A program made the position numbers and the translations under genes. A stretch of 64,000 nucleotides of DNA from Dermatophagoides farinae. Its lineage: Eukaryota > Arthropoda > Arachnida > Sarcoptiformes > Pyroglyphidae. The stretch is taken from assembly GCF_024713945.1 (NCBI RefSeq), contig NC_134679.1:4345001-4409000 (forward strand), read 5' to 3'. Under the pieces are notes generated by a model. It made no database searches and was not told the DNA's origin. It saw only the letters and a list, made by a program, of their open reading frames with translations. The first letter of the stretch is position 1. Each line of letters begins with the position of its first letter. This document shows positions 1-64,000 of this stretch, piece by piece.

Positions 1-3000
1 GTTTTTCTGTCTTGTTTGACTTATTCTTCTTTTAACTCTTCTATATATAATATATGATGATATGTCAATTCTAGTCAATATCAACGAATTGACAAGTTCC
101 ATAATTGACACATACTGAATCATTGAATAACAATTGAATGAATCCACTCAATCGCAGTCTTAGGTATTGAACCGAATTTCAGTTGTTTGACCAACTAATT
201 TGAAATTTCCAAAATCGAATCAAAATCCAGTTACATTCACAACACAATGAGTTCATAATCTAACCGTGTGTCAATTGTACATTGTTACGATTCTATCGGT
301 ATCTATGATCAACACCGTTGATAACATAGATTAGTTCATAGAAATCATCCAATGACTAGTTTGGTTCAGCATCAACTTAAAAAAGTATGTAATATGTCAA
401 CAGCAATAATAATGCAGAATATATATATTGTGTCTTGTTTCAATGCCATTTCCATTTGTTTTATGAGTAAATGGGCCTCTTTCGCACTTCAAACATGTCG
501 TTAGTATTGTCGACGTTAGTAAATGGCCCATCCTCATGATGGTTCCCTGTATATATTTCTTTTTATATATGTCGATGACATCCAGAGATTTTCATCATTT
601 ATCCATTGGTATCTCTCGTCCTATTTGCTTGATTGTCCGTTTCATGTTTGCAGTAAGCATTCTGCCAAATCAACCTAGAAAAGCAGTAGCCTATCTTTCG
701 ATTTTTGTCTGGTTTGTGTTATGTTTGGACAGTACTTTAGCCTGCCACGGTTGATTTTAATGCGGGCGCCATATGTTTGTATGCTTGATATCAATGATAT
801 TGCATTACAATGTTGTTGTTGAATTTAGGATTGTTAATGCTGTTTTTTGTTCGATAACAGCATGTTGGCTGACAATGGTGACAATGTTCATTTAGGGCTA
901 ACTCGACTATGATGATGATCGTGGCCGAAAATTGGATAGACAGATAGAGCTTAGTCTTGTTATGTTAGTCGATTGGCGCCCACCACCATTGTCATCATCA
1001 TCATCATCATCATGGCGACCATTTATGATCACGATTACATACGCACACACGTCCTTAATATGTTGAAGCTTTTCTCTTTAGAAGCCCTAAACATGTCATG
1101 TTCACTAATAGAACTAATAATAATACTTAGGCACTTTAGCTGTTCCAAATGGAACTACCAGCCAACTGCCATGTGGAAATACACAAAACGGGGCTCTTTT
1201 TATACGCGAATTCGCATGTTCATCCAATTTGTGTTATCAGTGTAGTGTTTACTTGAACACTTTAGAGAGAGCCAAAGCCAATTCGGTTGTTGGCCCAAAT
1301 GGTTTCCTTTTCTTTGTATGTGTGTTCCGACTCAACACCATTAGCTTGTTAAAACATTTTTTTTTGGCTATTTTGTCCAAAGGTGGTGGTATGAAAAGTT
1401 TCTTGTTCCATTCTGGCGTCATCAATTTGGATCGATTGCCTGCTTGTTTTCATTTCATTCATTTTTTTTTGTTCGTAGTATTTGGTATCATTCATTCAGT
1501 TTGTATAAAGTTTTTCGTTCCATTTGTTGTAAAGTTTCATGGAGTTTAGTGAAATCTAACAAAAATGACATGTTGAAATAGACAGATAGATAGCTGGAAG
1601 ACAAAAAAAAACTAAACATCCGAGGACTATTTAAAAGTCAATTCTGAAACGGACAAACAAACAAATGAACAACGACAAACTGCTATTATAATCATTGTAA
1701 AGTTTACAGAAATTTTATTTTAGTTTTGAGAAATCTATTCAGAATGTCAATGGACAATATTAATAAGAATGGAAAAAACTCTTTATCAATTGTGGTCACA
1801 TCACGGATTCTTCAAATCATCTTTTTCTTCCCAATATTCTAAATCTCATTTCATATTGCTCTCATTTCAATTTGAAGAAAGAATTTTCTCTCGTATTTCT
1901 GCAAGAAGAATTCAATTCTATACAACCTTGCGAAAGCATTCTCTGTCAACTTGAAAACTATTGCAAAATGGTTATGATTGTGTGTTTGTTGTATGAATGA
2001 ATATAAATCGATAAATAACATTGATTGATTATCGTATCGTGAATGCTTTTAAATCTATTGATTGTTGTCTTTTGTCAATCGCAAACACTAACCACATATA
2101 TGCACATAACCAGATATGAATAAAACTTTGAGATATTAAATTCAAATAGAGTGATAACAAATGTTGTGATGATGATGTTGATGCTTTTCGAAGGATACAT
2201 TTACACAATACAAGCTCTGCTACTGTCATTCGGCTACGCTTGGAGCAATTTTTTTTTCTATTCGTTCATTTACTTGCATGGATTTTTGTTTGAATGTCAT
2301 ATGCAGCCAACTATTGATTCAGTTCTTCTTTTTTGCTTGTTAGCTTTGCCAAATTGTTATTATTCAATTCTCTGGTTGAATGATAATGACAAGAATAATC
2401 ATATACACATACAGAGAGAGAGAGACGTTAAGAAACTTGAAACCATTTTTTTTATATGTATGTAGTCGTTTTTGTTGATGCATAGAGAAAATAGGCACCC
2501 TTTTTTTCTGTCTTTATCCACACGTTGTAATTATTTATAGAACTTAAGCCTCTAATATATATATAGTGATCTTTCCTGTATACTGCATGAAGTAAGAAAA
2601 TTTAAGGTAATGCTATCTACGATTTTTCTGAATAAATTGTTGATTATGGTAAATTATGTGAATGTCTTTAGTTTTTTTTTTGAGTTTTAAAGAATTTTCA
2701 CCCATTTGTCGTCATTCTTTAACACTATTATCATATACCCATTCCTATAATATGGGAAAATCGGACAATCAAGTATTATCATCATGATGACCACTTTTGA
2801 TATATGAGAGTACTTTTATTTTTAAGTATTCGATTCTACATTGGGCAATAGTTTTTTCTAGTGAAAAATTCTGAATCGTTAAATGTTATTCTAAATTTCT
2901 TTTGACAAAATTTGCATTAGAATTCAAACGTCAATACTAATATATAAAGAATAATAATATAGTCAGACCAAATTTTCAAAGTTGAAATTTGAATGACATT

Positions 3001-4631
3001 TTTTTTTGTTTAGTTTCAATTGATTTTTCGTTATCGTTTAAATTGTTTATCAACATATATCGTTTAATCATTTAATGTGCTTTATACCTTTATATAAATG
3101 AAACAATACAGTTTTTTTTATTCAATCTTTCTATGATCGTCATTCAACATTGACAATTTCGAAATATTTTTGCTGTCGTCAATCAAATGTGAACAGAATA
3201 TGATGGTTGACAGCGTTGTCAACGTTTTTTTAGATTTATTTGTTATCATGTCTATTGATCTGTTTATTTGCGTTTAATAACTACACACACACACACACAA
3301 ACAAACAAATACACACGTTAACTAGTTGATACCGACAAAATTCATTGGAAATGATAATGGTTACCCCACTTAGGTTAATGACTCGGAACTACATAGCTCC
3401 TTTTCTCACTCTCTGTTTGTTTTTAAATGATTTTGATTATTGTTGAAATTTGTTGTTTTTATTCTGATCTTGGAAAAAATTTTATTCCATTTGTATTTTT
3501 TCATTGCATTGAGGATATTCTTTGATTTTCATTTTTGCCATGTTGAATAAGATGATATATGATTAAAACATATACATACGCGATTGGAACGTCTTTGTTG
3601 GTGTCAGATTTTTTTTTTTTTTTGGCCTCGGCCTCATCATCGTCATAATCATCGCCTTCACTTTGATTTCATTTTTATTTCTTTCCCTTTTACGACCAAT
3701 GATCGAAATCAAAACTCAAACCACTGAGAGACACATACTTGTATTGAGTATCCATAAAATAATAGTTGTAGTCATAGTAAAAGTATCCTTATTTTTTTTC
3801 CTTTTCAATCATTTTTCTCAATTTTTCTCTCATCAATCGCCATGATGATGATGATCATCATCATGGCAATCCTTAGTGAATATCTTCAACTAACTAGTTT
3901 TTTCTCTCTTTCATATGTCCCTGTTTTTCATCTTTTCTGATTGTTAGTTTCGTCGTAATGCCATAATCATCATCTTCATCATCATCGGCGTCTTTGTCGT
4001 CGTCGTCGTCGTCATCGTCCTAGAACGAACAAATTTGATGCTGTATCTACTTGTTGAATCCTAAAGAGAGACATGGCGCAAATAAGCACGTATAAATCGT
4101 CATCTTATTGAATAGCCATCAAGTTAAGCGAAAAAAAAGAAATGAACGTAAATTTGCCATCAATCAAATCGAACAAGACACCTGAGACATTCAGACAACC
4201 ATATCTTTGAACGAAAATCATCTATCGGTTATACACAGTGACAACATTAATTCTTCTCATGTTTGTTCGTTTAATATTTGATGATGGCCATCATATTAAC
4301 AAAATGACCACAACAAATTCTTGGAACTTTTTCTTAAATCAATTTTTTCCTGTTTTGACAACAATGGATTCATTATCGTCATCAAGGATGTCAACTAGGA
4401 TAATGATAAAAATAATAATGAAATTATTATGATGACATCATCACATTGTGGTCGCCGTCTTTACCGACCTTACCATCGTTGATCGTACAGACAATAATGT
4501 CATCATATTGGTGTTGGTGGTCATTGTCATTATTGTTACTATTTTTGTTATTGTAAAAAAAATTTTGTGTTTTATTCGTATTTTATTTTTACTTAATCGA
4601 AATCAAAAATCCCAAAAATCAAACTACCATA
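1..4631. other. Upstream non-coding region, no supported gene
   Basis: No open frame here shows convincing composition, and there is no recognisable domain, tRNA or rRNA. The first ~1.5 kb is somewhat less AT-rich than the rest and could hold untranslated exons or a distal regulatory region of the downstream + strand gene, but no splice chain could be built. It contains a (TCA)n run at 992-1013 and a (CA)n run at 3283-3299. The longest frames (for example 1229-1549 +) are Phe/Leu-rich translations of T-rich DNA. Confidence 0.6.
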
Positions 4632-7600
4632 ATGCATACAAATTTATCAAGCTCGTCATCAACGGCTACATTTACTGCTGCTGCTACAATGTTAAACGGT
4701 AATACCGACTTCGGTAATGCGACATACATTGATAATAATTTCGGCAGAACAAGTTCATCATCCATGATGGATCCATTTGCTCGATCAATGGCTGTATCAG
4801 ACAACTCTTATTCATCATCGAATTTTCACAATTCACCATCTATGACAATGATGATGGATAATGCTCATCATCATCCGGTCAAGTTACGAAATTCATTAAT
4901 TAATCCCCGTTCTCATCATTCTAATCATCATTTTCCAGATCAATCAATTCGATCTTCATTGTCATCATCTTCTTCGTCAACATCTCTATCATCACCTTCA
5001 TCATCCATATTGAATAGTGATCATGCCAGTAATTATCACCATCAATCAGATAAATTTTCACAGGCATCTATAGCAGCTGCTGCTGCCCATCTAAGTCTAT
5101 TTAAACAATACAAACAACAACAAGTTACTAGTCCATCGTTCAATGAAAAAGGTGATACATTTGTATCCAGAGCCAAAATGGCCAATGTTGATTCCAGATT
5201 TATAGATGCGCACAATTCAACGACAAATGTGCACGCTTCTTTTCCGCAAACACAATCTCATATGGATTACCGATGCTCATCAATGGATGAATGATCTGAA
5301 TCCATTTACTATATCATCTCAATCTCAGTCCACATTAAACGAATTTATTGTAAATGATTTCCTTTCCTCTTCATCATTACTTTCCGATGAATTCGACAAT
5401 ACTGACTTTTCGCCTTTACTCGATAATATCAATACAAATCTTTCGTCAAACACTGGTGAAAATTCGAATGAATTTCATTCAAATATGACCAATGATAATC
5501 TTATTCTTCATTCGAAAAATGGATCAACAATGAACTCAAGGCCATATGAATCCACATCTATTGGATCGGTTTCATCGGCCGATATATCGTCACCATATTC
5601 AGTACCACAACCTAATTCGATCTCATCAATAGCCTCATCATCATCTACATCTTGTTCAGTGACACCGCCATCTATTATATCATCATCTTCACAAAATCAA
5701 ACTGCAAATAACTTTAGCCAAAAATCACATCTATCATCAACATTGATCAATAACAATAAATCTTCGCCAGTAACATCACCAATGACCAGTATTGGAAGTA
5801 TACCTGGCCGTTGTCAATCATCATCAACATCTAGTTGTCCATCCACTCCATATTCAGTTGGCACAACCAATCCCAATACGCCACAAACACAATCACAATA
5901 TGGTTCATCGATGAAATTGTTCAACAATGATGTTGATAGTCCAGCTCATTTGCCTCTTAATCCATTATTTATTCATGTTAAACATGAAGAAACATCGACA
6001 AATTCACCTTATTCTTTACAACAAACTCCTAATCGGAATCCTACAACAAGCATGTCGCAAAAAACATTGTCGATTAAGCATTCACCATCGACCTTGGATC
6101 TACAATCGGCAAACGCTATAGCAACGACCATCGATCCATTCATGCCAATGTCCAGTAACAATAGTAGCACAATTGTCGACAAATTTAATTTTGATGACGA
6201 TGATTGTGATAAACTATTGCAGAGCAATAGTTTTCCCAATAATAATAATAGAATCACTAACTATAATGCTGCATTATCTTCACGTATGGAAACACGTTTT
6301 AGTGGATTATCATCATATCTGGATGAAATGGCACAGATGAGTGCCCGACATCAACCAATGCAGCAACATCAGCAATCAACATCAACAACGGAATTATCAT
6401 ATCAACAATCAGACGTCAATAATCATAATGTGAATGATGATGGTCCTTCATGCAATATTAGAGGATCATATAATCCTATATCATCATTGGCAGCAGCTAC
6501 ATTGTCGTCTGATTCTCATGCCAACAATAATAAATCCCATAATCAATATTCGCCCTTATTAGATCCAAATCTAGTATTCGATCCAAAATTAGGTGAAATG
6601 CGTCAACGTAAAAAACGTGGTCGACCGAAAAAGAATTCTAATTCATCCAGTTCATCACCGCAATCATCATCATTGAACAGTTCATTAAATCAATCTCCCA
6701 TCGATCGTACAATGCCACAATCATTGTCATCGATAAGTTCTATGTATGATTGTTCATCGCCACCTACAACGACATTGACATACGATCAACGAAGTCGACA
6801 TCACGTTAATGAGGATGATGATGATAGATTTGAATTTTCATCATTGATGCAGCCTAAATTGCAGTCATCAATCTCTGGAAGTGATGATCTTAATTCATCT
6901 GCTTCCTTTTCAGGTAATTTTTTAAAGTTTATTTTGCTGTTTTTGATAAGTTAATTCCTTTTCTGACAGGTAACAAACAAGCTGTCGATCCATATGCTTT
7001 TCCAGGAAACTCAAATTCTTTGATGGATCAACGCTACCACATGTCAGATAGCCATTACAGTCTTCTAGCTAGTCATCATCATCATCATCATCAGCAAGCC
7101 TATTCGAATAAGACAGCTGGAATCGGCAAACGTCCTCGTGGTCGACCTCGTTTAAATGAAGCCACAAGTGCCAATAGCAACAATACTAATAGTAATAAGA
7201 ATGGTGAATCTAATTCCAAACATTCAATATCAAAATCATTGATTCAATCATTATTGGCTAAATCACCGTCATCATCATGCGGTAACAGCGTTGATAGCTT
7301 ATCATGGGCATCATTAATATCAAGAATACCCGGTCTAGATCATTCACTATCATCAACCTCGTTGTCATCGGCCACAACAGTTATGAAACGGGGCCGTGGT
7401 CGTCCAAAATCTATAAAAACAATACTAAAAGAAGCAAAAATGGCCGGTTTAGAGATTCCATCTGATGTAATTAAAGCATTGATGGTCAATCAACAACAAC
7501 GACAACGAGCTCATCATTCACACCAACAACACGAATCAACCAATTACTATTCCAATCAACATCATCATGAATCGAATCACCATCGACTTTCACATTCCGA

Positions 7601-10600
7601 ATCTTCTCAAAATCAACATCTACATCCTTCAACTTCTTTTCACCATCATCAATCGTATTCATGTCCAAACCAAAGTGAACGCGGGCTAATCCCTCAACAT
7701 GATCAAACAAATAACATTCAAAGTCATCGACCACAACCGCCTTTTTCCTATCATCAATATCAATCTAAGCAGCAGCAGCAATCATCATCATCATCATCAT
7801 GGATGGATCAACAACAACAAAATTCTTTTTCATCATTATCTGAAAATGTCATAGATAATTTCAATCATCATCAACAATCAATATTGGATGAGCAATATGT
7901 CCAACCAACACGTATCAACTCGCAGCATTCTAATGTGGCAATTACGGATTCAATGTTATTTTCAATGAACAATAATAATAACAATAAAATTATTGGACAA
8001 TGTGAGACTGAAATTGTTAAAAATCCATTCGATGATCTTGATGATCCATTACCGACAACGTCCTCTTCATCGAATCATTTATCGATTAAGTCGAATGATG
8101 ATGATGTGGAAAAGGTTGCACCTATCCGTATTTCATTAACAAAAAATTCAATGTTTCATTGTTCATCTGCGGCTACACAATCGATTTCAACGCAACAAGA
8201 ACAAGAATTGCAATCACAATTAATGAAACGAAAACGTTTGAATTTCTCTGCAAATCCACTGAGCGACAACGATGATGATAATGCTGTTTATTCAGGTGAT
8301 GATGATTCCAATGAAAGTTCCTATTCAACTCCATCAAGTTTCTATGATGATGATGATGATGATAGTTATGAAGATGATCGTGGATCATATGTGATAAACA
8401 AAAATGGTGGAAATAAACGGCGAAAACATCAACATAATGGTAATAATTTTCATTTTTTTATGTCTAAATCATCTTTGAATAACAGTATTCATACAGATAC
8501 CTCGAGAAAATCAAATCATTTCCTTAAACGTCAACAATATACGTTAACTGGCAAGCCAAAATTTACCGAATCAATAATGATGGATTGCCTAAATACAGCT
8601 TTAATCAACGATAATGATGATGATATCAATGATGAACTTTTCAATAATTTGGATTTCTATGAGATGATGATGATGATGATGATGATGATGATAACAGTGC
8701 TTTGAAAAAAATATCAAAAGAATCTCAAGAACAACAGCAAGAAGATACACCAAAATTACCCAAACTTTTACTGAAACGTTTGAATACTGATGATCATGGT
8801 TTTAAAATTATTCAAAATGATGATGAAATTGAAAAAGAAATTGAAATGAATAATAATCAAAAACCTAAATCGGAAACTGTAAAAAAATTAACCATTCGTC
8901 TTTCTACTAATGGTGAAGCAAGTATTGATCATGATGGGGATAATAGTGTTGAAAAGTTTATTTGTAATAAACAAGTCGAACAGATTTGTGACTCAAAAAC
9001 TGAGGATACACAAATTATTACAACTGATGTCAAATCTATCGATCAAATATCCGATGATAAAGATAATAACTGTTGTCATCAAGTCCTAGATCCCACAGAA
9101 GTTTTAGTTGATCATTCCAAACAACATGTTTTTGAAAATGATGATATTGATAATTCAACAACCGAAGCAGTGACTTCTAATCCTCTAACGTCTATTTTGA
9201 ATACAGAACCAGTGGATGAAAATCCATTATTTCGAACGCCATCACCACCCCCGGCATTCGATCATTCACTCATTAATTCGACCATTCATCCATCATCATT
9301 ATCATCATCATCTGCACACCAACATTTATCGTCAGTTGAATCAATATTACCAATAAATTGTTTGGATACAGCAAAACTTATATCCGATAATGAACAATTT
9401 TCAGCTATCAATTCTATCATGAATCTTGATGATTTTGAACGTACCGAATCACCATCGCAGGAAATTGAAATTAATCCATTGATTTCTAATCAATCAAAAA
9501 ATCTTGTTGATGATTCAAATAATTCAGACAATGTAAATGATCAAAATGAAGACAATTGTATTATAGGAACTCAAGAAGAAATCTCAGAACAGAGCACGGA
9601 TTTAATTAATAACAAAATTGAAAATATTTCAAAGTCTCCCAAAAATACAGAAATTGAAACAACTACTGAATCATTTGTTTTGCAAGAAGACCAAACTAAT
9701 GAAACCAATATCGAATTATCAGATGACAATGAAAACAATGCCGTAATGATTGTAACAGATTCATGTAAACAACAACAGCTCAATAAAGATTTGATAGATA
9801 CTGATGCATCTGAGGTGATACGACAGTTGGACATGAAAACGCTCCCACCAAATCCAACAGAAGAATCAATACCACTAACACCACATTCTTCGCCACAACA
9901 CATCCAATCTACTGCGAATTCTATTTTAATTCCAAATACTACTGCAAACACATCAACTGCATCAGTTTCAATGCCGACTCCGATTCAATCGATTCCACAA
10001 CAATTTACCGAACCGCAAATTAATTCTTTGAATATTCAACAACCACCGCTTGAACTACAACCAAATTTTCCACTGACAAGACCAGTTATGATTTCACAAA
10101 CATCAGTAACAAAACCTTTGCAGCAGCCTTTATTAAATTCAGTTCAAATTCAACATTCAAATCCTTCGAGTGTAATTCCCCCACATCAACAACAGCATCT
10201 ACAGCCACGATTGCCACTGTTCCAGTTGCCATCTAATTCTGCCATTCGATTGTTCACTCCTTCAGTGGATCCTCAAATTCAACATCCCCCATCGGTTCAT
10301 CCTCATCACAATGCCCGTCAGACTTTCTTATTCCAATCAGCCGGACAAAATTTAGGCTTTCATACACAAACACAACAGCCCCAATTCATGATTCGTAGCC
10401 CATTTATTCCTACACAACATCAACCATCTCTACAACATCCACAAATGATTAGAACACAAGCACCGAATGGTTCAACTATCAATCTTATTCTTCCTAATGC
10501 TAATGCACATAATCCTTATGGATACACCGCTCGGCCACCTCCTCAAGCTAGTGCTGCATTAATAAATCCAGCCTTTTCCAACTCAATCACTCAACCGATG

Positions 10601-12984
10601 TTTATTCGTAATGGTCCACGATTAATACCGGTTAATCCTGGTTTAATGAATACAATGCGAATTTTGGCACCTGGGCAGCCACTTCGACCTAATAATCAAA
10701 CATTTTTCACAATGGCCGCACCTATATCATCATCTCAACATTTAATGCAACAACAGCAGCAGCAACAAATTCGTCAACACCAACAACAAGTTTCTCTTCA
10801 ACAACAACAACAGCGTTTCACCTCCACACCTATATTTTTATCTTCGCCGATTACTAATCAAAAAGTCATTCTTGAATCCAAGCCACCACCAATGATCAAG
10901 GAAAAATTGGATCCTCCCAATCGACAGCTACCGATCAAAGATATTCTTACTGAAGCAATGGAAGAGATTAGATTTTACGACATTGATGATCAACCGGATA
11001 ATAATAGGAACCAACAGCCTAAAACACAACCGAAAATGCTAAATGTGACCAGTACTATACCATCACCATCAATCAATCCCAATAATCCTTCGTCACTAAT
11101 GTCTGCAATCATACCGCAGTCTTTGATCAGATCATCATCACAGGTTTCGTTTTTTTCTTATTTTTTCTCTATTATTATTACTAATCTATCTTCTTTTTAT
11201 TCTAGCCTTCAACATTAAATGCTCAACGTCAATCACTATCCCAAGAGGTCATGATAAATTCTGTGCCGATAAATCCTATTTCTTTTGCATCAGTTAATGA
11301 CCAGTCACAGCACCAACAAGTTGAAGTTCAATTGACCAACGATGATCTTGATCGGCTTTTTGATGATTTAGATTCTAGCTCTACTGTCGATCATTTTGAT
11401 CATAATGATCTTGGATTTTTAGAAGAAATTAGCCGATCCATCGAACCAATCAAACAAAAACCTTTACAGGCACTTTCTAATATAAGTGATTTTCAAGAAT
11501 CATCCTTAGCTTCAGAATTGGAATGCCGTCAGATTATTGATGTTATAATCGATTCGATTGAATCAAAAATTAACCAGAAGGAACCTACAACAGAAAAAAT
11601 TGATGAAATGAATATTAACTGTATTGTTAATGATATGCTTGGAACATTATCTATGCAAGAACAGATCAAATCAATGGATCTTCTTGGTTCTAACGAAATT
11701 ATCTTGCCCATGACCTTGCCTAATAATGAGTTTCATGATAATGATATTGTTCAGCCGCATGAAACACCAGATAAAAATGATGATAAACTTGAAATTACAC
11801 GGGAATTTTTCAAAATGGTTCCGCTTGTCGATTATGATTCGGATGATTCAGCCATAGTCATTGGTTCATGTCTAAATGATAGAAAATCGGAAAAATTAGT
11901 TGAAAAAATTGAAACCATTCGAATTTCTAATTCAGCTATTGTTTGTAATTCTACAGCATTGTCTTTACCTTCAAAATTCGATTGTATAAATCTTGATAAA
12001 TCCACATCAAAAAAATCGAAAGAAATTTATCACGATGAAGATAAATTATTGTTGAGCAAGCAATCATTGGAATTAGCATCAAATGATGAGGAAATGACAA
12101 CTCCTAATCAGAAATTTCTCCGTTTGTGTTCTAGTGATTTCAACCAATCAACGACAAAATTCGGTGACACATTAATAACCAATGATCTAGTAGCTGAATC
12201 AATTACCGCCACTAATGCTGCTATTATTGATCCTGGCAAAACTCTTCGAAATGAATGCATATCACCTGATCCACATCTACAATGTTCATCATCATCATCG
12301 CCATCATTTGTATCGTTTTCTAAAATTGAATCACCTGAAGATTCTGAATTAATCAAACACATGGATGATTGTCAAGATGAAATCAATTTCAGTAAATCAT
12401 CACCAGCTATGAAAAATGTACAACATCCAGATATAACATCATCAGTCATTGATGATGAAGAACATCATTATCATTGTGATAATCAGGATTGTGAACAAAA
12501 ATATAATGATAAAGATACCTGTTGTCTCCATTGTCATCATCATCATCATCATCATTTTGTTCTTCACCATCATCATTGTGACCATTATTATGAAAAAAAT
12601 TGTAAACGTACCAAAATTTCAGCTGCTAAAAATGATAAGGTAGATGTTTGTCATGGATGTTATCGTTCAATAATTCATGATGATAAAGATGATTTGAAAT
12701 CTCCAAAAACACCTACACTAGTTCAAACATTCAAGGAGCCATCGTCATCAACGAAAAGAAAATGTTGTACCCACGTTATACCTGCTACCACTGTATCCAT
12801 AAATGTTAATGCGGAAATCGTACTAAATTCTAACGTTAAAAATGCAACAACCATAATTCATATCAATCCTATGAATAATTCAAGTGATACTATTGCATAT
12901 ACTAAACGACCTGCGATCAATGAAAACGACCATGTCGATAAAGATGATGATTATGATGATAAAAATGATAGCAGAAAATCTTGA
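4632..12984 (+). CDS. Large Ser/Asn/Gln/His-rich protein with three AT-hooks (frame interrupted twice)
   Basis: Probable nuclear DNA-binding or chromatin-associated protein of about 2,740 residues; family not recognised. Segments: 4632 to about 5290 (frame 3), about 5293-6913 (frame 1), intron 6914-6969, 6970 to about 8662 (frame 3), about 8663-11143 (frame 2), intron 11144-11205, 11206-12984. Both introns are GT-AG and keep the frame. Three AT-hooks are visible: KKRGRPKK (about 6610-6633), KRPRGRPRL (about 7126-7152) and KRGRGRPKS (about 7386-7412). The rest is low complexity: Ser and Asn runs, His runs, acidic Asp runs near 8340, a Pro/Gln-rich stretch at 9980-10850, and a Cys/His cluster near 12470-12665. 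The chosen ATG has A at -3; further 5' exons are possible. The two frame changes may be assembly indels, a weak intron (first site only) or true lesions. AT-hooks and Gln-rich stretches occur in KMT2/ASH1-type proteins, but no SET or PHD domain is present, so no such name is given. Confidence 0.75.
6914..6969 (+). other. 56-nt intron of the AT-hook gene
   Basis: The donor is TCAG|GTAATT and the acceptor is CTGACAG|GTAAC. Splicing joins a split Gly codon and moves the reading from frame 1 (…SASFSG) to frame 3 (NKQAVDPYAF…). Without splicing the upstream frame stops at 6954. The length matches the other short introns in the window. Confidence 0.85.
8662..8692 (+). repeat. GAT trinucleotide repeat in coding sequence, site of a frame change
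   Basis: About ten GAT units. Read in the upstream frame they give poly-Met and then a stop at 8705. Read in the downstream frame they give poly-Asp leading into NSALKKISKES, which matches the acidic character of the protein. The downstream frame has a TGA at 8660-8662 directly before the repeat, so the switch must fall in or next to the repeat. No GT donor exists nearby to allow an intron. Confidence 0.8.
11144..11205 (+). other. 62-nt intron of the AT-hook gene
   Basis: Donor TCACAG|GTTTCG, acceptor TTTATTCTAG|CCTTC, with a T-rich tract before the acceptor. It is a phase 0 intron: …RSSSQ joins PSTLNAQRQS, switching from frame 2 to frame 1. Unspliced reading stops at 11218. Confidence 0.85.
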
Positions 12985-13797
12985 GAATCCTTATATATGT
13001 AAAAATAACTAATTTGAAATCTCATTGGAAGATCACCCAGATGACTCAAATATCGATAAACAAATGGTATGACAATACTTTGTTCGAATATATTTTGTCT
13101 CAGTGAAATAAATTTATATTTTGTTTTGAGTGTTGTGTTTATCTACATATATATTCTTTTCACCAATGGACATATCAAAAAAGCACAATTTTATCAAACA
13201 CATTTTTTTCTCTGTGCAATTTCAGAATCATCCTTAATGTATTCGATATTATCAAAGAGATGTATGACAATTTTATTTTCGAAATTTCCTATTCATCTTT
13301 CTTCCATTTTCTTTTTCTTTTTTTTTTGTTCATGTTATTTATTTCGGACATCATTATGTTTTGTTTTTTCCGTTTTTTTTTCTTTGTTTACTTATCTGAA
13401 CAATTTACATTCCACAAAATCATCTTTTTCAAATTGTCGAAATCTCAATTTATCGATTTCATTTAACTATAAATCAAATATTGTCGCTTTTATTACAAAT
13501 AATAAGAATGATCTATGATTTATATCTATATATATTATATATAACTATAAGTTACCTCTCAAATGTTTTTGTTTTTTTTTCTTTTTTTTTTGTTCAATAA
13601 GAGGATTATCAATATTATTATTATTATCACATATTATTAAATTTGACAAATAAATGATAAAATTTTAAAGTGATGACATAAATTGTCTTTTCTTAATCTT
13701 ATTTTTTTTCAGTGATCAACTAACTAATAATAATAATAAAAAAACTAAATTAAATTATGGAGATAGATTGAATAATCAAATTTTGATGATGATGTAT
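12985..13797. other. Convergent 3' intergenic region
   Basis: AT-rich interval between the stop of the + strand AT-hook gene and the stop of the - strand ABC transporter. It should hold both 3' untranslated regions. The open frames at 13069-13518 are Phe/Leu/Ser-rich translations of T tracts and are not treated as genes. Confidence 0.6.
13107..13112 (+). terminator. Candidate polyadenylation signal of the AT-hook gene
   Basis: AATAAA lies about 120 nt after the stop codon at 12984 and is followed by a GT-rich stretch (about 13119-13141), the usual arrangement of a hexamer plus downstream element. A further AATAAA lies near 13649. Confidence 0.5.
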
Positions 13798-16700
13798 TCA
13801 ATTTTTTTCTCGTTTCAATCGAATAAACATTGTTATATACACCATGCCAGCTAGTATAAGATTATAGATGATTAAATGATAGATTTCATGATAATAACTA
13901 TCATGTGTTTCGGACAGTTCCCAATATTGAAGTATAAATGCACGGCGATCATTCGGATTTTTTCCGATGCCCATAAATCCGATCAATTTTTGTTCATTTT
14001 CTAATTCTTTATCCATTAATTGTGTTTGATTATAAGTGGTTGCATATATATCTACTAATGTTGTAACCGAATCTATCCAATCTGGTCGTGATTGATTCAT
14101 CGCTTGAATTTGTTGTAATTCTTGTTGAGTCTGAAAAAAACAACGATCAAATCCATATGTAGCTATCATTATTGAATTCATTGATGGCTTTAGGAATGAC
14201 AGGTTTGACAGGAATACCATTACACTGTTCATTTGTGAAATAAGTTTAAAATAACCAGAAAACACTAATACGGGTACCAGTATAAATGTCATACCAAATA
14301 CTGCTTGTACTTGGCTTCCATAGAAAATTGTTCCAAGCATCATTCCTACAGAAAAAACAAAAAAAATTAATTCATTATGCGAAATAATAAATTTTCATTC
14401 ACCAATAAATTGTCCAACCAATGTGATCAGACAACAAGGCAAAATAGTAAAATAGATACGATCCCAATGGTCAAATATTTGTCCGGTACCACGATGCACA
14501 GCCCATGTAAATATACTTGTCGATATCATCGTGAATGGTAGTTCACTAATTGTTTTGGCTGCAAAATATGTCCATATGGTATAGCTATAATTGTTATATT
14601 CACGACGAAATACATAAATTTCATCTGGTATGGTTATTATCAACGCAAGCATAGAATTATATAATGCCACAATATTCAACAATAGCAAAACAGATAGATT
14701 TTCATGTACAAGCGTTGAATGTTCTTCCATTATGTCCAAAATATCTTCAATTTTTGCATTCCAAAGAACATATTTTGTCCCACATGTCGATATCTGACCA
14801 ATGTCATCGCCATATAACATGATCAAAAATATGGCCATAAATGTCAACGAAGGAATGCGAGTTTTTAAACTGAATGGATTACGATAATTGCAAATAAAAC
14901 ATCTCCATAATACTAGCCATGTACAAAGTGCCAGCGATCTATTTGGAAAAAATTTAGAGAAAAAAAGAGCATCATTGGGTAACATTGATGAATCGGCCGT
15001 CCTATGTAGCCCATATAAATTTTGATTGAATCTTCCTCATGGAAGGGTCAATAAAGCTTTTTCACCATTTTCAGGTTTCTAACCCCACCCACTTCCGCTA
15101 GAGAGAGACACGTCACTTTTTTTCAAATCTCTGCAAATCGCTCCTGAACAGCCACCACTTGGAAAAAAATGTCAATTTGCGTATACCTCTTCGCTGTTAG
15201 GAGTGACAATTTTTTGCCCTTTGACCTCTAGAGGCTGGAGTTATCAAATTCATATGACATGATTCTTGAACCTTGTGGTGCGACGTATAATTGTTCGAAG
15301 TTTCACAAAAATATTCCAAGTGGTGGCTGTTCAGGAGCGATTTGCAGAGATTTGAAAAAAAGTGACGTGTCTCTCTCTAGCGGAAGTGGGTGGGGTTAGA
15401 AACCTGAAAATGGTGAAAAAGCTTTATTGACCCTTTCATGAGGAAGATTCAATCAAAATTTATATGGGCTACATAGGACGGCCGATTCATCAATGTTACC
15501 CAATGATACTCTTTTAAATACAATCGGAAACCTGTACCTTTGATCTCCAAGATGAGCTCGTTTCACAGCTTCACGAAGCGAATTCATTTCAACTTCATTA
15601 AAATCGTCAGAAAAACGTTTTTTATTCATTTCATTATTATAATGTGATAATGTTTGCAAACTTTTATTTCCAAAATCACCGCTTGCCACTTCGAGAATAT
15701 AATCCGATAGACTTGTATACATTGGACATTTTAAACCAATATCTTGCAATATTTGTGTCAGATCATTAGGGTGACCCTGAAACAATATGGATCCTTTACA
15801 TGATAATATGATTAGATTATCAAATAATGCAAAAATACGTGCACTAGGTTGATGAATAGTTGCTACGATCGCTATGGCTTTTCGCTAGAAAAATTTATTA
15901 AAGACAATTTTGAAAAAAAATCCAACTAAATTTGAACGATACTCACTCGTTTGGTCAACGATTTGAGATTATTCATAATTTGATAACCGTTTACACTATC
16001 CACACCGGTAGTCGGTTCATCCAACATGAGTATATCTGAATTGAAAACCAATTCTATGGCGATTGAAACCCGTTTGCGTTGTCCATTGCTACATCGTGAT
16101 ACAGCAATATCAGCCATTTCGGTTAAATATAATCGTTCCATAACACTATTCACTACTTTTTCATGATTTAAATAGTATCGTGCAGCATTTCGTATTTTCG
16201 ATGCGAATAGTAATGTTTCTCGTACTGTTAATTTCTCATGTAAATGATCGAATTGTTCAACAAATCCGATTCGTACTGAATTCAAACCATTGACAAGGAT
16301 ATCACCACTGTTTTCTTTTCGAATATGTATGGGTAAAAATCCAGCAATACAATTCAAAAGAACTGTTTTACCACAACCGGATGGACCCATGATACCAGTC
16401 ATCTGTCCACTACGGAACATTCCGCTAATGTTGTTCAATATGGCTCGTCTTGATCTTTGTTTCTTTTTAGTTGAATTTTTTTCAACTGAATCGTTTTTTT
16501 CTGCTTGAACATTTGCTGGATAATAGATGACATTACGCCATATGATTTCGAATGCTCCAGCTGTTAAATTTGATGACGGTGCATCAGTATTTTCCGCAGA
16601 TACTTCAATCCTCATAAATGACTCACTAGATGGGATTGCTAGCGAAATTTTATCTTCATCCTGCAAAATCGGTTCTTGGATATTATCTGCTTTACCGTTT

Positions 16701-17409
16701 GATTCTAATGATGGATTTTTGTTGAAAGAGGATAAAGATGTTCTATTTTGCAGATTTTTAATTGCTTTTTCAATCTCCGATTTTTCTTCATCTTCATTCA
16801 CATGGTGAAGAATTGTTTGTTGTTGTTGATTATTGTTGAAATTGTTTTCATCATTGTTTCGAGCAATGGAACCGATTCCGTTGCTCATATCAGAATTTAC
16901 ATCAGCAGTTTTAACATTTCGTCGGAACAAATTACCTTTGGGAAATTTAACTTTATTTGTGGTTAAATTTTTTAAACTATCCATTGAATGGTGAAGAGAA
17001 ATTGTTGAAAAATCAAATGATAAATTAGCCACTTGTGAATTTTGTGGCTTCAATTTCGACAATGAAAATTGTTTTAAGGGAGTTAATGTTCTTGTCAATC
17101 GACTTTGTTTGAAAGATTCACTAGAATTTGAAGATCCTTTTATTTTCGCATTAGGTTCAGCTGTTTGATTCAAAACATCAGCACCAGTATTTGTCGATAG
17201 TTTTCGTACTCGATTTGAGTTTTCAATATTGGAATCTTCTTCGCTATCGGTAGAAGAATCAGATTCTGAAAGTGATAGAAATTTTTGTTCAATTCAAAAT
17301 AATATCATATATATGAAAAACAGTTACCCGATGTATCGCTGTCCCTATTATCGACTTCTACTTCTCGGGAATCTTGATTATTCTCAACGTCTTTTTCACG
17401 TTCGTTCAT
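13798..17409 (-). CDS. ABC transporter G family half-transporter
   Basis: Membrane ATPase of the white/ABCG type, normally working as a dimer to move lipids, pigment precursors or xenobiotics; the substrate here is unknown. Exons on the minus strand: 17328-17409, 15947-17265, 15538-15884, 14403-14938, 13798-14345, giving 943 residues. Introns are 62, 62, 599 and 57 nt, all GT-AG, and all junctions keep the frame. Residues 1-270 are a Ser/Asn/acidic extension, unusually long for a half-transporter of 600-700 residues. The ATPase domain shows Walker A GPSGCGKT (321-328), Q-loop VEQFDH, signature CSNGQRKRVSIA (from 419), Walker B ILMLDEPTTGVDS (about 439-451) and H-loop TIHQPSA with His478. Exons 4 and 5 encode the six-helix ABC2 membrane domain, including the typical YFAAKTISELPF and the FSGYF segment. 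The signature departs from SGGE/SGGQ. The third intron contains a long inverted repeat. Confidence 0.93.
14939..15537 (-). other. Third intron of the ABCG gene, almost filled by an inverted repeat
   Basis: Donor AAAG|GTACAG and acceptor CCAAATAG|ATCGCTGG on the minus strand. Splicing restores a split Arg codon: HLGDQ-R-SLALCTW. At 599 nt it is about ten times the size of the gene's other introns (57-62 nt), and nearly all the excess is the inverted repeat plus its loop. The upstream frame reads into the repeat and stops at 15453. Confidence 0.85.
14963..15515. repeat. Near-perfect inverted repeat (about 194-202-nt arms, 149-nt loop)
   Basis: The left arm 14971-15164 is the reverse complement of the right arm 15314-15507, with one mismatch (15042 against 15436). 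The match continues outward after one more mismatch to 14963 and 15515. The loop is 15165-15313. The arms are clearly richer in G+C than the surrounding DNA. The outer ends read ATCATTGGGTAAC and its complement. No direct target-site duplication is seen; instead the flanks themselves are inverted (GAG and CTC). Options are a foldback or MITE-like element, or an inverted duplication. The near-identity implies recent origin or ongoing homogenisation. Confidence 0.93.
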
Positions 17410-18792
17410 TGTTTCAGTAATATGAGCAGTGTTCAATTTTCAAATTTATTATTCAAATTAGTTTTTTAAAAATATGTGTGGAGAAAATTCAAATAATCAT
17501 TGAAAACTAATTTTTTTCAAAATCATTCATAACATTATAATTAATGGCTATTGTATATGGTTAGCGCACAACAACTATTATAATTTGATTGTAAAAAAAG
17601 AAGAAAAAATATTTTTTTTTGATGAAGATCAGAATTCATTGCCGTTGCCATTGGATATTTGGGCACATGATTTTTATCTAGTTCACGCCATTAGTTTTTA
17701 TTGAGTAAATGATCCATTCGTTTCTACTTTTTTTGAGTTTTTTTTCTTTAAAAAATCGATTTCTTTAAAAAAAAAGTAATCTTCAAATATATAAATGGTC
17801 TGTGCATTTTGACATTCAACTTAATAATAGAATAAATGTTATAAAATTCATTAATTTGGATTATCGATCTATAATGCATAGAAAACTTCCATCAACAATT
17901 CGCTTAACGATATTGTTTTTTTCGTGACTTTCAAAATGACATTGATCATCGACGATATTAGATATTCATTCTAAGAATTTAAAAAATTGATTTCATTATG
18001 CAATTTTATTTTGAATAATGAATTTTTTTATTTTGTGAGCCGATTATATAATGAATCTATTTTTTCAAGCAAGATTTGTTCCATAAAAACTTTGAAAAAT
18101 TAATTTATCAGTTATAAGCAAGGCATCAATGAAAAAGGAATATCCATTGCATTGATTTGTATCCTCCAGGTTTTTTTTACTGAAACATTTTTTGTCGTAA
18201 TTAAACTATAATTAAAGGGATCAATTTTTTCAGCACCTGATTCGGCCTCGGCCTGCATCAATCGATTTGAAAACAACTACCACAAGCATTTTCATTCAAA
18301 TCAAATTCAAAAAATTGAAGAAATATTTTTTTTATTTATAATCACTAGATGGCATTATCGGTTTCATCAGTTTTAAACAGATTTCTTAAATTTAAAAGTG
18401 AAATCTTCCAGTTATCCAAAACTACCAGAAACCTTTTGGATCAATTATGATCATGTATAATATGAACAAGAATAATTACACAAAAAATATTATAAATCAA
18501 TAAAGAATTTTATTTACAAGCAGAAAAAACGAAACGTCAAATTATATATTCTAATGTTCGTTGAAGATGATTCAAAATCAATAATTTACAATTTCAATTG
18601 TTCACGTTTATCTATCCATCTGATTGAGATATTGGCAAGATTATTTTTCAAGATTATTTTCATAACCATTATCGAAAAACAATGAAATAATGAAAAAGAA
18701 TAAATATTGTTTTTTGGATTCGATTGTAGATGGACAAAAAATTGTCATGAAGTGAAAAAAATTCAACAACAAATGAAAAATAAATCAATTTT
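17410..18792. other. Intergenic region between ABCG start and the chitin-binding gene 3' end
   Basis: AT-rich DNA with no supported coding region. It should contain the promoter of the ABCG gene and the 3' untranslated region of the next gene; a minus-strand AATAAA lies at 18509-18514, about 280 nt past that gene's stop. CACTAGATGGCA at 18343-18354 resembles the core of a CTCF-type site, without further support. Confidence 0.5.
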
Positions 18793-21700
18793 TCATCTTC
18801 TTTGTTTTCTAATAGATGGTGATGGCAAAAATCTTGGGCAATAAACTTCTTGTTCCGGCACGCACAATTGTCGGCTCATATCATATCGTTGATCTTCAGG
18901 ACAGGCATACGTATCGATCGTTTGCGGATTACATTCAAAATATAGTCGACAATCATTACGAAAATCAGGAACCCCACCACTGAATCGACCGTCACAAAGT
19001 ATTTCACCGTATTCATAATCTTGTTCATTTAAAACGAATTTTGGTTTCGATGTTGTTATGATTGGTGCCTCAGTTGTTGTTGTCGTCGTCGTTGTTGTTG
19101 TTGTTGTTAATGGCTGTGGTCGTCGCCGTGGCGTATCAACACGATTTGGCCTATTAACTGGAAAATTTTCCTGATATGGTGCTGGTTGTCGATTTCTTTG
19201 ATAATCTACGGACGTAGTTGATGGTGGTGATTCTACACGATTTAATGATTTATTCTGATCGAATAAATTCGCTGGGTTACCGTTTTCCTTTGGTGCTAAG
19301 TAAACGTAATAAACTTTCGTAATCTTTTTTCTTTCGATATCATCACTAGCATTAGTATTCCTAAGTAATCGAAGTAATAACTCGGTAGTGGCTGGATCAA
19401 TTTTTTTAATAACAGCACCCTCTGGTAGATTACCGATAATACGTTCCAACTCACTAGGATTTATGACAGAAGCCTGTCGTTTCGAACGAGACAATACAGG
19501 TTCATTTTCAAGAATCGGAGTGATTTCCGTAGAAGTTGATATTGCCGTAACATTCGGGTTTTCAAGCGATGCATCTTTATTAATTTGAATACCTAATCTT
19601 CTAGCTAATCGAAATTTCGGTGGAGCCAATGGAGTCCATTCCGAGTTTACAAATCGAATTGGTTTCAATTCTGATGCAACGTTTTGTTCTTCATTTTTTG
19701 AAGAAGAACGTTTCAATTGTCGTCCGTTTCGAGAAATGTCTAGCACAGCACTTGGTGGATTAATCATTGGTTTGAATTTAGTCTTGCAAAAAATATCACT
19801 CATATCATATTTCTATAAATGAAAAAAAATAAATTAAAAATAGCCATCTCAAAAAAAAAAAATTCATTACCTCTAAAATGACACGGCTAGGATCGCCTGA
19901 TCGCCACAGTGATCGAGATTTTAGAAATGACCCCATTTTAATACGTCTTGGTTCATCCGAAGATGATGATGATGATGATGATTGTGAATCACTACTATCC
20001 AGATCATCATCAAATAATGTCGATACCATCGATGATGATCCACTACCAAACGATCGACTTTCACCCGATTTATGATGATTTGATGATTGAGGTGAGATGA
20101 AACTTTTTTCATTTACACCATCTTTGACACTGAATTTTATGACTGGTGGTTGAAAATTATTTGTCGATGATGATGCCATTGTTTGTAGAATAGATGGCCT
20201 TATTCGACTTGCAACAAATGGTGATGAATTGGACGAATCTTGATTATGATAATTTGTTCGCTGTGATTGTTGTTGAGGACGGACAAGAAAATTTTGTTTG
20301 AAAAAATTATTGGTAATCAATGATGATGACGATGACGATGATGATGAAGGTGGTATGAATGATCGATGATTACGATTTGTTGATGTTGTTGTTTGATGTG
20401 ATGGTGTTTGATAGAATGTTACAGCCGAACCGGATGATGATTGTGATTGACTGATGGACAAATCTGTTTGTAGAAGAAAAAAAATTTTATATTAGAAATA
20501 TGTCAAAAAAAAATATATGAAATAAACATAAAATTTGATTATTACATGACAGTTGACTAATCTCAAATAATGATTGTTAACATTTTTCATATATATCAAA
20601 ATAATAAATTATAATAATCATCATCATCATAGTTTATGGAAAAAAAGTGAAAAGAAATTCTGATTGATTTAAATTTTCATTAGAAAAAAAATAAGACTGA
20701 ATCATCTTTTTCCATTTTTAGTGATATAAGTTTCGGGAAGCCAACATAAATACAGAGTACTTCTTTTTCGATTTCAAGAACCTAGTATATAGATTATCGA
20801 TGTTGTTATTGACAATTGGATAATGTTTTGGCATCAAATGCAAGTGAAAAGCTAAAATTATCATTTCTTAAGCTAATTTTCAGTTGATTGTTGAATTTTT
20901 CTACATTTTTCTGCTTTTTTCATTTTATTATATTTATTCACCATTTCACCAAAATTATTTCATATATGGTATTTATTATTTATACGGGCAGATCGTTTTG
21001 ATCAAAATTGATACAGAGATTATTAGTTGATAAATTTTTTTTTTTGATAAATTTTGTTTCGCACGATTTTCTTTTAAAAAACTAACTTTTTTAAAAATAA
21101 TATATCCGAAAAATAGCGAAAAAATTATTGATTCTATACACAAAAAAAAATTAAAATCAGTAGCCATCATCATGTCCTTTAGGAAGCGCAAATAAATGAT
21201 ATGTTATGTATCGAAAAATCTTAATCATCTTGTCCATCATCATTCTTCGGATCATCATCATGATTATTATCATCAATTTTTTTGATGAAAATTTCTTTTT
21301 CTTTGACTAACAACAACCGCCTTGGCCATTGGCTGTCTTGATATCCGAAGATATTGAGAAAATTTGGATCTTTTCTTTTTTTATTTATTTATTTTTTTTT
21401 TGGTTGCAATGTCCATCAATAAGCTATCATATTTTTCAATCAGAAAAAAACCAATCATTTATGGATATGTTTGTGTTGACGGATTTTTTTTTTGTTGATC
21501 CGAAGATTTTCTAGTTCCATCATCTAATCAAATCAAATCGATTGGAAAAATCAGTTCAGGTTTTCTTATATACCAGATTATTTATTTAAGTGGCATCAAT
21601 AGCGTATCATTCAGTCATCATTCAAAGTAAATTTATTTTATCAACCAATCAATGAGTCAACAACAACAAAAAAATATATAAAGAAAAAGTAGGCAAAAAA

Positions 21701-24700
21701 TACATTTTTCCATAATTATTCGATTAAATGATGATTTTTATGATTCATCAAATCAAATCTTAATGGAGCTAAACCGGAATGAAACAGAAAATTTTGATCG
21801 ACAAATCGAATCAATGAAATATTGAACACACATAAACTCTCTATTTGCCTACATGATATTCGAGTCTAACGATGAAAAATCGGTTGAGATCAATCGATTA
21901 ATCAATCATCAAGCTTTAAAGATCAAAAAAAAAGGTTTAAAAGACAAAATGAACACCAATGAAACTGTATAAAATCAGCCGCCAAAAACCTTTCACCCGT
22001 AAAAATTGCTGTGCAAAATAATAGAAAAATTGATCAAAATCACCATGATGATGATAGCGAAAAATGATTATGGCAATCATTTGATTATGATGATGCTCAC
22101 AAATGAATTGGCAAAAAAGATCGGACAACATTGAAGAAATACGAAAAAAGTCAATATAAATATCCTTACCATCATCATCAGTGGTAAGGGGTGATGAAAA
22201 ATTTTGCTCGTACCAAAAATATTTATGATGATAGGATAACCAAAATTCGATCATCAACAACAACAAAAAAAATCGAACCAATCCAATCATCAACATTTCA
22301 TTACATCATCACCTGATAGATTTTCATATATTTAGGCTCTTTTATCTAGAAAATGAAGCTAATGATGAATTGATTATAATCATCATTATCATCATTGATG
22401 ATCTTCAACAACTTAGATTCATGGTTCATCATCGAAAAAAAAAATTTAACATCATCAGGATCAAGAAAGGTCGATTTCATATAAACGTCAAAATACCATG
22501 ATGATTATCTGATGATTTGAAAGAAAAGGTCGACTTTTTTGATCTGACATCAAGATGAATGTATGTTACCAAACATCAAGTGTACAACAACATCTGTAAA
22601 CAAGGATATTGTTGATTTTACAATATATATAAAACGATGCTATCTTGTCGTTGATTTATTTAAAAATTTCAAATTTGAATTGAAATTTTCTTTTCTTTAC
22701 CATTTGTTTTTTTTTGAAATGTTTGATATTTTGTAAAATTCAATAAATTATAAAGCAGCGATTGATTTGTATTTCGTGAAATTATTTGAAATGATTAATT
22801 TGCATGTTTATAATTTTTCGCTAGGTGTTTGTTCGATGTCATGTGATCATTTATTATAATTTCAAATGATTTTTTTTCTTGTTTTTATTCGATCTCTATG
22901 AAAAAAACTTATTCAAGTCAAATTGAAATGAGATGAAAAAGAAAATACATAAAATGTTGTTCCAACAAAAAAAAACGAACAACGAAACAATCGATAATAT
23001 TGATCCAACATAACAAAACATTTCAATATTTTTTTTTGGAACATTGTAAAAATCGATCATTTTATGTTGTGACCATATATCTAGTTTTAAATAGTTTCTA
23101 TTTATTTTTACAGATTGAAAAAATTCTTCAATGTCCTTGCCCTAGTTTTTTTTCTCTTCGATTAGATCTCAGCCGATAATGCATATTCTCATTATCGTAT
23201 CATTATTATAATTATCATCATCATCATCATCATCATAATTAGAAATAATAATTGTGGCTAAAATGAATGGCTCAAAAATAGCAGAAATATTAAAGAATGA
23301 TGATGATAAAATCTACAATTCAAAAAAATAATAAATTTTGAGATTGAAAGATATTTCCGTTTTTTTTCTTGTTGTTTTTTTCACAGCAGAAATTTAAAAT
23401 CACACTTATGAAGCGAGAGAGAGAGAGAGAGAATGAGAAAGATGACAAGAACAAACAATGCTCGTTTCCTGTTCAAATGCAAATGCTTCATCCTACACAC
23501 ATTGACACTTAATGATGATGACAAAAGTATGAACAAATTTATTGTTATCTTGTCAAGATAACTCCAACATATCTATTGACCTATTCCGTAATGATGATGA
23601 TGATGATGGTCACTATATAATAATGAGATTTCAAATAACAAAAAAAAAAAAAAAAAATTTCTTGTTCAAGTCAAAAGTCAAGTGTTTGTTTGACTTTGAT
23701 CATTATAATATAGAACCCATATATGAAAGCATTGAACAAAAAAAAATCATTTGTCATAATCAATGGATTCGATTTGTTTTCAATCAATTAGACTTGGATG
23801 TCGTTCATCATTTTTTTTTCTATTGAATCATGAAACTTACCCGTCGTGCTGTTAGATGATGTTTCCGGTTGTGTGTTCAAGTACTTGTTATTGTTATTTG
23901 TTGATTGAGCCAATGATGATGATGCGCCCGATTTAAGTGGTAATTGTTGATGTTGATATGCATAATATGAATATGGTGATGATGTTAGACGTGAGCTTGA
24001 TGGATAAAGTTTTCGATTAGGCATAACTATACTGGCCATCGGTGTCATTGTTGCAGGTGATCGTCGATGATAGAAACGATTTCCATAAATTTGTCCATTT
24101 GGTTGTTGTTGTGGTTGTGATGGTTGAGTCGCATAATGTGGGTGTGACATCAATGAAGGAGAAACAGCCGGATGCCTTATCATTTGAGATTGTGCATATG
24201 GCATTGACATTTGTTGTGGTGTCTGTGGAATCATTTGTGGTTGAGCTTGTTGTTGTTGCGGTGCATTCGAATGAGGATGTGACGGTGGAAGGCCAATTTC
24301 TGTTTGAAGATTAAACATTGACTGCTCATTCATTGGTTCTTGAGGTCCATCAGGTATCAATTCGATTTGATTCAATTGTACGGCACCTGTTTGTATTGAT
24401 TTTATAAGATCAATAAATTCCGGTGACATTGGTGAATATTCGGGTGAATTTGATGATTCGGCACCTTCTGATCCTGGATGTTGTTGATTATTTGTTACAG
24501 AATGTGGTTTAATCTGTTGTTGTAAATGATTCATGACAGCAATAGCTAGATATCTAGCCCACCACCAGGATTTAGGCGTCTGTGAATTTGAACCAGGAAC
24601 GTTGACTGCATCTAAAGGAGGAGCTATAACAAGTGGAGCCGATTGATCAGAACGTCGTCGAATTGAACTAGGTAATTGTTGCCATAGATTTTCCATTATG

Positions 24701-25580
24701 GTCGAATTTTTCAACCAATGAGCAAAATGATTCGATGGTGATGGATCCGATTTGGATAGCCAATAACTATGCCTTGGTGATTCGAAAGTCGAAGGATCGT
24801 GTTCTTTTTTCGTTATCAGTTGCTGTAATTTTGTCGGATTTGGTTTAGAAACCGTAATGCTGGTCGTTACTTTTTTACGAAATAATTTTTTACCCAATTT
24901 GAATGATGCTGGTAATGCTGACTGTGATGGTGATGTTTGATGATGAGCAATAGATGATGATGAAAATAATGTCGGTAATGAATGTGTTGAATCAGGCAAA
25001 CCAAATACCGTTGATGATGATTTGGACCATGAATGTGATATTTGCTGACGAGTATTATTAATATTTTTCGGTAAATCTAAAAACAAGAAAGCAATCATCG
25101 ATCACGAAATCAATAAAAGCAATTTTTTTTTAAAAAACCTACCGGTAGCAATAGCAAACATGACGACAGGTTTTTTTGATTCCAAACTGATAGTACCATG
25201 ATTGGCATTATTTAGTTCATCGACAAGTTTATCACCATTGGTATCATATCGAATAATTTTTGATTCAACATTATCATTATCATCATCATTCATAACTATT
25301 GATGATTCTTGTCTATCCAATGGATCATCTGTGGTCGTCGTTGCCGCCAATGAAGACGACAAAGTCGTTATTGTTGTCGTCTCATTTTGCATCAACAACA
25401 ATGATGGTGATGATGATGAGGTATTAATGATGATCGATGATGTCTGTATGGATGGTGATGATGAATTTCCCAATATTGATTCATTATAATCATCGCTTTG
25501 TATTGGTTCTGGTTGTTGATTATTATTATTTATATGAAAATTGGTAGTCGATGCCGGTGTAATAATAAATTGGCATTGAA
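18793..25580 (-). CDS. Secreted Ser/Gln/Pro-rich protein with a C-terminal type-2 chitin-binding domain
   Basis: Probable cuticle or extracellular-matrix chitin-binding protein with one peritrophin-A (CBM14) domain, comparable to arthropod CPAP1 proteins. Exons on the minus strand: 25143-25580, 23841-25076, 19871-20463, 18793-19812. Introns are 66, 3,377 and 58 nt, GT-AG, and the frame is kept throughout. The domain has six cysteines spaced C-x14-C-x5-C-x9-C-x12-C-x7-C (C at CDGRF to C at VYCP, about 19,000-18,835), the family pattern, with aromatics in RLYFEC. Before it come a Thr run, basic RRRPQ stretches, and long Ser-, His/Gln- and Pro-rich low complexity typical of extended matrix proteins. 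The first listed exon starts with an acceptor (TTCTAG|TTCAATGCC, phase 1), so the start codon lies upstream; the best candidate is the exon at 31983-32115. With it the protein is 1,139 residues, the domain at about 1073-1125. Confidence 0.85.
20464..23840 (-). other. 3.4-kb intron of the chitin-binding protein gene
   Basis: Donor ACGG|GTAAGT at 23840 and acceptor CTACAAACAG|ATTTG at 20464; the split codon becomes Asp (…SSNSTT-D-LSISQSQ). The interior is AT-rich with ATC/GAT runs and a (GA)n run at 23415-23432. No nested gene is supported on either strand. Confidence 0.8.
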
Positions 25581-28500
25581 CTAGAATATTATTTATAATA
25601 AAAAAAAATAAAGAATAAAAATGGAATGAGAAATGAATTTTACTATATTTGAATAACGGAAAAAAAACACAGAAAAACAGTAAAAGAAACTATAAAATAA
25701 TAATCTTACTGCAATCAAAAACATCAATCGTATTGTTGTTTCGATATTATATATGATATATTTAAATTGATTTTTTGTGCAACAAATTAAAATTTTAAAA
25801 GTAAAATTTATTCCCATTTTTTGTATGTAATTTACAAAATCAATAATTCAAAAGAAAGATGATGGAACAATCGTGATTACAATGATGATCTGTTTCCATT
25901 TGAATATTTATTTCGAAACAAAACGTTAAAAATCTGATGAAGATGATCATCATCATCAATAATTCATGAAAAAAAGGCATCACAAATTTTTTGTTTTTTA
26001 AATTTTTAAAAATTTAGATTGATTTAAATTTTAATCATCATTATTGAGAAAATACAAGACAAGACAAGTTGTTGTTTTGGCGTGAATCAAAGTGTCATCA
26101 ATCTAATGATGATAAAATCTGGTATATATTTGTGTGTATGTGCGCATGTATGTATAAAGGTGATGATTTTGTTTTCATAAAAAAAACTAGGTCAGGTTTC
26201 GAATATTTTCATTTTCTCTCTCCCCTCTCCCTACCATTGGATTTGTTTAAATAAATTTGAATTTTTTTTCTTTTTGATTTTGTTGTCGTCAAAAATGGTG
26301 AAAAAAATATCATCACCATCATCACCAGCATTGACATCGAATGAATGAATCTTGTCAAATTGAAATGAGACTAAATTGAAAAAAAAAATCTTTTAATTGG
26401 CAAGGAAAAAGTTTGTTTTTTTTTACTACCGTCACCATTTATATGCAATGCCTTGTATTATTATTTATACGTGTGCTTGTATGTGTGTGACCGAAATTAT
26501 ATGGAAAAAAAATCAAATCATTGATAGCAACGAAAAAAATGAGAAAGAAAATAGTTCAATTTTAATCGATAGAATCCATAAGGAAATGTAGACAAAAAAA
26601 ATAAAAAACAAACATCGCCCAAGGATCATACCCTTTAACCATTCACGCTTCATCATTGATGAATGATTGATTACCAGTGAAATTCAATTTCATTTCAACA
26701 TTCGACTTGATAATTAATAAGCGCAAAAAAAATCCGGCTGCTGGGCACCATTCATGCGACAACTTTTTAAAATTAAGATTGTAATGAAAAACTTATACTT
26801 GAAAATGTCACGTTAAATTTTTTTTTTTGCTTCGTAATTCCTAATTGAAGAAACAAAAAATGTTTTTCTGTTAAATGTAAAGTCATTTATATTTCTCAGT
26901 ACAATTTATATAGCTATATGATTAAATGAATTATATCCATGTGCCAATTGCCCGTTGATAATAACAATTAACGTTTGCTTAAGTTGTTTTTTCAGTTGAT
27001 TCAAAATTAAATTAACTTGGAAAAAAATCAAGCCGTTTATAATCATCAACAAAAAAAATGATGATTGAATCAGACTATATTTTTTTCCGTGTTGCCCTTA
27101 TTAAATAGTAAACGATAAAAAAAAATTTGGCACAATTTGAAAGAGATAAAAAAATTTTGTGTAGGATTTTTTTCGATTCATTCATTCATTCATTCATATT
27201 AATGAATAGAATGGTGTTTGCCATTTTTGGATCAAAATCTGTTAATTCATCTTCAAACAGAATGGTTTTTTTAATCATGGTTTTCTATGCAAAAAAAATA
27301 CGTGAAAGTTTTTTTTTCAAAAAAATTTTAAGCAACTTTAAACTGATAAACTCCTAGTAAATCCTTGTTTTTTTTCCTGAAAAAAAATGTATCATCATTT
27401 TATATAAATTTTTTTTTTAAAGTCACGATCTCTACTACAACATCTCATTCTATAACAAAATACGTTGTATCTATCTATTGGTGTTTTTTTCCATTCATTT
27501 CTGTCAATGAATTTTTTTTATCTTGTATGCAAATTTTATAAAAACAAGTTGAAATTGTATACAAGATGATTCTCAGTGATGATGATAGCAATCCGATTAA
27601 AATTTCTGATCATGATTTTTATGAATAATATTCTGAAAAATTACCAGATAGAAATTGAATTTGTCTTAGTTTTTGTTTTGTTTTTTTTTATTCATGATCA
27701 ACAAGAGCTATTCATGGTCAAATATGTGATGTTTACATGCAATTTATCCACAGAAATTAAGTAGTAAACAAATATATAATACAAGGTTTTGTAAAAAACA
27801 ATCACACACACACACACACACACATTCAATATCAGGAAATAACAATTCATCTAGCCTGACTTTTAAAGGGACAAAAAAAAATAGTTTCAGCATATAATGA
27901 ATTTATACAGACAGAAAGACACATGAATATGTTGTATACAATATATGAACACAGAAAGGGTAATAAAAATGAAAATAAAAAAAATAAATTTACTATATAT
28001 TTTTTTCCACTTCTTCTGTTTCATATATTATAATATACATTGATTTCTCAACAGGTAAATCATACAGACTAGACATAGGATATATCTTCTCATTATCAAT
28101 GATGACTACATATAGAGTTAATCTCCGTTCATTTAAAGTTTAAGGGAACAAAAAAAATTTGCGAAAAAAAAAAATAATTTGCTTTCATTTTGGATGATAC
28201 CATTGAATACCTTAAAGGCCAAAATATATCGAATATTCGAATGTGTTGAATATATTGCTAATCGAATAATTTTTTGTTTTTGCAGTCATCGTTTTTTTTC
28301 ATCCTTTCTCTCTATCTCTTTTTTTTCTCTCTCTCTTCTATTAAATCTCATCATCATTAGCCAAAAAACATGTATATTTATAATAATAATAATAATCAAA
28401 GCTTGTTGAACAGTGTGGCCAAGTGGCTTATTTGATTTTAAATCATCATCACAATTATATACAAACAACATCAACAAATCATATATGATCGAAATCCATC

Positions 28501-31500
28501 ACCACTACTACCATACTGAACAGCATCGTAGTTATACCAAAAAAAAGTGTGGAATGTTTGTTACCCAAAATGAATGGATAAAAGAAAAGAAATTTTTTCA
28601 TAAGAAAAAAAACAAATTTCGAATATCAAAAAAAAAGACTAAGATGATTATGATTACGATAATACCTGTTGTTGTTGTTGTTTTTGATCTGCCATCATGA
28701 TGATGATGATCTTAGTTAGATACTCGTCAAAATAACCTCGTTGTTAGCATGATGATCATGATTGGCGACAAGGTGTGTGTGTGTGTGTGTGTATGTTCAT
28801 ATGTGTGTGCCATTTTGGGTATATCGGATATGTTCTGGCTAATAAATCACGATATGGTTATTATTACAAAAAGAAATTGGCTGATATCAAAAAAAATGAA
28901 TAAATGTGAATGTGCCGGATAACAACAACCAAACAGACTGAAATATCATCATCAATTCTCGCAATAATAATAATAATGATCATTGGTTTTTATCATGATG
29001 ATGATAGGGCCGAACAAATAACCTCATATCAATCAACTACTACTACTGATATATTGACCCTTATATATCAAGATTTATATAATATTTGTTTATTTATATT
29101 ATAGAAAGTTTTTATTTCTAGAGTTCAATGATGATTATAATTGATGATGATAATCATAATCATTATTATTATCATCAATATGGTCATCAATATGGCCATT
29201 GGCATATCATCATCATCTTTATTAAAAGAGAGATAGAGAGAGAGAAATAATAACAATATATCTATGAACCAATGGACAAAATACCAATTGTTAAATTTTT
29301 TCACAATTAAGCAAAAAAAAATTACCGAACAATACCGTTGATTACTTTATGATGATAATACTTTGTCATCAATCGGTCAATAGGTTGATGAAATCAAAAA
29401 CATTAACAACAACAACAACAACAACAAAAAAGAAAGGCTATACTCTGTTTTTGTTGTTGTTGAAAAAAGTTTCAATTTTCATTCATTCCATTCAGCTACC
29501 ATACTTCTGAGACTCATTTATTCATTAATCAGATGATATGCCATATTTCAACAGAGAAAATTCACCGTTGAATATTATTGTATCGAACGAATGAACACTT
29601 TTGGTTGATTTGATCATTCAATATTCATCATCATCATCATCATCATCGATGTCAATATGAATTTAGTGAATGAAAAAGAATTGATTATGCAATAATGAAA
29701 TTCCACCACAATCATTATAAATCGTAATTTTCATCATTAATTTTTTTGTTGTTGTTATTGTATTTGTGTAGGTTGAAAACTACTTAGATGCGTTTATTAT
29801 TATTATAAACTTTGCAAAAAAAAAACAACAAAAATTTGAAGAGGTGGACAGGATATATGACTGAATAATTTGGCTAAATTTTCTTCTCATTTCGATAATC
29901 GATTTTAATATTATTGTATCAATTTGTCGATGGAAATGATGTTGCTGTTGTTGTTGTTGTCAAGAGCTATTGGCCATATGTTTGACATTTTTTTCGTGGG
30001 CAATTTTTAATCGGATATTTTGACTAATCATCAATGATTGTCCATTGGAAGAAAAAAAAATTTCCAACTTTTTTTCCAGAAACATTAATTTTCACAAATT
30101 TTTTTTTTTGCTTAAATTATCAGATTAAAAGATGAGAAGAGGTTAAATTTATGTGCTTATCATCAAAAATAAGAAGCAAAAAAAAAGATCTTGCTATTTG
30201 CTGCTATCAAATGTCATTTATCTTCTCTTTCTTTTTTTTTTTTTAGTCCATTACCGTAATGGCTATGGAGACCTTTTTTTTCGAGATTAATATATTGGGT
30301 ATATTTGTAAAAAAAAGTTGTGCAAAATATTTCGAAAAATAAAAAAATTCTCGCCATTGAAATAAAAAAAAATCAAAGCAAATTAAGAAAATTTGGGTGG
30401 AAACTATATATATATCTATCTATCTATGATGTGTTTTCTTCTTCTTCTTCTTCTTTTTTCGATACAGATCATCAATAAATTTCTTTCATATGATCAATGA
30501 TAGGCTAAAAATTTGTGACAAACAAGAGAATTAAAATCGATTCTAATCAAAAAGAAATTTATCTCATTGCAAATGAATAATACTGCAAGCATTGAGACAT
30601 TTAGAAATTGGTGAAAAAAAGAATGTAAAAGTTCAGGAACAAAACAAAAAAAAATAATATCATTTTTGTCAGCTTTGTTGAAATTCAATGAACAATCAAT
30701 TCAAGTGATAAACGAACACAAATCATTCTTTAAAATAAATAAAAAAAATAAAATATCGCCCAATGGCCATACTATGGCGGTAATGACAAATAATGTTATT
30801 GTATATGTATGAAAGTGGATAGTGATGCATGGAAAGAATTGTTGTTGTCGTTTCTTTTTCCCACCCATATCATACACTTGTCCTAAACTGTATGCATGTG
30901 TGTTTGTTTAATTTGTACAAGTAAAATGTTGTTTTCTTTCTTTATTTTTTTTCACAATTCTTCATTCAAATTGTTAACAATGTTTAGGTCAAATTTTATT
31001 TTTATTTTTTGTATTTCCATTCAAATTCTAATTATCATTGATAATGATGGAATAATATGTGAGCAATATACATAAACATTCTAGAGTATAAATCAATCTG
31101 TGATTGATTTTGATTGACATTTGAAATGGGCAATCTCTCTATCAATATTCTTCTATGGTATTTTTTTCCATTATTATTATTATAATTTATTACTTTGATA
31201 AATTTGATTAGCTTGTACAATATTATATAATGATAATAAAGATAAAAAATAAATAAATAAATAAATAATAGTGGAAAAATTTCCTAGAAAATAATTATTT
31301 GTGTTCAATTGTTGTTGTATGAAAGCTGTCAGGAGAAAAAAAAATAGAAAGAAAAATACAAGACACCTTTATTTTTCGTGATTATTTTGTTTCGTTCATT
31401 CCATTTCATTCATCATCATCATCATATATGAACGGACAAAATTTGATTTGGCAAATCTATTTCTCGCACACACACACACACACATAAACTATTTCTAGAC

Positions 31501-31982
31501 TGATAAATTAATGGCAAGATAGAGTCGATCATTACAATGATGATAATGTCAATCATAATACAATATATAATAATAATGAAAAAAAAATTTAAAATACGCC
31601 TCATTTTTCAATAAAATAAAAATAAAGTCAATGACAGTATATATATACTGGTTAGTTGATTACTATCATATGGCTGAATCAATAATTCAATATTGGCTAT
31701 GTTTATTTCTTCAATAATAATAATAATGGCCATTCAATTTCGACATTCTACTTGAAATAATAGTGTTTGTCAAATTATTAAATAATAATGATGATTTCAT
31801 TCTAAAATCATCATAATGTTTAATTGAAATAAACTTATATATATAAAACCTGAAGGTTAAAATTGTGCTTCGAAACAAGGAAATCGATCGTTTTGTTGCT
31901 TTTCAATAATAATAATAAGCTTGATCCAAATATACAGGAAAAAAACAGTAGGGATTTGAAACGTAAAATTTTTTCAACATAC
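25581..31982. other. Non-coding stretch, probably first intron of the chitin-binding gene
   Basis: AT-rich sequence with scattered simple repeats: (CA)n at 27803-27824, (GT)n at 28773-28792, ATC runs near 29625 and 31414, and AAC/GTT runs. No coding frame with convincing composition was found. If the proposed signal-peptide exon is right, the whole stretch is intron. Confidence 0.5.
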
Positions 31983-32115
31983 CTAATGATGACGATGATG
32001 ATGATGAAAGAAGGATTGAATAACAAACAATTAACAACCCTGAAAAATGCATAGATGATTGAAATCTGTTTGTTGTTGAGGTCGACCAGAATTTGATGGC
32101 CGATTTTGATGCCAT
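31983..32115 (-). CDS. Candidate first (signal-peptide) exon of the chitin-binding protein gene
   Basis: A minus-strand frame starts at an ATG with strong context (A at -3, G at +4) at 32113-32115. It encodes a basic leader followed by a hydrophobic core MHFSGLLIVCYSILL and a Ser run, ending at a good donor TTAG|GTATGT in phase 1. That phase fits the acceptor of the exon at 25580, giving …SSSL-V-QCQFIITPAS, with a plausible signal cleavage site near VQC. It is 6.4 kb away, so the link is inferred from strand, phase, donor and signal peptide alone. A second in-frame ATG at 32050-32052 would give a shorter leader. Confidence 0.45.
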
Positions 32116-35100
32116 GATTATGGAAATTATTATTATGACTTTTGTTTTGGGTTGGATTAATAATGCACAGACAAACACAAACAGACGAAAAAGTAAAAAA
32201 ATAAAATCAAACACTATTTTTCGTAGACAAAGAAAAACAATGGATGAATAAATTTGCAAACAATTGATAAAAATCAAACACACATGACATGAACACTATT
32301 AAGATTTTTTTTTTTAGTGAATGATTGATGGATCGATCATGAAATCGATATATCTTGTTGTTGCTGTTGCTGTTGCTGTTGAAGTTGATCGGATTTATTC
32401 GTAGAAAAATAATTCAATAACACTTTCGTATCATAATTATTAACTTGTTGTTACTTTTAGAATTGATTCAATTGATATTTATGTAGGCAGAGAGATCATC
32501 ATCATAATGATCATATTCATATTTCATGGAGGACGTCGATCCATTGACGACGAAAAGGATTACAAGTTATCCAATTTTGATCGATTGAAAGCTAAACACC
32601 GCACACACACACACACAGACAAACATACAAAAAAAAACAAAAATTCAATCAATTTCAAGGAGAATCAAAAAAAAAATCACAAGAAAATCATCAATCGATT
32701 TGATCAGATCAATTTGTAACTAATATTATCGGATTGACATAATCTAATAATGATACAATAATGTCTTCATTATATCAATGTATGTGAAGAAAAAAAAACT
32801 TTTTCATCGGAAAAAAAGACAAAAATTAAAACTAGATCATTTTTAGTTTAGTTTCTTCATCATGAAAAATAAACTGATCAAATAAATTTGAATGAAAATT
32901 ATTATGATAACCCTAAATATGGTGAATTTGATGGTCAGTAGTCAGTGAATTCAAAGTTGAATGAAAAAAAATAAATAAATAAAGAGTTTCTCCTAACAGT
33001 ACATATCGTATCGAACCAAATGATGATGATCATATCTTCAATTCGCTATTTTTGTTTTGATTTTGACTTTTTCTAGATTGTTAGTTTTTCTTGTTTTTCG
33101 TTTCTTCTGCTACAGTTATAAAGATAACGAATTTGTGCCAATGTCAAAATGGTCAATGGTGATGATGGGTCGAATGGTGGTGGTGGTGGTGGTATTTATG
33201 TATGAATGTCAGAGTAAGGGCAGGCAGACTATTTGATGGCTAGTTTCGTAGAAAAAAAAATCTAAACTAAATGTTATTGGATGTCAAATGCCAAAAAAAA
33301 ACAGATGATAAGATCAAATTTATGAGAATGTTTGTGGTATCAAGGAGAAATTTTTTTTTTCAATTTTACTATGAAATTTTCTTCATTTTCTTCTGATAAT
33401 TTCAAATCAATCATTCGGATTGCTTGAATTACTGGGCTGTGCTTTTCATAAAGGTCGGAGAGATATGCGGATTTCTGTCTTTCTGGTGTATTGACCTAAT
33501 CTGATTAGAAATTGATCTTGAATGAATGTTGGTTTTTTTTCTTCGTTTCGAAGATTTATGAAGATGACATTTTTTTTTGTCAAAAAAAGGAGAGAACGGT
33601 TTTTTTTTCATTCACTATTCACTGACAACAATTTGGTGACAATTTAAAGTGAAAATGATGATCATGAACTTGGTGATCCACTGACCGAGACAGTCCAGTC
33701 CAGTCTTACTGATGGATAACTAGAAAAGAAAAAAAAAACTTGAGCCAGAAAAAAATAACACGGTGATCGAATTTTAAAATTAGCCACTACTAACACATAG
33801 TAAATGATGTAAAATTTCACGATTATGTATGATAACGATAAATTTTTTTTCTGTTAATTTTCAATTTCAAGGCTTGAAATTTATTATGGGTCGATCGCTG
33901 GGAACCCAAATAAAATGAAATGAAAAAGATGATGAAGAAAAAAAAATTAGTCAGAAATGTAAACGAATAATGTTTGAACACATACACACACACACACACA
34001 ATGGACAATTTCACACATTTCGGTCATATTTTTTTTTGTTAACCAAATAGATGCAATGATGATGAATGATTGCAATCTCTTTTATTTCTAGTTTCAAATT
34101 GTTGCTGTATTGTAAAGTTTTTTTTATGCGTTTGGCACCCGAATATTCTGTTGGAAAAAATAAAAATTAATTTCATTATACGATATGATGATGATTTGTA
34201 TACACACATGCACAAAAAAAAAATTCAAATTAAAACGACAATGTTTTTTCTTCACGAACAACACACATGCAAACACACTTGCACACAATCCACGATTATT
34301 ACTTACTAGCTGATTGAAATCAATGATGATGTTTTCATGTGTTTGTGTATTGAAGATTTTTCTCTTTCAATCACACACACACACACACACATACACATTG
34401 GATCATTGGACAATAAAAAAAAGTAACAGGGAGAAAATGTTGCTGGAAAAAAATAGCTGCCGCCGGCAATGGCTCTTTATACAATTTTTTTTTTGAACCA
34501 TCTTTACTTTTGCTCTAATTTTATCTTTTTTTTTTCTTTCTCTCTCTCTCTCACTTGTAGTTTTTTTTTATTTTCCATTGCATTCAAAGAGCTTTTATTT
34601 TTTTTCTCTCTCTCTATCTCTTATCATCATTCGTTTATTATTGTTATATATGCATGACACAGGTAAAAAAGATGTGAAGAAAGAAAAAAACAAAATCAAT
34701 GACTTTGTGTTGTAGATCTATTCACCGTCGCTTTTCATATTTTTTTTCATCTTTATTTCTTGCTTAAAATTATCTGAAAAAGATTTCTTTTTTTGGGAAT
34801 CAAAAAAAAAAAAATGCATAGAAAATAAAAGCAAAAGAAAAAAAATCATTGAATTTAAGATAGCAATAGAATCACCGTTATCATTATATTTCGATAAACT
34901 TTTATGAGTTCTGGATTCTTGATTGATTGATTAGGATTTTTTTTATTTTGATAATTTTTCTTTTAAAACATCTTTATAAAAAAAATCATCAAATCATACA
35001 AATCTTATTAGCAAACAAATTGCCATTTTTTTTGCTACCTACCACTCTAAGTAACTTACACTAATTAAAACTTTTGACCAAAAAAAAATTGGAAAAAAAT

Positions 35101-38100
35101 GAAATAAACGGATATCTGATATTGTGAGGCCTCCATATTTTTTAAAAATCCCATGGATAGGATTATTTTACAGATTTAGTCCATGATTTCTTGATGATTT
35201 TTTTTTTGGGAGGGGGGTGAAAGCAGGCAGGCTTCATCATTTATGTGTTTGTGTGTGATTTATTATCATGTCGATCATTTTTGGGTATTATTTACCATCA
35301 TCATCATCATCACCACACAGATTTTTTTTCTATAGCCTTAGGAAAACCAGAAATGATTGAGCAACAAAAATTTTTCATTTTTTTTCTAATACCAATCATC
35401 AATGAAAATTAATATGAAAACAAAAAAAAAAACATAAACATGAACATTTGGACGGATTAATAATGCATAATGATTCCAATCAATATGTGAAAAACAAATT
35501 ACAATCTCGATTTCAATATATATGTTGTTGTTTTTTTTCGTTCTGATGATTGATCCAATCATCAATCGTTACCGAGATGAATAAATGGATTATATTCATC
35601 CAGTTTATTGGTGGTGGGCAAATGAAAATACATTTTTTTTCTCTCTCTCTCTCTTTGAATTCAACCGATATATGCGTAGGCAAACAGAAACAAGAAAAAA
35701 AAATTATTATTATGGATAAATTGATTCGATAAATAGGTGGCCACATATTATCATTATCATCATCATCATCAAAACTGGTTAAATTATCATCAACAATAAT
35801 TTTTTCATTCTAATATATCCAAAATATATAGGAAGAGTTATGAATTTATGTTGATGAAAATGATGATTATTATGGAAAAAAAATACATGACTGATTTTGG
35901 CCCAAAAGCATCTGAATAAAAAAAAATGGAAAATAGAAACAGAAATAGACTTCAGTAGCAGCACGTGATTTGCTGTGGTTAATAATAATAAACATGTATA
36001 ATTCTCAAATCAACCGAATTCATAATTTTGTTTGTTTGACATCAATCAAATATCGATTAAAATAATGATAGAGATAAGAGAAAAAAAAATATCAATTATT
36101 TATGTGCGTGTATGTGTAACAGGTAAACAAGAAATGAATGAAAAATTTTTTTTTTAAATCTCAGTGATTAATCATTTGAAATGATTGAATTGAAACAAAT
36201 TTACAATAATCGATTTTTTTTTTGCTCACTCTCTCATATATTGTCGTTGATTCTGATTTTTTTTCTTTTTTCATTTGATAAATATGCCTACCTGTCAATA
36301 CAGTCGTTTTTTTTTACTAATTAATCGTTTATCAATCGGTAGTCAAATGTTACTACCTGAATAGTACAAATTACTACCTTAGTCACTAAAAAAACAGCAC
36401 GAACATCCTTTCTAATAAATGGGCTGGTGGAGAAAAAAAATGAACACAAAAAAAGACAATTTTGTATCATCATTCAATATATCATAAAATGCAAGAGTCC
36501 AAATATTGTGAATGAGAAAATTATAAATGCAAAATAAATACAGGTTATATTTGAGATAGTAGAATATTATTATTAATATTTTATAGCCGGTAGTTGCAAT
36601 TGTACAACAACAACAACAACAACAAAAATTACGGACGACGACGACGATCCATGCTGAAATGGGAAGGGGAATATATCCCTCGAATGACGGAAATCGTACC
36701 ATAAATCTGAAATCTGAAATGGTATTAATTAATTACTACCATTTACACATAAACACATATAAACTTTACCGGGTAGATATATTCGAGAAACAAACGTTTT
36801 TTTTATTGAAAGAAATAAAACTCACAGATAATGAGTGAAATGGTAGAAGGAAAAACATTGCATCGAAGCGAATCAAAATCAGAAGATTGGCATAAAATTT
36901 TTGATAAAATTTCTATTTTACTTTCAAACACATAACTAACATACCACACATATACAGGGCGTGTTTGCGTGTTTGTGTGTGTGTGTGTGTTGACATGATG
37001 TTGGATAAATCAAGTCTAAGATTAGACGGATACGGAACTTTTTCTGATGATTTTTTTTTCATTACAATAATGATGACCCGTTTTTTTCTCAATCCAATAA
37101 CATACACAGGGATTTTTTTTCTGAATGAATCAAATTTCAAGATCGTTTAAAAATCTGATATTTTATGATATAACTATGTTTATTTTCAGCGTCATCAATA
37201 TTTTTTTTTCTTCTTTTTCGAAAAAAAAATTGTTGTTCTAATAATAATTTTTGATTCGGCTAATCAAATCATGATGTGTTTGATGAAGATGGGCTACATA
37301 CCATCAATTTCAGGTAAGACACACATACACACGACAAACAGGTGGTAACATTTATTCATTTTCATCTTCAAAAACAGCAATGATGAAACAGACAGAATTA
37401 TGAAAGTAGGATTTTATATATTCAATTCAATTTAATAATTATATATATACCCGAAAAAAATATATACAACTACAACCGTACATCATAATTAAAAGGACAA
37501 CATGGCCTTTTTTCATTATACAATCATTGTCCTTATAAATGTGATGTATAATAATATAATGATGATCGAAACATATATCAACGATGAGAAAAAATAAAAA
37601 CAAAACAAAAATCATTTTCTATCCATCGTTGATCTATACAATATTGCTGTTTAGTTTGGGTTATTTTGTCTATCAAAAAAAAAATAACATGTCTTGTCAA
37701 TAATGTTCAGGTATGTATCCATGTTGTTGGAAAAAAACAACATTCACACACACATACACAACACCAGAAAAAAAATTCTGAAATAATCTTTAGGTATAGA
37801 AAGGTGGAAAACATGTCGTACATTGATTATTAATATGATGATGATGATGATGATTATGATTATGATCAATCGATGTTCACGATCATTCGATCAATCTAAC
37901 GATCGATAATAAGTCAGTAAAGTTTCTAAATCTGGTCCCTATTAAACTCTAACGATTCGTATTTTTTTTTCAAACACACATGTTATTCTAAGATTTTGAT
38001 CATCATCATCATCATCATCATAATAAGCCATATGTCATGACCACTCAATTAATTTTACATCATCAACAACAACAAGTGATCAAAGTCAATTGACTGTTGT

Positions 38101-40470
38101 TATTTTTGTTGTTGTTGTTGTTGAAATTGATTACAAATTCGAATATTTATTTATTTTTGTTTCTAAGTAGCCAGAAGATAGAGATCGTTTTTGATCGTTC
38201 AGCAACAACAACAACAACAACAAAAAAGTGTTAATTGTCGGTATATTCACTTTGGCCATTCATTTTTTTCAGAGAGGACGTAGTTTTTCATTGAAAAACA
38301 ATTGATTCACGAATTTGTATTTTAGCCATGTTTGTTGTAAACATTTTTTACTTTCAGAAATTGATCATTTTCGATAATAATAAAAACAGATGATGATGAT
38401 GATGATTGATACGAGAAACAGAAACAATTATCCCAGATATTTTATTCACATAGTAAGTGAAAAAATAGCATCATCTCTATTATTTTTCATTTTTATAATT
38501 TCAATTGGTAGTAATAGTTTTGTTTTTAAAAATCTTAAATATTGATCTGTGGATTTTTTTTTCTTGCAAAAAGGATTTATAACTGTAACCTTTTCGAATA
38601 AGATTGGAAACCCGGATTGAATTTCATTTCACAGAAACAAAAAAAAAAAAAAAATTTCTTTTCAAACATTGGAAATGATGATGGCCATGGATGATTGAAA
38701 TATTTCATCATCAGATAAATTAAGAGGCAATATGAAAACAGAAAAAAAATAATAAATTTAATGAAAATGTCGAAATCATGAAAAAAAAGAGAAATCTAAC
38801 CAATGGATTTTTTTTCCATCTGTCTTGTTCCAGAAAAGCATTAAAATTTTGCCGTTTTTTTTCCTGAAACATTTTCCCTCATCAGAGTACAATGATGATG
38901 ATGATGAACATTTGATATTTGCATCGACATTAAATTGTTAATTTATTACTGATAATAATGTTTATGATAATCGATAATGTCCAATCATCAAAAATTATTC
39001 AAGCCAAAGATTCTGATTATAAATCCGTTTATAGTTAAAATCCAATCAAAATAATCGCGTATTTTTCAACAGAGGGATTTATTATTTAAATGAAAAAGAA
39101 AAGAAAATAGAAATTTTTTTTTCTTCGAATTCAACATGTCGAACATGCAACACGTATTCTCTCTCTTTGAAAAAAAACGGATTTAAATTCAATGTATGAA
39201 TATAAATTACATCAAACAAACAAATCAATTCAAAATATAAAATACATGAAAAAAAACTTTTTGTTATCTAAAATGAATGATAAATCTAACAATAACAACA
39301 ACAACAACAAAAGATGATGATTTGATCGGATTTGAATTGAATGAACATGATTGATCATCCGACAACAACAACAACAACAACAACAACAACGACAACATGT
39401 ATGCACTACATTATCAAAAAAATTTTTCCTGTATTATTGCTATACCGGAAATCGTTTTTTGGAATAATTTCACGCTTCTTTTTTTTCTCATCCTGTTTAT
39501 CAACCACCCTTGAAGTCTCAACAATTGTCAAAACAATAGCAAACAGATTAATTGTTACTGTTGTTGTTGTTGTTGTTGTTGTTGTAGTTGTTATTTGGAA
39601 ACAAATTTTTTAATCGATCAATCAATTGAATCAAAGAAAACTCTCATTTTGTAAATCATTTCTTCATTTCTTTAAACATTACATACAAACACGAAAATAG
39701 AACATGATTGAGCATTAAGATATGCTCAAATAAGGTGAATTCAAAAGAAAAAAAACACAGAAAGATTAGATAAGATGGATACAGACAGAAATCGTAAATA
39801 AAATTATTTCACTTGTTATTAATTACCAACTTTTAAATTTTATTCGACAATTTTGATGTCCAAAAATAAGTGGTTTCTTTCGAACTTGATCATAAACAAA
39901 TTTTTTTTCTTCAATTGATTTAAATCAAAAAAAAAAAATGGATCAGTAACTTATCAATTTCATCTTTTCATATTGTTGCCGAGAATCCGGAACCATTTCA
40001 GAAAAGTGAAAAATACATTTTTTGTATTTGAGAAAACGCCTAAAAAACAACAAAAATTTTAATCTTGATGGAAAAAAAGAAACAAAAGTTTATAGATAAA
40101 AAAAAGGACTGTAAAAGAAGAAAAAACCGACAACAACAACAATAATAAACCAAAAAAAAAAAAAAAAAAAAAACATCAAGTTGATCATCATCATCATCGG
40201 CATCGTTATACGCCTAAGTGAAAATGAAATAAACAAAACAAAAATATAATAATAAAACCGGAATAGCAAAATTAAGTTATTTAGAATAGATTAAAACATA
40301 AATGCAACAAAAAGAGAATAAATGTAAAAATGAAATGAAATGAAAGGGATTCATTCACTTTTCTATCGAAACAATAGCCGGAAACAGCTTCATCAGCTTT
40401 AAATAGATATTCTGTTTTTTATTTTTTGATCAACAATGGCTAATTAGAAATAATCATCGCTATAATTTAA

Positions 40471-40533
40471 TGATGATGATAATGTTGTTGTTGATGATGA
40501 TAATGTTGTTGTTGATGATGATAATGTTGTTGT
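40471..40533. repeat. 21-nt minisatellite, three perfect copies
   Basis: The unit TGATGATGATAATGTTGTTGT is repeated three times without mismatch at 40471-40491, 40492-40512 and 40513-40533, followed by a decayed partial copy. It is a compound of the GAT and GTT triplets common in this genome. Confidence 0.9.
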
Positions 40534-41434
40534 TGTTGATGATGATGATGATAATGATAGAAATCAACAACAAAATACAAAAAAAACGTGTTGTCAACAA
40601 AATTACAAAACTAAAAAAAAAGATATTTAAAATGTACACATCGGTTTACCATATTATGAAGTAGTATAATAATTAACTCGTTACACGCACACGCAAACAA
40701 AAATCTAAATACAGCCTTTTTTTTCAAGAAAAAAAAACACAAAAACCATAAAAAATTGAAAATTATATGATTGAAAAATCTCCGCAAGTCATTCTGATCA
40801 TTTTTTTTTCATCATAAGACGATCAATTTTTTGGATCAAATTAAACTACCATTCAAAACAATTGGAAATGAAAGTAAAAAAAAAACCAAATAAAATTGAT
40901 CAATGAAGAATAATCAACACTTGTGGAAATATAAGAAACGGCTGAATTACCGATTTGTTAAATGAAAAAAAAGGAGTACTGGTGAGCTTCTTATCATCAT
41001 CATCATCATCATCATCAGATAGATGAAAAAAAAACATTTGGACTAATAGAAATAAAGCAAAAGGAAGCCTCGTAGCCATCCCCACAGTTCATCATTGGCT
41101 ATTACCAACAAGTGAACAAATGTTTTTTTTTTTGATGTATGATTACATCTTGTTTTAAATAGGGTAAGCGTTTTTTGTCTGTTATTCTCATCATCAGTGA
41201 TCGTAAAAAAGGAAAAATCATCAACTTTCCAATCACGATTAAACGATCGATATTTCCTATACAGTTATTGTTTCTTATTACACTGTCAACCTGTTGAATA
41301 TTTCCCTAAATTGTTGCATGCACTGTTTTCATATAATACGAAAATTATACCAAAAAGTGTTAATGACAACAATGAGAAAACATAGAACTTTTTGTTGAAA
41401 AATTTTTTTTTTGTTATGTGAGAAAATTTCCGAA

Positions 41435-41452
41435 AGGAGGACATGTCCTCCT
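41435..41452. repeat. 18-bp perfect palindrome in a GC-richer patch
   Basis: AGGAGGACATGTCCTCCT is its own reverse complement. It sits in a ~55-bp patch (about 41428-41482) noticeably richer in G+C than its surroundings, which ends in GGTAACCCTAAC. It may be a remnant of a transposon end or a binding site. No transposase or matching second end was seen. Confidence 0.8.
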
Positions 41453-41801
41453 GTCCTCACTGGATCTGGTAACCCTAACAAAACACTATGTTTATCGATC
41501 GATTGATCGATTGATCGATTGATTGATTGATTGATAGGGAATGGATCAAAATCAAAATATTAAACTGCCTTATTGAAATATATTGTCTAACAATAGGAAT
41601 GAGATCTACTTTAAATAATATATATGGAAACTTACATAAGTGAGAGTGAAAGTATTTTTACGCTATCATTGTCAGTATAGCAAAATTTGTTGTTAAATAC
41701 ATCTAATATCGATCTAATTTGAGAACAAAATGATTGATCTATCGATCTATCATCAATCAATCAATCAAACAAATAAATCCCATGAATAAAATAGCATAGT
41801 G

Positions 41802-41805
<4 letters not shown>

Positions 41806-41833
<28 letters not shown>
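41806..41833. repeat. (AG)n microsatellite
   Basis: Uninterrupted AG dinucleotides, fourteen units, passing into GAGTGAGTGAG. Confidence 0.9.
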
Positions 41834-41836
<3 letters not shown>

Positions 41837-42886
41837 GTGAGAAATTTTGGAACGTGAAAGGATTGAATAAATTACAGATTTAACAAATTCGTTTAGATAA
41901 AAGTAATGAAGGGGGAGAGGAAGAGTGATCGTCATCATTAATATTGTACAGAGTGATAGATGTTATCATTATTGAAATAATATGAAAAAAATTTATGCGA
42001 TGCAAATTTTAATGACGATAGATTAAAGATGTAAAGATATTGAATATTGCTTTTCGAAAGAAAATCAGAATCAAAATCTTTTTAAATAGAACGAACGAAA
42101 AAAAAACAAGAAACGAAATGGTAAATTATGCGAAAAGTTTGACCTGATACAAGGATTGATTTTTTTTGTTGTTGTTTTGTTTTTACGGACAAATTCAGGT
42201 TGATTACAGGTAAGACGACTAAAGGGAGAGAGAGAGATTATTAAATTATAATCGTTCTGTGTTAGATAGACATACCAGCGAAAAAATAAAAAAAAACCAC
42301 ATTCATCTGTTATCCAACTTTAATCGATTTGGAACAACGAACAAATTTCGAACCTTTCATAGAATTCATGACTGATCATCATCATCATTATCATTGATAA
42401 TCAATGTCCATAAATAGCATTTGTTATAATTGATTAATTTCTAATCAATAATTTCTGTTCAACCACAATTATTAAAAGACAATCTTCATTGGAAAAAAAC
42501 AAGAAAGAAAACGAAAATTCACCAAGCAATCAAAAATAATTGTGGCTAATCAATTCATTTTATCCTAAAATTCATCATGCCATCATCATGATGATCGAAC
42601 GTGATCAAAATTTTTCTTTTCTTTTTTTTTTGGTTCGATTTCTAATAACACAACCATAATACATTATTGTCGAAATGGATTGTTGTTTTTGTTTTTGTTG
42701 TTGTTGTTGGTGGTGTTGTTGTTGTTCATCGTTTCGTTACCGGTTTATTAATGTATATTTTTAGTTGGTAATATTTAATCAAAATCAAAAAAAGAATTAA
42801 TTGGCTAATTAATCAATTGTTTTTATTTTTGGCGAAATTTTGGATCGAATTTTTTTTTTCACCAAGTTTTCATTGTCGAATCTGGG

Positions 42887-42893
42887 TATAAAA
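42887..42893 (+). promoter_or_regulatory. TATA box of the basic repeat-protein gene
   Basis: TATAAAA in the context TCTGGGTATAAAATATTCG, the only well-placed TATA box noted before a gene start in this window. It lies 94 nt before the ATG at 42981. Transcription would start near 42918-42925 (GTTAGTCATT), giving a leader of about 60 nt. Confidence 0.55.
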
Positions 42894-42980
42894 TATTCGA
42901 TCGATTCCATAGAACACGTTAGTCATTTTTTTTTATTACTTTTTATTTGGGTATTATTATTATTGTTTGTCCTATAGAAT

Positions 42981-45457
42981 ATGGCCGATAAGCAAAATAA
43001 ACGGACAAAATCACCATCAAAAGTTCAATTAGTGAAAAAAAGTCCAAGTATAACCATGAAAAAAAATCGATCACTATCCAAACAGTCGATCAAAGGGAAA
43101 ACGGTTAAAGAATCATCAACACTATCGAAAAAATCTCGAAAGAAAAGCAAAAATGAACGAAGCCAAAGTAAAATGAAAACGACAGCACGAAAAACATCAA
43201 TTATAAAAACGAGTAGTACAAATTTAGCTAAATCACCACAGAACAAAAGTTTGTCGAAATTGATAATAATACCAATCGATGCTAAATCGTCAAAGACAAG
43301 TGGTAAAAAACAGTTGTCTACATCTTCAAAAAAGACTTCCAAAAATCAATCCTCCACAAAGGTTGAATCAATTTCCAAACGGAAGGTGGAAGTATCACAC
43401 TCAAATGTCTCAACAAAACAATCAAAAACCAGTACTGCTTTACGACCAAGAATGGCAAAAACTGTTGCCGAAAAAATTAAAGAAAAACGATCCAAATCAA
43501 AACTTGAAACTCAATCAGTTAAGGAAGGTAAATCGAAAATTCAGCCGAAATTATTTGAAAAGAGTAAAAAATCGACAAAAACCAAAAAAGATACCAAAAA
43601 GCAAAAATCGAAAACAATTGTAAGAGAAACTTCTAAAGCAGCTGGTATAACCGAAACGATTCTAAAAGTATCAAAAATTGAACCCTTCAAATCAAAACCA
43701 TCCAGTAAAAAACTTGAGCTATTTGTCATAAGGAAATCTCCCACACCCATGAATTCTGTGGAAGAACAAAAATCTCAGATGGCATTGTTGAAAGCTGAAG
43801 CTGAAGCAGCAGCTAGAGCAGCGAAAACTTATGAAGAACCTAAATTTTTTGAAACAATGATCGAAACTAAAGTAGCAACACCAGAGACAAAATCTCCACT
43901 TGTTGAACATATTACAATCAAAACAACAGTAGTAGAGTCTATCAAAGCTGATATCAAACCAAAATCGTCAAAACCATTACCAAGTCCGCCAAAACCAGCA
44001 TCTCTTCCGCCGAAACCAGCATCTCTTTCGTCGAAACAAGCATCTCTTCTGCCGAAATCAGCATCACTTTCGTCGAAACCATTACCAAGTCCGTCAAAAC
44101 CAGCATCTCTTCCGCCGAAACCAGCATCTCTTTCGTCGAAACCAACATCTCTTCCGCCGAAACAAGCATCACTTTCGTCGAAACCATTACCAAGTCCGTC
44201 AAAACCAGCATCTCTTCCGCCGAAACCAGCATCTCTTCCGTCAAAACCAGCATCTCTTCCGTCGAAACCATTACCGATTCCGTCAAAACCAGCATCTCTT
44301 CCGCCGAAACCAGCATCTCTTCCGTCGAAACCAGTATCACTTTCGTTGAAGCCATTACCAAGTCCGTCGAAACCAGCATCTCTTCCTTCTAAACCCAAAT
44401 CACTTTCGTCGAAACCAGCATCTCTTCCGTCTAAACCAAAATCCATTTCGTTGAAACCATCACCCAAACCGGTGATGACAAAAACACCAGAAAGATTTGA
44501 ATTGAAGCAAAAATCAGTAACAATAGTTAAAGCCATCGAACCGGAATCTAAATCCATGTCTGTTACGGCTAAAGATGATCAACCAGAAAGATTGGTGATA
44601 TCCACATCCAAAATAGCCACAGATGATCAACAACAGCCATTGTTTCAAACAAGAACCGAATTTCCTCTTTTTATTGTATCATCTGTGCAGGTAGCCAAAA
44701 GTAAAGTTTCACAAATTCCAGTTTCCCCACCGCAGCAATTGAGTAAATCCACACAAATTACACCAAAATCGACAAGTATAAAGACCCGTACTTCATATCG
44801 AAGCGGTAAGACACATCATCACGTATATAAATCCTTAATATTCATTGTAAATTGCTTCACATATCTAAAAACAGAGTCAACGAGAAAATCAACATATGCC
44901 CGTTTTGAACGAACATCCATTTTTTATCGTCGTCTTAATGATTATCATCGTGATAGGCGAGATGAGGCCATCATGATTCCTTATAATCCATATCTTAAAG
45001 GTCGAAAATTATATACAATCCATCGTGGTGATGGTAAGTTTCGAAGAGTCAATTCTATGTTTTGTTTTTTCATGTTTTAATTTTACATGTTTGTTCATAC
45101 ATAGAATTGGATCAAGTTATCGACATCACACCGGGTCTAATGTCAAGTCAATCACGAATGAATTCAATTCGACGTTCAAAAACTGAAGTATTCCGATTCG
45201 GTGATAGACGAAATGCAGATGTATTTGATGATGATCATAATAATAAATCAATATCATCAGAACCAACACGAAAACCGCACAAAATGGACAAACAACAACA
45301 ACAAGAACAACAGCAACAGTTAACAACTACTACCACTTTAGCCGTAAAACAAGATCCAATGATGAAAATGAAAGCCGAATCTATGGAAGAACCATCCATA
45401 TTGAAGACGATTGATAGTTGTAAGAGTAGTGAACCCACTTCCAAGTCTAATGTATAA
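42981..45457 (+). CDS. Lys/Ser-rich basic protein with 23 seven-residue Pro/Ser repeats
   Basis: Function not recognised. Exons 42981-44805, 44875-45033 and 45105-45457 with GT-AG introns of 69 and 71 nt; phase 1 junctions give Glu both times (SYRS-E-STRKS; IHRGD-E-LDQVID). The total is 778 residues. Residues 1-330 are very basic, with many SK, KS and KSPS-like motifs and a short Ala-rich helix near 273-285. Residues 331-491 are 23 seven-residue units of KPASLPP/KPLPSPS type. The C-terminal part is not repetitive (YARFERTSIFYRRL, MIPYNPYLKGRKLYTIHRGD) and may be the conserved functional region, followed by a Gln/Thr-rich tail. A cytoskeleton- or chromatin-binding role would suit the charge and the PxxP/SP content, but this is a guess. 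A TATA box stands just upstream, and CCTATAG at 42971-42977 could be a splice acceptor of a leader intron. Confidence 0.85.
43971..44453 (+). repeat. 23 x 21-nt coding repeat (KPxSLPP units)
   Basis: 483 nt encode exactly 23 units of seven residues. Units group into five blocks of 5, 5, 4, 4 and 5, each opening with KPLPxPS/KPLPSPP and continuing with KPASLPP, KPASLSS, KQASLSS and similar. The antisense strand is also open through the array in two frames, a by-product of the 21-nt period. Confidence 0.95.
44806..44874 (+). other. 69-nt intron with no in-frame stop
   Basis: Donor AAGCG|GTAAGA, acceptor CTAAAAACAG|AGTC. The length is a multiple of three and the upstream frame reads straight through it, so retention would insert 23 residues including a hydrophobic patch (SLIFIVNCFTYL). 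It is called an intron because of the strong splice sites and the sudden change of composition. Confidence 0.7.
45034..45104 (+). other. 71-nt intron of the basic repeat-protein gene
   Basis: Donor GATG|GTAAGT and acceptor TTCATACATAG|AATTGG. Splicing moves reading from frame 3 to frame 2 and bypasses the stop at 45078-45080. Confidence 0.85.
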
Positions 45458-45556
45458 CAATGTTTGAATTAACAACCACCTTACACACCCTCCTAATGAA
45501 ATGTATATGAAAGTGAGTGAAAAGAAAAATTCTGACGATAAAAAAAATATGCCGAA

Positions 45557-45584
45557 TGTGTGTGTGTGTGTGTGTGTGTGTGTG
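45557..45584. repeat. (TG)n microsatellite
   Basis: Fourteen TG units about 100 nt after the stop of the basic repeat-protein gene, probably in its 3' untranslated region. Confidence 0.9.
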
Positions 45585-48500
45585 AACGAACCTGAAAAAA
45601 AAACTTTCTAGAAAAAGCAAAATTTCTTAAATTACTAAATTTTTTTATTTTCCAAGTGGTAAATTTTTTCTGCAAAAAAAAAACAAACAAACAAACATTG
45701 AAGTGTAAAGCCTTCTTATGATGATGATGATGATGATAAATTGAACGGATGTTCAATCTATTCTTTTTCACATTTGGTCCGGTTTCATTCATCACACAAA
45801 AAAAACAACATCACCAACTACCTATATTTGATTTCAATCGTTTGTTGATTTTTCGTAATAATTTTCAATGTTTTAAAATTTACTTAAACTTTGATTTTGT
45901 TGTTTTGTTGATTTTTCACAAAACATGGTATTTTCAATTGAATTCTATATACTAAAATTCAATTCTAAATCCATGAGGATTATTTTCACAAATCGCGTAA
46001 GCATATTGACAAATTGATTTTGAATCAATTTTTTTGTTGTTGTTGTTGTTGTTCACGTATCGATATTAATCCACCACATAAAATAGTTTTTTTTAACACG
46101 TGTGAATAACATGGCCATTATTATGGAAACGTGAGTGGGGGGGGGGAAATGAATGAGAAAAAAAATGAAATGAAAATTATATCGTAAAAAATATGTATCG
46201 ATATTTTAAGCTTCGACAAAAAAATGTAATGAGAAAAAAAGCGGCAAAAAAAAATGTTTTTGACACTTGTTTCTTTTCTGCAGCAGCAGCAGCAGAAACA
46301 ACAACAGACAAAACTTTCAAGGCAATCACAATTCAAAAAAAAAAAAATAAATAAATGGCCACATAATTATTATTTAGAAATTGAATCTTGTTGACTATAA
46401 CTATTGTTACAAATGGAACATTATTGAAGCAAAAGCAAAAGCAAAAAAAAAAATTCGATTTGAATTTAAACCGATATATACTATATATATATATATATTC
46501 TCAATCGATTGTAATGTAATGGTCAATTTTGACAATCATTTGTTACAAATCTCTTTCATTCACACACACACCTACTTGACAATCATCAAGATTGCTAAAA
46601 AAAAAAAAATATTGTTGTTTTTCGTCTTTTGTTTTTCTCGACGAAATTCATGAAAAAAAAAATTTCGAAATTTAACTTTTCAATGAATTTAATAAATTCG
46701 ATTTGAATTTCTATTTTTTTTTGTCACAGCATATTCAAATAATGAAAAAAAAGGTTTTCTTTTTTTTTATTGTTGTTCAAATTGGAAAAAAAATCACATC
46801 ATAAACACAGTGATTAATTTTTTTTTTTGAAACAAAAAAAGTTTTATCACAAAATTTATTAACCGACATGGAGAATAAAATGTTAAAATTGAAAATCATC
46901 ATTGTTGTATCATTGATGATCATCAACATACAAGCTACTTTCACTAATTCTAATAATAACAACTGAAAAACAAAGTAAAACAGATGCTATTATGATGTAT
47001 CCACAGAAATGGAACACAGTTTTGTTTTTCTATAGTGAACATTTTTTAAAGTAATTCGGGCGTATATTAGCAAAAAAAAAAAAAAATCAAAGAATTAGAT
47101 CATCATTACCATTGTATAGAGACAACAATAATCTATCTATGGTTATTAATCTTGTTAATTGGCGCCTAATTTTCGTGCTGTACGCTCTCTCTCTCTCTCT
47201 CTCTTGCTCTCTCTTTCTCTCTCACTGTCAATCGCTTTTCCACGATTGTTTTTAGAAAAATCATTCAACTGATAATATATATTATATATGATCCTAGTGA
47301 GAGTTTAGTTTAACTTTTTTTTTGTTGTATTTTCATCGAGAATCGTGATTGGTTCCCACACACACACACACACACACAAATAAACTTTTCATTTTTTTTC
47401 TCTTGTTTTTGCTACCATTATTTCAGGTTCGAAACTGAAAAAAAAATCGAATCATCAATTCAATCCTGGTATCTATTGAAATTTTTTTTTGCTGTTAATA
47501 TTTATCTGATTTTTTTTATTTTCACCATGACTAACGAATAGAAAATAATGGACAATGATAATATCAAAATAGTATGAATTACAGGTTTTACTTTTTTTTC
47601 ATATTAAACAAGTTGGGAACCACTGGTCGTTCATTTTTTATTTTAATAGTGAGAAGCTTCAAATACACACACACACACACACACACGCACATGGATCGAA
47701 ATTTGTAGATAAAATATGGAAGCTAATTTTAGATACACACACACAAACATCTTTTTTTTTTGGTTCGATATCCACAGTAAATTAACTAGATAAAAAAAAC
47801 AAAACAAGATAAAGATAGTGGTCATAAAATGTGGAAAAAGATAAATGTTGATCAATGGAATTGGATTGAATTGAGAGTAGGAAAAAAAAGTAAAAACAAA
47901 CAAACAAACAAAATTACACCACACACTGATCTGTGTGAGTTATCATTATAGATTTTCAATGATTTGTATAGCTTCCAGCAAACAGAATGACAAAATAAAG
48001 ACACACAATGCACACACACACACGTAACAATACTAAATTAATTTGAATAATAATTTGAAACATTTTTTCAATCACAAATAAAGTTTTTTAGCACACAAAA
48101 AAATTATGTAATGATTTTTTTTTCTCATTTATTATTCAAAAGCCACAAATATCAAACTCTCATGATGATGAATATCATTATTATTATTAAGATTTCTGTC
48201 AGTACAATGAAATTCAATTCAATATATTGGTCAAACAACCATATAATGATTAGCATCATATTTTTTTTTACTTGATCATTCGATTTTTGCAATTTATTTA
48301 TTTATGATAATGATTCAATATAATTATCGTGTACTATGATGAAGATGATCATCATCATCGAAATTATCATTAGTTGTAGTTTTGTTTGTTTCACACACAT
48401 CATATTAGAATGAGATGTGGGAACGATGGGTTTGATTATTATTGAAGGAATTTATTATTTTTAAAAAAGGTGTTGATGATCATCATCAGGCGTACACAAA

Positions 48501-50101
48501 TATCATCATTATATTTATATGTATACTCGCACACACACATATCTCATGAATATTAAGTTCAAAAAAAAAAAAAAAATGTTAAAATTCAGATCAACATTAT
48601 AATGTTTGGGTTCCAAATTTGAGAGAAACAAAACAAAATATGGGAGAATGACAATGAGCTTAAAAATAAAGTAAAGTAATTCACTTGATGGATATATAGA
48701 GTGAATGAATGAGTGAAAAAACAAAAGAAAAATATGATCATCATCTACACATCAAACAATCGACAAAATTTGGCTATTCATAACGAATTCTATCTACAAA
48801 CACACACACACACATCCACATTCATGATGAAGATGAAATGAGATGAGATGAGTTGAATGAGTGAAACAGAAATTTAAAAAAAAAACATTTGAAAGTCAAA
48901 TTTTTTATTTGTTAATTTTGGCATCAAAAAAAAGGTCAATATTTCAAGTTGAAATCATATGGTTTGTTTTCACAAATGAAAATTACAAACATCAACAACG
49001 ATAACAATATATGAATCCTGATAATCTCATCCCAAATGTCATCTTCATCATCATCTGAGATTGACAGATAATTGAAAATTAAACATTTGAAATACATACA
49101 TTGAATATGATCATCATTCGATTTATAGTAAATATAATGCTAATTGATTTTTTTTTTTTTTTTGGTTTAAATTTCAATTCAAATCAAATATAATCAAATT
49201 TAATAATTTCTGCTTGCAAAATCCATTTCAAAATCTTTCTTTTTTTTTGTTTCTGTTTGCATTTAATAATAATCAGCCATCATCAAGTCAACATATATAT
49301 ATTCATCATTTGTTGATGAACATGATGATTTTTTTTCCATGATAATTGATTTGACATTGGAACGCATGGAACAGCAAATGCAAAAAAAAAATGTTTGGAA
49401 AAAGAAACAAACAAAAAAATAATTGAAATCCACCATATACTTTTTTTTTGTCTTAATGATGTTGATGATTATTTTGTGCGTGTGTGTATTCATTTCAGCA
49501 TTATTTCGAGCAAAAAATGATCAAAATGCAAATTAGTAACAACAATTATGATAAAGAAAGAAAGATAGAAAAAAAAAATTATTCTCCATAGGTTTGTCCA
49601 TGTTGTTTGAATTCAATTTGTTTATTTCATTATCACAATATAATCACATTGAATTGTCACTATGAATTGAAAATATGAAAGCTGAGGAAATGAATTTTTT
49701 TTTTTTTGATTTTTCACAATTGGCTTTGAATTCAGACATGAAAATGATGAATATAATTTTTTTTCTCTACAATTCATCATTTATTTTTTTTTGTTTTATA
49801 AATGAACGGATAAGATTCGATCGAAGAGAAACGGAATTTCTAGTGAAAGAAAAAAAAAATTACCTAGACGAGATCCGGAAATCGTTTTCATTTTATGATT
49901 GAATGATTATATCTCCCATAGTGCACACAATCACACACACCTTAGATTATGATGACCAACATCTTTGATGGATCATGATCATTCATTTTCATTGAAAATT
50001 TAGAGCAGCCAAAAAATGAAAATGAACAAAAAAAAATTATATTAAAAAATCAGTTTCTAAACAAGAGATTTCCTCATCATCAACTACATAATCTTCTCCT
50101 C

Positions 50102-50134
<33 letters not shown>

Positions 50135-53100
50135 TCATCAAGGTGAGGTGCACAAAGCTATGGATTTATTTTGTTTGTAAATCTTGAAAATGGCGCCCAC
50201 ACCTCAATTGTGGAATTTCATACACAACACAGGCACACACACACATATGAATAAAGAACAAATAATTTCAAAACCCAAAAAAAAAACAAGGTGCCGTCTA
50301 TTTAACCTTGCCCAAAATGTCATTATATAATATACCACATACACATGTCAATATTGCTATAATAATATAATGATCATGATTATTGAATCCAAAATTGGAT
50401 CATACAAAAAAAAATCAAATCATAGAAAATGACAAGCAGCTGAAATAATGCAAACAACAAGTATTCATATTCAAATTACAATCAGTAGAGAAAAAAATGG
50501 ATAAATAATTTGATTTTAATATTTTCAAAAATAAATCCAATTTTAATTTAGATGAAAAAAAAACAAATTCCAATTAATTCAATCAAATAATAATGATAAT
50601 GCAACCAAAAAAAAAACACACACAAACACATTTTAATTGTTTTTTCTGCACTATTTCATTGATATCGAAATCATGATTGACTGAATGAATAAAAAAAAAC
50701 AAAACAAGAACAGAAAAAACAAAACAAAAAACAAATCTCTAAAAGTTCAATGACTATAGTCAAAACAAATTTATAAAATATTGGTCATTGTTATTTCATC
50801 ATCATCATCATCATCATCAACAATATCGAAATGAATGAATTGAATTGAATGAATAATGGTGTTCAAATGTAGAATAATCATCAACATGTTAGTTAACAAG
50901 ATGAGAGAGAGAAAAAAAAATATCTGTTTTTTTTTCTGGAACAAGGAAAATGTGAAAAAATATATTACGCACGTACAGTAGCTCCATCAGTATATTGAAT
51001 TTTCATCACTTTGAATGTTTGTATGATCGTGTGTGTATTATGTGTGTGTTTGTTGTTGAACGTTTTTTTTCCTCTTATTTTATTTCGTTACCAAACCAAT
51101 TAGATATAGATAAAATAGATATCCGTATGGTAACTGTTCATTGTTTTAAAGTTTATAATCATCATCAACAACAACAAAATGAAAATCAATGAAAGATTGA
51201 AATCTACTAAGTCGAGTCGTGATCTTTATGATGATGATCTTACTATCAATAAATAATAATAATAAAACATAAAGGATATATATATTCGAACGTGTTATAA
51301 GCAAAGCCAGATGCCTAATGAAAGGACTACCTGTATTTCAATTTATTCGTGCAGAATGAGAGAAAAAATGTGTGTTTTTTTTGTTGTTGTTGTTGTCTCC
51401 GTTATTGAAATCATGTTTTATGGTACATGATTTTTTTTGTTGTTGTTTTCCATGAATTAATCAATCATTTATTATTATAATCCACTCAAATCATTGAGAT
51501 CATCTGAATCCATTCCAAGAAAAAAAACAAAACAGGGATCGTTACAAGATAAATGATTTTTGTTTCACTTTTACTGTGTAATGTTGAATGGACAAATTGA
51601 AATTATTAATTTACTCGTGATGATTATATGGTTCATTATATATGGTTATTTGATTTTAAGTTCGAAATTTGGAACTAATTTTTTTTCTGCCAAAATTTCA
51701 TATATAGTTTTTTTATTGTTGTTGTTGTTGATATGAATGAATTTCCATCTATAGATGTTTCAAACATTTTTTATTTTCTTCATTTTTCAATAACACCCAA
51801 TAAAATGTTCCTTACCATTTGAATGAATTTGTATTGTGAAATGTAATTCCAAAAAATTGCTTGAGACCAAAAAAAAAAAAAACGAGCAAAGTAGTTCACC
51901 ATGAAATAGATGACGAACGAAAAAAAAGAAAAAATAAAAATCAAACAAGATTGATTAAAATATGAGATGTGAAATGATAATGACAATGTCGCTTAGGGAC
52001 ATTTCATACGCACACACACACACACACACACAAACACGTGTTTCACAGTGTTTTCAATACTATTTAATGTTATTAAAATTCAATAAGCAATTATTTTATT
52101 CGCAATGGATGATCATATGATGATGGTTCAATGCTGTTTTCAGGTTATTGTTCTTGTTTCATTAAAATGATTTTTTTCCTATTTTTTTTTTGATTGAACG
52201 AGGATAACAACAACAACAAAATGACTACGAATCAAAGACAATCGATGAATCGAATCGATTATGATTATGATGTCCAAATCTAAATGGATATGTAAAAAAA
52301 AATAAAAAATTCGGAATCGATTACATTATATATGGGTCGATTGTCAAATCTATTGATTCAACAACAACAATCAATGTGTCAATTATTATTATTATTGATG
52401 ATGATGATGATGATGATGATATTGGAAATTGGGAAAAAAAACAACAACAACAACAACATTACAATCAATGACCAACTCAATTAAATCAATGAATGAATCT
52501 TTTTTTTTTCTTTCTTCATTCTTCACTATTTAGGAAAAAAAATCGATCCATCATACATCACCAGGTAGAAAACATTTGAATGTTTAACCTTTTGACTTTG
52601 ATAGAAAAAAAAATTATGTAAATGTTAGTCTAGTTAGTTTTTTTTTCTGTACATATATAATTCATCTAATATATATATATGTGTGTTTACCTTTGAACCA
52701 TGGAACAAGGATTTATGTAAAAACACACGAAATCGATAATAACATCATCATCATCATAAAACACACAAACAACAAACATACAAAGCTTGACAAGGAAGAA
52801 AAAATGAAAATTCGATATGATATATGGTGTAAATTAGTGAATTTGTCTACCCGGATAATCATCATTACCAATTATGAAAAAAAATGCAAATCTTCGTGTT
52901 TTTACAATTTTTTTTTTACAATAAACTTGCATATATACTCCTCCACCATATCACACGTATTCAAAATAGTCGTTGAAATTTGATCATGTCAAGTTTTATT
53001 TTATTATTGAGTAATTGAAATTTTATGCATGACATGTCACTTAACACATATTACACACACACACACACACATACCTTACTACTGTTATTGGTAAAAAAAA

Positions 53101-56100
53101 AAAGAAAAAAATTTATGAAGTATCATTTTCTTTCTTCATGATTCCATAATAATAACACAGTTTATGGATCAAAGTCTAAAAATTTGTTGCTGTTTGTTGT
53201 TGTATAATAAAAAAATATATAGCCATATGGTATGCAATTATTGTATGACGAATTTGTCGATCATCAAGATGTTAATGGATATTTTGGAAAAGCGAAAAAG
53301 AAAAAATTCCCATAAATGCCTATTTTTTTCTAGAAAAAAAAACATTACACAATTATTGCTATAATGACGGCTATTATTCTTGTAATAGATGATGATGATG
53401 ATGAGTCCTTCATATGAATATACAATGAAACGAATGGAAAAAAAAGTGAAAGGAAAATTATGGGAAAAAAACCTTGCCTTTTTCGGTATTATTTCTTGTT
53501 GTTCAACGTATACATTCATAAATAATCACACATCACACGATATTAATTCTAATTAATTAATTAATTAATCATTTCAAATGATAATTTTCATTTTCATTTG
53601 GTCAAAAAGATAAAAACAAAACAAAACAAACAAATGTCACAAGAGTGAAATTTATTTATTTTTTTTTCTGTGATAAATTCTTCAATCATTTAGCAACAGG
53701 TTAAGTGAAAGTGTGTTTGTGTGTGAAATTGAATGTATTTTTTTTTTTTGCTTAGAAAAAAAAGTATCACGATAATCTCAAGTTGAGAAATCATCATTGT
53801 TCATTGATGTTAAGTTATGATTTATATATAATAATAATATAATACATTGTCCCAGATTCATGAAAATGAAGATTACTTAGACAGAGATGACAAATCTTAT
53901 TTGATAATTCTGAAACATTGAGATGATGACGATGATGATGAAATGAAATTATGCCCATCAATATTTAGCTTGCTTATTATTATGCGGTTATTATACATAA
54001 ACATTTCACTTTTCAAAATTGATTTTTTTTCTAGTTTGAAAATTGAATAATAAACATGCAAAAGGAAATCCTAGAAAATCAAACAAATCAACTTCAACAA
54101 CAACAACAAGGAGAAGCAAAAAACAGAAAAAAAATGTTTGTAAAAATATTATAACATCCGTATAATCATCAATGACCTGTTGTGTGTATTTGAGTTTGTC
54201 TAATCAAACAAATTCAACAAATCAGAATGAAAGTTTTTTTTTTTTAACCACCAAAAATACCAAATCAAATTATTATGATCGAACCTTTGGCCAAACTTGG
54301 AATAGGTCGTAAACGCTAATGACATACATAATTGGTAAAATACATGGTAAATAAGTTGTTCAGTGCTTAAAAAAAACAACAACTTGTCGAAAGAAACAAA
54401 AAAAAAAACATTCACTCTTAAAGTAAATAATACACTACCTTTATTTTATCATTTATGGTTAAAAATTGACAGAAGAAAATTTTTTTTTTCAGAAAAAAAA
54501 TGATGATGATGATGACCATTGTATATGATCAATAAAGTATTTGTCATTTTACTTATCCATCTTTTATTGTTTTCAGAAAAATAAAAATGGAAGAAAAATT
54601 CATAACGATCTATATAGCAAAAAAAAATTTGAACATCCTCTTCTTCCGGCTTGTTTTTTTCTGGTTGTTGATGATCATTTATATTCGTAAAAAAAATTTT
54701 TTTGATTTTTTTTTTCATTGAAAAAAAATTCAATTTTCAACAACAATCATGTTCCGTTGGCCAATATATGAATGAACATCATTTTTTTTTATTTCAATAA
54801 GTGATTATACCACCACTATGGTTATTTGATGAAGGAAAGAAATCCAATTTTCTTTTTCTTTTTTTTCTCATTTCTTTTCTATGATGAACAAACGGTAATC
54901 AAATGTTGATCATCATCATCATCATCATCATCACCATCTTGATCATCATTTACGAATTGTTCGAATCTTCGTGTGATTTTTTTTACCGTTTCATCTTTTA
55001 TACCAAACTATTTGTTTATTTGTGTATCTCTCTTTCTCTCTCTCTCGGTATTCATCAAAGCCATTTTGATGAAGAAAAAAAGGACCAAAATCCCTTGATG
55101 ATGACACAGTAATGATAAGGATCGAAACAACAAAAAAAAACATTGATTTGAAAATGTGTGAGAAAGAAAAATGAATGTTTATATGAATGGCCAACAATAC
55201 AAGGTATTACAAACAAAGACACAAATATACAGATCCCGGATGAATGATGCACACTCACATCATCCAGATCATCATCAAGAACCGGGAACCGAAATTTAAA
55301 GGAAAAAAATTTATTAATGTCCAAATATGATGAATATTGAAATAAGAAAAGAAAAACGAAATGCCATAAATCTCTTTACACGATTTAATCTTTCAAGCTT
55401 CCGACTGTATGTTTTTTTTTGAATGAATATAATGAACAATCAAAAAAAATGATATCGATCTATAGGGGGAAGCCATAGTCATTATGAATCGATTTAACTG
55501 TATCTTACTGTGTCTTAGGAGCTCTGTGTATAAGCTGGTTTCGATTAGTTAGTGGCTTCTTATTTCATCGATAAAAATCATGAAAATTAATTCAAGATAG
55601 TATAATTTTCAAGATGCGTATATATTTTTGGATCATTTTAAATCATCAGCAAAAAAAAAAAAAAAAAATAAAAAAAAATATTGCACTGTTTCATATATAT
55701 TATTATTATCCTACAGATTAGATTTTAAGAAATCTTATTCGAAACGTTAAAATGCAATCATTAAAAATTGTGTGATTGAAACTGATTAAAAAAAAGATCG
55801 ATCTATTACTGATGATCACATCTGAAGATCGATCCGGAAATGACAAATACAATCTTACAAGTGATGATGTTGAAAATTTCATCAGTTTGTCATTTGTTGT
55901 TGATGATGATGATGATTTTCTACACCTTTTTGGATTTCTATTTGACAAAATAACAAGAGTTCATTATAATTTCAAATTGAAATCCAACAAATGGAGAAGA
56001 TAACATGAAAAGGAAATCGCCAGCGACTCGAAGGCTTTTTTCACCTCTACAATATTCTAATTTTTTTTTATCAGTCTAATTTTAATTCGATTGCCGCCCA

Positions 56101-59100
56101 AATAGAAAATGGATCGATGGATCATCTGATGAATGAGATGAAAAAAAAAGAAGGAAGGACGACGAAAGCAAAATTAGTTTTTTCTATTTGTTTATCTTTT
56201 TTACTTCATTACCTATATCTATATGGCTTCTATATCAGCTTATCATAATGAATCAATCGATCCATTTATTTCTAATGGCAATGATGATGATGATGATGAT
56301 GATGATGAATGGCCAATTGTATTTGAAAATTGTTCCAAATTTTCGTTCGTGAGTAAGGAAATCAACATGTCTTGAAGGAAAAAAAAATTTTTAACCAGAA
56401 CAAATATCATCACGAATATAAATAGTGTTTAGTTTTTAAATCAACTTCAAATTCAAAATGAAAAAAATGTAAAAATAAAAAAATTCGGAAAATTTTTTTT
56501 GTTGAGAAATGTCTAATTTAACTTATTTTGACCGTTTTGGGTTATTTTGGCCAAAAACACACAATTTGATTTTTTTTCACTTTGAAATGGCATTTTTTTT
56601 TTCGATTTTTTTTGTGCTGTGAGAATTTTTTCGTTATTTTCGTTAATTCTTCGATGTCTGGTCAACACCAAAGTGTTGTAAATCAAAATCTATTCATTTT
56701 ACAATCACACACACACACATGGCCAATAAAAAAAAATAAATTTCCAATGTCAATATATGTCTGGTATGTGTTTATAGCTTGTTGGAATTGAATTTTAAAC
56801 AATTTTTCTTTTTAGATAAATTTTTTTTTCTGTATACATACAAACTGTTTGATTATTTTTTTTCGGAAGAAATCTCTAAAGTGGTCAGTTGTTGACCCGA
56901 AATTCTAAATCGTCATCATCAACAGATCTATAAATCGTTTTCGGACACTAAATTAACTTTTATTCATTGATCATTCATTTATAGTAAAAGGTATTTCTTT
57001 CTTTCTTTTTTCCCTTACAATATTTCAATGACAAACCTAGTGAATTGACATTTCGAACCGAAAAAAAATAGTCACCAAAGAAATAGAAGGAAAAAATCTA
57101 AATTATTAAAGATTGAATTGAATGGCTGGCCTTTCAAAATTTAATGATGAACTGTCATCAAAAAAAAAACAGAAGGCAAGATTGTCATCATTCGATATGG
57201 AATAATGAATGTATTTTGATTATTTTCCTTCACAAGATGAATATCCCGGATTTTTATTTTCTGAAAATTTTATTCTAATTAGAATTCATATATATATAGT
57301 TTTATTATTATTATAAGATCATAATCAGGTTATATCTCATTTTTTTGTTGTTGTTGTTGTTCTCTTTTTCCTCATGATAAACCAAACTTGTCTTTGTTTC
57401 GTTTTGTTAGATGATAATCCTTATGTGGTTTTTTTTCAAAATGCTCAACTTGTTATTGACACTATAGCTAATCATGAATAAACATTACTGCGAAATGTTT
57501 ATGTTATTTTTTTTTATCCTTACTTGAATCCACAATTTAGCATTATTAATCTCAATATATTCCTTATCACTTAATAATTTACATCACTAAGCCAATATTT
57601 TTTTTTTGACATCCACTGGAATGATTAAGCCATGACACACAAATCAGTGTCATATCCTGGTAGTGTCAGTAGTAGTATACCGTAAATTGTTTTATAGTCG
57701 GCCAAAATCGTTTTTCTACCGATTGGCACCAATATACATGATTATGAATAGAATATTTGTCACTCATTTGATCAATCATTTCATCTTTATATATCTAATA
57801 TATACAAGGAGGCTAGAACTTTTTTTTCAATAAGACGTTCCAGAAACTTTGTAATTTTACTCAATTTGTAATAGCTACAGCTTTTTTCCCATTCCTATTT
57901 AGTTTTCTTGATCAATTTTTAAAATTTGGTGCCAAATTGATGGCCAGAAAAAAAATTTATCCAATGTGGGGATGGATACATGGCACCTATAAATAGCTTG
58001 AATTTTTTTGTTGTGTTTTTTTTTCTCATCTGATTGATGTTATATTTTGTGTTCAAGCTTGTGATCAGATAAGTTTAGTAATTTTAAATTTTCTTCTTCT
58101 TCTTCTTCTGGGTTAATGATTGATAAATTAATGTTGAATGTTATGTTCTTTAGTTAATGTGTTATATGGTCCTCATTTCATTGATTACTTTGGCTACCAT
58201 TATTTTTATTGGTCCCATTCGGTACGATTCGGCGGAAATATATTCATATATCATATATATGTTTGGTGTCAATGGGTGTCATCGAATGAATTTTGAATGT
58301 AATTTAAATCAAATTTTTTTCTTTTCTTTTTTTTTTTTTTTTTGATTACGATTTCGTAAGGGAAAATTTTGTTGACTTATTTTTATTATTAATTTTATCT
58401 TAAATTTCAAATTTTTGGTTGATGATGATCATGATTATGATGGCGATATTCAATTCATTTGAATTTGATTAGGTTTTGTTGTCATTAGTATGAAAATGAA
58501 AATTTTTTTTTTCATTAAATCTCAGATGACTTTAATTTTTCGAATGATAAAAATCCTGGAGAAGAAAAAAAAACTAGACTAATTAATTGACAAGGAAAAA
58601 AAAATTCACAGATGTAATTGGACTTAGAATCATATCAGATATCATAAAATCATCCCTATATCATTCAGCTCAGTTAGTCATGTCAATTACTATATGAAAA
58701 TTTTCGAATTAATTACCACCACTACCACCACCACCACCACCGGTTCACCATTAATGAATGGTGAACTTTTTCACGCATTCTGAAATTTTTAAATTTTTTT
58801 TTAAATTTTGGCCACGACTAACAGTCTGAATTGAATCATTTGGTTTTTTTTCATTGATCAACTATTATTATATGTGTCACCTATTCTCATTAACATTGAT
58901 GATCTAATTTAAAGTGGCCGATTTTAATGATTCGTATTGAAAATAATTTGAATTCAAGATCCCGGAACCAGGTAATTTAAGACCAACAAAAAAAAGAAAA
59001 AGAAAGAAATTCAATCATCATCAATAAATCATTATTTTATCAACAAAAATAATCATCATAAGATTGAATCAATGAAAAAATTGGACCTTGAATGCCGAAA

Positions 59101-60978
59101 ATTGAATCATATAACAAAAACAAAAAAAAATTGCTAATTCAAGATCAAAGCTTCTCAAGTCGGATTATGATGGATTACACAAGACTTTATTATTTTTATT
59201 GAGAAAAACATTGAAAAATGATCATTTTCAGGTTGAATCATTTGATGATTCTACCAATATCATCATCATTGTACATTTGTATATTCACAACAATTCGAAT
59301 CCATTCACTTGACTGACACTGATTGAAACATCACCATTTCATCACTACGTTGCGGCATCATGATCATACTTTTATTTTAGGATTTTATTTACAAATCAAA
59401 ATTATCGAGAGAAAAAAAAAACTGAAAAAATAAACGATAAACCGAAACGGATTCAAAATATCATAGAAAAAAAAACTTTATTGAAAATAACATCAACATC
59501 AACAACAACAACAACAACTGTTGTTTGTTGATGATGATGGAATATAAAAATAGAATCTACACATGCATATAAAGAGTTTGTGGTGATAGTATTTGTCCCT
59601 CATCATATCATCATCATCATCATCATCAACTAAAATAAAATAAAAAAACAACGACCTGGAACATTCAAAAAAAAAACATCTCAATCTTGACCAAAGAACG
59701 AAAAAAAAACAAGTCTTCTAATCATCAAAGTATGGCAATCACTCACACGAATGGATGGGATCCATATGGATTTTTTCTTTTACTTTTCCATTCAAATTAG
59801 CTAGATTGATCAGAGAAAATGTATGTCTGTATGTAAAAAACAATATTGGATCTTAACTAGAGACTTTTCTTTAGTATTAATTTGAATTTGAACAGACAAA
59901 AACACACACACACACACACACACAGAGAGAGGGATTGTTATTGTATATTCATAAAAACAACATATCATCATCAATTTTGAAAATTATAATAATGAAAAAT
60001 CATGATCATCAAGATGTTGTCAGTGAGTAGTTTAGTTGAAGGCAACAATAAAAGGTATACCTGTATACCTGCCAAAAGCCTAGTATCATCATCGACAAAA
60101 AAAAGGTACCCATTGTAGCCACTTGTGAATGTTTGAATTTGTTTGTTTGTTTCGCGTGTCTTTTTTTTTTTTGCTTAGATTCACATTTACAATTGTTTTT
60201 CTTTTTTTTTTTTTTTGGTTTTGCTTTCAATTTTTCATTCAAATATTTCTTTCTTTCATTTGTTTGTTTATTTGTTATATCTAGAAAGATTTATCAGATA
60301 AAAAAAATCATCATCAGATTTCAACACTTGCAGTGGTTGTTCATTGGTTGATTTTATAAAAAAAAGCACGAATTCAATTGGTTAACACCTTTTTTTCGTT
60401 GGTTTCTGATGATTATCACTTTGATGCTTTCATTCTTGATTATAAATTCAATTGTTCATCATCATTCTCTAGATCTAATTTCTAATTTTAGATATATATG
60501 ATTACAAATCAGATCATTCATTCTTTTAGGCTTTTATTCTTCATAAGTTCTTCCAACAACAACAACAACAACAAAAAGGTTGACGTAACTATTAAGAAAT
60601 CATTAATTTTCTTAAAATCATAACCTAAATACAACCATATGACACCATTTTGAGTATGTATTTGTTTTTCATAATTCATCATTTTTTTGTGATAACGATC
60701 ATCATTAAAGAAGAATGGCACACATCATGTCGATAGATTCAACGTTCATTATCATAAGGGTTGATCACCATAAATAAACAATCAATTTTATGATGATGAT
60801 AATGATGAAAAAAAACCAGAATATAATCAACCAATCTAGTTACGAACATAATCTTTGATTTTTTTTAGTATCTCAAAAAAAAAACAAACAAGAATCTCTT
60901 TCAAATAATTCGAATAATTTTTTTCTTGAAATCGAATGAGAATTTGTTTCAATAAATTTCAACACAAAAAACACTATT

Positions 60979-61058
60979 CTGCCATCTAACATTGAAAATC
61001 TCAAGTTTTATCCGATGTTTATATATAAAACTATTATAATCTGAAAATTAGATGGCAG
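60979..61058. repeat. 80-nt imperfect hairpin with AGATGGCAG ends
   Basis: CTGCCATCTAA (60979-60989) and TTAGATGGCAG (61048-61058) are exact inverted copies. A second inverted pair, AGTTTTAT (61004-61011) and ATAAAACT (61025-61032), flanks a 13-nt loop. The size resembles a microRNA precursor or a very small MITE, but the middle of the stem pairs poorly and the sequence matches no microRNA known to me. Confidence 0.6.
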
Positions 61059-64000
61059 CACAAGGTTTAGGGAACAAAAATCATTGATTTCACTTTTTCA
61101 TATTTAAAAAAAAAAAAAATTACCACACAATTTTCAGCACATTTAAATCAAATCAACATCATCATCGCTTTTGTTGTTGACTTTGGTTTAATTTTCAAAC
61201 ACACACTTTTTTTCATATATATGGCACGATCTTTGACGAAAATACCGTTTTTACCAAGATTCGTCATAGAATGTCAACCTATGATTTCAATGTAATTATC
61301 ATTAGATCTACAAAAAAAAAAAAAAATGATCGACACGGTACCTAGCCGTACCTCCTCAACTAGATCAAATCTTTCTAACGTCGTTGATGATGAGGATGAT
61401 GATAATCATTAAATCACGACCGCGTTTTTTCAGTTATTATAGCCACGAATAAATTGAGTGTTTGGGGGTAGTAATCTGGATTTTTTTTCTACTGCATCTA
61501 TCTGTATATCGACAAGAAAAATTTTCATAGTTTAATTGGCTCTAACAAGAAAAAATGCTTTAATCAGTGTATGTGTGTGTGTGTGTGTTTGTACTCGGAT
61601 TCTTGCTTGAAATTGGCCGATATGAAAATAAAAAAAAAATCACAATGAAAACCAGAATTGTTCATCATAAGACAATAGGTCATCATAATCATTATTATTA
61701 TTATCATAGTCGTCGTCATCGAACATCATCACCATTTGTTCATCGAATCAGCAATCTCTTCCTTGTTTAATTTACCAATTCGATTGTTTGATCTGTATCT
61801 TTTTGGAGAAAAATGGAAAAAAATATAAAATAAAATTATCATAATTGAGCTAGTAAAACAAAACACAAAAAGGAAAAATAAATAGCCGATAATTAGCGTT
61901 TGGTTTGGTTTTTGCCCATTTGTGATCATGATCATCATCATCATAATAATAACCATAACCATATCAAATATATCGAAATGCAATAGCAGCCATTTATTTT
62001 ATTCCACTACTATATTAGGCCGCCATATTTATTTATCATTTGATTCAGAAAAACAACAACAACAACAAAACAACCATTCCAATGATTGACCTGATTGATC
62101 ATCATCAAATAGATATATTAATCTTATCAATGGCTATAATAATAAATAAATAAATGTTTTTTTTAGAAGGAAGGTCATCATCATCATCATCGTCATATCA
62201 TCGCCAATAATAAATACAACTTGTATTTTGATTGATTATTGTCTATCGATATTTGATTTATCCGTATAAAATGAACATTCAAAAAATATTCGACACACGT
62301 ATGTTCGAAAAATAACTATCTGAATACCTGAATTGTATTCTTTAATAATTGTTCATAGCTTGATTGCTATAGCAAGTTGTTGTTGTTGTTGTTGATGATG
62401 ATCAATTCTTCTATTAAAATTGCATAAATCTGATCATATGTTGAATTCCATGTTGATGATATTTGTCTTGTTCAAACATTTAAGAGGTTAAAGAAACAAA
62501 CAACATTTGATGAAACTGGCCTATGATCGGTTATTGGTTTTATACATCATTTATTGGTGTTGAATTAATACATATTTCATGAATTGATGCAATATAAAAA
62601 AAATTAACCTGAATGACCCACACCTGAATTTTTTTTGTTGTTGTTGTTGTTATTTCTTTATCTCATCTCATTTTGGTAAATGCCATTTAAACTTTTTTTT
62701 ATTTTATATCTTATCTTAAAAAATGTCTATTTCCTGTCGTTTTTTATTTCCGGATTGATATTTGTGCAAAACCTTTATTCCTGTATGGATTATATTTTTG
62801 AGATTATAATGGCCGGATTTTATATATTCATTTAATTTTTTGAAATTCACACATTTGATAAATTTCATATTTTGCCATCGCTCATCATATCATCATCATT
62901 GGAATTAGTTTGTTCAGCTTTAATCTTATTTCCTATAAATCTATATCTATATAGATGATTAATTTACGTAAAAAAAAAAATTTTTTTTGTTTTAATTACA
63001 ACATTTCTCTCTCTCTCTCTCTCTATCACTCTAATTACTCAATATTTTTTTTTATTGGTTGCAAAATAACAAATTGCGAACAACAACATCAACACAGAAT
63101 TATAATACTTCATCATAGGTACTATAGTAAACCGAAAAAAAAATTAACGAAAAATAAAAACACACCAATAAGATTGTTAATCATTGAACTAACTGGTTGT
63201 TGTATACAACAGGGAAAAAAATGATGATGATGATGATAATCAAATATAAGTAGAAAAATATGTTCGTAGAGAGCTCAATATTTTTTTTTTTTGTTTGTCC
63301 CTCCAATTATCAAAAATTGAAGGATGCACCGAATTAATTCAATATATTTATATATTAACTATGCTAAAAATTTATATGACCATATATATACTATATACTT
63401 TATATAGTAATATCAATGACCAAAATGATAAAAAGAAATTCGTTTCCTGATTCAAATTTTGTCATTTGTCATTTTCTTTTCTCAAATTTCACCAGAAAGC
63501 CTTTTTTTGCATTTTTTTTTGAAGAAATTCCTTGATATCGCTACTCGTTTTTTATCACATTTTTCATTATTATATATTCGTTATATGTCAATATTGTAAA
63601 TTTCGCCTTTGCTTGAATCATGAAAAAAATTTTGAAGGTTTTTTTTTCTTTGAATTTTTTTACAAATAATTAGCATCTCCCTCCAACATATTTTTGCAGT
63701 TAATCTTGTCCTGTTTTTTTTTATTATATACAAGGTACAATATCGATGATGAATTAGTTCAATCAGGCACATTCATTCAGGATTTGAATCGAGCATCATC
63801 ATGTACGGATGTTTTTATTTTTTTGGTTGGTTGATGATGTTGACCTTGTTTGTTTGTCACCTGCCGGTACGATTCATTCATTCATTCTGCCTTTTCTTTT
63901 GAAATGGTAAAAAATTTTTTCTTTTTTTTCGCTATGAATTCAATGGCGTTTGATAATCATTAACCGGATAGCGGTATTTCATCATCAACACCATGATAAT

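Follow-up and report, generated by a model that had tools for sequence, protein, structure and literature searches.

A near-perfect inverted repeat in an ABCG-type gene of Dermatophagoides farinae as a probable internally deleted Spy-type DNA transposon

The locus raises the question of how a long inverted repeat came to lie within an intron of a transporter gene of the mite Dermatophagoides farinae, and whether it represents a mobile element, a source of hairpin RNA, or an error of assembly. The repeat is very probably a non-autonomous, internally deleted copy of a DNA transposon of the Spy group (PHIS superfamily), with long terminal inverted repeats (TIRs) and insertion at AAA^TTT without target-site duplication (TSD), as judged from the sequence. 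The PHIS superfamily unites PIF/Harbinger, ISL2EU and Spy. Transposons of Spy type are known, and the family of the copy described here was matched to no named one.

The inverted repeat and its host intron

The two arms of the inverted repeat (14963-15164 and 15314-15515 of the window, i.e. the whole 64-kb stretch of DNA analysed) were 202 nt each, 99% complementary and separated by 149 nt, with two mismatches at positions 14970 and 15042. The facing arms and the 149-nt gap were as described in the initial annotation, while its count of one difference over 194 nt is replaced by two over 202 nt. The other inverted repeats reported in the window (arms at most 5 kb apart) reached at most 54 nt with 70-80% complementarity and were mostly simple repeats, and for this reason the 202-nt arms are not attributed to chance. 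With a GC percentage of 42 in the arm and 37 in the loop against 30 in the window, the arms were indeed richer in G+C than the host DNA, as had been claimed.

The outermost 4 nt of each arm (AAAA/TTTT) were assigned to the target site and not to the element, which accordingly covers 545 bp (14967-15511, GAGCATC...GATACTC), a delimitation that rests on family matches and on the compiled family ends. The same compilation placed the left target half in a run of seven A (14960-14966) and the right target half in TTTT (15512-15515), both on the plus strand. The element contained no coding sequence.

The inverted repeat is situated wholly inside a 599-nt GT..AG intron (14939-15537, minus strand), whose adjoining exons join in one open frame, so its placement entirely within an intron was confirmed, with splicing predicted from the sequence. 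When the element is subtracted, 54 nt of intron are left; another intron of the same gene (15885-15946) is 62 nt long. The element is presumably carried as part of the intron and spliced out. The host gene (13798-17293 for the part examined, minus strand) encodes an ABC transporter of ABCG type, a label based on the domain order in Pfam (ABC_tran followed by the ABC-2 membrane domain) together with the initial annotation; the last piece of the gene (13798-14394) scored under the Pfam cut-off (21.7 versus 26.9 bits).

The dispersed family and its insertion sites

A 571-bp query around the window copy, searched against the genome (62.4 Mb, 22 contigs), returned at least 38 matching pieces, which were grouped as the window and at least 17 other places, and a 1.4-kb relative used as query returned at least 68. 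The genome search with the arm, proposed earlier as a check, thus revealed a dispersed family, and by sequence comparison the inverted repeat is a mobile element belonging to it. Seven of the 17 other places, all on contig C7, matched the inner segment only, within related larger repeat units, and were therefore not counted as independent insertions; the comparison of these units covered the seven places except C7:1988856 (L013).

Related repeat units were observed on C7 at about 0.55-0.67 Mb (L014, L015, L017, L021, L022, L049, L052, L053) and at 1.99 Mb (L044). They contain a segment like the inner TIR of the Spy family of the window, and L015 repeats itself at 2.56-kb spacing with 90% identity, which suggests an array-like repeat that was either captor or donor of Spy sequence.

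The anatomy of the element was resolved by two relatives, L011 on C3 and L010 on C7, which are 1.36 kb each, reported as 100% identical over 1372 bp, and located in flanks unrelated to each other. Each has TIRs of 483 nt with 97.5% identity. In comparison, the window copy consists of 198 nt from one TIR (202 nt with AAAA) and 347 nt from the other (351 nt with TTTT), and the break point between the two parts falls in an A run. The left arm (14967-15164, plus strand, 198 nt, or 202 nt with AAAA) corresponds to the outer part of one TIR and was 81-82% identical to the TIRs of L010 and L011, and the right arm (15314-15511, minus strand) corresponds to the outer part of the other TIR. The 149-nt “loop” (15165-15313) in turn represents the inner part of the right TIR, being 89-93% identical to the same part in L002 (C10), L010 (C7), L011 (C3) and L012 (C2, over 128 of the 149 nt), whereas the remaining loci gave 83-89% identity or a partial match only. 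Among the matches listed, the C10 copy came nearest to the window copy when the right part was compared in full (87% identity), and pieces elsewhere with 92-93% identity extended over only 102-142 nt; on these values, the matches listed include no nearly identical sister copy.

The almost identical arms could also have been produced by assembly, if one arm had been falsely duplicated. This has next to no probability, as the arms differ at two positions, the order of arm, loop and arm is that of the two TIRs in relatives elsewhere, and both outer ends adjoin AAA/TTT; the artefact was rejected on these sequence grounds.

The family ends read roughly GRSYATCATYGGGTAAC, and AAA preceded 8 of the 14 recovered ends, at a background AAA frequency of 0.066. 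The six other ends were preceded by TAA (three), AAT (one), and AGC and AAG (one each, at two degenerate ends). In the window, the target site reads AAAAAAA|...|TTTTAAAT, which places the insertion between AAA and TTT. A script scored TSDs of 4-12 nt while letting the boundaries shift by as much as 4 nt, and those of 2-3 nt were judged by eye in the flanks. No TSD of 4-12 nt was present at the window copy, in agreement with the initial annotation, nor at L010, L011, the C10 copy or L034, and none of 4 nt or more at L063, L064, L065 or L066. The flanks had also been described as themselves inverted, which is correct to the extent of AAA...TTT.

The missing TSD had been taken to weigh against a transposon. 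The opposite conclusion is favoured here, since AAA/TTT flanks without TSD are the published signature of Spy and transposase-bearing elements with such ends exist in the same genome. Spy transposons insert in AAATTT with no target duplication (PMC4482050), and a further source gives AAA and TTT as flanking most Spy elements, about 60% of the insertions of cgSpy of Colletes gigas as occurring in 5'-AAWTT-3', terminal repeats as ranging from 5 to 691 bp across the group (467 bp in cgSpy), and Spy as present in five orders of Arachnida (PMC11304231). The family of the window resembles Spy elements such as cgSpy in its AAA/TTT flanks without TSD and in its long terminal repeats, which measure 483 nt in two relatives and are shortened to 198 and 347 nt in the window copy. 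A DDE transposase is carried by other, Spy-like elements of the mite genome, whose terminal repeats are not recognisably homologous to those of the window family. Unlike cgSpy, the window copy has an internal deletion and is non-autonomous, and no cognate transposase was found among the fetched regions. No report of Spy transposons in mites was found among the literature matches listed.

Short, non-coding, dispersed elements with inverted repeats are also typical of ordinary MITEs or foldback elements of another superfamily, e.g. Mutator, hAT, or PIF/Harbinger with TWA duplication, and the window copy shares with MITEs its terminal inverted repeats and intronic position. Such an assignment is very improbable: a TSD of 4-12 nt was lacking at the four two-ended copies of the family (window, L010, L011 and C10), and the flanks were AAA/TTT. 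The window copy further differs from MITEs in the low number of family copies (a lower bound) and in consisting entirely of terminal-repeat sequence. A MITE with a TSD of 4-12 nt was rejected, no such duplication having been found.

An unoccupied site of the AAATTT type was recovered in one case only, at the rearranged locus L012 on C2, where the element lacks its right end. The 153 bp to the left of this element end in AAAA; an exact repeat of them follows 814 bp onward and directly abuts TTTC, giving the occupied and unoccupied pair AAAA|GGCTATC versus AAAATTTC, with AAAATTT as the unoccupied site. A search with the left flank of L010 returned no unoccupied site, with only one short match elsewhere.

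As an observation of its own, the left flank of L012 recurs exactly over 153 bp (1158-1310 and 1972-2124) beyond the truncated copy and ends at the AAAA target half, and this repeat could be a product of interrupted repair after excision or insertion.

A genome search with the end pattern, allowing up to one mismatch, resulted in 74 forward and 51 reverse matches, whereas the reversed control gave 19 and 15, respectively. Twelve places matched without mismatch, ten of them known places of the family and two new (C2:2458433 and C6:4088106); the new places had no similarity to the family beyond the end pattern.

For the Spy-type origin, the following course of events is proposed. The element would have been mobilised in trans by a DDE transposase and inserted into an AAA^TTT site of an intron of about 54 nt, the target remaining unduplicated because of the Spy target rule. 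An internal deletion, either before or after insertion, would have left 198 nt of one TIR and 347 nt of the other, and due to this deletion the shortened TIRs would then face each other as a hairpin. Mobilisation in trans, the timing of the deletion, and splicing are the inferred parts of this scenario.

Spy-like transposases in the same genome

A search of the genome for DDE_Tnp_4 returned eight matches, and seven surrounding regions were fetched. Two of these regions contained an element with both terminal repeats and an open frame. The element L034 on C1 (4.07 kb) includes a 717-aa open frame with DDE_Tnp_4, and has repeats of about 0.75 kb with 90% identity and the ends AAA|GGGTATC...GATACCC|TTT. 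L035 on C8 (4.15 kb) includes a 789-aa open frame with the same domain, repeats of about 0.47 kb with 86% identity, and the ends AAA|GGGTACC...GGTACCC|TTT, which may alternatively be read at shifted boundaries with a possible 6-nt duplication TTTCAA. By end letters, target flanks and DDE_Tnp_4 domain, both elements appear Spy-like.

Short relatives of L035 were identified at six places, picked from 29 transposase pieces. The four with both ends were 1.32-1.36 kb long with repeats of 465-499 nt, and all six retained a 129-134-bp piece matching the transposase gene of L035. These short derivatives with long repeats indicate that elements built like the window copy are produced in this genome. 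At the ends of L034, L035 and the relatives of L035, AAA was scored in 13 of the 14 cases, and the fourteenth (L062), whose scored position was 2 nt off, reads GCCC|TTTC.

No source of transposase for the window family was recognised among these elements: L034-L042 held nothing that meaningfully matched the TIR of L011 (best E-value 0.03), the repeats of L034 and L035 had no match in L011, and no transposase with TIRs homologous to those of the window family was found among the fetched regions, which are part of the 29 transposase pieces.

Further observations concern loci on C10. Two direct copies of a shortened Spy-like transposase gene, 92% identical, are located in L040 (3107-5274 and 5423-7585); they comprise 541 and 534 codons from stop to stop and have no inverted-repeat pair, and the 64 nt at 7661-7724 are similar (77%) to the terminal repeat of L034. 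The interior of L011 shares a 26-29-nt match with the stretch upstream of these copies, which is suggestive only. The locus L002/L043 (C10:1833865-1835428) has Spy-like ends and a middle part with a 268-codon open frame, gag-like in appearance and matched by no Pfam family, and possibly represents retrotransposon sequence captured inside a Spy-ended copy.

Hairpin potential and biological meaning

The RNA of the intron (596 of 599 nt) gave a predicted fold of -406.5 kcal/mol, against -138.7 kcal/mol (sd 7.0) for 100 shuffled sequences, with a stem of about 200 bp, as expected from the long double-stranded transcript foreseen in the initial annotation. The element could thus be a transposon remnant and also a hairpin-RNA locus, at which Dicer would cut the intronic stem and the resulting siRNAs would silence members of the family. 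Such a double role is quite unlikely, although several features are compatible with it. The predicted stem is very stable and near-perfect, as in loci of endo-siRNAs, and stands on the presumably transcribed strand of the intron; RdRP genes were detected in the genome (six matching pieces at four places); and in D. farinae the control of transposons relies on siRNAs of about 24 nt that Dicer produces (PMC5805368). Piwi-domain pieces numbered 22, with Argonaute and Piwi clades counted together. Like the RdRP genes, a homologue of the group-2 mite allergens agrees with a mite as host; this homologue, the best of seven matches to that family in the genome, was 44% identical to Der p 2 and Der f 2 (47 of 108 and 48 of 109 residues), a value which, unless a closer paralogue is among the other six, would speak against a Dermatophagoides dust mite.

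Moreover, family copies share exact 21-mers with the element (at 115 positions in L043, 89 each in L010 and L011, 36 in L012, and fewer in others), so in principle a hairpin could target members of its own family. Eight of the 20 loci shared no 21-mer with the element, i.e. L014, L015, L017, L021, L022 and the transposase loci L034, L035 and L040, and the hairpin would therefore not hit the transposase sources examined. The relatives with 483-nt repeats, if transcribed, could fold likewise, and nothing marks the window copy as selected. In contrast to hairpin-RNA loci, the structure of the window copy is explained by its dispersed mobile origin; a hairpin-RNA role would not be needed to account for the anatomy and is unproven. 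The more specific model, in which the intronic deleted Spy copy would serve constitutively as a hairpin source for the siRNA pathway of the mite and silence the remaining, recently active family members, is quite improbable.

For the reading as a deleted Spy-type element, the missing TSD is no evidence against transposition, as the AAA^TTT rule of Spy accounts for its absence. A mite genome with Spy-like elements is hereby documented, some of them with an open transposase frame, others being short derivatives in which the long repeats are kept. If it is true that the hairpin yields small RNAs, the locus would be a natural example of self-silencing by transposons in mites.
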